From assembly GCA_040905865.1 (NCBI GenBank), contig JBBDQU010000006.1, positions 17,592-59,301 of the forward strand: a stretch of DNA of 41,710 nucleotides. Direction: 5' to 3'. Positions 1-41,710 of this stretch are shown here, one piece after another. Every line of letters begins with the position of its first letter. The first letter of the stretch is position 1. The stretch comes from Alphaproteobacteria bacterium. GTDB lineage: Bacteria; Pseudomonadota; Alphaproteobacteria; UBA8366; GCA-2717185. A program made the position numbers and the translations under genes. Below the pieces are notes generated by a model. The model was given only the letters and a program-made list of their open reading frames with translations. It was not told the origin of the DNA and ran no database searches.

Positions 1-377
1 CGCGGCGCGCCGGCGTCGCGCGCCGCGATCAGCGCCAGCAGCCCGGCGACCACGCCGGCCGCCCCGTCGAAATTGCCGCCCACGGGCACCGAGTCGAGAT
101 GGGAACCGGTCGCCACGACCGGCGCGTCGTGTTCCCGCCCCTCCAGCCGGACGACCAGGTTGCGGGCGGCGTCCCAGGAAACCGTGAAACCGTTCTCTGT
201 CGCGGTCCGGGCCAGCAGTTCCATCGCGCCGGTTTCGCCGGGGCCGTATGTCTCGCGGCTGACGCCGACGCCATCGAACGACATGTCGCGCAAGGCATCG
301 AATATCCCGCGCGCCAGTGCCTGCGCCGCCGGGCCGGGCATTGCCCCGCCGGCGGCAGCCGCTTCCGAATCGGGCAT
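1..377 (-). CDS. M20-family amidohydrolase (N-carbamoyl-amino-acid hydrolase / allantoate amidohydrolase type), partial
   Basis: Only the N-terminal ~125 residues are present; the gene runs off the left edge. The minus strand reads through a helical N-terminus into TGSHLDSVPVGGNFDGAAG, the family's first metal-binding His/Asp block; established members are binuclear zinc or manganese enzymes that release carbamoyl or ureido nitrogen. The start at 377 is chosen because GGAGGAG lies at 381-387, a good spacing; an in-frame ATG at 389 would lie on that ribosome site. It is divergent from the ureohydrolase at 571, so the two may share the 190-bp intergenic region and a role in guanidino/ureido nitrogen use (inference). 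The exact substrate (carbamoyl amino acid, allantoate, ureidoglycolate) cannot be told from this fragment. Confidence 0.85.
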   Translation of the reverse strand, partial: MPDSEAAAAGGAMPGPAAQALARGIFDALRDMSFDGVGVSRETYGPGETGAMELLARTATENGFTVSWDAARNLVVRLEGREHDAPVVATGSHLDSVPVGGNFDGAAGVVAGLLALIAARDAGAP

Positions 378-570
378 CAGCTCCTCCATAATGCCGCCGC
401 CACACGCGAACCACTTGCTTGCGGTTCAGCAGAAGCGATTGATACTACGATCAAAACAGGTCCCGGCCAAGCGGGGGTTTTCGTCCCTGCGGAGACCGGT
501 TGATGCATGCCGCGCTTTCGCGGACAATGCGGCGGCAGACACTCCACGCCCGCACGGACGGAACAAATCG

Positions 571-1548
571 ATGTCACACGACGAACAGGGCGACCAGGCC
601 TTCCTGAAGCCGGAAAACCGGGGTCGATGGCCGGAAATGACCTATGGCGGCGCGCTGAGTTTCATGCGGCGGCGCTATACGCGCGACCTGTCCGGCGTCG
701 ATGTCGCGGTGAGCGGCATTCCCTATGACGGCGCGGTCACCTATCGGCCGGGCGCGCGGCTGGGACCGCGGGCGATCCGCGCCGCCGCCGTCCAAATGGC
801 GGAACTGAAAGCCTTTCCCTATGGCTTCGACCCGTTCGACACGCTGTCGGTGGTGGATTACGGCGACTGCTTCCTCGACCCGCATCATCCTGAAACGATC
901 GTCGCGACCATTGAATTCCATATTGCCTCGATCCTCGCCGCCGGCGCGATCCCGCTCAGCCTCGGCGGCGACCATTTCGTGACCTATCCCATCCTGCGCG
1001 CCATAGCGAAGGCCCATGGCGCGGTCTCGCTGCTGCATTTCGACGCCCATTGCGACACCTGGGACGATGACGGGAAGCGCTTCGACCACGGCTCGATGTT
1101 CCTGCGCGCCGCCAATGAAGGGCTGATCGACCCGGCGCGCTCCTGCCAGATCGGCATCCGCACCCATAACGACACGGACCACGGCTTCGAAATCCTCACC
1201 GCGCCCTGGATCCACCGGCACGGTATCGACGCCACGGTGGCGGCGATCCGCGAACGGATCGGCGATGGCAGGGTCTACCTGACTTTCGATATCGACTGTC
1301 TGGACCCGGCCTTCGCGCCGGGCACGGGCACGCCGGTCGCCGGCGGGCTCAGTTCGGCGCAGGCGCTGGGCATCCTGCACGGGCTGCAGGGCCTCGAAAT
1401 CGTCGGGGCGGATGTGGTGGAGGTCGCGCCCGCCTATGACCACGCGGAAATCACGGCCATCGCGGGGGCCACCATCGCGCATGACATCATCTGCCTGCTC
1501 GCCGCGAACAGGGGCGCCACGGAGAACCCGGTGGGCAGGCTGCGCTAG
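571..1548 (+). CDS. speB: Agmatinase-family ureohydrolase
   Basis: A 325-residue protein of the arginase/agmatinase fold, a normal length. The binuclear manganese motifs are all present: GGDH, DAHCDTWDD and DIDCLDPAFAPGTGTP. Family members hydrolyse a guanidino group to urea plus an amine; agmatinase gives putrescine, while close relatives use guanidinobutyrate or guanidinopropionate, and sequence alone does not separate these. The start at ATG 571 is preceded by a purine-rich GGACGGAAC stretch; an open frame extends further upstream, but that part is low-complexity and reads into the divergent neighbour's leader. The SDR follows after 27 bp and is probably co-transcribed. The speB symbol denotes the family. 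Confidence 0.85.
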   Translation: MSHDEQGDQAFLKPENRGRWPEMTYGGALSFMRRRYTRDLSGVDVAVSGIPYDGAVTYRPGARLGPRAIRAAAVQMAELKAFPYGFDPFDTLSVVDYGDCFLDPHHPETIVATIEFHIASILAAGAIPLSLGGDHFVTYPILRAIAKAHGAVSLLHFDAHCDTWDDDGKRFDHGSMFLRAANEGLIDPARSCQIGIRTHNDTDHGFEILTAPWIHRHGIDATVAAIRERIGDGRVYLTFDIDCLDPAFAPGTGTPVAGGLSSAQALGILHGLQGLEIVGADVVEVAPAYDHAEITAIAGATIAHDIICLLAANRGATENPVGRLR

Positions 1549-1575
1549 CCACTATCAGAGACAAGGGGGAGCATC

Positions 1576-2319
1576 ATGAATCTCAAGGGCAAGGTCGCGC
1601 TGGTTTCCGGCGGGCATCGGGGGATCGGCGAAGCCACGGTCCGGCGGCTGGCCGCCGAAGGCGCGCATGTGGGGCTGGGCGATATCGCCATCGACGCGGG
1701 CGAAAAGCTGGCCGCCGAACTGACGGCGCAGGGACAGTCCGTGACCTTCCTGAAGCTCGACGTCACCAGCGCCGCCGACTGGGACGCGGCGGTAAAGGCG
1801 CTGACCGACGCGCATGGCCGGCTGGATATCCTGGTCAACAATGCGGGGGTCTACCAGCGCAAGCCGATGCATGAGATCAGCGAGGACGAATGGGACCTGA
1901 TCATGGATGTGAACGGCAAGGGCGTCTTCCTGGGCTGCAAGGCGGTGCTGTCGGCGATGCGCGCCGGCGGCGGCGGCTCCATCGTCAATATTTCCTCCAC
2001 CGCCGGCATCCGCGCCTCGCTATCGTCGCATTACGGCGCGTCGAAGGGCGCGGTGCGGCTGATGAGCAAATCCGTGGCGGTGACCTATGCGAAGGACGGC
2101 ATCCGTTGCAATTCGGTCCATCCCGGCCCGGTGGAAACCCTGATGGGCTACGAGGCGGTGCCCGAAACCCTCCGCGCCGCACGCTTCGCCGGCATCCCGC
2201 TCGGCCGCTTCGCCCAGCCGGAGGAAGTCGCCAGCGCCATCGTGTTCCTGGCGTCGGACGAATCCTCCTTCATCACGGGCACGGAACTGATCGTCGACGG
2301 CGGCGCGACCGCCGGCTAA
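1576..2319 (+). CDS. Short-chain dehydrogenase/reductase, FabG-like
   Basis: A classical 247-residue SDR with a Rossmann fold. Visible landmarks are the cofactor loop SGGHRGIGE (residues 11-19), Asp36 at the end of beta-2, which favours NAD(H) over NADP(H), NNAG (88-91), Ser140/141, and the catalytic YGASK (Tyr153, Lys157). A strong ribosome site (AGGGGGAG) lies just before ATG 1576. The C-terminus ends in the usual TGTELIVDGGATAG block. It follows the ureohydrolase closely and its stop overlaps the convergent DUF6306 gene by 4 bp. The substrate is unknown; this clade contains 3-oxoacyl and secondary-alcohol dehydrogenases. Confidence 0.88.
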   Translation: MNLKGKVALVSGGHRGIGEATVRRLAAEGAHVGLGDIAIDAGEKLAAELTAQGQSVTFLKLDVTSAADWDAAVKALTDAHGRLDILVNNAGVYQRKPMHEISEDEWDLIMDVNGKGVFLGCKAVLSAMRAGGGGSIVNISSTAGIRASLSSHYGASKGAVRLMSKSVAVTYAKDGIRCNSVHPGPVETLMGYEAVPETLRAARFAGIPLGRFAQPEEVASAIVFLASDESSFITGTELIVDGGATAG

Positions 2320-2783
2320 TCACCCCCTTTTTTTCCGCCGGCATCCGGCGCGATTGCATTGCAGGATGCGATATTGCGCTGATGCACCTCGATCATTTCC
2401 CGCAGGTCCGCGCGGAGCGCCGCGTCGTCGATCCGGGGCAGCGAGTCCTCCAGCTTGCGGACGACCCAGCCCTGCCCCCGGTCCAGCAGCCCGATCCGCG
2501 CGGCGAACCCGTCCGTCCCCATCAGCTTGCCGTAAAAGGCGCCGGTCCTGCGGGTCGCCCGCCCGCCCAGGCGCCGGATATGGCCGGTCAGCATGGCGCA
2601 GTAGCGCGCCTCGTCGCGGGCGACCGCCGACAGCAGCGGCCGGTGTTCCGGATTCGCGGACCGGCTGAGTTCGCCCACCCCGCGCGCCCCGGCGCGTTCG
2701 CATTCCAGCAGCAGGTTCAGCAGGTCCAGCAACGCCTCGCGGCTTTCCACGGCGCGGTCATGCTTCCGGCCATATGTCGTCAT
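2316..2783 (-). CDS. DUF6306 ferritin-like protein
   Basis: A 155-residue, mostly helical protein. The pattern LLNLLLECERAGARG ... VARDEARYCAMLTGHIRRLGG ... RGQGWVVRKLEDSLP resembles the DUF6306 family, which looks ferritin-like (conserved Glu/Asp on helices), though no activity is established. It ends in a Gly/Lys tail. It is transcribed with the folate enzyme upstream (3 bp between that stop and this start) and its stop overlaps the convergent SDR by 4 bp. The family name is from recalled sequence pattern, so it should be treated as probable rather than certain. Confidence 0.65.
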   Translation of the reverse strand: MTTYGRKHDRAVESREALLDLLNLLLECERAGARGVGELSRSANPEHRPLLSAVARDEARYCAMLTGHIRRLGGRATRRTGAFYGKLMGTDGFAARIGLLDRGQGWVVRKLEDSLPRIDDAALRADLREMIEVHQRNIASCNAIAPDAGGKKGGD

Positions 2784-2786
2784 CGG

Positions 2787-3410
2787 TCAGTCTCCCGTTG
2801 CAACCGCCGGCGCGGCGCGCGCCGGGATGGATTTCTCCGAAAAACGCCTGATACCGGACTCGGTGACGATGGCGTCCATGGGAATGTCATGCGGTTGCGG
2901 ATGGATCGTCGGCAGACGCGCGAAATCGAACCCGAGGCCGATGGCGAGCGGCCGTGGCGACATGGCGGCGAGCGTCCGGTCGTAATAGCCGCCGCCATAG
3001 CCGAGCCGGTAACCGGCATCGTCGAAACCAAGCAGCGGCGCCAGCAACAGGGTCGGCGTCACGACCTTCCGATCCACCGGTATCGGGATATCCCACACGC
3101 CGCGCCGCAGCGCCATGTCCGGCCGCCAGGACCAGAATTCCAGCGGCTGGCCGCGCCGGACCACGACGGGCAGCGCCACCGGGATGCCTTCATTGGCGAT
3201 GTGGCGGATATCGATTTCCGCCTTGAACGGCCAGTACACGCCGACACAGCCATCGCCGCGCGCCGCGAGGAATTCCGCGATCCCCGCGCAGACGGCCGCG
3301 CGCGCCCCGGCCCGCTCGCGCTGCGCCAGCGAAAGCCGCCGCGCCCGCAGCCTCGCCCGCTGCATCCGCCGCCATCGCTTGATGGTCTTCCACCGCGCGT
3401 CCGCTACCAT
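2787..3410 (-). CDS. fthC: 5-formyltetrahydrofolate cyclo-ligase
   Basis: A 207-residue protein of the YgfA/MTHFS family. It converts 5-formyl-THF to 5,10-methenyl-THF with ATP in the cytoplasm, recycling a stable folate form. The signature GFDDAGYRLGYGGGYYDRTLA-type block lies at about residues 128-148, with a basic N-terminal ATP/phosphate-contact region (RARLRARRLSLAQRERAGAR). Length is normal for the family. It leads a two-gene leftward unit with the DUF6306 gene and is divergent from the LysR gene; both transcripts start near the palindrome at 3488-3510. In many proteobacteria 6S RNA lies beside this gene, but the 130-bp gap here is too short to hold it. Confidence 0.9.
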   Translation of the reverse strand: MVADARWKTIKRWRRMQRARLRARRLSLAQRERAGARAAVCAGIAEFLAARGDGCVGVYWPFKAEIDIRHIANEGIPVALPVVVRRGQPLEFWSWRPDMALRRGVWDIPIPVDRKVVTPTLLLAPLLGFDDAGYRLGYGGGYYDRTLAAMSPRPLAIGLGFDFARLPTIHPQPHDIPMDAIVTESGIRRFSEKSIPARAAPAVATGD

Positions 3411-3487
3411 CCTGTCACCCCGCTGCCTGCCACATTATCCAATCTGGCTACCGGCAACAGTTTTTCAAAACGATAAATATTCGCTGT

Positions 3488-3510
3488 TTATATCGATTAT
3501 TTCGATATAA
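3488..3510. promoter_or_regulatory. Palindromic operator, probable LysR-type box
   Basis: A perfect inverted repeat: arms TTATATCGA and TCGATATAA with the 5-bp spacer TTATT. The inner part fits the LysR-family T-N11-A layout (TATCGA, spacer, TCGATA). It lies between the divergent fthC and LysR genes, 30 bp before the LysR start, the usual site for autoregulation and control of the divergent gene. The AT-rich context contrasts with the GC-rich flanks. Confidence 0.7.
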
Positions 3511-3540
3511 TAATCCCCTTTCAGTTCCGGAGCGGCATCC

Positions 3541-4428
3541 ATGGAAACCGAACTGGCCCGCACGTTTCTGACCGTGATCGCGGCGGGAAACTTCATCAGG
3601 GCGTCGGAGCGCCTGCACCTGACCCAGTCGACGGTCAGCGCCCGCATCCGGCTGCTGGAAGACCAGCTCGGATGCCGGCTGTTCGTCCGCAACAAGGCCG
3701 GCGCCGCGCTGACCCCGGCGGGCCGCGAATTCCGGAAGCACGCCTCGACCCTGGTGCGCACGGTGGAACAGGCGCGGCAGGATGTGGGCATCCCGCACGG
3801 TTTCCGCGCCGCGCTGACCATCGGCGCCCGGATCGGGCTGTGGGAGGACCTGCTGCTGGACTGGCTGCCGGTCATGCGCGCGGACGCGCCGGATGTTTCG
3901 ATCCGCGCCGAGATCGGTTTCGAGCCGGACCTGATGCAGGGGCTGGTCGAGGGGCGGCTCGATATCGGCGTCATGTACACCCCGGAAAGCCGGCCGGGCC
4001 TGCGCGTCGAACCGCTGCTGGAGGAACGGCTGGTCATGGTGACGACCGCGGCGGCGGATCCGCTGGTATCCGCGCCGCCGGGCGGCCCTGGGCCGGACTA
4101 CGTTCTGATCGACTGGGGACCTGAATTTCTCGCCCGGCACAATACCAGCTTTCCCGATTTCGCCGCACCCGCCATCACCTCGAATATCGGCTGGATCGGC
4201 CTGCGGCATATCCTCGCCGCCGGCGGCACGGGATATTTCCCCGAACGGCTGGTCCGGCCGCACCTGGCTTCCGGGCGCCTGACGCGGCGCGCCGATGCGC
4301 CCGATTTCACCCTGCCGGCCTATGTCGTCTGGTCGCCGGAAGGCGACGCCGCGCTGACGGGGTTTGCGCTGGAACGGTTACGGGCGATTGTCGAGGACGG
4401 CGCGCCCATCCTGAAAATTCGCGATTGA
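3541..4428 (+). CDS. LysR-family transcriptional regulator, HdfR-like
   Basis: A 295-residue regulator. The N-terminal winged helix-turn-helix (residues ~1-60) has the usual features: LARTFLTVIAAGNFIRASER, LHLTQSTVSARIRLLE and LGCRLFVR. A two-lobed effector-binding domain follows (~88-290). The opening METELARTFL and the DNA-binding helix resemble the HdfR branch, but that assignment is only by pattern. The operator at 3488-3510 is its likely own target, and the divergent fthC/DUF6306 pair its likely second target. The effector is unknown. The stop codon sits inside the Fur-box-like sequence of the next gene. Confidence 0.85.
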   Translation: METELARTFLTVIAAGNFIRASERLHLTQSTVSARIRLLEDQLGCRLFVRNKAGAALTPAGREFRKHASTLVRTVEQARQDVGIPHGFRAALTIGARIGLWEDLLLDWLPVMRADAPDVSIRAEIGFEPDLMQGLVEGRLDIGVMYTPESRPGLRVEPLLEERLVMVTTAAADPLVSAPPGGPGPDYVLIDWGPEFLARHNTSFPDFAAPAITSNIGWIGLRHILAAGGTGYFPERLVRPHLASGRLTRRADAPDFTLPAYVVWSPEGDAALTGFALERLRAIVEDGAPILKIRD

Positions 4429-4439
4429 CAATCATTATC
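4421..4439. promoter_or_regulatory. Fur-box-like iron operator
   Basis: Aligned to the classic 19-bp Fur consensus GATAATGATAATCATTATC, this stretch matches 15 of 19 bases, including the entire right half AATCATTATC. It lies about 40 bp before the bfd start and overlaps the end of the LysR gene. Its placement fits iron-repressed expression of bacterioferritin-associated ferredoxin, known in other proteobacteria. Whether Fur, Irr or another regulator binds it here is not shown. Confidence 0.6.
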
Positions 4440-4478
4440 GGTTGCAGCAGAGTGTCGCTCCCCAACAGGAGCAGCATC

Positions 4479-4676
4479 TTGTACGTATGTATCTGCAACA
4501 GGTACCGCGATGCGGAAATCCGGGCGCTGGCGAAACAGGGCGTCCGCTGTGCGCGGCAGGCCTACAGCCAGCTCGGCAACGGGCCGGAATGCGGTCAATG
4601 CCTTGATTTTGCCCAGGAAATGATCGACACGGAGCTTCTGTCCCCGGTCGACAACCGCCAGCCCGAGACGGTATAG
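4479..4676 (+). CDS. bfd: Bacterioferritin-associated ferredoxin
   Basis: A 65-residue [2Fe-2S] protein. The four cysteines match the Bfd pattern: Cys4-x-Cys6 at the start and Cys38-x2-Cys41 later, 31 residues apart. Bfd reduces bacterioferritin so that stored iron is released. The start is taken as TTG 4479, because AGGAG lies at 4467-4471 and MYVCIC is where the family normally begins; a longer reading from 4425 would add 18 residues with no family support and would cross the Fur-like site. bfr lies just downstream in convergent orientation. Confidence 0.88.
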   Translation: MYVCICNRYRDAEIRALAKQGVRCARQAYSQLGNGPECGQCLDFAQEMIDTELLSPVDNRQPETV

Positions 4677-4682
4677 GCCGCC

Positions 4683-4832
4683 ATGAACCAGTGGTCGCAA
4701 ATGAAACCGGGCACCCTGCTCAAGGCTCTCACCAATCTCGCGGAACGTTCCGGGCGCCTGCGCCAGGAAAAAAAATCCGGCGCGAAACCCGAATTCGCCG
4801 CCGCGCCCGAAGCGGACCGCACCGCGGGCTGA
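4683..4832 (+). CDS. Small 49-residue protein, unknown
   Basis: An open frame begins ATG at 4683, six bases after bfd stops, and encodes a hydrophilic, basic peptide (MNQWSQMKPGTLLKAL, then a Lys/Arg-rich centre and an Ala/Glu tail). No family is recognised and no transmembrane segment or metal motif is visible. Its closeness to bfd suggests co-transcription and translational coupling, but the bfd stop region offers only a weak ribosome site (TATAGGCCGCC). It fills the gap before the convergent bfr. It may be real or a chance frame. Confidence 0.4.
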   Translation: MNQWSQMKPGTLLKALTNLAERSGRLRQEKKSGAKPEFAAAPEADRTAG

Positions 4833-4847
4833 AAACCGCCGCGCGGT

Positions 4848-5327
4848 CTAGTCTTCCGCCGCCTCGCTGTTGAGCTGGGCGTAATTCTGCAGGCCCATGC
4901 GCGCGATCATGTCGAACTGGGTTTCCAGGAAATCGACATGCTCCTCCTCCGAATCGAGAATGCCTTTGAGCAGGTCGCGGGTCACGTAATCGGCGGCGGC
5001 TTCGCAGTCGGCGATCGCCGCGCGCAGGTCCGGGATCGCGTCCATTTCCAGCGACAGGTCGCAGCGCAGGATTTCCTCGATATCCTCGCCGATCCGCAGC
5101 TTTCCGAGGTCCTGCAAATTCGGCAGCCCGTCCAGGAACAGGATGCGGTCGATCAGCCTGTCCGCATGCTTCATCTCGTCGATGGATTCGTGCCGCACCG
5201 CCTCGGCGAGTTCCGAGATGCCCCAGTCCTTCAGCATCTTGGCATGCAGGAAATACTGGTTGATCGCCGTCAGCTCATTCTTGAGAATGGTGTTCAGATG
5301 CGCGATGACCTTGGGGTCGCCCTTCAT
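4848..5327 (-). CDS. bfr: Bacterioferritin
   Basis: A 159-residue four-helix ferritin-like protein of the Bfr class that assembles into a 24-mer iron store. All expected ligands are present at standard positions: Glu18, Glu51, His54, Glu94, Glu127 and His130 for the diiron ferroxidase site, and Met52 as the axial haem ligand at the subunit interface. It is convergent with bfd and the 49-residue frame, with 15 bp between the last two stops. A ribosome site is seen as AGGAGAGGCGAC before the ATG. Function is secure. Confidence 0.95.
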
Positions 5328-5496
5328 GTCGCCTCTCCTGCTGCTTGTCCGGCCGGCTCGCCGTTCCGGCCCCCTGCTTATAGCATCACAGGCCGCCGCC
5401 CGCCAGAAATACCGCCCGCCGACAGCCGGATGGACGACCCATGAGCGCGCGGGTTACGCTTTGGCAATGCGCCCATGATCCACGGGAACCCCCGCC

Positions 5497-6288
5497 ATGA
5501 ACATCCCCGCGCCTTCCCTCGCCGCGCGCCTTGCCGCCGCCCGGCTGGACGGAACCGTGGTCACGGCCGGCGGCGCGGAGCATCCCGCGACTCTTGCCGC
5601 CGCCTATGCGGTGCAGCGGGATGTTGCCGCCCGGCTCGGCCCGGCATCCGGCGTCTGGAAGGTCGGTTCCACCTCCGCGGAGGCGCAGGCCAGGCTGGGC
5701 ACGACGGAACCGGGCGCGGCGCGCGTTCCCGCGCGATTCCGTTTCCGCACAGGCGATTCCGTGCCGGTCCATGCGGCGCATGACCTGTGGGTCGAGGCGG
5801 AATTCGCCCTGCGGCTCGGCGCGGACCTGCCGCCGCGCGCCGCGCCCTATACGAAGCCGGAGGTCGCGGCGGCCATCGACGGCGTCGCCCCGGCGCTCGA
5901 AATCGTCGGATCCCGCCTGTCCGGCGGGCTGACCGGCGCGGGCCGGCTGCTGGTGACGGCGGATGGCGGCGCCAATGTGGCGCTGGTCACGGGCGCGGTG
6001 GCGGCGCGCTGGCGGGAATTCGACCTGCCCGGCCACGCCGTGCGGCTGCGGCGCAACGGCGTTGAGGCAGCCGCGGGAACGGGCGCACGGGCGCTTGGCG
6101 ACCCGGTCAACGTCCTGCTGTGGATCGCCAATTTCCAGCGGCTCCGGGACGGGCTTCGCGCGGGGGAACTGGTGTCGACGGGAACCTGCACGGGGCTGGT
6201 GCGGGTCGGTCCGGACGATGCGCTTGCCGGGGATTTCGGCGATATCGGCACGGTGGACGCGCGGCTGGCGGCGGGGGCAACGGGTTAG
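5497..6288 (+). CDS. 2-keto-4-pentenoate hydratase / fumarylacetoacetase-fold protein
   Basis: A 263-residue protein of the MhpD-like hydratase/decarboxylase family. The segment DLWVEAEFALRLG carries the Glu-x-Glu metal-binding motif, and GVWKVGSTSAEAQARLG and VAPALEIVGSRL are further family blocks. Members hydrate 2-hydroxypenta-2,4-dienoate or decarboxylate 4-oxalocrotonate in aromatic meta-cleavage. No other meta-cleavage gene lies nearby, so the physiological substrate is uncertain. Its stop overlaps the convergent CoA-transferase by 4 bp. Confidence 0.78.
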   Translation: MNIPAPSLAARLAAARLDGTVVTAGGAEHPATLAAAYAVQRDVAARLGPASGVWKVGSTSAEAQARLGTTEPGAARVPARFRFRTGDSVPVHAAHDLWVEAEFALRLGADLPPRAAPYTKPEVAAAIDGVAPALEIVGSRLSGGLTGAGRLLVTADGGANVALVTGAVAARWREFDLPGHAVRLRRNGVEAAAGTGARALGDPVNVLLWIANFQRLRDGLRAGELVSTGTCTGLVRVGPDDALAGDFGDIGTVDARLAAGATG

Positions 6289-7505
6289 ATAACCCCGCGC
6301 GCCGCGAAGCCCGCGATCTCGTCGGCGCTGTAGCCCAGCCCCTCCAGGACCTCTGTGTTGTGCTGGCCCAGTTTCGGCGCGCGGCCCAGCACCGGCGGCG
6401 TTTCGGAGAACTGCCAGGGCGAGCCGTGCACCTTCAGTTTCCGGCCCAGCTCGGGGTATTCGACCTCGTCCACATAGCCGTTGGCCAGCACGTTGGGGTC
6501 GTTCGAGGCCTCCAGCAGCGTGTTGACCGGGGCCGAGACGATATCCGCCCCGCGCAAGATCTCCACCCAGCGGTCGCGCTGGCCCGTGGCGAACAGCGCC
6601 GCCAGCGTGCCGAGGATCAGGTCCTTCATCTCCGTGCTTTCCAGCGCGAGGCCGAGGTCGCTGGCCCCGCGTTCCTCCAGCCGGTCCCAGAAGCCCAGCG
6701 CGTCCATCGCCGTTTTCCAGTCCCGGTCGTTAAGCTGGAAGACCAGCGGCTTGCCCTCGGAATCGTTGAAGCAGGCGGCGATGCCCGGCCGTTCGCGGGT
6801 GCCGTTGATCCGCGCGCCGGTGATCGGGTTGCGGTTGCGCCACATGGTCGTCGTCAGGGTCCAGCCCATCAGCCGCACAGCACTACCGACCAGCGAGGTT
6901 TCCACCTTCTGCCCGACCCCGGTGGTGCGCGCATGGATCAGCGCCGCCAGCAGCCCGCCGAAGGTCAGCAGGGCGCAGGATTCGTCGGCGACGGAGACCA
7001 CGCCGGTGCGCATCGGCTGGCCCGGCGCGGCATAGGCCTCGGCGATGCCGCTCAGCGCCTGGCCGACCGCGTCGGTCCCCGGCAGGTCCGCCTGCGGCCC
7101 CTTCTGCCCGTAGCCGGACACCGAGGCATAGACGAGGCGCGGGTTGACCTTCTTCAGGGTTTCGTAGTCGAAGCCGTTGCGCGCCGCCGCGCTCGGCCGG
7201 AAGTTCTGGCCGAACACCTCGGCGGTTTCCACCAGCTTGTACAGGATCGCCCGCCCCTCCGCGCTCTTCAGGTTCAGGGTGACGCTCTTGACGCCGCGGT
7301 TGTTGGTTTCGAAGAACGAGGAAATTTCCCCGTCATCGCCCAGCAGCACCCCGGCCTTGCGCGAATTGTCGCCGGCGCCGGGCGGCTCGATCTTGATCAC
7401 CTCGGCGCCGAGATCGGCCATCAGCATATAGGGCACGGTGCCCGCCTGCGCGGTGGAACAGGCCACCGCGCGAATCCCCGCCAGCGGCCCCGACCGATCG
7501 ACCAT
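6285..7505 (-). CDS. CaiB/BaiF family III CoA-transferase
   Basis: A 406-residue protein. The family core is clear: LAGIRAV, ADLGAEVIKIEPPGAGD, NRGVKSVTLNLKS and GQNFRPSAAARNGFDYETL, with the catalytic Asp in GTDAVGQALSG, where family III enzymes form the acyl-aspartyl anhydride. They move CoA between organic acids such as formate/oxalate, carnitine or succinate derivatives; the substrate is not readable here. The start at 7505 is preferred because GGGGAGGACAGGG directly precedes it; an upstream ATG-like start at 7526 would lie before that ribosome site. The gene ends convergently with the hydratase. The restriction-modification island begins about 200 bp upstream of its start. Confidence 0.88.
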   Translation of the reverse strand: MVDRSGPLAGIRAVACSTAQAGTVPYMLMADLGAEVIKIEPPGAGDNSRKAGVLLGDDGEISSFFETNNRGVKSVTLNLKSAEGRAILYKLVETAEVFGQNFRPSAAARNGFDYETLKKVNPRLVYASVSGYGQKGPQADLPGTDAVGQALSGIAEAYAAPGQPMRTGVVSVADESCALLTFGGLLAALIHARTTGVGQKVETSLVGSAVRLMGWTLTTTMWRNRNPITGARINGTRERPGIAACFNDSEGKPLVFQLNDRDWKTAMDALGFWDRLEERGASDLGLALESTEMKDLILGTLAALFATGQRDRWVEILRGADIVSAPVNTLLEASNDPNVLANGYVDEVEYPELGRKLKVHGSPWQFSETPPVLGRAPKLGQHNTEVLEGLGYSADEIAGFAARGVI

Positions 7506-7707
7506 CCCTGTCCTCCCCGATTGCAAGACTCACACGATGCGGCCCCGATGGGGGCGTCGCGGGAAGCTTAGCGGTACGGGGGCGGGGGGATCAACCGGGG
7601 GCAAGTTCAAAACCCGTGGGGAGAACGGCGCAGTCAGGCAACGCGTCTACAATACAACCGAATGGCTTTCGGTGTTAAATCTAAAAAGGAAGGGCCTCGA
7701 AAGATGA

Positions 7708-8496
7708 CTACAACCGATAGTTACGTATAGCGTCCTGATCCAGATTAGATGCCGGGACAAGGCAGTAATGCCGCTCGTCCACTACTTTGATATCGTCGTC
7801 CTGTAGCGTCAGTTCGAATAAAGCGACGACATTATCTTCCATGAATTGAGCGGCAATTGCCCGGCATCTCATTTTCGGAAATTTCTGCTCGACGAAACGG
7901 ATATCCTGTGTTGTCTGCACTATCCCGATCTGGTCCTTGCCCCCCTTCGCCTGCACGGGAATGACGTAGTGGCACCCATATTTATCGAGGCCGATATAAA
8001 GCTCGTCGATCTCGATTTGTCCGATGCCTTCGACGGTCGTACGAAGGTGATTCTGCAAGCTGTAGGTCGTCAGGCCGAGAAACGTATCGATTAAGCGGTT
8101 ATAACGGACTATCGCAAGAAGGGCCTGCTCGTCGTCTAGCGCATAGGCACGTATCAATTCCGGCGTTGAATCCGGAATATCTACTATCACGAGATCCTCA
8201 CGCGGTACGATGCGCGTTTTCTTCACGAGCTTAAAACGATATACGCCCCTTCCCGCCCCTTCGATAATCCATTCTCGATCTTCCGATTGGGTGTTTAGAA
8301 TATTGTTGGGCAACCGATTCCGATAACGGAAGGAATAAGGCACATCGCCGATATTTTTGACGCGGGCGAAACCAAGTGCAGCAGCACCGTCTTCAAGTTC
8401 TGTGCGAAGAAACTCGAACTCAGTCGCCCCTTCCGTATAGTGATCGAAAAAAATCCTCTCTATCAGTGCCTGATATCGATTAAGTTTTTCAGCCAT
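7708..8496 (-). CDS. Predicted type II restriction endonuclease, PD-(D/E)XK-like with Q-x-K variant
   Basis: A 262-residue protein starting at ATG 8496, whose first 8 bases overlap the methyltransferase stop, so the two are translationally coupled. A long in-frame extension upstream only reads through the methyltransferase in another frame. No restriction enzyme family is named with certainty. A probable nuclease core is visible: IEIDELYIGLDKYG (Glu162, Asp164, Glu165), then VIPVQAKGGKDQIG (Gln182-Ala-Lys184), arranged like the acidic residue plus Q-x-K signature of Mrr-type PD-(D/E)XK nucleases. Position in the vsr-methyltransferase operon strongly supports the restriction role. Base composition is AT-richer than the chromosome, consistent with horizontal acquisition. 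Confidence 0.72.
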   Translation of the reverse strand: MAEKLNRYQALIERIFFDHYTEGATEFEFLRTELEDGAAALGFARVKNIGDVPYSFRYRNRLPNNILNTQSEDREWIIEGAGRGVYRFKLVKKTRIVPREDLVIVDIPDSTPELIRAYALDDEQALLAIVRYNRLIDTFLGLTTYSLQNHLRTTVEGIGQIEIDELYIGLDKYGCHYVIPVQAKGGKDQIGIVQTTQDIRFVEQKFPKMRCRAIAAQFMEDNVVALFELTLQDDDIKVVDERHYCLVPASNLDQDAIRNYRL

Positions 8497-9856
8497 GGGC
8501 AGCCTGCAACGAGAGACGTTCTCTCTCGATTTCAATCTGCTTACGTTTCTTAGTCCCACTTTTGCGATCTCGCCTGCTAAGCGGAGGCTCGACGCCGAAT
8601 CGCGCCGCCGCTTTGGACATATCGACCGCAAGCAACGTTGGATCGTCGAGCGTAATCGTACCCTCGGGACGACCGGCTTCGATATCGAGCGCTTTACGCA
8701 CGGCGCCTGCAATTGCTCGGGCAAGCGGCGGCGGCACCGCATTGCCGATCTGACGCGCTCCATGCCACTTCGTGACATGGAACCGGAACCAGTCCGGAAA
8801 ACCGTGAAGCCGCGCCATCTCACGCACGGTAATACACCGTAGATACGTATAGTGGATCGGTCTAGGACTGGTGAATGCGCCGCGCGCTCCGTCGGTACCC
8901 GCACGGAGTGTATTCGACACGCCGTCGCCCGGCAGTTTGAAAAATCGACTGATCGGTTCTACGGCACCTGGCGCCGTTTCGCAGAAACGGCGCTGGGATA
9001 TCTCCGTGTGCTTGGTTCTAGCGCTAGACGTTAGAATCGCCGGATTCCATTCACGCACATAACCAAAGTGCCAGGCATCGTTCGTCATGCACCGTAATGC
9101 GGCAGCATAGGAAGAAGGGCTCCCGAAATCGCTCGTTTTCACAGAGTCTGACGCGAGAAGTGTTTCGAACCGATCGGCATCGGGAAGGTCCCCTATCGCC
9201 TCGGCGCAAGTGGGTCCGATCGGCAACTCGTCGATTTTCTGTCGCCGGCCGGCAACGTTGGTCGAAGGTGAAGGATAATCTGGAAGCGCTTCTCCCTTGC
9301 GCGCTCCGAGAAGAATCAAACGCTCGCGGAACTGCGGCGTGCCGAAATGAGCCGCATTTAATACCTTCCAAGGCAAACGCACCGCGTAACCGGCCCTATC
9401 GAACGCTTCGACGAGCTCTTTCAGGAAAGATTTGTGCCTGCCGACGGTGAGCCCCTTTACATTCTCGAAGACAAATGTGCGGGCATTGAGCTCGGCGACA
9501 AGCCGAACGAATTCCAATACAAGCTTATTTCGCGGATCTTCCAGAGCGCGATGCCCAATAAGCGAAAAGCCCTGACACGGCGCTCCCCCGAACACACAGT
9601 CGATTGGACGATCGCCTATGCCGGCTACTTTCCGAATATGAGTGGCGCTTAAACCTTCCACCGAATGCGGAATGATCGGTGTATTCGGAAAATTGTACTT
9701 GTGAACGGCACAGTGGACCGGATCGATTTCGACGGCTGCGACAATATCGAAACCCGCTTGCTCGAAGCCGAGGCTTAAACCGCCGGCTCCAGCGAACAAA
9801 TCAATTCCAATGGGGCGCTTGACAGGCTGACGTTCGGATTGCTTTTTTTCCTTCAT
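8489..9856 (-). CDS. DNA (cytosine-5) methyltransferase
   Basis: A 455-residue C5-cytosine methyltransferase. Motif I FAGAGGLSLGF binds AdoMet, motif IV GGAPCQGFS holds the catalytic Cys94, motif VI is ENVKG (Glu131), and motifs IX-X include TVREMARLHGFPDWFRF and QIGNAVPPPLA. The stretch between motifs VIII and IX (~200-290) is the target-recognition domain; the recognised site cannot be read by eye. A charged, Lys/Arg-rich tail follows motif X. It protects host DNA against the coupled downstream endonuclease, and the vsr gene lies 42 bp upstream. The region is visibly less GC-rich than its surroundings. Confidence 0.95.
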   Translation of the reverse strand: MKEKKQSERQPVKRPIGIDLFAGAGGLSLGFEQAGFDIVAAVEIDPVHCAVHKYNFPNTPIIPHSVEGLSATHIRKVAGIGDRPIDCVFGGAPCQGFSLIGHRALEDPRNKLVLEFVRLVAELNARTFVFENVKGLTVGRHKSFLKELVEAFDRAGYAVRLPWKVLNAAHFGTPQFRERLILLGARKGEALPDYPSPSTNVAGRRQKIDELPIGPTCAEAIGDLPDADRFETLLASDSVKTSDFGSPSSYAAALRCMTNDAWHFGYVREWNPAILTSSARTKHTEISQRRFCETAPGAVEPISRFFKLPGDGVSNTLRAGTDGARGAFTSPRPIHYTYLRCITVREMARLHGFPDWFRFHVTKWHGARQIGNAVPPPLARAIAGAVRKALDIEAGRPEGTITLDDPTLLAVDMSKAAARFGVEPPLSRRDRKSGTKKRKQIEIERERLSLQAAHG

Positions 9857-9898
9857 CCCTCGAAGATACCGAACTTCGTCAGTCGTGTCGGTTGAATT

Positions 9899-10306
9899 TT
9901 ACGGTTCGTCCAAAAAATTTCTCAACACCTTTGCCAAATCGTCAATATCTGTCGTTTGGCATTGCCAAACGACAAAAACCCGCCATGCTAGTAATGCGAG
10001 TTGCTCTGCTCTATTTTTATCGCGCTCGACGTTCTTAGCGATTTTCGGTTTCCAGTAGTCAAGGCGAGATTTAGGGAGTTGCCCCTTCTTGCATCCATGC
10101 CCGTGCCAGAAGCACCCGTTTACGAAAATCACTTTCTTGCGACTTGGGAATACGATATCGGGCGTGCCGGGCAACTCCTTGCGATGTAGCCTGTAACGAT
10201 ATCCCAGTGAATGAAGTAGCCGACGGACGGTCAATTCGGGCTTCGTATTCTCACGTTTTACCGCCTGCATAATACGTCGGCGTTGAATCGGGTCTCGAGT
10301 ATCCAT
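9899..10306 (-). CDS. vsr: Very short patch repair endonuclease
   Basis: A 135-residue Vsr endonuclease. It nicks DNA at T:G mismatches left when 5-methylcytosine deaminates, protecting the methyltransferase sites. Visible motifs are MQAVKRENTKPELTVRRLLH, the catalytic Asp50 in LPGTPDIVFP, and the Cys/His cluster VNGCFWHGHGCKKG with a later Cys116 that forms the structural zinc site. The start at 10306 gives the normal family opening (DTRDPIQRRRIMQAV); an 18-residue upstream extension lacks support. It is the first gene of the operon, with the AT-rich promoter region to its right. Confidence 0.93.
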   Translation of the reverse strand: MDTRDPIQRRRIMQAVKRENTKPELTVRRLLHSLGYRYRLHRKELPGTPDIVFPSRKKVIFVNGCFWHGHGCKKGQLPKSRLDYWKPKIAKNVERDKNRAEQLALLAWRVFVVWQCQTTDIDDLAKVLRNFLDEP

Positions 10307-10383
10307 AAGACAAAAACTACTCGCTCGATTGCACAAATACAGGCTAGATGACCATCGCATTATCGAATGAATATCAGAATTTA

Positions 10384-10412
10384 TTGACTTTTAACTTATT
10401 TTAGCCTATTAT
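10384..10412 (+). promoter_or_regulatory. Sigma70-like promoter sequence
   Basis: TTGACT at 10384-10389 and TATTAT at 10407-10412, with 17 bp between. It points rightward into the decamer arrays and the gene at 10988. The sequence resembles the promoter region at 41568-41595 (25 of 32 bases agree when that one is read on its own strand). Confidence 0.45.
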
Positions 10413-10485
10413 TCCTTTTTTTAATTTTCGGGACAATCCGCTTCAAACCGCGACTCCCCGCCCCCGCCGCATTGCAAACCGGAAA

Positions 10486-10515
10486 TGTTAAGCCATGTTA
10501 ATCGGTGTTAAGGAT
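10486..10515 (+). repeat. Decamer array 1 (three 10-bp direct units)
   Basis: Units TGTTAAGCCA, TGTTAATCGG and TGTTAAGGAT, in tandem without spacers. Preceded by GGAAA and followed by an AT-rich TTTTCATACTTT and CCCCCG, the same framing as the other arrays. Confidence 0.85.
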
Positions 10516-10559
10516 TTTCATACTTTCCCCCGCTGCCACACCCGCCCGCCCCGCGAAAT

Positions 10560-10589
10560 GCCAACAAAAGCCAATAAAAGCCAATCTTT
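10560..10589 (+). repeat. Decamer array 2 (GCCAA type)
   Basis: Units GCCAACAAAA, GCCAATAAAA and GCCAATCTTT in tandem. Relative to the TGTTAA type, the TT is replaced by CC and CG by AA, but the 10-bp period, the copy number of three and the flanking GAAA / TTTT..CCCCCG are kept. Confidence 0.8.
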
Positions 10590-10644
10590 TCGCATTTTAT
10601 CCCCCGGCCGGTCCGCCCGCCATGCTGCGCTGCACACCGGAAAA

Positions 10645-10674
10645 GCCGACAAATGCCAATAAAAGCCAATCATT
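10645..10674 (+). repeat. Decamer array 3 (GCCAA type)
   Basis: Units GCCGACAAAT, GCCAATAAAA and GCCAATCATT. The same family as array 2, preceded by CCGGAAAA and followed by TCCCCTGTTTTTTCGG. Confidence 0.78.
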
Positions 10675-10790
10675 TCCCCTGTTTTTTCGGCGCGCGGGCA
10701 ACGGGCGGCGGATGCCAGGCGGTGCCGTTCGGTGTTAGGCTTGGCCCATGGCGGTTGCAGGGCCCGGCGGCGCGGCGCGGTGCGGCGGAA

Positions 10791-10820
10791 TGTTAAGCGA
10801 TGTTAATCGATGTTAAGCGA
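10791..10820 (+). repeat. Decamer array 4 (TGTTAA type)
   Basis: Units TGTTAAGCGA, TGTTAATCGA and TGTTAAGCGA, the cleanest copy. Followed by AAACAGTTTTTTCACCCCCG, which recurs after array 5 with one change. Confidence 0.88.
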
Positions 10821-10887
10821 AAACAGTTTTTTCACCCCCGCGCGTGATGCGGGCGGGCCGGGCGGGATGCGGGCGAATGTCAGGGAA

Positions 10888-10917
10888 TGTTAAGCGATGT
10901 TAACCGATGTTAAGCGA
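10888..10917 (+). repeat. Decamer array 5 (TGTTAA type)
   Basis: Units TGTTAAGCGA, TGTTAACCGA and TGTTAAGCGA. Together with flanks it forms a direct repeat of roughly 55 bp with array 4. It ends 70 bp before the FemAB-like gene. Confidence 0.88.
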
Positions 10918-10987
10918 AAACCGTTTTTTCACCCCCGTCCCCGCCTGATTCGGGCCGGGCGGGCGGTGCGGAGGGTGCGGGGCTGAT

Positions 10988-12160
10988 ATGCCGGACGGGC
11001 GCGAGGCGATAACCATCGACCTGCTGGACCGGATCGACCGGGTCGATGCGGCGCAGTGGGATGCCTGCGCCGGCGGCGCGAATCCGTTTGTCAGCCATAC
11101 CTTCCTGCACGCGCTGGAGGAAAGCGGCTCGGTCGGCCGGAAAAGCGGCTGGGCGCCGCAGCACCTGGCGGTGCGCGACGGGGCCGGGCTGCTGCTGGGG
11201 GCGGTGCCGATGTACCTGAAGAACCATTCGCAGGGCGAATATGTCTTCGACTGGGGCTGGGCCGATGCCTATGAGCGCGCGGGCGGGCGCTATTACCCCA
11301 AGCTGCAGGCGGCGGTGCCGTTCTCGCCGGTCACCGGGCCCCGGCTGCTGGTGCGGCCGGGGCCGCAGGCGGATGCGGTGCGCCGGGCGATGATCGGCGG
11401 GCTGGTGGAGGTCGCCACGCGCTATGGCGTGTCCTCGCTGCATGTCACCTTCGCGCAGCCAGGCGATGTGGCGGCGCTGGCGGCGGCGGGGTTCCTGGTG
11501 CGGCACGGCCACCAGTTCCACTGGCACAACCGGGGCTATGGCTGCTTCGACGATTTCCTGGCCGACCTGTCCAGCCGCAAGCGCAAGAATATCCGCAAGG
11601 AGCGCCAGAAGGTCGCCGACAGGGGGATTTCCGTGGCGATGCTGAACGGGCCGGATATCCGCCCCGAACACTGGGACGAGTTCCACCATTTCTATGTCAG
11701 CACCTATGACCGCAAATGGGGCTATCCCTACCTGACGCGGGATTTCTTCGCCATGCTGGGGGACCGCATGGCCGACCGGGTGGGCCTCGTGCGGGCGGAA
11801 CATGACGGGCGCGCCATCGCCGGCGCGCTGAACCTGGTGGGGGAGGACGCGCTGTACGGGCGCAACTGGGGCTGCGACGGGCGCTACCCCTTCCTGCATT
11901 TCGAATGCTGCTATTACCAGGCGATCGATTTCGCCATCGAGCGCGGGCTGGCTACGGTGGAGGCCGGGACCCAGGGGCCGCACAAGATCCAGCGCGGCTA
12001 CCTGCCGGTGCGGACGCAGAGCGCGCACTGGATCCGCGACGCGGGCTTCCGCGCGGCGGTGGCCGATTTCCTGGAACGCGAACGCCGGGCCGAGGCGGGG
12101 GAATCGGAACACCTCGCCGAGATGTCGCCCTTCCGCCGGACGGAGAACGATCCGGCCTGA
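10988..12160 (+). CDS. FemAB/GNAT-like 'peptidogalycan biosynthesis' family protein (PF04339-like)
   Basis: A 390-residue protein. The opening domain (WDACAGGANPFVSHTFLHALEESGSVGRKSGWAPQHL) and later SSRKRKNIRKERQKVADRGI, FYVSTYDRKWGYPYLTRDFF and LHFECCYYQAIDFAIERGLATVEAGTQGPHKIQRGYLP are hallmarks of the PF04339 family, a FemAB-like double-GNAT fold. Members are conserved in proteobacteria but the biochemical role is not settled; an aminoacyl or acyl transfer to a cell-surface substrate is the usual guess. The decamer arrays lie directly upstream, so expression may depend on them (inference). No signal peptide is visible. Confidence 0.8.
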   Translation: MPDGREAITIDLLDRIDRVDAAQWDACAGGANPFVSHTFLHALEESGSVGRKSGWAPQHLAVRDGAGLLLGAVPMYLKNHSQGEYVFDWGWADAYERAGGRYYPKLQAAVPFSPVTGPRLLVRPGPQADAVRRAMIGGLVEVATRYGVSSLHVTFAQPGDVAALAAAGFLVRHGHQFHWHNRGYGCFDDFLADLSSRKRKNIRKERQKVADRGISVAMLNGPDIRPEHWDEFHHFYVSTYDRKWGYPYLTRDFFAMLGDRMADRVGLVRAEHDGRAIAGALNLVGEDALYGRNWGCDGRYPFLHFECCYYQAIDFAIERGLATVEAGTQGPHKIQRGYLPVRTQSAHWIRDAGFRAAVADFLERERRAEAGESEHLAEMSPFRRTENDPA

Positions 12161-12410
12161 CGTGGGCCAGGATGGTGGGGCGCGGCGGTGGGGGCGCGGT
12201 TGCATCGCCGGGCCGGGATTTCGCGGTTCCCGTGATGCGCGTCACATCCCCGTGGCGCCGGGCCGTTCATAAAGCCCTTGCCGTGTCCGCCGCCATGCGC
12301 GGCGGAAAATCGCGGTGTTAACGCAGTTTCTTCACGGTTCGGTCACAATCGCCGGCCATTCTGTGAGGTATGGAACGGATGGGGCATCAGGGATTTACGC
12401 GAGGCACGCC

Positions 12411-12545
12411 ATGACAACAGACGCATTGAAATTCAACCTCGGACGGCGCCGGATTGCCCTCAACCCCTATGTCGTCTACGCGGCGGTGGTCGGCGTGTCG
12501 CTCGGCATCATGACCGCGCTGATCGTGCTCTCGCTCACCGTCTGA
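12411..12545 (+). CDS. 44-residue single-pass membrane peptide, unknown
   Basis: The frame starts ATG 12411 and encodes a short basic N-terminus (KFNLGRRRIALNPY) followed by one hydrophobic helix of about 25 residues ending LSLTV. By the positive-inside rule the N-terminus should be cytoplasmic. A purine-rich GCGAGGCACGCC precedes the start. It stands alone between two FemAB/GNAT-like genes, with 250 bp of upstream sequence and 18 bp to the convergent neighbour. No family is recognised; the well-formed helix in a high-GC genome makes it more likely real than not. Confidence 0.55.
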   Translation: MTTDALKFNLGRRRIALNPYVVYAAVVGVSLGIMTALIVLSLTV

Positions 12546-12563
12546 GGCAGGACCCGCGCGACC

Positions 12564-13670
12564 CTAACCGCGCAGCCGCTGGCGGGCGCCGTACAGCGCG
12601 TTGCCCAGGCGGGCCCGCAGCCCCGGCCGCTGCAGGGTGACGGTGCGGATGCCCGGCGCCGGCCGGCCCAGGCTCTCCTTGTAGCGCCCGCCGCCGGCCA
12701 TGAAGTCATACCGCGCCGCGCCGCCGGCCAGGTGGTGTTCGATGGCCAGCGCATGGCAGACCAGCCCCGGCCGCGCCTTGTTGTCCGCCTCGTAGGCGAA
12801 GCCGCTGGCGTAGTAATGCACCGTGCCGCGATGGCGGAAGTTGTACAGGTAGCCGACCACCGAATCGCCGGCGGCGACGCGCAGCAGCTCCACCGCGCCG
12901 CGCGGCAGGCCGGTTTCGATCAGCCGGCGGTGGAATCGCCGGAAGAAGGCGGGGCCGAAGGCGCCCGGGCGGCCGCGCGCCGTCCAGGTCGCCTGGTGCA
13001 GGCCGCAGAGCCCCTCGAACCAGGCCAGCGCCGCCGCGACATCGGATGCGGCCTCCAGGGTCAGCTTCCCCCGCGCCGCGTACAGCCGCGTCGCCCGGCG
13101 GATCTGGTAGCGGGTATTGGGGCTGAGCCCGCCCGGATAGTCGCCGCCGGCGGCGCGGATCGCCGCCAGGTCGACCGCGCTGGCGGGCAGCGCCGGGCCG
13201 GTCCGCCGGAGGATGCCGGGCAGCGCCGCCAGCGCTTCGGCGGTCGATTGCGACGCCGCGCCGATGACGATGCGGTCCCAGCCCGCCACCGCGCCGCGCC
13301 GCGCCCCCTCGTCCAGCAGCGCCGCGGCGCACCGCCCCTGCCCCGCGCCCGCAAAGCGCCGGTCCAGCAGGAAGCCGTTATATTCGAGATACAGGGAATC
13401 GAGGTCCGGCCGGCCGGTCTGGTGCAGGTGCAGGGCGCCGCCCGACCGGGGGCCCCCGGCGACCCGGCACGCCAGGCCCAGCGCGACGGCCCGGCCTTCC
13501 GACCGCCCTTCCAGCAGGACGGGTTCGTCGTCGATTTCGGCAAGCCAGGCGCCGATCCAGTCCCATGACAGGAAGAACCCGCCATCCGCGCGGGCTTCGA
13601 GATCCCGCCAGACCGGTTCCAGCGCGGCGGGGCTGTCCGCCGGCCTGAATGAAAATGCGATGGGCTCCAT
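12564..13670 (-). CDS. GNAT acyltransferase, CelD/BcsL-like (Acetyltransf_6)
   Basis: A 368-residue protein starting at ATG 13670 (MEPIAFSFRPADSPAALEPVW). The C-terminal half carries the Acetyltransf_6 pattern: LSPNTRYQIRRATRLYA, WFEGLCGLHQATWTARGRPGAFGPAFFRRFHRRLIE, VVGYLYNFRHRGTVHYYASGFAYE and YDFMAGGGRYKESLGR. Such proteins are linked to exopolysaccharide or surface glycan modification in some bacteria. A longer in-frame reading to 13955 only runs antiparallel through clpA and is rejected. It lies 31 bp downstream of clpA on the same strand and may be read through from it. Substrate unknown. Confidence 0.8.
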   Translation of the reverse strand: MEPIAFSFRPADSPAALEPVWRDLEARADGGFFLSWDWIGAWLAEIDDEPVLLEGRSEGRAVALGLACRVAGGPRSGGALHLHQTGRPDLDSLYLEYNGFLLDRRFAGAGQGRCAAALLDEGARRGAVAGWDRIVIGAASQSTAEALAALPGILRRTGPALPASAVDLAAIRAAGGDYPGGLSPNTRYQIRRATRLYAARGKLTLEAASDVAAALAWFEGLCGLHQATWTARGRPGAFGPAFFRRFHRRLIETGLPRGAVELLRVAAGDSVVGYLYNFRHRGTVHYYASGFAYEADNKARPGLVCHALAIEHHLAGGAARYDFMAGGGRYKESLGRPAPGIRTVTLQRPGLRARLGNALYGARQRLRG

Positions 13671-13701
13671 CAGACGGAGCGGATGCCGCCGCGGTTTCCG
13701 C

Positions 13702-16050
13702 TCAGCCTTCCAGCAGTTCGGGAACCTTCGAATCCGGCTTGTCGCCGTCCTTGCCGCTGCCGCTGTCGCCGCCGCCATCGGGCCGCCGGCGGCCCGGCGG
13801 GGCGCTGAATTCGAACGCCAGCTTGTCGCCGGCGAGCACCACCCTGACCATGCCGCCCTTGGCCAGCGCACCGAACAGCAGTTCTTCCGCCAGCGGCTTC
13901 TTGATGTTCTCCTGGATGACCCGCGACAGGGGCCGGGCGCCGAATTTCGGATCATAGCCCTTGCGCGCCAGCCAGTCGCGCGATTCGTCGTTCAGTTCGA
14001 TGCTCACATTGCGGTCGGCCAGTTGTCCTTCGAGCTCCATGATGAACTTGTCGACAACCCGGTGCACAACCTCCTGCGACAGCGAGGCGAAACCGATCAC
14101 CGCGTCCAGGCGGTTGCGGAATTCCGGCGTGAACATGCGGTTGACCGCCTCCTCATCCTCGCCGACCCGCGCCTCGCGGGCAAAGCCCATGGCGGGTTTC
14201 GCCATATCGGCGGCGCCGGCATTGGTGGTCATGATCAGGATCACGTTGCGGAAATCGACCGCCTTGCCGTTGTGGTCGGTCAGCTTGCCGTGATCCATGA
14301 CCTGCAGCAGCACGTTGAACAGGTCCGGATGCGCCTTCTCGATCTCGTCGAGCAGCAGCACGCAATGCGGATGCTGGTCGATGGCGTCCGTCAGCAGCCC
14401 GCCCTGGTCGAAACCGACATATCCCGGCGGCGCGCCCAGCAGGCGCGACACGCTGTGGCGCTCCATGTATTCGGACATGTCGAACCGGGTGATCTCGATC
14501 CCCATCGTCTTGGCCAGTTGCCGCGCGACCTCGGTCTTGCCGACGCCGGTCGGGCCGGAGAAGAGGTAACTGCCGATCGGCTTTTCCGCTTCGCGCAGCC
14601 CGGCGCGGGACATCTTGATCGCGGTGGCCAGCGCCTCAATCGCCGCATCCTGACCGAACACGACAGTCTTCAGGTCGCGGTCGAGATTCTTCAGCGAGTC
14701 CCGGTCGTTGCTGGAAACCTGCTTCGGCGGGATCCGCGCCATCATGGCGACGACCGCCTCGACATCGCGCACGCCGATGGTCTTCTTGCGGCGCGATTCC
14801 GGCAGCAGCATCTGGGACGCGCCGACCTCGTCTATGACGTCGATCGCCTTGTCCGGCAGCTTGCGGTCATTGATGTATTTCGCCGCAAGATCCACCGCCG
14901 TTTTCAGCGCTTCATTGGTGTAACGGACATGGTGGTGTTCTTCGTAATAGGGCTTCAGTCCCTGCAGTATCTTGATCGTGTCGGCAATAGAGGGTTCGCT
15001 GACGTCGATTTTCTGGAACCGGCGCACCAGCGCGCGGTCCTTCTCGAAATGGTTCCGGAATTCCTTGTAGGTCGTCGAACCGATACAGCACAGCGTGCCG
15101 CCCTGAAGCGCCGGCTTCAGCAGATTGGACGCGTCCATCGCCCCGCCGCTGGTGGCGCCGGCGCCGATCACCGTGTGAATCTCATCGATGAACAGGATCG
15201 CGCCGTCTTCTTCCTCCAGTTCCTTCATAACGGCCTTGAGCCGTTCCTCGAAGTCGCCGCGATAGCGCGTTCCCGCGAGCAGCGCGCCCATGTCGAGCGC
15301 ATAGATCGTCGATTTTGCGAGTACGCCGGGAACATCGCCTTCGACAATGCGCTTGGCCAGCCCTTCCGCGATCGCGGTCTTCCCGACGCCCGGGTCGCCG
15401 ACATACAACGGATTGTTTTTCGTGCGGCGACACAGGATCTGTATCGTCCGGTCGACTTCGTTCTTGCGGCCGATCAGCGGATCGATCTTGCCGGCCTTCG
15501 CCTTCTGATTCAGGTTCACGCAATAGGCCTCGAGCGCCTCGTTGCCCTTTTTATTGACCTTCTCCGCAGCCGCGTCCTCATCATTGCCGCTGACGCTTCG
15601 GGTGGTCGATTCGCTCGGCACCTTGGCGATACCGTGATTTATATAGTTGACCGCATCGAATCGGGTCATATCCTGCGCCTGCAGGTAGTAGACTGCATGG
15701 CTTTCGCGTTCGGAGAACATGGCGACCAGAACATTGGCGCCCGTCACTTCTTCCCGGCCCGACGACTGGACATGGATCGCGGCGCGTTGCAACACACGCT
15801 GGAAGCCCGCCGTCGGCTTCGGGTCCTCGACGAAATCGGCAACCAGCATTTCCAGTTCGCCATCGAGATATTCGCCAAGATCCTTTCGTAACCGGTCGAT
15901 ATCCACGCCACAGGCGCGCAAGACGGCGACGGCGTCCCGATCGTCACTCAAAGCAAACAACAAATGCTCCAGTGTAGCGTATTCATGACGCCGTTCGCTC
16001 GCTAACGCGATTGCACGGTGCAGGCTTTCTTCCAAATTGCGCGATAACAC
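13702..16050 (-). CDS. clpA: ATP-dependent Clp protease ATP-binding subunit ClpA
   Basis: A 782-residue double-AAA+ unfoldase that feeds substrates to ClpP. An N-domain with two repeats (residues ~1-145) binds ClpS. The first AAA+ module has Walker A GDPGVGKT (~218-225) and Walker B ILFIDEIH; the second has GPTGVGKT and [13 protein letters not shown], with arginine-finger and sensor segments TPEFRNRLD and KFGARPL. The ClpP-docking loop reads MGF where E. coli has IGL, a conservative change. The C-terminal tail is Gly/Asp-rich. clpS ends 7 bp upstream, so the adaptor and unfoldase are one operon. clpP is outside the window. Confidence 0.96.
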
Positions 16051-16057
16051 GGGAATA

Positions 16058-16384
16058 TCAGTCCTTTTCCAGAGTACACTGCAAGGGATGATGATTCTTG
16101 CGGGCGAATTCCATCACCTGATTTACCTTGGTCTCCGCTACCTCATATGTAAACACGCCACAGATACCGACCCCCTTCTGGTGTACATGCAGCATAATCT
16201 GCGTCGCGGCTTCCGGTCCCTTGTTGAAGAAGCGCTCCAGAACATGCACGACAAATTCCATGGGCGTATAATCGTCATTCAACATCAGCACTTTGTACAT
16301 CGACGGCTTCTTCGTCTTCGGCTTGGCCTTTACAACCACCCCGGTTCGAATATCGCCATCTGTTCCGTTATTCTGATCGCTCAT
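16058..16384 (-). CDS. clpS: ATP-dependent Clp protease adaptor ClpS
   Basis: A 108-residue N-degron adaptor that presents N-end-rule substrates to ClpA. The core is complete: [24 protein letters not shown], with the Asn-Asp-Asp substrate pocket, and [22 protein letters not shown] for ClpA contact. A disordered ~27-residue N-terminus ([10 protein letters not shown] and a Lys-rich run), needed for delivery in studied ClpS proteins, is present. It is the first gene of the clpS-clpA operon; the promoter should lie in 16385-16500, separated from the phasin gene by a terminator. Confidence 0.96.
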
Positions 16385-16513
16385 TGCGTCCCGTACCAGC
16401 GTCTATTTACATCACCATGTATATTGGTTCCCTGACCAGCGGGGAAAAGGGATAGACGGAAGAGAATATACCCGCAGCGCGTATCCCGGAAGTGTTTCCG
16501 TCGCAATAGAAAA

Positions 16514-16544
16514 ACGGCCCGGGAGCAAGACGCTCCCGGGCCGT
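16514..16544 (-). terminator. Intrinsic terminator after the phasin gene
   Basis: A perfect 13-bp stem: arm ACGGCCCGGGAGC at 16514-16526, loop AAGAC, and arm GCTCCCGGGCCGT at 16532-16544. Read leftward, the stem is followed by TTTTTC, giving a standard rho-independent terminator 44 bp past the phasin stop. It insulates the downstream clpS promoter. Confidence 0.92.
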
Positions 16545-16587
16545 TGTTCTACGCCGTGCCTTGCGGCATGCATGGATCACGCGCGGT

Positions 16588-17109
16588 TCAGCCCGCCGCG
16601 ACTTTCATGAACTTGGAGATACCGTCGTCGAATCGCTTCTGGATCGGCGCAACCGTTTCGTTGACCGTCTTCATGGACAGGTCCGAAATCCTGGTGCCTT
16701 CGCTGGCCAGAATGTCGAAACGCTGTTTCGCGAAATCCGTCTGTACGTCGATCATGTCCTGGACAGTCTTTGCCGCCATGACCGCCTTTGCCGTTTCGGC
16801 GGCGTGTTCGGCGGTTCCCTGCGCATAGGCAAGGCAGGCCTTGCTGATCTCTTCGTATCCCTTGAACCAGATATCGCCGGCCGCAACCAGGACGTCCATG
16901 TTGTCCTTGCTGGCCGTCGCCAGTTCGTCATAACTGCCGAGCAGCGCCTTGCTCGCCTTTTCACACTGCGCACGGCTCGCGGAAGCGACCTGTTCGTAGC
17001 CCTCCGTCGACGCCTTGAACGCCTGTTCAACCGTGTCCTTGCCGACCGCGAGCGCATCCTCGATCGCTTTGGTTGCGTCCTTTGCGGTACCCTGTGCCTT
17101 CGTCGCCAT
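16588..17109 (-). CDS. Phasin family protein
   Basis: A 173-residue, almost fully helical, Ala/Lys-rich protein starting MATKAQGTAKD. Amphipathic helices such as ALAVGKDTVEQAFKASTEGYEQVA and the DMIDVQTDFAKQRFDILASEGTRISDLS block match the phasin_2 family, which coats polyhydroxyalkanoate granules or otherwise associates with lipid surfaces. The start at 17109 is set by GGGAG just upstream; a longer frame from 17127 has no such site. It is monocistronic, with its own promoter (17210-17238) and terminator (16514-16544), as expected of an abundant protein. No PHA synthase is in the window. Confidence 0.85.
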   Translation of the reverse strand: MATKAQGTAKDATKAIEDALAVGKDTVEQAFKASTEGYEQVASASRAQCEKASKALLGSYDELATASKDNMDVLVAAGDIWFKGYEEISKACLAYAQGTAEHAAETAKAVMAAKTVQDMIDVQTDFAKQRFDILASEGTRISDLSMKTVNETVAPIQKRFDDGISKFMKVAAG

Positions 17110-17504
17110 GATATAACTCCCAAACAAGTGAATTGTGCCGCGAATGAGTTTCAGTCTGCTTCCGTAGCAGCGCGGACGTCTTGCTGCGGTGCAACATTTC
17201 TACAGCAAGGAATATGGGAACGACCCCCTCCGTGTCAACAAATAATTTTGTGCATCGCAGCATTTTACTGGTGCGATGCCCCGCCAGCCGGTATTTCCCG
17301 TATGCGCCGGGCCGGATCGGTGCGGAATTTTGTGTCCCGGATCCGACGCCGTATAAAAGACAATTCTTGCTGCAGTGCGGTAATTACGAAAAATCCTTCG
17401 GCGCCTTACCAAACGGATGGACAATAAACCGATTCTTAACTAACCTGTGTAAACTTATGGATTCATGATGAAATTTGGCCTGATCTGGTATATCCCAAAA
17501 AAGC
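17110..17504. other. 395-bp intergenic region between phasin and D,D-carboxypeptidase
   Basis: The two flanking genes are divergent. The left part holds the phasin leader and promoter. The right part is relatively AT-rich toward 17400-17500 and must hold the carboxypeptidase promoter, but no clear -35/-10 pair is seen for it. No gene is called here. Confidence 0.6.
17210..17238 (-). promoter_or_regulatory. Probable phasin promoter
   Basis: On the minus strand, a perfect -35 TTGACA (17233-17238) is followed after 17 bp by ATATTC (17210-17215). The -10 is weak, but alphaproteobacterial promoters are often relaxed there. It lies about 100 bp before the phasin start and would leave a long leader. 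Confidence 0.5.
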
Positions 17505-18776
17505 ATGAAACAGAACCGTCTCTTAAGCCCCGGCGCAATCGTGTTCGCCGTCACAATGGTCGCCCTGTTTTGGCTACAGGCATCGCCCGCGCAGGCACGC
17601 TATGCCGCCATTGTTATCGATGCGGATAACGGTCGCGTTCTGCATGCGGTAAACCCGGACACAAAAAAATATCCAGCATCCCTGACAAAAATGATGACAC
17701 TGTATCTGGTGTTCGAGGCGCTGGAAGCAGGGCGTCTGAAACTTGACACGCCATTGCCTGTGTCGCGTCGCGCGGAAGGCATGACGCCATCGAAGCTGGG
17801 CCTGAAACACGGCGAAACGATCTCCGTCGAATCGGTCATATTGGCCCTGGTGACCAAGTCTGCGAATGATGCTGCCGTTGTCGCTGCCGAAAAACTGGGC
17901 GGCACGGAAATCAATTTCGCCAAGCTCATGACCGAAAAGGCGCGTGAACTGGGCATGCGGCATACCACATTCCGCAATGCGTCCGGACTGCCGAACCAGG
18001 GACAGCTATCCACCGCACGCGACATGGCGAAGCTTGCCAGCAGCCTGATCAAGGATTTCCCGAAATATTACGCGTATTTTTCGCGCGACCAGTACAGCTT
18101 CCGGGGACAAAAATACAAGAATCACAACAGTCTGTTGCGTTCTGTCGATGGGACTGACGGGATCAAGACCGGTTATATCCGCGCTTCAGGCTTTAATCTC
18201 GCCGCATCGGTTTCCAGGGACAACCATCGCCTTATCGGCATCGTATTCGGCGGAAAAACGGCAAAGTCGCGCGACAAGCATATGGCGGACCTGCTTGAGC
18301 GTGAATTTAAGAAACTCGCCCTTCGCGACAAACAGCAGTCGGCTGCCAATCAGTTCGCGGAACTGAGCGAGAAGAAACTCACTCCGGCTGTAGCGCAGAA
18401 AACCGTCTCCGCGGCGCCGGCTGCGGCCCAACATCATACGCTCCCCGCACATTCCACCGCATGGGCGCAGGAAGGCACCGAATGGGCGATCCAGGTCGGC
18501 GCGTACGGCGATGTCGCCCCGGCAAGGGCTGCCGCCAATCAGGCGGTGTCGAACATACCGGAACTGACCGACCGCACGCATATCAGCATCGCGCCCTATC
18601 GCACCGGCGACCATATCATGTATCGGGCGCGGCTTATCGGTATGAGCGGCGACAGCGCGAAGCAGGCCTGCAAGCGCCTTGAACAACGGCAAATACCGTG
18701 TATCGCCATTGCGCCGGACAAGGTGCGACAGGTACAGGCATCCGATAGCGATCAAACGGCAACGCGGCAACCGTAG
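17505..18776 (+). CDS. D-alanyl-D-alanine carboxypeptidase with SPOR domain
   Basis: A 423-residue class C penicillin-binding protein (DacA/PBP5-like). A signal peptide ends near residue 31 (ASPAQA, then RYAAIVID). The serine-protease-like motifs are intact: Ser59-Leu-Thr-Lys62, Ser119-Ala-Asn121 and Lys221-Thr-Gly223. It trims the terminal D-Ala of peptidoglycan pentapeptides in the periplasm. The C-terminus (~residues 344-415, from EWAIQVGAYGD) is a SPOR domain, which binds denuded glycan at division sites; this replaces the usual PBP5 membrane-anchor region and suggests septal recruitment. Gene is monocistronic and convergent with the phosphomannomutase. Confidence 0.92.
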   Translation: MKQNRLLSPGAIVFAVTMVALFWLQASPAQARYAAIVIDADNGRVLHAVNPDTKKYPASLTKMMTLYLVFEALEAGRLKLDTPLPVSRRAEGMTPSKLGLKHGETISVESVILALVTKSANDAAVVAAEKLGGTEINFAKLMTEKARELGMRHTTFRNASGLPNQGQLSTARDMAKLASSLIKDFPKYYAYFSRDQYSFRGQKYKNHNSLLRSVDGTDGIKTGYIRASGFNLAASVSRDNHRLIGIVFGGKTAKSRDKHMADLLEREFKKLALRDKQQSAANQFAELSEKKLTPAVAQKTVSAAPAAAQHHTLPAHSTAWAQEGTEWAIQVGAYGDVAPARAAANQAVSNIPELTDRTHISIAPYRTGDHIMYRARLIGMSGDSAKQACKRLEQRQIPCIAIAPDKVRQVQASDSDQTATRQP

Positions 18777-18780
18777 ATCT

Positions 18781-18802
18781 CGCCGGCGTCAGAAAGCCGG
18801 CG
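18781..18802. terminator. Possible hairpin between convergent genes
   Basis: CGCCGGC and GCCGGCG arms of 7 bp with an 8-base loop, directly after the carboxypeptidase stop and overlapping the end of the convergent phosphomannomutase. No T-run follows on either strand, so termination is only a possibility. Confidence 0.3.
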
Positions 18803-20168
18803 CATCGACGCCGCACCCCCTGAGATGATCGATAACCGTGGTTTTCAGTCTGGCAAGGCCTGCGTCGTTTGCCGATTCACAGCGCACGACGAGCACGGCC
18901 TGGGTGTTCGATGCCCGAAGCAGCCACCAACCGTCCTCGTTAAGCACACGCACGCCATCCGTATCGTTCACCTGCGCCGCCGTGCCCGCCAACCGGCTCT
19001 TGACCTCATCGATAACGGCGAATTTGCGTTCTTCGGCGATATCGAAGCGAATTTCGGGCGTATTCACGACCTGCGGCAGGGCATCGCGCATATCCGCCAG
19101 CGACCGGTCGCCATGGGCCACGATATCCAGCAGCCGGACCGCCGCATAAAGCGCGTCGTCGAAACCGTAGTAGCGGTCCGCAAAAAAGATATGGCCGCTC
19201 ATTTCACCCGCCAGCGGCGCGGACAGTTCCGCCATTCGTGTCTTGATGATCGAATGTCCGGTCGCCGCCATGACAGGATTGCCGCCACAGCGGGAAATTT
19301 CATCGAACAGCACCTGGCTCGCCTTGACATCCGCGATGACCGTCGCGCCCGGCCGCCGCGCCAGCAGGTCACGCGCATAGATCGACAGCAACTGGTCGCC
19401 CCAGAGAATCCGGCCCTTGCCGTCGACAACGCCGATACGGTCGCCATCGCCGTCAAAGGCAATCCCGAGGTCACAGTTCTCCCTTGCCACGGCGTCCTGA
19501 AGCTGCCGGAGGTTTTCAGGCACGGTCGGATCCGGGTGATGGTTCGGAAATGTGCCGTCGATTTCCGCATTCAGGAGAACATGCGTACCGGGCAATTGCC
19601 GGGTCAGCGCGGCCATTGCCTCGCCCGCCGCACCGTTGCCAGCATCCCAGGCAACCTTGAGACCCCTTGATGCCGTATAGTCGATACGCAGTCGCGAGAC
19701 ATATGCCGCCATCAGGGCGATATCGCTGGCGATTCCCGCACCGTCGACCCAATCGCCCGCGGCGGCCAGCACGCCCAGCTTGTTGATATCGCCGCCCCAG
19801 AACGAGGCGCCGCCGAGCATCATCTTGAACCCGTTATGGTTCGGCGGGTTATGCGAACCGGTGACCATGACGCCGCCATCCGCCTGCATCGCCTTCGTCG
19901 CGAAATACAGCGACGGCGTCGGCCCCAGGCCGATCCGCAAGACCTGCATGCCGCTGTCGCATAATCCGTCGACCAGGCTTGCCGCCAGTTCCGGCGAACT
20001 CGTCCGGCCATCGAAACCGACGCAGACCAATCGGCCGTCGCGGCGCGCAACGATTGTCCCGAAGGACCTGCCCAGCGCGTAGGCGTCTGCCGGGAACAGG
20101 GTCTCCCCCACGGTCCCCCGGATATCGTATTCACGCAGAATCTGCGGCGAAAAATCATGCTTTTTCAT
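18789..20168 (-). CDS. Phosphomannomutase/phosphoglucomutase
   Basis: A 459-residue alpha-D-phosphohexomutase of the AlgC/ManB type that interconverts hexose 6- and 1-phosphates. The phosphoserine loop [14 protein letters not shown], the Mg-binding [12 protein letters not shown], the sugar loop [11 protein letters not shown] and a C-terminal phosphate-contact segment [17 protein letters not shown] are all visible. The start overlaps the ugd stop by 4 bp (ATGA), so it is translationally coupled. With ugd and galU it supplies precursors for exopolysaccharide or LPS. Mannose versus glucose preference cannot be read. Confidence 0.92.
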
Positions 20169-21514
20169 TGTGCATCCGCCAGTATCCTGGGTTCCGCCAC
20201 GACCGGCCGATCCGGCCGCCCGATGCTGTGATACACGAACCCCGCCGCCGCCATCTCGCCCGGATTATAGATGTTTCTGAAGTCGAGCATCAGGGGCTGC
20301 CGCAACAGCGAACGCACGCGGGACAGATCCAGCATGCGGAATTCATCCCATTCGGTAATGATGATCACCGCCGACGCGCCCTCCATGGTTTCATAGGCCC
20401 CGGGACACCATTCGACACCGGGCAGAAGCGGCGCGGCCTCTTTCATGCCTTCGGGGTCATATGCCCGTATCTGGGCGCCCGCCTGAATAAGAACCGGAAC
20501 GATATCGAGGCTTGGCGCTTCGCGCATGTCATCCGTATTCGGCTTGAACGTGACGCCCAGTACCGCCAGCGTCAGCCCGTCCACCGAACCGCCGCAGGCG
20601 GCGATCACCCGGGCGGCCATGGCCTTCTTGCGGTTGTCGTTGGCTTCGATGACCGATTCCACGATCGTCATTGGCGCGCCGTATTCCCGCGCCGTCTTCA
20701 CCAGCGCCAGCGTATCCTTCGGAAAACAGGATCCTCCGTATCCGGGGCCGGCATGCAGGAACTTGCGCCCGATCCGGCCATCCAGCCCGATGCCCCGCGC
20801 CACATCCTGAACGTTGGCGCCGACCTTGTCGCAGACATCGGCAATTTCATTGATAAATGTGATCTTCGTTGCCAGGAATGCGTTGGTCGCATACTTGATC
20901 AGTTCGGCCGTTTCCCGCTGCGTAAACAGCATCGGTGTTTCCAGCAGGTAAAGCGGCCGGTACAGCATGCGCATGACATCCTGAGCCGTGCTGCTGTCCG
21001 TCCCGATAACGATCCGGTCGGGTCTCATGAAATCTTCGATGGCTGAACCTTCGCGCAGGAATTCCGGGTTGGAAACGACGTCGTAATCGGCATCGGGGCG
21101 CGTCTCCCGGATGATCCGGTCCACCTCGGCGCCAGTCCCTACCGGAACCGTCGATTTCGTCACGACGACCGTATACCCCTCCAGGCACTCGGCAATCTCC
21201 TTCGCCGCCGCGTAGACATAGCTGAGGTCGGCATGACCGTCGCCGCGCCGACTGGGCGTCCCGACCGCGATAAAGACCGCGTCGGCCATCCGCACCGCCG
21301 CCGGCAGCTCAGTCGTCACGGTCAGGCGGCCATTTTCGAACCCGGTCCGGACCAGGGCATCGAGTCCCGGTTCGAAAATCGGCATTTCGCCACGCATCAG
21401 GCGCTCGATCTTGGATTCATCCTTGTCGACGCATGTCACCTCGACACCGAATTTGGCAAAGCAGGCGCCAGACACCAGACCGACATAGCCAGTCCCGATC
21501 ATCGCGATCCGCAT
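20165..21514 (-). CDS. ugd: UDP-glucose 6-dehydrogenase
   Basis: A 449-residue NAD-dependent enzyme that oxidises UDP-glucose to UDP-glucuronate. The N-terminal Rossmann motif [19 protein letters not shown] is followed by the catalytic-cysteine block [16 protein letters not shown] and the substrate loop [13 protein letters not shown] near the C-terminus. Length is typical. It sits between galU, which makes its substrate (45 bp away), and the phosphomannomutase, with which it overlaps by 4 bp, a normal exopolysaccharide precursor operon. Confidence 0.95.
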
Positions 21515-21559
21515 GAATTTGGCTCCCTAAATTCAGGTCAGAATATGCCGGCGGGCGAA

Positions 21560-22435
21560 TTAAGCACCGGCATGGCTTCTCAATATGTCCCGCATGGCCG
21601 GCGCGAGATCGTCGCGGGCGAGTGCAAAGGCGATCGAGGCATCCAGGAAACCTGCCTTGTCGCCGCAATCGAACCGCCGTCCCTCGAACCGCAGCCCGTG
21701 GAACGGGCTCGATCCCAAAATTGCCGCCATGGCGTCGGTCAGCTGGATTTCGCCGCCAGCCCCCTTCTCCTGGCGGCCCAGATATTCGAAAACCTGCGGC
21801 TGCAGGATATAGCGCCCGATTATCGACAGGGTCGACGGCGCATCGGCCGGGTCCGGCTTTTCCACCAGACCGCGGATCGAGACAAGGTTACCGGATTCGT
21901 TTTCGATATCCAGTATCCCGTAACGGCTGGTATGTTCGCGCGGCACGTCCATCACTGCCACCACGCTGCCGCCGGTTTCCGCCTGGACATCGACCATCTG
22001 CTTCAGGCAGGGCGTTTGCGCCTGCACCAGGTCATCGGCCAGCAACACGGCAAAGGGTTCGTCGCCAACCAGATTCCGCGCGCACCATACCGCGTGCCCC
22101 AGTCCCAGGGGCTGCATCTGCCGCGTATAACTGATCTGCCCGGGCTTTGGCATCCAGCTGCGGATCGCGTCGAGAATATCGTTGCGTCCACGATCCACCA
22201 GCATATTTTCGAGCTCCGGCGAATAATCGAAATGATCCTCGATGGCGTGCTTGCCGCGGCCGGTGACGAAAATGAAATCCTCGATCCCGGCGGCCTGCGC
22301 CTCTTCGACCGCGTACTGGATCAGGGGCTTGTCGACAATGGGCAGCATTTCCTTTGGCATGGCCTTGGTGGCGGGTAAAAACCGGGTGCCCATCCCGCCC
22401 ACGGGAAACACCGCTTTGCGTATTTTCCTGTTCAT
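21560..22435 (-). CDS. galU: UTP-glucose-1-phosphate uridylyltransferase
   Basis: A 291-residue nucleotidyltransferase that makes UDP-glucose. The signature FPVGGMGTRFLPATKAMPKEMLPIVD-type N-terminal block begins right after the start MNRKIRKAV at 22435; an in-frame extension to 22519 has no family support. Further landmarks are LADDLVQ, the substrate loop GLVEKPDPADAPSTLSIIGRY and GGEIQLTDAM. It leads the sugar-nucleotide operon and follows the J-protein gene on the same strand after 87 bp. Confidence 0.95.
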   Translation of the reverse strand: MNRKIRKAVFPVGGMGTRFLPATKAMPKEMLPIVDKPLIQYAVEEAQAAGIEDFIFVTGRGKHAIEDHFDYSPELENMLVDRGRNDILDAIRSWMPKPGQISYTRQMQPLGLGHAVWCARNLVGDEPFAVLLADDLVQAQTPCLKQMVDVQAETGGSVVAVMDVPREHTSRYGILDIENESGNLVSIRGLVEKPDPADAPSTLSIIGRYILQPQVFEYLGRQEKGAGGEIQLTDAMAAILGSSPFHGLRFEGRRFDCGDKAGFLDASIAFALARDDLAPAMRDILRSHAGA

Positions 22436-22522
22436 GCTGCCTGATTCAATCCAATCCGATGAAATGTTCGCTTTCTTGCCATAACTGCCTTGTACTCGCA
22501 ACCGTAGTGGCTGCGACAATTT

Positions 22523-23251
22523 TTACATTCCGTCCTCGGACGCCAGCCGCATGAGACATTCCCTAGCTTCATTTATCTTGGCGGCAAGATAGTCCGATCC
22601 GCCGTGATCAGGATGCATCTTTTTCATGAGTTCCCGGTGCTGCCGGTTGATTTCCTCCCGGGAAGCATTCGGTTCGAGGTCCAGAATCCGATACGCCTCC
22701 TCCACCGTCATCCGGCCATCGGCCGACCGGGGTGTTTCAGACTCCCTGTTGCCGCTTCCGGCGCGTTCCCGCCAGGCATCGCCGTATTGCCGATCGAGAT
22801 AGGCGCCCAGAATGTTTGCCGACTGTTCGTCCGCCCGGCTGGCGTCTGTAAACAGCTTCAGCACTTCGTCCATTGTCATCCGCGACAATTGCCGGCCCGC
22901 GAAAGCCCCTTCCAGTACTTCGCCGTCCATATCGCCGGTATCGTGATCGAGCGTCATGGCGACGAAGCGGGTATTGACGCTGGACTGCCCGCCGCTGCTG
23001 GGGCCCCGGGCCGAGCGCGCCATCCGGCCCAGCATTCGAAGCCGCATGATCCAGGGCAGCAGCCCCATGAAGGCGATCCACAGCAGCGAGAACCGGCCGG
23101 TCAGAACAAGCACCAGCGCGAGGACGACCGCCAGGATCGCGCCGGCCCAGCGCAGCGCCTTCAGGATTTGCTTCGTATCGGCGCCGACGAACCAGCGGCC
23201 AACCAGAAGGGCGCCGACCAGAAGGGCCACGCCGAGCAGCAGCCAGGACAT
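22523..23251 (-). CDS. Membrane-anchored J-domain protein
   Basis: A 242-residue type III J-protein. Two hydrophobic helices at the N-terminus (MSWLLLGVALLVGALLVGR and IVAVVLALVLVLTG-like stretch up to ~residue 65) anchor it in the inner membrane. The C-terminal J-domain (~180-240) contains MTVEEAYRILDLEPNASREEI and the essential HPD in KKMHPDHGGSDYLA, so it should stimulate DnaK ATPase. The start at 23251 lies 5 bp after the VWA gene's stop. Longer readings cross the VWA gene and are rejected. The middle region between membrane helices and J-domain is conserved in appearance but unassigned. Confidence 0.85.
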   Translation of the reverse strand: MSWLLLGVALLVGALLVGRWFVGADTKQILKALRWAGAILAVVLALVLVLTGRFSLLWIAFMGLLPWIMRLRMLGRMARSARGPSSGGQSSVNTRFVAMTLDHDTGDMDGEVLEGAFAGRQLSRMTMDEVLKLFTDASRADEQSANILGAYLDRQYGDAWRERAGSGNRESETPRSADGRMTVEEAYRILDLEPNASREEINRQHRELMKKMHPDHGGSDYLAAKINEARECLMRLASEDGM

Positions 23252-23256
23252 CGGCG

Positions 23257-23964
23257 CTAGTTCCCGCCGCGGGTCATCTGGTCGGTCAGCCGCAGGGTTT
23301 CGCCGCCCTTTCGCCTGCCGTATTCCAGCATGGCCCGACGGCCGCCCGCCGCGTAGACGGCGACCGCGGAAAGCAGTTCGCGAAGCTGTTGCGCACTGTT
23401 GGAGTCGAAACGGCAATAGGCCCCGTTTGTAAGCCGGGCAATCTGGCGAAAGGCGCGTTCGGCGATGGGGTTGCCGCCTTCCTGGAACACGAAGGCCGGC
23501 ACGTTCAGCAGGCCGAGTTCGCCGGCATGCCGGCACAGAACGTCGACATCTTCCTCCATGGCGTCGCCGATGAACACCAGCGCGTTCACCTGCCGGATCC
23601 CGGTTTCCCGGATCGCGTGCTTCAGGACCTTTTCAATCTGGGTCGCGCCGCCAAGGCAGCGCACGCTTTCCATGAAGCGCAGCAGGCGTGTGGAATCGGG
23701 CGTCCATTTGCTCGCCCGGCACTGGCCATAGCCGCGGTAGTACAGCAGTTGCACCTCCAGCCCGCCCAGCATGCTGGTTTCGACGAACATGTCACCCTGG
23801 ATCCTGCAGGCGTGATCCCAGCTGTGTTCCCGGCTGGCGGTCGCGTCCATGGCGAAGATCAAACGTCCCCGGTCTCCCGCGCGGGTCGCAGGCGCGGGGG
23901 TTTCCGCGACTTTCCTGAGGAATCGCGCAACATCGTCGCCACTGGAAGCGGGCAGTTTGGCCAT
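23257..23964 (-). CDS. VWA-domain protein
   Basis: A 235-residue protein made almost entirely of a von Willebrand A-like fold. The metal-ion-dependent adhesion site is visible but modified: AMDATASRE supplies Asp-x-Thr-x-Ser where the standard is Asp-x-Ser-x-Ser, with a GGATQ Thr and a GDAMEED Asp completing it. No signal peptide is seen, so it is probably cytoplasmic. It lies between mipZ and the membrane J-protein, all in one transcription unit with 5 bp to the J-protein and 59 bp to mipZ. No specific partner is known to me. Confidence 0.75.
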   Translation of the reverse strand: MAKLPASSGDDVARFLRKVAETPAPATRAGDRGRLIFAMDATASREHSWDHACRIQGDMFVETSMLGGLEVQLLYYRGYGQCRASKWTPDSTRLLRFMESVRCLGGATQIEKVLKHAIRETGIRQVNALVFIGDAMEEDVDVLCRHAGELGLLNVPAFVFQEGGNPIAERAFRQIARLTNGAYCRFDSNSAQQLRELLSAVAVYAAGGRRAMLEYGRRKGGETLRLTDQMTRGGN

Positions 23965-24023
23965 AGGCTCAATATGGGGTCTTTTGACCCGAAAATTCCA
24001 GTTTTTTGGACGATACCGGCGAT

Positions 24024-24863
24024 CTATTCCGTCGTCGGCAGCCCGATGGCCTGCAGCAACTGGCGCACTTCCTGCCGCGCCGCGATATGCGACATGTTCA
24101 TTTTCAGGCCCGATGCCGGATTGCGCAGATCCAGCAGGGTCAGCCCCTTCAGGAACAGTTCGCGAAAGACCACCCGCTCGCTGAACCCCGGCGCCAGCCG
24201 GAACCCGATCCGGCGCGACAGTTCCTTTATGGTGCGGTCAATCGACCGCTTGTTGCGGGATTCCAGCGTCCCCATGCGGTTGCGCATGACGATCCAGTCG
24301 ATCGATCCGCCGTCGCGCAGGGCGCGGGCCTTTTTCTGCTCCCAGACCATTTCGGCGTAGCGGCTGGGATGGCGGACCCGGCCCGTATCCGGATCGACAT
24401 CCGCCAGCAGGTCGAGGTCGATATAGCTGTCGTTCAGCGGCGTGATCAGCGTATCCGCGCGGCTGTGGGCATGGCGCGACAGCGCCGTGTCGCTGCCCGG
24501 CGTATCGATCACGATAAACGCGTTTTCCCGGCCCAGTTCCGCCAGGCCGGCTTCCAACCGTCCGCGGTCCACCATGCGGGCCTCCAGCCCGCTGTCCAGG
24601 TCGCTGGGTTCGATCCGTCGATGGTCCGGGACGACGAGGCGCTGGCCGTTCGATGCGTTGTACTGGTTCCGGTTCCCCACGTAGCGGGTCAGGGTGCCCT
24701 GCCCCGCGTCCAGGTCGATGGACCCGACGCGAAAACCGCCCTGCAACAGCCCCGCGATCAGGTGCATGGCCGTGGTCGATTTGCCCGAACCGCCCTTTTC
24801 GTTGCCAATGACGACGATATGCGGTTTTCCCTCCGGCGCCGCCGTCACGCGGCGCGCAGCCAT
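24024..24863 (-). CDS. mipZ: Division-plane positioning ATPase MipZ
   Basis: A 279-residue P-loop ATPase of the ParA/MinD superfamily. The deviant Walker A GNEKGGSGKSTTAMHL is characteristic of MipZ rather than ParA; VGSIDLDAGQGTLTRYVGNR and FIVIDTPGSDTALSRHAHSRADTLITPLNDSYIDLDLLADVD continue the family. In Caulobacter MipZ binds ParB near the origin and blocks FtsZ polymerisation near the poles. The ATG at 24863 lies inside the end of the molybdopterin gene; a GTG at 24848 would overlap that stop by exactly 4 bases and is an equally good start. The gene is followed by a VWA and a J-protein gene. Confidence 0.9.
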   Translation of the reverse strand: MAARRVTAAPEGKPHIVVIGNEKGGSGKSTTAMHLIAGLLQGGFRVGSIDLDAGQGTLTRYVGNRNQYNASNGQRLVVPDHRRIEPSDLDSGLEARMVDRGRLEAGLAELGRENAFIVIDTPGSDTALSRHAHSRADTLITPLNDSYIDLDLLADVDPDTGRVRHPSRYAEMVWEQKKARALRDGGSIDWIVMRNRMGTLESRNKRSIDRTIKELSRRIGFRLAPGFSERVVFRELFLKGLTLLDLRNPASGLKMNMSHIAARQEVRQLLQAIGLPTTE

Positions 24864-26905
24864 ATGGCTGTGTCATGGAAGGCCGCGCCCCCGTTCGGCC
24901 GCACCGCCTCCGCCCCGATCAGGACGTTGATCCCCATACCCTCCACGAAGGCCGCGTTCGGCCACAGGCTTTCCACGACGACGACGCCGCGCTGGACGCC
25001 GTCGAACACCCGCGTGTGGACCAGCACCGAACCCCGCGCGTTGCCCAGCCGCACCGGATCGCCATCGGCGAGCCCGAGCGCTTCGCAGTCGTCGGGATGG
25101 ATCATCGCCGTCGGCCGCCCTTCGCGCTGCCGGCTGGTCGGCGTTTCGGTGAAGCTGGAATTGAGGAAATTGCGCGCCGGCGCCGCGACGAGCCGGAACG
25201 GATGCGCATCGTCGGCCTGTTCGATGACCTCGTAATAGCCGGGCATTTCCGGCATGCCCGCATGGCCGGCGCCGATTTCCGACCATTTCGGGCGGAACCG
25301 GAACCGGCCGTCGGGATGGCCGAATCCCTTCGCGAAATGGGTCCGCTCGAACCCCGGCGCGACATCCGTCCAGCGGTCGCGATGCAGTGTTTCCGCATCC
25401 GGCAGGCCCGACTTCTTCAGGGTCTGCTCGATGATCTCCCAGCATGACATGTCGAAACCGGGATGATCCGACCCCAGCCGCTTCGCCAGCCCGCACAGCA
25501 CATCGTGATTGGGGCGGGATTCGCCCAGCGGCTCGATCACCCGCTTGGTGACATAGAAATGCGTGTGGCCGCCCGACTGGTAGATGTCCTCGTGTTCCAG
25601 GAAGGTCGTCGCCGGCAGCACGATATCGGCCATCGCCGCCGTCTCGGTCATGAACTGTTCATGCACGCAGACGAACAGGTCGTCGCGGCGGAACCCCGCA
25701 TGCACCCTGGCGGATTCGGGGCAGACCACCATCGGGTTGGTGTTCTGGATGAGCATCGCGCCGACCGGCGGCCCGCCTTCCAGCGCATCGGGCTCGCCGC
25801 AGAGGATCGGCCCCAGCCGCGACTGGTCCAGTTGCCGGATCGAGGTGTCGCGCACGTCCAGCCCCATGATCAGCGTCATGTCGAACCCGTACAGCCCGCC
25901 ATTGGCGTACAGCGCGCCGCCGCCCCGGTGCTTCCACTTGCCGGTCACGCCGGGCAGACAGGTCACCGCATGCATGTTGGCGGCGCCGTTGCGCGAGCGG
26001 GTGAAGCCGTACCCGACGCGGATATAGGCCCGCTCCGTCTGCCCGTACAGCTTCGCGAAGGCTTCGATTTCCGCGACCGTCAGCCCGGTGATTTCCGCCG
26101 CCCATTCCGGAGTCTTCTGCGCCACATGCGCCGCCAGGTCGTCCGGCGCATCGGTGAATTCGCGCATGTAGTCCCAGTCCGCGTAACCGTCGCGGAAGAA
26201 CACGTTGATCAGCGCGGCGACCAGCGCGCCGTCGGTGCCGGGCCGGGGCATGACATGGACATCGGCGGCTTCCGCCGTCGGCGTGCGGTAGGGGTCGACG
26301 ACGACCAGCTTCGCGCCGCGATTCTTGCGCGCCTTGGCCACATGGGTCATCACGTTGACCTGGGTCGAGACCGGATTGCCGCCCCAGATCACGATCAGGT
26401 CGCTGTCCGCCATCTCGCGCGAATCGACGCCGTATTTGACGCCCACGCCGGCGATCCACCCGGCATCGGCGATGGTGTTGCAGATCGTGTTTTTCTGCCG
26501 CGAATAGCCCAGCGCGTGGCGGAACCGGTCCAGCCCGTCGCGGCTCACCAGCCCCATCGTGCCCGCGTAGTGATAGGGGAACACCGCCTCGCGCCCGTCG
26601 CGCGCCGATACCCGCTCGAACGCCGCCGCCGTGATATCCAGCGCGTCGTCCCAGGAGACCGGCTCGAACGCCGCCCGGCCGACGCCCTTTTCCCCGACCC
26701 GGCGCAGCGGTTGCGTCAGCCGGTCGGGGTGATGCACCCGTTCGGCATAGCGCGCCACCTTGGCGCAGATCACGCCGTCCGTGTAGCTGTTGTCCTTCGC
26801 GCCGCGCACCCGCCCGATCCGGTTGCCGTCCAGGCGCTCGACCTCCAGCGCGCAGGTCGAGGGGCAGTCGTGCGGGCAGGCCGTGGCGATAATATCGAGG
26901 GTCAT
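24845..26905 (-). CDS. Molybdopterin oxidoreductase, DMSO-reductase family
   Basis: A 686-residue catalytic subunit. The N-terminal [4Fe-4S] motif is Cys10-x3-Cys14-x3-Cys18-x28-Cys47, followed by the molybdopterin-binding core (WGGNPVSTQVNVM, NTNPMVVCPE, DIVLPATTFLEHEDIY) and the C-terminal dinucleotide-binding beta-barrel (RNFLNSSFTETPTS). No twin-arginine signal precedes it, so it should be cytoplasmic, and no electron-transfer or membrane subunit is next to it. The start at 26905 is chosen because GGAG is 8 bases upstream; a GTG at 26914 lies too close to that site. The substrate is unknown. It overlaps mipZ. Confidence 0.85.
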   Translation of the reverse strand: MTLDIIATACPHDCPSTCALEVERLDGNRIGRVRGAKDNSYTDGVICAKVARYAERVHHPDRLTQPLRRVGEKGVGRAAFEPVSWDDALDITAAAFERVSARDGREAVFPYHYAGTMGLVSRDGLDRFRHALGYSRQKNTICNTIADAGWIAGVGVKYGVDSREMADSDLIVIWGGNPVSTQVNVMTHVAKARKNRGAKLVVVDPYRTPTAEAADVHVMPRPGTDGALVAALINVFFRDGYADWDYMREFTDAPDDLAAHVAQKTPEWAAEITGLTVAEIEAFAKLYGQTERAYIRVGYGFTRSRNGAANMHAVTCLPGVTGKWKHRGGGALYANGGLYGFDMTLIMGLDVRDTSIRQLDQSRLGPILCGEPDALEGGPPVGAMLIQNTNPMVVCPESARVHAGFRRDDLFVCVHEQFMTETAAMADIVLPATTFLEHEDIYQSGGHTHFYVTKRVIEPLGESRPNHDVLCGLAKRLGSDHPGFDMSCWEIIEQTLKKSGLPDAETLHRDRWTDVAPGFERTHFAKGFGHPDGRFRFRPKWSEIGAGHAGMPEMPGYYEVIEQADDAHPFRLVAAPARNFLNSSFTETPTSRQREGRPTAMIHPDDCEALGLADGDPVRLGNARGSVLVHTRVFDGVQRGVVVVESLWPNAAFVEGMGINVLIGAEAVRPNGGAAFHDTAIWLRAA

Positions 26906-26981
26906 AAAATTCACTCCATCGGGATGAAGGGCAGTTTACGCTTTGGCGACGCCGGGGGAAATATGCTTTGATCCTCCCGCC

Positions 26982-27545
26982 ATGACGATACGCAAATTCC
27001 TGACGCTCTGTTTCGCCGCCGCCCTGCTCGGCGCCTGCGGCTCGCTGGACAGCGGCGCGCCTTCATACAACACGGTGGCCGATACGCAAGCCCGGCTTTT
27101 CTTCGACGCGCCCGCGCTGTCCGCCGCGCAGGCCCGCCATCGCCGGGCGGAGCGGGCCGAATCCGGCTACCGGGTGGAACGGGCGCGGTGGGACGCACCG
27201 TCCGGCGTCACGGCGGAACTGATGCTGATCGAAGCGCTGACGCCGAAGGGGCTGGACGTGCCGGACGACCCGAAGATGGAAGCCGCCAATTTCCCGGACC
27301 TGGTCCGGCTGAAGGCGGCTTTCGGCGAGTTGTACCAGTCGGAAACCGCGATGGGCCCCTCGATCTGGCGGCGCTTCGTCGCCGGGGACCGCAGCTGCGT
27401 CATCTTCAGCCAGCGCTGGGACGGCGGGCCGGGCACGCCGGCGACCCGCACCCTGTTCGGCTATTACTGCGCGGGGCCGGGCGACACCTTCACCCTGCAG
27501 GATGCGCAGGCAGTGCTGCTGACAGCCGGCATCCGCGCCGCATAA
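26982..27545 (+). CDS. Lipoprotein, unknown function
   Basis: A 187-residue protein starting MTIRKFLTLCFAAALLGACGS, a clear type II signal peptide with lipobox LLGAC; lipidation at Cys18. The mature part (NTVADTQARLFFDAPALS ... WRRFVAGDRSCVIFSQRWDGG ... FGYYCAGPGDTFTLQDAQAVLL) contains two further cysteines that could pair in the periplasm. I do not recognise a family. It is followed by the SDR after 29 bp and may be co-transcribed. A longer frame upstream from 26943 would bury the signal peptide and is not used. Confidence 0.75.
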   Translation: MTIRKFLTLCFAAALLGACGSLDSGAPSYNTVADTQARLFFDAPALSAAQARHRRAERAESGYRVERARWDAPSGVTAELMLIEALTPKGLDVPDDPKMEAANFPDLVRLKAAFGELYQSETAMGPSIWRRFVAGDRSCVIFSQRWDGGPGTPATRTLFGYYCAGPGDTFTLQDAQAVLLTAGIRAA

Positions 27546-27574
27546 CCCTCCGCCGGAACAGACAGGAAATCCGC

Positions 27575-28357
27575 ATGACCCTCTTCGACCTCACCGGAAA
27601 GACCGCCATCGTCACCGGCGCCACCAAGGGCATCGGCCGGGCCATCGCCAGCCGCATGGCGGAACACGGCGCCAATGTGGCGATCTCCTCGCGCAAGGCC
27701 GATATGTGCGACGCGGTCGCGCAGGACATCAACGACAACTGGGCGAAACACGGCGCGGAGGCAGCCGCCATCCCCTGCCATATCTCGCACAAGGACCAGC
27801 TCCAGGCGCTGGTGGATCAAACAGTGAAGCGGTTCGGCGGGATCGATATCCTGGTCTGCAACGCGGCGGTGAACCCCTATTTCGGCCCGTTGAAGGACAT
27901 TCCGGATTCGGCCTTCGACAGGATCATGGAAACCAATATCCGCTCCAACCACTGGCTGTGCCAGATGGTCCGCCCGCATATCGCCCGGCGCGGCGGCGGC
28001 TCGATCACCATCATCTCCTCGGTGGGCGGGTTGCGCGCCGGCGGCGTGCTCGGCGCCTACGGCATTTCCAAGGCCGCCGACATGCAACTCACCAGGGCGC
28101 TGGCCGTGGAATTCGGCCCGGACAACATCCGCGTCACCTGCATCGCCCCCGGCCTGATCCGCACCGACTTCGCAAGGGAACTGTGGGAAGACCCGGAAAA
28201 ACTGAAGCGCCGCTCCGAAATGACCCCGCTGGGCCGCATCGGCGACCCGGACGAAATCGCCGGCTGCGCCGTGATGCTGGCGGCGAAGGCGGGATCGTTC
28301 ATTTCGGGGGAAACGGTTGTGATCGATGGCGGGGTGACAATTCAGAGTTTTAAGTAG
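27575..28357 (+). CDS. Short-chain dehydrogenase/reductase
   Basis: A 260-residue SDR with TGATKGIGRA (residues 14-23), a basic SSRK after beta-2 (Arg40) that favours NADP(H), CNAA in place of NNAG, Ser149 and the catalytic YGISK (Tyr162, Lys166). AGGAAA precedes the ATG at 27575. Overall it looks like the DHRS4-like group acting on carbonyls, but the substrate is unknown. Its last ~225 bp recur as a diverged, frameshifted copy at 29524-29748, with an AT-rich gene between; this gene itself appears intact. Confidence 0.88.
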   Translation: MTLFDLTGKTAIVTGATKGIGRAIASRMAEHGANVAISSRKADMCDAVAQDINDNWAKHGAEAAAIPCHISHKDQLQALVDQTVKRFGGIDILVCNAAVNPYFGPLKDIPDSAFDRIMETNIRSNHWLCQMVRPHIARRGGGSITIISSVGGLRAGGVLGAYGISKAADMQLTRALAVEFGPDNIRVTCIAPGLIRTDFARELWEDPEKLKRRSEMTPLGRIGDPDEIAGCAVMLAAKAGSFISGETVVIDGGVTIQSFK

Positions 28358-28400
28358 ATTAAATTCTATCTGCGCTTAATGAGACAAACTAACTATTCGC

Positions 28401-29390
28401 TTATTTTTTTTTGGCCTTTCTTATGTAAAGTCTCTGCAAAATTTCATCTTGCGTGATCCGTTCGATATTCTCCTCACTAATGACAGTGTCCATCGACGCC
28501 GAGATGATTCCTAGGCTTTCATTCCAAGGCTCCCAGAATGATGCAATATCATTTGGACGGAACACCTTTACATCCTCTGGCGCATCTCCATTCTTTACTC
28601 TGAGAAACCCTTTGATATTCGCTATCGACATTGAAATTAACGCAAGTTTTTTAGCTAAAGATTCAGGATTCCAGTTCGTGTTATGCCGCTTTATTCGAAA
28701 ATGCGTTTTTGAGTTATCGGATGCGTTCATAACCGCCTCAGCCTGAAAGAATTTCGAGCCAAAATTACTTCCGCCAATCAGTTTCATTTCCTCAGAAGGT
28801 GGAGGAACACAATATTCTTGTTCAATACCCGCCTTCAAATAAAATCCTCCTTGGCTCACTCGTAGTCCATGTTTAATGCTGTTATATTCGTCAACACTCG
28901 CTTGCTCTAACCAATCGCGGGAAACTCTTCCCCAAAGATCAGCAAATTCTTTCCGCAAATCGTTTAACTCTTCCCCGGTTGTATCGGAAAAATTTAAAGA
29001 CAATTCAGCCAACGTTAACCAAGACACGGGTTGAAGGCGAAAGGGGTTATATGCTGTCCAATGGCCGCTGGATATTGCGTCAACAATTGTTCGTAGTTGC
29101 TCTGTCCGACAACGCTGTATCCAAGCTGGAATGCAGTAAGGCGCTTGAATTGCGGCGCAAGCAAGAGTTAACAAGGTCTCAAGTCCGTGGAAGTATGCCG
29201 TTCGAATCGCAAGTGCTGCCAAATTCCGATCAGCGCCTTCCAAATTTTCCAGATGGGATAGCGCTACATATTCAAAATAATTATGCTCTATACCTCTAAT
29301 GAATTCGATATTTCTATCATGTAAATCCCATTCCCATACAGCGTAAGGAATATCGTTTACTACGAAACAAATTCCTGGAGCTTTAGTCAT
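28401..29390 (-). CDS. AT-rich unknown protein, 329 residues
   Basis: The frame starts ATG 29390 (MTKAPGICFVVNDIPYAVWEW) after a GGAAATCGTG site; a longer frame from 29468 is less likely. I recognise no domain. It is predicted soluble and mixed helical, with Trp/Glu-rich segments, a YNSIKHGLRV motif of the sort seen in several uncharacterised accessory proteins, and a Lys-rich end (YIRKAKKK). No catalytic motif, signal or membrane segment is visible. Base composition is clearly AT-richer than the host genes, and it lies exactly between the two copies of the SDR 3' end, so it is probably acquired DNA; a defence or island role is only a guess. Confidence 0.7.
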   Translation of the reverse strand: MTKAPGICFVVNDIPYAVWEWDLHDRNIEFIRGIEHNYFEYVALSHLENLEGADRNLAALAIRTAYFHGLETLLTLACAAIQAPYCIPAWIQRCRTEQLRTIVDAISSGHWTAYNPFRLQPVSWLTLAELSLNFSDTTGEELNDLRKEFADLWGRVSRDWLEQASVDEYNSIKHGLRVSQGGFYLKAGIEQEYCVPPPSEEMKLIGGSNFGSKFFQAEAVMNASDNSKTHFRIKRHNTNWNPESLAKKLALISMSIANIKGFLRVKNGDAPEDVKVFRPNDIASFWEPWNESLGIISASMDTVISEENIERITQDEILQRLYIRKAKKK

Positions 29391-29523
29391 CACGATTTCC
29401 GTAAAACAAAAATGTAATATTTCACCCTGTACATATAATAACAGTGCGTCGTCTGAAGAAAAGACCATATCTAGTTCGGTGACAGTTTATTGAATCCCCA
29501 ATTTCGGAAATAGCCGTACAAAT

Positions 29524-29748
29524 AAGGATCACATGCATCGCCCCCGACCTGATCCGCGCCGACTTCGGCTGCAAACTGTGGAAAGCTCGGAAAAACTGAA
29601 ACACCGCTCCGTAATGACCCCGCTCAGCCGAATCGGCGGCCCGGACGAAATCGCCGGCTGCATCGTGATGCTGGCCGCGAAGGCGGGCTCGTTCATTTCG
29701 GGCGAGACGATTGTGATCGATGGGGGCGTGACGATCCAGAGCTTTTAG
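29524..29748 (+). pseudogene. Frameshifted duplicate of the SDR 3' end
   Basis: This stretch matches the last ~225 bp of the SDR at 27575 (its copy is 28134-28357) with many scattered substitutions. It reads TCIAPDLIRADF in one frame, loses one base near 29585, and continues as SEKLKHRSVMTPLSRIGGPDEIAGC through to VIDGGVTIQSF in the next. It lacks the cofactor and catalytic motifs, so it cannot be a functional enzyme. Divergence exceeds that of a recent copy, so it is either an old duplication or the remnant of a tandem paralogue whose front was replaced. Confidence 0.85.
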
Positions 29749-29791
29749 CAGCCACTGGTCAGGACCGCGGAAACCAAGGAAGGGTAGTGCC

Positions 29792-30469
29792 TCAGTATTG
29801 CCACTCTGCGTGAACCGCTCCGAGTCTTTGAATATCCGCATTCGCTATAGCCTCAATATTCGCTTCAATTCGCTCAACCGGCCAGTCCCACCACCGAACC
29901 TTGCGCAAGATGCGGACTGTTTCGTCGTCGAACCGCTGCCTGATCGTGTTTGCCGGATTGCCGCACACAACGGTATACGGCTCGACATCCCGCGAGACGA
30001 CCGCACGGGCGCCGATGATTGCGCCATCGCCAATTCTGACTCCCGGCAGAATCATGGCTTCCGCGCCAATCCACACATCATTTCCCACTACCGTATCTCC
30101 CTTTGCCCCGGGACTGTCGAACATGGCCAGAACATCGTCGGTGGTGGTTTGCGGTGTCATCATGAAGTTATTGAACGGATATGTGGAAAACCCGGTCATA
30201 TCATGGTTGGCGGAACTCGTGACGAAGCGCGCGCCGTGGGCAATCTGGCAAAATTTTCCGATGATGAGTTTTTCATGGCTAAGGGGAAACAGATACGGCG
30301 CAAGATACGCGGCATAATCCTCCAGCTCCTCCAGATGTCCGAAATAGCTGAAGTCCCCGATTTCCATTCTCGGATGGTCAATAACCTGATTGAGATGCAC
30401 GACCGTCTTTATAACCGTACCGTCGGGCATCACCATGGGGTATTTCCTGGTCGGGTCAAGCATGCTCAT
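29792..30469 (-). CDS. CatB/Vat-like hexapeptide O-acetyltransferase
   Basis: A 225-residue left-handed beta-helix acetyltransferase of the xenobiotic (XAT) group. Landmarks are IGKFCQIAHGARFVTSSANHDMTGFSTYPF with the catalytic His, then GNDVWIGAEAMILPGVRIGDGAIIGARAVVSRDVEPYTVVCGNPA, and a C-terminal helix WWDWPVERIEANIEAI. Known relatives acetylate chloramphenicol or streptogramin A, but many chromosomal members have other or unknown acceptors, so no resistance is claimed. Composition is intermediate, less GC-rich than most neighbours. It sits with the AT-rich unknown gene in an accessory patch. The start at 30469 could also be two codons further in. Confidence 0.82.
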   Translation of the reverse strand: MSMLDPTRKYPMVMPDGTVIKTVVHLNQVIDHPRMEIGDFSYFGHLEELEDYAAYLAPYLFPLSHEKLIIGKFCQIAHGARFVTSSANHDMTGFSTYPFNNFMMTPQTTTDDVLAMFDSPGAKGDTVVGNDVWIGAEAMILPGVRIGDGAIIGARAVVSRDVEPYTVVCGNPANTIRQRFDDETVRILRKVRWWDWPVERIEANIEAIANADIQRLGAVHAEWQY

Positions 30470-30555
30470 GTGAATCTAAATCCAATGAATTCATTTGAAG
30501 GATATGGGAATAGCATACCGATTGCGGAATTGCCTTAAGTGCACGCTTCCCGGAT

Positions 30556-31659
30556 TCACGCGCCGAAGATAGCCCCCGGCTCCATCGCCGCCATCCGCCC
30601 CGGATCGAACGGGCGCAGATCCACCGTCGTCGCCCCGCCCCCCGCGATCAGTTCCGCCATCGCCTCGCCCGTCGCCGGGGCGTTCAGCATGCCCCAGACG
30701 TTGTGGCCGGTCGCGACATAGGCCCCCGCGATGCCCGGCGCCGGGCCGATCAGCGGCAGGCCGTCCTGCGTGAGGGGGCGGTAGCAGGCCTGTTCGGCAA
30801 GGATTTCCGCCGCGCCCAGTGCGGGCGATATTTGCGCGGTCATCCGGCGCAGGGTCTCGCACGCGCCCGGTTCGGGCAGCACCTGGGCGGGATCGACCGG
30901 CAGCGGGTCGTCGCCCGGCAACCCGCAGACATAGGTCGTGCCGTCCGGGCGCGGATTGATTTCCGGCGAGCGCATCTGCCCTGCCCGCCATTCCAGTTCG
31001 ACGAACAGGGATTCCGGCGTCGGTTCGTAGCGGAACACCAGGCTGTGCCCCTTCGAGCCGTAAACCGCCGGCAGGGGCAGCCAGCGGCAGGCGAGGATCG
31101 ACCACGGCCCCATGGCGATGACCACCGCATCGGCGCGGATTTCCGCGCCGTCGACGATGGCGCCGGTGACGCGCGCGCCGTCCGGGGTGAAACACAACCC
31201 GTCGACGCAGCCTTCGACCAGCGCCGCGCCGTTATCTTCGGCGGCGGCCATCATCGCCTTCGTAAACAATGCGGGGTGAATCTGGGCGGTGGTTTCCGGC
31301 GTGCCGAGTTGCCCGTGCACGACGCTGTCGCCGCCCAGCCATGCGGGCGATTCCCGGCGGCGGTAGGGGCGCATGTCACGATACGCGCTGGCCACGACGC
31401 CCAGGGTTTCGACCCGGCGGTAGCCCCACTCCCGGCCCAGGGTCGCCGCCAGTTCGGCGTGCAGGTCGAAACTGCGGCGGGCCAGCGGCGCCAGCGGCGA
31501 GCCGTCGGACCAGTCCCGCGCCAGGAAGCCGCCGGACTTGCCGGAGGCCGCATTGGCGATACCGGTGCGTTCGACCACGGTGGTTTCGACGCCGCGCCGG
31601 CTAAGGAAATACGCGATCGAGGCGCCGATAACCCCGCCGCCGCAGATCAGGACCTTCAT
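30556..31659 (-). CDS. FAD-dependent amino acid oxidase-like (DAO) oxidoreductase
   Basis: A 367-residue flavoprotein. The N-terminal dinucleotide fold VLICGGGVIGASIAYFLSRRG and ERTGIANAASGKSGGFLA mark the DAO superfamily; the C-terminal FAD-contact block ATGHNVWGMLNAPATGEAMAELI is intact. Members oxidise amino acids, sarcosine or glycine-like amines with oxygen or another acceptor. AGGAGGG precedes the start at 31659; longer readings have no support. It is the last gene of the leftward series after acuI-like and thiolase genes, but a 278-bp repeat-bearing gap separates it, so it may have its own promoter. Substrate unknown. Confidence 0.83.
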   Translation of the reverse strand: MKVLICGGGVIGASIAYFLSRRGVETTVVERTGIANAASGKSGGFLARDWSDGSPLAPLARRSFDLHAELAATLGREWGYRRVETLGVVASAYRDMRPYRRRESPAWLGGDSVVHGQLGTPETTAQIHPALFTKAMMAAAEDNGAALVEGCVDGLCFTPDGARVTGAIVDGAEIRADAVVIAMGPWSILACRWLPLPAVYGSKGHSLVFRYEPTPESLFVELEWRAGQMRSPEINPRPDGTTYVCGLPGDDPLPVDPAQVLPEPGACETLRRMTAQISPALGAAEILAEQACYRPLTQDGLPLIGPAPGIAGAYVATGHNVWGMLNAPATGEAMAELIAGGGATTVDLRPFDPGRMAAMEPGAIFGA

Positions 31660-31753
31660 GGCGTTCCCTCCTTCGTGCCGGGTTGCTGACAGGCCGGAGT
31701 ATAACCGGTGAAGCGGGCGGCGTCCCTTTTGGGACGGGAAGTGCGGTTGCGGC

Positions 31754-31887
31754 ATGGATCCCGGATCAAGTCCGGGATGACTGGAAGGGTCCGGGATGAC
31801 TGGAAGAGGCCGGGTGACTGGCGATGCAAGTGGCCACGACATCGCAACCGGCACCAACTGTCATCCCCGACTTGATCGGGGATCCAG
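31754..31887. repeat. REP-like palindromes with iterated half-ends
   Basis: One palindrome (GGATCCCGGATCAAGTCCGG then GATGAC) occupies ~31756-31782 and its inverted mate (GTCATCCCCGACTTGATCG then GGGATCC) ~31860-31884. Between them, the half-end TCCGGGATGACTGGAAG is repeated at 31771-31787 and 31790-31806 and, shortened, at 31809-31821. Such GTCATCCC elements are common between alphaproteobacterial genes and occur again near 40564. Confidence 0.75.
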
Positions 31888-31937
31888 GCTCAGCCTCCCG
31901 GATGAGCCCGGCCGCAGGGCGGCCGCCCTGCAGTCGC

Positions 31938-32933
31938 TTACCCGCCCAGCGTGACGACCAGCCGTCCCCGCACCTGCCCCTTCAGGATATCGCCCGCCGC
32001 CTTCGGCACTTCGGCCAGCGGGATTTCGGCGGTCAGGGCGTCCAGTTTTTCCATCGGCAGGTCTTCGACCAGCCGCCGCCAGATCCTGACCCGGTTGTCA
32101 TAGGGCTGCATCACCGAATCGATGCCGAGCAGGTTCACGCCGCGCAGCAGGAAGGGCAGCACCGTGGTTTCGAGGTTCGCGCCCCCCGCCAGCCCGCAGG
32201 CCGCGACCGACCCGCCATAGGATATCTGCGCCAGCAGCCGCGCCAGCACCGTGCCACCGACCGTATCGACCGCCCCGCACCAGCGCTCGCCTTCCAGCGG
32301 CCGTTTCGATGGTTCCGACAGTTCCGCCCGGTCGACGATGGCCGAGGCGCCGAGGCCGCGCAGGAAGCCGTGCTGTGCCGCCCGGCCGGTCGACGCCGCC
32401 ACCGCATGGCCGCGCTGCGCCAGGATCGCCACGGCGACCGAGCCGACGCCGCCCGCCGCACCGGTCACCAGCACTTCGCCGTCACCGGGTTTCAGGCCGT
32501 GGTTTTCCAGCGCGTCGACGCAGAGCATCGAGGTAAACCCGGCGGTGCCGATGGCCATCGCCCGCTTCGCCGTCAGCCCCTCCGGCAGCGGCACGAGCCA
32601 GTCCGATTTCACCCGCGCCATCCCGGCATAGCCGCCCCAGTGGACCTCGCCGACGCGCCAGCCGGTGAGGACGACGGCGTCGCCCGGCCTGTAGCGGTCG
32701 CTGTCGGAGGCTTCCACGACCCCGGCGAAATCGATCCCCGGCACATGCGGGTATTCGCGCACCAGGCGGCCGATGCCGTTGACGATCATGCCGTCCTTGT
32801 AGTTGAGGCCCGAATGGGTCATCCGGACGGTGACGTCGCCTTCCGGCAGGTCGTCGAGGGCAAGTTCCTGGAGCGCCGCCGATACCTTGCCATCGGCCTC
32901 GGTCAGCACGAGGGCCGGAAAGTTCTGAGACAT
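31938..32933 (-). CDS. acuI: AcuI/YhdH-like acryloyl-CoA reductase (MDR superfamily)
   Basis: A 331-residue zinc-free medium-chain reductase. The features MTHSGLNYKDGMIVNGIGRL, VPGIDFAGVVEASDSDRYRPGDAVVLTGWRVGE and VTGAAGGVGSVAVAILAQRG (NADPH fold) match the AcuI/YhdH group closely. AcuI reduces toxic acryloyl-CoA to propionyl-CoA with NADPH, for example in DMSP or 3-hydroxypropionate metabolism. No other DMSP gene is nearby. It follows the thiolase by 14 bp on the same strand, so a shared acyl-CoA role is likely. The gene symbol is by family resemblance. Confidence 0.85.
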   Translation of the reverse strand: MSQNFPALVLTEADGKVSAALQELALDDLPEGDVTVRMTHSGLNYKDGMIVNGIGRLVREYPHVPGIDFAGVVEASDSDRYRPGDAVVLTGWRVGEVHWGGYAGMARVKSDWLVPLPEGLTAKRAMAIGTAGFTSMLCVDALENHGLKPGDGEVLVTGAAGGVGSVAVAILAQRGHAVAASTGRAAQHGFLRGLGASAIVDRAELSEPSKRPLEGERWCGAVDTVGGTVLARLLAQISYGGSVAACGLAGGANLETTVLPFLLRGVNLLGIDSVMQPYDNRVRIWRRLVEDLPMEKLDALTAEIPLAEVPKAAGDILKGQVRGRLVVTLGG

Positions 32934-32947
32934 AGTGCGGCCTCGCC

Positions 32948-34114
32948 CTACCGTAATGCTTCGAGGATCGACACGTAGTTCGCCACCCCGGCGCCGCCCA
33001 TGTTGAACAGGCCCGCCAGCTTCGCGTCGCGCACCTGCATGTCGCCGGCTTCGCCGCGCACCTGCATGGCCGAGAGCACATGCATGGACACGCCGGTCGC
33101 GCCGATGGGGTGGCCCTTGGATTTCAGCCCGCCGGACGGATTGACCGGCAGGCGGCCGTCCTTTTCGGTGACGCCGTCGAGCAGCAGGCGGAACCCCTGC
33201 CCCGGTTCGGCGAGGCCCATGGCTTCGTATTCCAGCAGTTCGGCGGTCGTGAAACAGTCATGGGTCTCGACCAGGCTGAGGTCGTCCAGGGTCAGCCCGG
33301 CCTGGCCCAGCGCGCCCGCCCAGGCCTTCGCCGTGCCTTCCAGGAAGGTCATGTCGCGGCGGCTCATCGGCAGGTAGTCGTTCACATGCTGCGCGGCGCG
33401 GAACACCACCGCCTTCGGCATGGTCAGCGCCGTGTCGAGATCGGCCAGCACCACCGCCGCCGCGCCATCGGACACCAGCGAGCAGTCGGTGCGCTTCAGC
33501 GGCCCGGCCACCAGCGGGTTCCTGTCGGAAATCGCGCGGCAGAAATCATAGCCGAGGTCCTTGCGCAGCTGGGCATAGGGATTGCCGCAGCCGTTCTTGT
33601 GGTTCTTGGCCGCGATGCGGGCCAGCGCGTCGCTCTGGTCGCCGTATTTCTGGAAATACTGCTGGGTGATCCGCCCGAAGACCCCGGCGAAACCGCCCTC
33701 GATTGCGGCGTCTTCCTTCAGGTAGCTGGCCTTCATCAGGATGCCGCCGATTTCCGAGCCGGCCGTGTCGGTCATCTTCTCGACGCCGACAACCAGCACC
33801 ATCCGCCCCTTCTTCGCCTCCAGGAAGTTCAGCCCCTGATGGATGGCGGCGGACCCGGTCGCGCAGGCGTTTTCCACCCGCGTCGCCGGCTTGAAGCGCA
33901 GCGCGTCATCGGCCTGCAGCACCAGCGAGGCGCCGAAATCCTGGGCCGAAAACCCGCCATTGTAGAAGCCGAGCCAGATCGCATCGATATCGGCGGGGGA
34001 CACCCCGGCATCGGCGATGGCGTCGCCCGCCACGCGCACGATCAGGGATTCGACGTCCTCGCCTTCCAGCTTGCCGAATTTCGAATGCGTCCAGCCCACC
34101 ATGCATGCGGTCAT
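32948..34114 (-). CDS. Thiolase family protein (SCP2-type acetyl-CoA acetyltransferase)
   Basis: A 388-residue thiolase. The nucleophilic cysteine lies in VENACATGSAAIHQG and the catalytic His in GGLKSKGHPIGATG. The second classical cysteine near the C-terminus is absent; the segment reads FNMGGAGVANYVSIL, as in the SCP2/sterol-carrier thiolase branch. Such enzymes usually sit beside a DUF35 zinc-ribbon/OB-fold partner, which is not seen here; instead an AcuI-like reductase follows by 14 bp. Chain-length or side-chain specificity cannot be read. The upstream gene is the cyclase, 85 bp away. Confidence 0.87.
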   Translation of the reverse strand: MTACMVGWTHSKFGKLEGEDVESLIVRVAGDAIADAGVSPADIDAIWLGFYNGGFSAQDFGASLVLQADDALRFKPATRVENACATGSAAIHQGLNFLEAKKGRMVLVVGVEKMTDTAGSEIGGILMKASYLKEDAAIEGGFAGVFGRITQQYFQKYGDQSDALARIAAKNHKNGCGNPYAQLRKDLGYDFCRAISDRNPLVAGPLKRTDCSLVSDGAAAVVLADLDTALTMPKAVVFRAAQHVNDYLPMSRRDMTFLEGTAKAWAGALGQAGLTLDDLSLVETHDCFTTAELLEYEAMGLAEPGQGFRLLLDGVTEKDGRLPVNPSGGLKSKGHPIGATGVSMHVLSAMQVRGEAGDMQVRDAKLAGLFNMGGAGVANYVSILEALR

Positions 34115-34199
34115 GTTCCGGCCTCCTCAACAAGTTGAACCTGACCGGAACAATAGCAGCCGGCAAATCGGCTGGCCATGGCCGGAACGGAATGCCGGT

Positions 34200-36008
34200 T
34201 CAGGCGGCCTCGCCGCCGGCGACGGCGCCGGGCGCGTGCATGCCGCCCTTCCACTGCATCAGGAAGATGGGGACCGGCTCATCGAAGCCCTTGAGGTCGT
34301 AATCGCCCTTCTTCGCGAAGGCGAAGCCCTTGCCCGAACACAAATCCCGGACAATGGCCGATACGGCGATTTCCTCGCCTTCGGCCTTGCTCAGCACGCG
34401 CGCCGCCATCTGGACCGGCGTGCCGAAGATATCGCCGTCTTCGTGTATCGGCTCGCCGGCGTTGATGCCGATGCAGATACCCAGCCCCAGTTCCGGATTG
34501 GCGCTGTTGGCGCGCTGGCAGCCCTGCTGGATGGCGACCGCCCCCTCGACGGCGGCGGCGACCTGCGGGAAGGTCGCCATGATCCCGTCGCCGGTATGCT
34601 TGATCTCACGGCCGCCATGCAGGGCCAGGGCGTCGCGCACGATCGAATTATGCTCGCGCACGACAAGCTGCGCCAGGTCGTCGCCGCGCTCCTGGGTCAT
34701 GGCGGTCGATCCGACGATATCGGTGAACAGCACCGCGACGAATTCCTTGTCGTTCTTCCGCGTCACGGCTTCCGGCCTGTTCCACTTGTCGACCGCCTCG
34801 ATCACGCCGAGATCGTTGCCCGGCTCCTGGGCCTGCCGGGCGATGGCGCTGCGGCCCGCCTCGTACATCTGGAAATATTTCGGGTTGATCAGGTACTCGC
34901 CGATATTGGCGCAGAAGCCGCGCGCCATATCCGGCGTCTGGCCGAGCATCTGCATATGCGTGCACAGGATATCCTGCATCTCCGCTTCAGGGACGCGTTG
35001 CTTCGACGCGAGGTATTCGCCCGCGCCGGAAAAGAACAGGGTCAGGCCGAACCGGTTGAACGCGTTCAGCGGGTGCCCGGCCTTCGCAAGCGGTTCCAGC
35101 GAATCGCCAATGAACATCAGCATATCCGCGCTGGCGGCCGCGGCAGCGGAAGCGCCGGCGGGTTTCGGCGGATTTTCCGTCTCAACCGGCACATCGTACG
35201 GCGCATCATCCCCGGCGTCCTCCGGTGCGGCGGACGCTTCCGCGTCATCGTCATATCCGTCGGCATCGTCGGACATACGGCCTTCCGCCGCGAACCTGTC
35301 CGGTTTCGGCATCGGCGGCGAGGCGGCGCACAGCGCGCGGGCAGCGGATCCGGTCTGAATCGCCGGGACGAACCGGCGCATCAGGGGCACGAAAAAGAAC
35401 AGGAAGCTGACGATGAAAATCGAAATCAGGACTGTCTGGGAAATACCGAGGCTCACCTCGATCCCGAATGTCGGCATGAATTTGATCAGCATCGAACAGA
35501 GATAGGATACGATCGACGCGCCGCCCAGGGCTACGATGCAGACCATCGCCAGTTTGGGCAGGACTTCCGCCAGATTGGAGGCATCGCCCGAGGCAGCCCT
35601 GGCGGGGGGACTTTTCGTCGCCGGCTCGCCGTTCGCATTCGACTTGGCCGGCGCGGCCGGTTTTCCGGTTTCCTTTTCCTTTTTCCAGGACCCTTCGGGA
35701 GCGCCGCCCTTTTGGGCCGGGGCGGGTTTCCGTTCCGGCTTGACGGGAGCGCCTTCGGTCACGAGCGCCACCGGCGGCGGCGATTTCATCGTCGGGCTGT
35801 GGTAAATAACCGCTTCAAGGGCCGCATTCTTTTCGGAATTGTAGGTTTCCCGGACGACGCATACTCCTTCGAAGCGTCTTGAAACGTCCAGTTCCCTGGC
35901 GTCTTCCAGACACTGGTCGCGACTCATCGCGTCATAATTGGCGTGAATCTGCCAGCGTCCGCCTTTCAGGACGTAGACTTCCAGCGATATGGAACGCCCG
36001 CCGTTCAC
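34200..36008 (-). CDS. Class III adenylate/guanylate cyclase, membrane-bound
   Basis: A 602-residue protein. Domain order: a small N-terminal domain (residues 1-70), a Pro/Lys-rich linker, two transmembrane helices (~150-175 and ~188-210), an acidic Ala-rich linker, a helical region (~290-400) and a C-terminal cyclase domain (~421-590). Metal ligands Asp430 and Asp474, the adenine-selecting Lys470/Asp526 pair and the transition-state Arg537 are present, so cAMP is the likely product. The usual transition-state Asn is replaced by Gln533 (VQMAAR). The start is GTG 36008, with AGGGGC upstream. It is separated from YgfZ by 283 bp and from the thiolase by 85 bp; no signal is known. Confidence 0.83.
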   Translation of the reverse strand: MNGGRSISLEVYVLKGGRWQIHANYDAMSRDQCLEDARELDVSRRFEGVCVVRETYNSEKNAALEAVIYHSPTMKSPPPVALVTEGAPVKPERKPAPAQKGGAPEGSWKKEKETGKPAAPAKSNANGEPATKSPPARAASGDASNLAEVLPKLAMVCIVALGGASIVSYLCSMLIKFMPTFGIEVSLGISQTVLISIFIVSFLFFFVPLMRRFVPAIQTGSAARALCAASPPMPKPDRFAAEGRMSDDADGYDDDAEASAAPEDAGDDAPYDVPVETENPPKPAGASAAAAASADMLMFIGDSLEPLAKAGHPLNAFNRFGLTLFFSGAGEYLASKQRVPEAEMQDILCTHMQMLGQTPDMARGFCANIGEYLINPKYFQMYEAGRSAIARQAQEPGNDLGVIEAVDKWNRPEAVTRKNDKEFVAVLFTDIVGSTAMTQERGDDLAQLVVREHNSIVRDALALHGGREIKHTGDGIMATFPQVAAAVEGAVAIQQGCQRANSANPELGLGICIGINAGEPIHEDGDIFGTPVQMAARVLSKAEGEEIAVSAIVRDLCSGKGFAFAKKGDYDLKGFDEPVPIFLMQWKGGMHAPGAVAGGEAA

Positions 36009-36291
36009 GACTTTGAATGCCCCTGCTTCTCGCCATCGCCCACCGGGGGTCGAACGGCGCCAGTATAAAGAAACGTTCCACGTCGCCAGACTTTAGCGCT
36101 AGGGAGTTGTCATTGTTATAAAAAAAAAATTAACGAATGTTTACCAAACCGGACTTTAATCGGCCGGTCCAAATCGTTCGGCATACTGCCGTCCACGAGG
36201 ATCCGCAGCCCCGAATTAGCGGCCCAAGTGCATGCGTATATTGGAATTTTCCGGGTACGGCCGTTCCGCCGTTTCGACGGCAGCAACGGGT

Positions 36292-37185
36292 TCAGGGCCG
36301 CATCCAGTCCGGTATTTCCGGGATGACTGCCGCTTCGCCGCATATCAGCGCCCCCTCGGCCGCCGGGGCCCCGGAAAGAACCTCCAGGCGAAGCTGGGCC
36401 AGCCCCCTTCCGTCGCGGCTCGACCGCATTTCGCCGACATCGCGGGCGCCGGCGCGTATCGGCGTTCCGGACGCCGGCGCCGGGCCGTCCAGGCGAACCG
36501 GCACCAGCCGCCGTTTCACCAGCCCCCGGTATTTCGTCCGGGCCGTCAGTTCCTGCCCCATGTAGCAGCCCTTTTCCCAGTCGACCCCGTGCAATTCATC
36601 GAAATTGCATTCGAGCAGGATCGACTTCTCGACGACCATGTCGCGGCTGCCGTCGCTCAACCCCAGTTCAAGGCGCATCAGATCGTATTCTTCCGGCAAC
36701 GCCGCGGCGAACCCCAGCGATTCCAGGGCTGCGGCGGCGGTCGCCGCGGGCAGCACCGCCCGCGCGCCGGCCTGCGCCAGGCGCGGATCGACATAGACGA
36801 CGCCGCCGTCCCGGTTCCGGGCCGCGCCCGCCGTCGACGGCAGGTCCAGCGCCGCCAGCGCGCCGTCGCCGAACAGCGCCGCCACGGCATATTCCGACCC
36901 GATACCGAGATCGACCTTCGCCCGCAGCTTGTGCCGGCTCAGCCGCTGGCCAAGGTCCATCAGCCGCGCCGATTCGCAATCCAGCCCGTACCCGCCATCC
37001 AGCGCGACAACAAAGAAATCATGCAGGTACTTGCCCTGCGCGGTCAGGTAGGCGGCCCAGATTGCGGCGCCATCGGAGACCCGGGCGATGTCGTTGGAGA
37101 TCAGCCCCTGGAGGAACTCGGCGCGATCCGCCCCGCCGACGGTGAGGATGCCGCGATCCTCCAGCAATACGTAACGACCCGTCAT
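36292..37185 (-). CDS. ygfZ: Folate-binding protein YgfZ (CAF17-like)
   Basis: A 297-residue protein of the YgfZ/GcvT-like family that helps maintain certain iron-sulfur enzymes in a folate-dependent way. The diagnostic KGCYMGQELTARTKYRG loop with its conserved cysteine lies near residue 210-230; the N-terminal DRAEFLQGLISNDI and TAQGKYLHDFFV segments also fit. Length is normal. It is divergent from the glycosyltransferase genes, with 125 bp between the starts holding both promoters. The region between its stop and the cyclase start, on the same strand, contains an A-run but no gene. Confidence 0.92.
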   Translation of the reverse strand: MTGRYVLLEDRGILTVGGADRAEFLQGLISNDIARVSDGAAIWAAYLTAQGKYLHDFFVVALDGGYGLDCESARLMDLGQRLSRHKLRAKVDLGIGSEYAVAALFGDGALAALDLPSTAGAARNRDGGVVYVDPRLAQAGARAVLPAATAAAALESLGFAAALPEEYDLMRLELGLSDGSRDMVVEKSILLECNFDELHGVDWEKGCYMGQELTARTKYRGLVKRRLVPVRLDGPAPASGTPIRAGARDVGEMRSSRDGRGLAQLRLEVLSGAPAAEGALICGEAAVIPEIPDWMRP

Positions 37186-37310
37186 TTCAGTTACTTCCCC
37201 TGGTTTGGGCTATACAACTGGTCCGCCATTCCCCATCCGGCAAGGCGCCGGCGAAAAAACACTGTATTTCCGATAACCATATCCTCCAGCATTTTGTATC
37301 CTGTGCGCAA

Positions 37311-37454
37311 ATGCGCATCCTATTTGTCACGGCGACCCGTATTGGCGACGCAGTCCTGACCACAGGGCTGCTGTCATACCTGACCGACCGCCATCCCGAC
37401 GCGCGGTTCACCATCGCGGCCGGTCCGGCGGCGGCATGCGGGGGCGACCGCTGA
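37311..37454 (+). pseudogene. Truncated glycosyltransferase family 9 (heptosyltransferase-like) N-terminus
   Basis: The frame starts MRILFVTATRIGDAVLTTGL and continues LLSYLTDRHPDARFTIAAGP, the standard opening of GT9 ADP-heptose-type transferases, then stops after 47 codons at TGA 37452-37454. GT9 proteins are normally about 330 residues, so about 85 percent is missing, including the whole donor-binding half. The stop overlaps the next gene's ATG (TGATG). No frameshifted remainder of GT9 is seen downstream, which points to an internal deletion joining the front of one gene to the next. Confidence 0.8.
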
Positions 37455-38476
37455 TGCGGGTCATGCAGGTCATGGCGGGGGCGGCCCATGGCGGCGCCGA
37501 GGCGTTCTTCGACCGGCTGACCCTGGCGCTGGACCGCGCCGGGGTCGACCAGCAGATCGTCATCCGACGCAATGCGGAGCGCGCCGCCCTGCTGCAACCG
37601 GCGAAGCGCCCGCCGCTGGAGTTCGCCTTCGGCGGCGCGCTGGACCTCGTCACCGGCCACCGGTTGCGCCGGGCGGTGCGTCGGTTCGAACCGGATATCC
37701 TGCTGAGCTGGATGAGCCGCGCCACCCGGTTCGCTCCCATCGGCCGGCACGTCCTCGCCGCCCGGCTGGGCGGGTACTACCGGCTGGCGAATTTCGAGCG
37801 CTGCGACCATCTGGTCGGCAACACGCGGCATATCTGCGACTACCTGATCGAGGCGGGATGGCCGCGCGCGCGGACCAGCTACCTGCCGAACTTCGTCGAT
37901 GCGGTCGCCATGCCGCCGGTCGCGCGGCGCTCGCTCGACACGCCCGACGACGCGCCGCTGCTGTTCGCGCTGGGCCGGCTGCATGCGAACAAGGGCTTCG
38001 ATGTCCTGCTGCAGGCCGTGGCGCAGATCCCCGGCGCGTATCTGTGGCTGGCGGGCGAAGGGCCGAAGCAGGCCGAACTGGCGCAGCAGGCGGCGCGGCT
38101 GGGCATCGCCGACCGGGTCCGCTTCCTCGGCTGGCGCACCGACGCCCCGGCCCTGTTCGCCGCCTGCGACGTCTTCATCTGCCCGTCGCGGCACGAACCG
38201 CTGGGCAATGTGGTCATCGAGGCCTGGGCCCAGCACCGCCCGGTCGTCGCCGCCGAATCGTCGGGGCCGGGCGCCCTGATCACCGACGGCGTGAGCGGGC
38301 TGCTGGCCCCGGTGGAGGATGCGGATGCGCTGGCGGCGGCGGTGCGGCGCGTACTCGCCTCCCCGGACCTCGCCGCAACGCTTGTCACCGGCGGCCGGAC
38401 CGCCTATGAGGCGGAGTTCACCGAGGCGAAGGTCGTTGCCCGCTACATGGAATTTTTCGAAAGCATAATGGTCTGA
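37454..38476 (+). CDS. GT4-family glycosyltransferase
   Basis: A 340-residue retaining glycosyltransferase with two Rossmann-like domains. The N-terminal acceptor part opens MRVMQVMAGAAHGGAEAFFDRL; the C-terminal donor part contains LLFALGRLHANKGFDVLLQAV, the nucleotide-sugar contact CPSRHEPLGNVVIEAW with the Glu-x7-Glu motif, and GALITDGVSGLLAP. It probably adds a sugar to LPS core or exopolysaccharide from a UDP or GDP donor at the cytoplasmic face. The start at 37454 (overlapping the truncated GT9 stop) is preferred over an in-frame ATG at 37436. Its stop overlaps asnB by one base. Confidence 0.87.
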   Translation: MRVMQVMAGAAHGGAEAFFDRLTLALDRAGVDQQIVIRRNAERAALLQPAKRPPLEFAFGGALDLVTGHRLRRAVRRFEPDILLSWMSRATRFAPIGRHVLAARLGGYYRLANFERCDHLVGNTRHICDYLIEAGWPRARTSYLPNFVDAVAMPPVARRSLDTPDDAPLLFALGRLHANKGFDVLLQAVAQIPGAYLWLAGEGPKQAELAQQAARLGIADRVRFLGWRTDAPALFAACDVFICPSRHEPLGNVVIEAWAQHRPVVAAESSGPGALITDGVSGLLAPVEDADALAAAVRRVLASPDLAATLVTGGRTAYEAEFTEAKVVARYMEFFESIMV

Positions 38477-40239
38477 TGTGCGGCATTGCCGGAATCATGA
38501 TGCGGGACGGCAGCACGCCGGACACGGCCATCCTGGACCCGCTGGCGCGGGCGCTGGGCCATCGCGGGCCGGATGGCGAGGGCAAATACCTGGCCGGCGC
38601 CGTCGCCATGCTGCAGACGCGCCTGGCGGTCATCGACCTGAAGACCGGCGACCAGCCGATCTATGAGCCCGGCGGCGCGGCGCTGGTCGCCAATGCGGAA
38701 ATCTACAACTACATCGAGCTGCGCGCCGGCCTGGACAACGCCGCCTTCTCGACCGGTTCGGACTGCGAACCGCCGCTGCACCTGTACCGGCGCGACGGGG
38801 TCGATTTCGCGAACGCGCTGCGCGGCATGTACGCCATCGCCATCCACGACCCGGGCGAGGGGCGGCTGGTGCTGGCCCGCGACCCGTTCGGCATCAAGCC
38901 GCTCTACTATATCGAGTCCCCGGAATTCTTCGCCTTCGCCTCCGAACCGCAGGCGCTGCTGGCGGTCGGGCTGGCGCGGCCGGAGGTCGCGCCGGAACGG
39001 CGCGGCGAGCTGATGCAGCTGCAGTTCACCTGCGGCCGCGACACGATCTTCCGGGACATCAAGCGCGTCCTGCCCGGCGAAACCCTGATCGTGCGCGGCG
39101 GGCGTATCGTCGAACGGCGCCGCCGGGCGGCGCTGCCCCCGGGCGGGCCGCAACCGGCGAGCGTCGAGGAGGCGCTGGCGATCCTCGACGAGGCGCTGGA
39201 GGAAAGCGTCATGATGCACCAGCGCTCGGATGTGCCCTACGGGCTGTTCCTGTCCGGCGGCGTCGATTCCTCGGTGCTGCTGGCGCAGATGACCCGGCTG
39301 AACGAGCGGCCGGTCGTCGCCATGACGGCCGGGTTTTCCGGCACGGGCGTCGCGGATGAGCGCGCGCATGCCCGCATGCTGGCCGGAACCGTCGGCGCCG
39401 AATATCACGAGGTCGATTTTTCCAGCGGGGATTTCTGGTCGATGCTACCGGAAATCGCCGCCGCCATGGACGACCCGGCCGCCGACTACGCGATCCTGCC
39501 GACCTGGAAACTGGCGCGGGAGGCGGCGAAGGACCTGAAGGTGGTGCTGTCCGGCGAGGGCGGCGACGAGATGTTCGCCGGCTACGGGCGCTACCGCAGC
39601 GCCCTGCGCCCCTGGTGGCAGGGCGGGCGGACGATCCGCGCCCGGGGCATCTTCGACGGGCTGGGCATCCTGCGCGACGGCAATGCGGGCTGGCGCGACA
39701 GCGTCGCCGCCGCCGAGACCACCGCCGGCCATTCCGACCGTTCCAGGCTGCAGGTCATGCAGGCGGTCGACATGACCGACTGGCTGCCCAACGACCTGCT
39801 GACCAAGCTGGACCGCTGCCTGATGGCGCACGGGCTGGAAGGGCGCACGCCCTTCCTCGACGTGAAGGTCGCCGAGGCGGTGTTCCGCCTGCCCGACAGC
39901 CTGAAGATCCACCGGCGGCGCGGCAAATGGATCCTGCGCCGCTGGCTCGACCGGGTGCTGCCCAAGGCCCGGGCCTTCGACCGCAAGCGCGGCTTCACCG
40001 TGCCGGTCGGCGACTGGATGGCGGAACGGGGCGCGCAGCTGGGCCCGCTGGTCGCGGCCAGCCCCGGCGTCGCCGAATTCTGCCACACCGGCCATATCGC
40101 CGCGTTGTTCGAATCGCACGGCAAGCACCCCAGGATGGCGGCCTGGGTGCTGCTGTTCTATGCGCTGTGGCACCGCCGCCATATCGAGGGAAAGATGCCC
40201 CAGGGCGACGTCTTCGAAACGCTGGCGGCGCGGGGATAA
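38476..40239 (+). CDS. asnB: Asparagine synthase (glutamine-hydrolysing)
   Basis: A 587-residue class II amidotransferase. The catalytic Cys2 follows the initiator Met (MCGIAGIM), with RGPDGEG and the glutaminase fold to about residue 200; the synthetase domain has the PP-loop SGGVDSSVLLAQM and later LKVVLSGEGGDEMFAGYGRYR, and LTKLDRCLMAHGLEGRTPFLD. It converts Asp, ATP and Gln to Asn, but in glycan clusters relatives amidate sugar acids or other carboxylates; its one-base overlap with the glycosyltransferase makes that alternative worth considering. Length is normal. Confidence 0.92.
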   Translation: MCGIAGIMMRDGSTPDTAILDPLARALGHRGPDGEGKYLAGAVAMLQTRLAVIDLKTGDQPIYEPGGAALVANAEIYNYIELRAGLDNAAFSTGSDCEPPLHLYRRDGVDFANALRGMYAIAIHDPGEGRLVLARDPFGIKPLYYIESPEFFAFASEPQALLAVGLARPEVAPERRGELMQLQFTCGRDTIFRDIKRVLPGETLIVRGGRIVERRRRAALPPGGPQPASVEEALAILDEALEESVMMHQRSDVPYGLFLSGGVDSSVLLAQMTRLNERPVVAMTAGFSGTGVADERAHARMLAGTVGAEYHEVDFSSGDFWSMLPEIAAAMDDPAADYAILPTWKLAREAAKDLKVVLSGEGGDEMFAGYGRYRSALRPWWQGGRTIRARGIFDGLGILRDGNAGWRDSVAAAETTAGHSDRSRLQVMQAVDMTDWLPNDLLTKLDRCLMAHGLEGRTPFLDVKVAEAVFRLPDSLKIHRRRGKWILRRWLDRVLPKARAFDRKRGFTVPVGDWMAERGAQLGPLVAASPGVAEFCHTGHIAALFESHGKHPRMAAWVLLFYALWHRRHIEGKMPQGDVFETLAARG

Positions 40240-40309
40240 GGTTCGATTCCATAGGCTTGTATCGGCATGTCGCGACTTTCGGGAACAAGGTAACCGGCTG
40301 CGCCGCCCC

Positions 40310-40425
40310 ACCTCACCCCGGCCCTCTCCGCCCCCAAGGGGCAGAGAGGGAGCCGCAAGCGTCGCCGTCCCGCCCCACCAATATCTTCCTCGCCCCCTCT
40401 GGGGGAGAGGATCGAGGTGAGGGGG
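40310..40425. repeat. Imperfect inverted repeat with two internal hairpins
   Basis: CACCTCACCCCGGCCCTCTC at the left and GAGAGGATCGAGGTGAGGGG at the right are imperfect inverted copies. Each contains its own small hairpin: GCCCC-CAA-GGGGC at the left and CCCCC-TCT-GGGGG at the right. This pattern is a familiar intergenic repeat in alphaproteobacteria and may also end transcription from asnB. Confidence 0.7.
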
Positions 40426-40491
40426 GACGCGCAGGTCTTGCCGCATCGGAACCGTCACCGGATCGGCCGCCCCTCCCGAAAAAATCCTGCG

Positions 40492-40521
40492 GCGATATAC
40501 ATCGATTGACATATCATGGAG
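40492..40521 (-). repeat. Degenerate decamer array (reverse orientation)
   Basis: On the minus strand the units read CTCCATGATA, TGTCAATCGA and TGTATATCGC. The second and third match the array at 40828-40857 at 19 of 20 positions, and the following GCAGGATTTTTTCGGGAGGG parallels that copy's flank. The first unit has decayed. Confidence 0.55.
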
Positions 40522-40563
40522 CGCCCCGGACGTTTACCGCCCGCCGCGCCCCGGCGGCCGCGC

Positions 40564-40592
40564 ATGGATCCCGGATCGGGGTCCGGGATGAC
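40564..40592. repeat. GTCATCCC-type REP palindrome
   Basis: CATGGATCCCGGATCGGGG followed by TCCGGGATGAC, the same element as at ~31754-31782 with a changed centre. Confidence 0.7.
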
Positions 40593-40660
40593 GGTATGGC
40601 GGGTTTGCGCGGCCTTCCCGACGACAAGGCCGCCCGCGCCACGCCAGTACGTGCCCCCCG

Positions 40661-40746
40661 CACACCCACCTGTCACGCCGCACACTCCCAACAGTCGCCC
40701 GCACATTCCCGACTGTCGCCCCGCAACACTCCCAACTGTCACCCCG
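40661..40746 (+). repeat. Degenerate ~21-bp tandem repeat, four units
   Basis: Units of 20, 21, 22 and 23 bp, each shaped CACAnTCCCnACnGTCnCCCG: CACACCCACCTGTCACGCCG, then copies at 40681, 40702 and 40724. The last runs directly into a REP-like CACCTGATGCGGGG palindrome, so the units look like iterated REP ends. Confidence 0.65.
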
Positions 40747-40827
40747 CACCTGATGCGGGGCCCATGCCGCAACCGCGCGACATTGCCGGGACAGACGCCA
40801 GCGCGACCCCTCCCGAAAATTTTTGCG

Positions 40828-40857
40828 GCGATATACATCGATTAACATCGCTTAACA
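40828..40857 (-). repeat. Decamer array (reverse orientation)
   Basis: On the minus strand: TGTTAAGCGA, TGTTAATCGA and TGTATATCGC, in tandem. The first two are identical to units of array 4 some 30 kb away, and the flanks again run from an A-rich GCAAA on one side to CGCAAAAATTTTCGGGAGGG on the other. It lies 30 bp beyond the terminase-like gene's stop. Confidence 0.8.
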
Positions 40858-40887
40858 TTTGCCGCCATCGCGCCCATTTTCGCCGCG

Positions 40888-41532
40888 CTACCCGCCGGGC
40901 AACCCACCGGATAATGCGACGCGCGCGGTCATTGTGTCCGGCGGGAACGGCAACGGGTTCCGCGCCGCAAGAAAAGTATCGGATGGTTGGCTTTTATGGG
41001 CATTTATCGGCAATCCGGGGGGCGGAACCGGCGGCGTTTCCCGCGCGCGGGCGGCATCCGGCGCGGGCGGACGGGCCGGGGATGGCGCGGCGGGCGCGGC
41101 CGGGGCTTCGCCGGACGCCGTGACCTCCGGCGGCAGGCTCGCCTCCAGCGCCGCCAGCATCGCGTCGAGGTCCGGTGTTGCGACGGATTGCGCCGGACGG
41201 GCCCCCTTCCGCCACGCGGGGGTCGCCTCGGATACCTTCAGCTGCATCGCCACGGCGCGCAGGGCGGTATTCAGCTGGTTCTGCTCCAGCGCCAACTCGT
41301 AGATCGACTGCAGCCGGGCCAGCACCGCATTGGTATCCGCCACCTGCCGGACCGCGACCTCGTCGCGCAGCGCCGCGATCCGCGCCTGAATTTCCGGCCG
41401 CGCCAGCAGCCGGCACGCCTGCGCCGCCGCGTTGTCCGCCCCGTACCCCGCCGCGATGGCGGCGGCGCTGCCCACTGGCCGGCGGACATATTCCCGGCAG
41501 AACAATTCATGCCGCTCGTTCGGTCTGTTCAT
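40888..41532 (-). CDS. Phage terminase small-subunit-like protein
   Basis: A 214-residue protein. The N-terminal ~60 residues (NERHELFCREYVRRPVGSAAAIAAGYGADNAAAQACRLLARPEIQARI) carry the DNA-recognition helices of terminase_2 small subunits, which bind phage packaging sites. The middle (NAVLARLQSIYELALEQNQLNTALRAVAMQLKVS) fits the oligomerisation helices. The C-terminal ~90 residues are Pro/Ala-rich and look disordered, unlike typical phage versions. No large terminase, portal or capsid gene is in the window, though the part to the right is unseen. GGAGG at a good distance precedes ATG 41532 and the promoter is at 41568-41595. Confidence 0.75.
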   Translation of the reverse strand: MNRPNERHELFCREYVRRPVGSAAAIAAGYGADNAAAQACRLLARPEIQARIAALRDEVAVRQVADTNAVLARLQSIYELALEQNQLNTALRAVAMQLKVSEATPAWRKGARPAQSVATPDLDAMLAALEASLPPEVTASGEAPAAPAAPSPARPPAPDAARARETPPVPPPGLPINAHKSQPSDTFLAARNPLPFPPDTMTARVALSGGLPGG

Positions 41533-41567
41533 ATCCCTGACCTCCGTGAAAGGGAGAAAACAGGAAT

Positions 41568-41595
41568 ATTATACTATAACGGGTTAAAAGTCAAA
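41568..41595 (-). promoter_or_regulatory. Promoter of the terminase-like gene
   Basis: On the minus strand, TTTGAC (41590-41595) and a perfect TATAAT (41568-41573) are 16 bp apart, about 36 bp before the start codon. It sits in an AT-rich patch unlike the surrounding DNA. Confidence 0.6.
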
Positions 41596-41672
41596 TACCT
41601 GCCTTGCCGGTATCGGAAATACGGTGAAATACATAATTTTAACTGGGAAAATAAAAATGCACTGACAATCAT

Positions 41673-41710
41673 CTAGGCGGCCTCCCCGACGGATGCGACA
41701 GTTTCGTTTG
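41673..41710 (-). CDS. 3' end of a leftward gene, partial
   Basis: The minus strand entering from the right edge reads NETVASVGEAA and then TAG at 41673-41675. The composition suits the end of a normal high-GC gene, and non-coding AT-rich DNA begins right after it. Only 12 codons are visible, so no function can be given. Confidence 0.4.
   Translation of the reverse strand, partial: NETVASVGEAA

Follow-up and report, generated by a model that had tools for sequence, protein, structure and literature searches.

Arrays of 10-bp direct repeats dispersed through alphaproteobacterial genomes as probable cognate sites of orphan small-terminase-like proteins

Direct repeats with a period of one helical turn and dispersed intergenic repeats are both features of described bacterial and phage systems. 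The MraZ box consists of three or four TGGGN direct repeats with a 10-bp period and is bound by a ring-shaped oligomer. REP sequences are dispersed intergenic repeats that have a cognate domesticated protein, the RAYT transposase. The CtrA box is TTAA-N7-TTAA, while the iterons of replication and partition systems accompany a rep or par gene at one locus per replicon. The small terminase (TerS) of SPP1/SF6-type phages is associated with a pac site, and direct repeats lie at its terS gene (PMC4737164). TerS rings of this type place adjacent helix-turn-helix (HTH) motifs about one turn of B-DNA apart and have a circumference of ~300 Å, which is permissive of DNA wrapping (PMC4737164).

The locus described here lies in a 41,710-nucleotide stretch of DNA from an alphaproteobacterium, referred to as the window, which belongs to a 4.37-Mb draft genome (G000). 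Upstream of a FemAB-like gene, the window carries five arrays of three 10-bp units (decamers), all co-oriented on the plus strand with a unit spacing of exactly 10 bp (Table 1). Array 5 has a degenerate extra unit (TGTCAGGGAA, at 10878) ahead of its three decamers, and arrays 4 and 5 are 97-bp near-duplicates. A two-unit pattern allowing up to two mismatches matches the window 12 times against 0.13 expected (100 shuffles, largest count 2). Ten of these matches fall in the array region, and the remaining two (minus strand, 40838 and 40993) adjoin the gene at 40888-41532. The five triple 10-base arrays of the original prediction, which had proposed comparison with shuffled sequence as a check, are real, co-oriented, and far above chance.

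Table 1. Features of the window, with positions counted from its first nucleotide
Feature	Position	Strand	Basis and remarks
C5 cytosine DNA methylase gene	8489..9856	-	PF00145, E 9.7e-65
Vsr mismatch endonuclease gene	9899..10360	-	PF03852, E 1.7e-30
Promoter-like element P	10384..10420	+	TTGACT-N17-TATTAT then TCCTTTTTTT (also given as TCCTTTTTT); read directly
Array 1, type A (TGTTAA)	10486..10515	+	3 decamers TGTTAAGCCA TGTTAATCGG TGTTAAGGAT; read directly
Array 2, type B (GCCAA)	10559..10588	+	3 decamers TGCCAACAAA AGCCAATAAA AGCCAATCTT; read directly
Array 3, type B (GCCAA)	10644..10673	+	3 decamers AGCCGACAAA TGCCAATAAA AGCCAATCAT; read directly
Array 4, type A (TGTTAA)	10791..10820	+	3 decamers TGTTAAGCGA TGTTAATCGA TGTTAAGCGA, then T-tract
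Array 5, type A (TGTTAA)	10878..10917	+	3 decamers from 10888, TGTTAAGCGA TGTTAACCGA TGTTAAGCGA, then T-tract
FemAB-like gene adjoining the arrays	10988..12160	+	Pfam PF04339, E 1.3e-160
Type A array after TerS gene	40828..40857	-	2 decamers + TGTATATCGC, then T-tract; 31 bp past the TerS stop codon
Orphan small-terminase-like gene (TerS)	40888..41532	-	Pfam Terminase_2 (PF03592), E 2.1e-13; phrog_51, E 1.6e-18
Type B array inside 3' end of TerS reading frame	40983..41012	-	3 decamers; pattern and weight-matrix scans
P of the TerS gene	41561..41594	-	TTGACT-N17-TATAAT-like then ATTCCTGTTTTC; sequence reading

To our knowledge, no known element has this decamer-array layout. Similar to the MraZ box, each array is a short series of direct repeats with a 10-bp period, as for a ring protein; however, they lack the TGGG core, occur in copies genome-wide, and have terS as the linked gene. 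As with REP sequences, the repeats are dispersed between genes in a genome that encodes a putative cognate domesticated protein, but the units are direct rather than palindromic, and in place of a tyrosine transposase there is a TerS-like protein. REP-like palindromes do occur between the arrays as separate items. The likeness to the CtrA box lies in a TTAA core at about one turn, whereas the spacing here is TTAA-N6-TTAA at best and the type B arrays and other clade motifs contain no TTAA, in agreement with the original prediction, which had set this box aside. A replication or partition site, which it had listed among the possible roles, does not fit, since ~27 clusters lie over the genome at unrelated genes with no rep or par gene involved. 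The SPP1/SF6 system shares with the present one (i) the protein family, as the window TerS matches the solved SF6 TerS structure 3zqp (E 3.5e-11) and also 4zc3, (ii) the presence of direct repeats within the terS gene or beside it, and (iii) a one-turn period, the HTHs of the rings lying about one DNA turn apart (PMC4737164). It differs in that terS is here an orphan in bacterial chromosomes, multi-copy and with its own promoter, and that sites without terS are dispersed by the dozen to the hundred. The decamer arrays are probably DNA sites cognate to orphan, domesticated proteins that resemble small terminases, and the earlier reading of the one-turn spacing as meant for a protein was judged right.

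Across G000, the three-unit pattern (up to two mismatches) has 47 matches against 0 for its reversed form, and the B-type pattern has 22 against 0, which bears out the suggestion that the window arrays belong to a dispersed repeat family. A weight-matrix scan of 250 kb around the clusters detects 59 arrays versus 2 in reversed sequence. Array size ranges from 2 to 5 units; three is the commonest count, while the claim of "exactly three" proved too strict. Alignment of 50 arrays by their last unit yields the layout A-[WGYYAANNRA]2-5, ~seven free bases, A, T-tract, and GC-rich sequence. The initial A precedes the first unit in 47 of the 50, and the T-tract occupies positions 18-22, counted from where the last unit begins, with T at position 20 in 46. 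Thus, the A and the T-tract of the predicted flanks are upheld, whereas the CCCCCG sequence is not fixed and amounts to a GC-rich tail.

All arrays within a cluster have a single orientation. They lie between genes, the exceptions being those that extend into a terS gene at its 3' end. A peptide-level explanation was rejected: some arrays are in frame at the TerS C-terminus (MPINANKSQ, MSINVNECQ), yet most are non-coding with the same bases, and the constraint therefore acts on nucleic acid. About two thirds of the lone clusters in G000 lie upstream of a same-strand gene, in many cases at a distance of 25-130 bp; the other third or so run towards the end of a convergent gene and not towards a start codon. 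Having two orientations relative to the next gene, the arrays are therefore not simply operators of that gene, and their interpretation as iterons for the gene at 10988 fails as originally stated. The exact A-type pattern has no match outside this genus in the genome and viral contig collections. Among 289 genomes of the class, the degenerate three-unit pattern is found 24 times in G000, three times in G101, and as three singletons (reversed control, 2 in total), with G101 being the only genome besides G000 that has more than one match to the window-type pattern. Around array loci, at 40300-40760 of the window and at lone loci of G000, there is also a concentration of GC-rich palindromes of an unrelated kind (GTCATCCCGGACCCCGATCCGGGATCC; CCCTCTCC...GGAGAGGG).

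Array clusters have a sigma70-like element, P, in common, which is also found upstream of terS genes. Within 1 kb upstream of arrays on the same strand, there are 22 P-like sites in 28 kb (7.7 per 10 kb), compared with 6 in all other parts of the 500 kb of strand scanned that are not near arrays (0.13 per 10 kb), i.e., an enrichment of about 60-fold. The original prediction had missed both this shared promoter in the window and the link to terS genes. Lone clusters of G396 share a sigma70-like promoter (TTGAAATTC-N9-AGAACATTATATGAACA) about 80-125 bp upstream. In the orphan terS promoters of G000, G101, G137, G387, and G396, a short motif of the clade's own overlaps the -10 box (ATTCCT, AGGAATATT, TTCCTAGGA, AATAGGATTA, GAACATTATATGAACA). 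In G000, G101, and G396 the overlapping motif is common to terS and the lone arrays, and it may represent an operator.

Wherever P is found, arrays lie downstream on the same strand, which raises the question of whether they work as RNA. P would then drive an untranslated transcript whose decamers bind a ring protein (TerS or a different one), much as TRAP leaders or sponge RNAs do. The T-tract keeps a constant distance, which would suit a U-tract, and at the loci L097/L111 P leads to arrays and a convergent gene only. At both lone loci of G101 (L153 and L154), a sequence that by eye resembles rrn boxA (GTTCTTTGACATTGTGAAGA; GCTCTTTGATGCTGT) lies between promoter and array, suggesting that untranslated transcripts may be made there. 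However, TerS belongs to a DNA-binding family, the boxA-like sequence is not seen in G000, and a scan of the window against Rfam gave no match. On balance, an RNA role appears unlikely.

The reading of the arrays as TerS sites on DNA brings the orphan TerS genes themselves to the fore. The window TerS has the HTH DNA-binding domain profile of a small terminase, and nine segments of G000, at about six loci, match it. Relatives contain six copies (G010), two (G008), and one (G009), and a second genus has one, in G006; the named relatives are metagenome-assembled genomes, e.g., L_MB362 and MarineAlpha10_Bin3. Arrays occur at or just after the TerS 3' end at five of the six G000 loci (C6, C15, C28, C48, and C60), and the decamer motif is essentially absent from the remainder of these loci. 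Five of the six copies in G010 likewise have arrays there, the sixth having two ATGTAGACAA-type units. The orphan TerS loci have ordinary genes as neighbors, with no adjacent phage genes or Terminase_6N large terminase.

That arrays are also located at the TerS gene is what would be expected of pac-like sites, to which an orphan TerS could bring the large terminase of a phage or gene-transfer agent so that chromosomal DNA is packaged. This scenario is very improbable. Large terminases of Terminase_6N, the family that was searched, are absent from five of the eight genomes with orphan TerS, and the one borderline match in G000 is on a contig other than that of the window; the surroundings of the TerS loci are ordinary genes, and comparison of the window TerS with 50,697 phage records gave no match. 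G387-like TerS also occur among ordinary genes on Skermanella replicons, with no clear 10-bp array at the 3' end. The findings carry a warning that many "terminase small subunit" annotations (e.g., on Skermanella plasmids) are not prophage remnants.

The arrays upstream of the FemAB-like gene can be placed in relation to terS by comparison with other genomes. The G010 orthologue (88% identity over 389 aa) has a terS with arrays directly upstream, and a homologue in G101, a member of another family of the class, shares 53% identity and adjoins a terS-like gene (E 3e-41) located 150 bp upstream. In the equivalent place, the window has P and five arrays but no terS. Because terS lies directly upstream of the orthologue of gene 10988 in two relatives, the window locus looks like a promoter with arrays from which terS is gone; 10384-10980 is likely a former TerS locus that lost the gene and retained P and the arrays. 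To its left are the Vsr gene, which is immediately adjacent, and the C5 cytosine methylase gene. These two separate the promoter-array locus from a CoA-transferase-type gene, which in G010 adjoins the orthologous locus, and the pair is probably an inserted modification island.

At least seven array clusters are orthologous among G000, G009, and G010. In the alignments, the gene-proximal array and its T-tract persist in an intergenic region that has otherwise diverged, which argues against mere decay; P is likewise kept at L097/L111. Gene-proximal arrays are conserved beside orthologous genes in related species. Such conservation also weighs on the view that the arrays belong to a mobile or selfish repeat, in which P-terS-arrays would be the full element, P-arrays a shortened non-autonomous form, and the arrays either element ends or modules spread by duplication or conversion. 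In line with this view, array-bearing TerS copies at different sites are almost the same (C6 and C48 share 92% identity over 454 bp), contigs of the G000 draft often terminate at TerS copies, and lone loci of G396 carry modules of array plus following sequence that are 75-92% identical. Most lone loci in G000, on the other hand, have nothing in common except P and arrays, many loci are orthologous in separate species with the divergence described above, and the loci showed no sign of a transposase, inverted ends, or target duplications. A selfish repeat is a possible but doubtful account of the family, although duplication and a cellular function of the arrays are not mutually exclusive.

The assignment of the arrays to TerS can be followed into other lineages. 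A terS-like gene at E up to 1e-15 is present in 9 of 385 genomes of the class, and G101, picked out by its several matches to the window-type pattern, proved to have one. All seven copies in G137 have GGGAA triples at their 3' ends (GGGAANGGAA three times), and in G396, G319, and G405 in-register TGACA decamers (C[AC]TGACANNT units) occupy the same position at 7/7 copies. In a lag test on 38 terS loci, anchored by HMM and with the repeat score averaged per lag, lag 10 has the highest mean (11.5) among lags that are not multiples of 3 (others at most 10.9), while lag 12 is slightly above it through codon structure. The TGACA-class motif TGACANWTCMKKACA was read from terS gene ends only and then searched genome-wide, giving 176 matches in G396, 143 in G319, and 251 in G405 (reversed control, 0-2), as opposed to 3-14 in genomes with other TerS clades (G137, G387, and G246). 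The 165 kb of fetched G396 loci contain 54 arrays (control, 0), and three units are again the commonest. The GGGAA motif has 30 matches in G137 and none in four other genomes, which serve as the comparison because the motif is nearly reversal-symmetric and a reversed control is invalid. The TerS tree groups by motif class, with G396, G319, and G405 forming one clade at 100/100. Across families, TerS clade and decamer motif (unit cores TGTTAA, GCCAA, TGACA, and GGGAA) vary together, whereas neither the 10-bp period nor the unit number of three changes.

This covariation also bears on the alternative that another DNA-binding protein, encoded elsewhere, recognizes the arrays and that TerS genes are just a linked cargo. 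TerS genes are indeed far fewer than arrays; G009, for instance, has many arrays and one detected TerS in an 88% complete draft. Some TerS genes also stand without a 10-bp array, as was found for C36 of G000, C191 of G009, G246, and most G387 copies. However, motif and TerS clade vary together in three or more lineages, which would not be predicted of a cargo and makes the linked-cargo explanation rather improbable.

The proposed identification of the arrays as TerS sites is the best-supported step of the interpretation because (i) a run of identical sites at 10 bp is what a TerS ring would read, (ii) the fixed A/T tracts favor bending, (iii) the same arrays and the same P frame multi-copy TerS genes among ordinary bacterial genes, (iv) motifs read only from TerS gene ends predict arrays genome-wide, and (v) TerS clade and motif change together in other families. 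Counting against it are the excess of lone arrays over TerS genes, the orphan TerS genes that lack a 10-bp array, and the little sequence specificity with which the SF6 TerS DNA-binding domain alone binds DNA (PMC4737164). The TerS of the window clade is expected, by family membership, to be a ring-shaped oligomer (PMC4737164). Three or more neighboring HTHs of one ring would each take one decamer, and the DNA would wrap round the ring with the T-tract helping it to bend. With lower confidence, the bound sites may serve in the regulation or architecture of the bacterial chromosome and not in phage packaging; either role fits the conservation and dispersal of the arrays. A still broader proposal, which we put forward tentatively, is that a TerS-array code diversified in several alphaproteobacterial lineages, where ring-shaped paralogues would recognize the triple decamers of their own clade at transcribed sites between genes, tens to hundreds in number, wrap the DNA like small nucleosomes, and organize or regulate the chromosome.

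These observations suggest that a ring-shaped protein for phage DNA packaging was taken over by bacteria along with the sites on which it lands. If so, a phage packaging protein and its recognition sites became a genome-wide bacterial system, and the TerS-array link would explain a class of alphaproteobacterial intergenic repeats. A search of the open-access literature returned no account of orphan TerS genes on chromosomes accompanied by dispersed arrays. Each TerS clade has its own motif, and the two therefore form natural matched pairs that could show which part of the ring's DNA recognition is sequence-specific.

Variants of the repeat layout were observed at individual loci. Tandem repeats of ~15 bp, instead of 10 bp, follow terS at L064 (G006) and L158 (G101), comprising AATGTTAACCCCGAA three times and GCCAATA-containing repeats on the opposite strand. 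At L162 (G106), the stretch of terS that encodes the HTH recognition region contains two decamers (ATGTTAACAA AAGCCAACAT). At the lone loci L205-L221 of G396, where the 75-92% identical modules occur, the arrays alternate with REP-like palindromes of the CCGTCATTTCGACCGGAGCCCCGG type.
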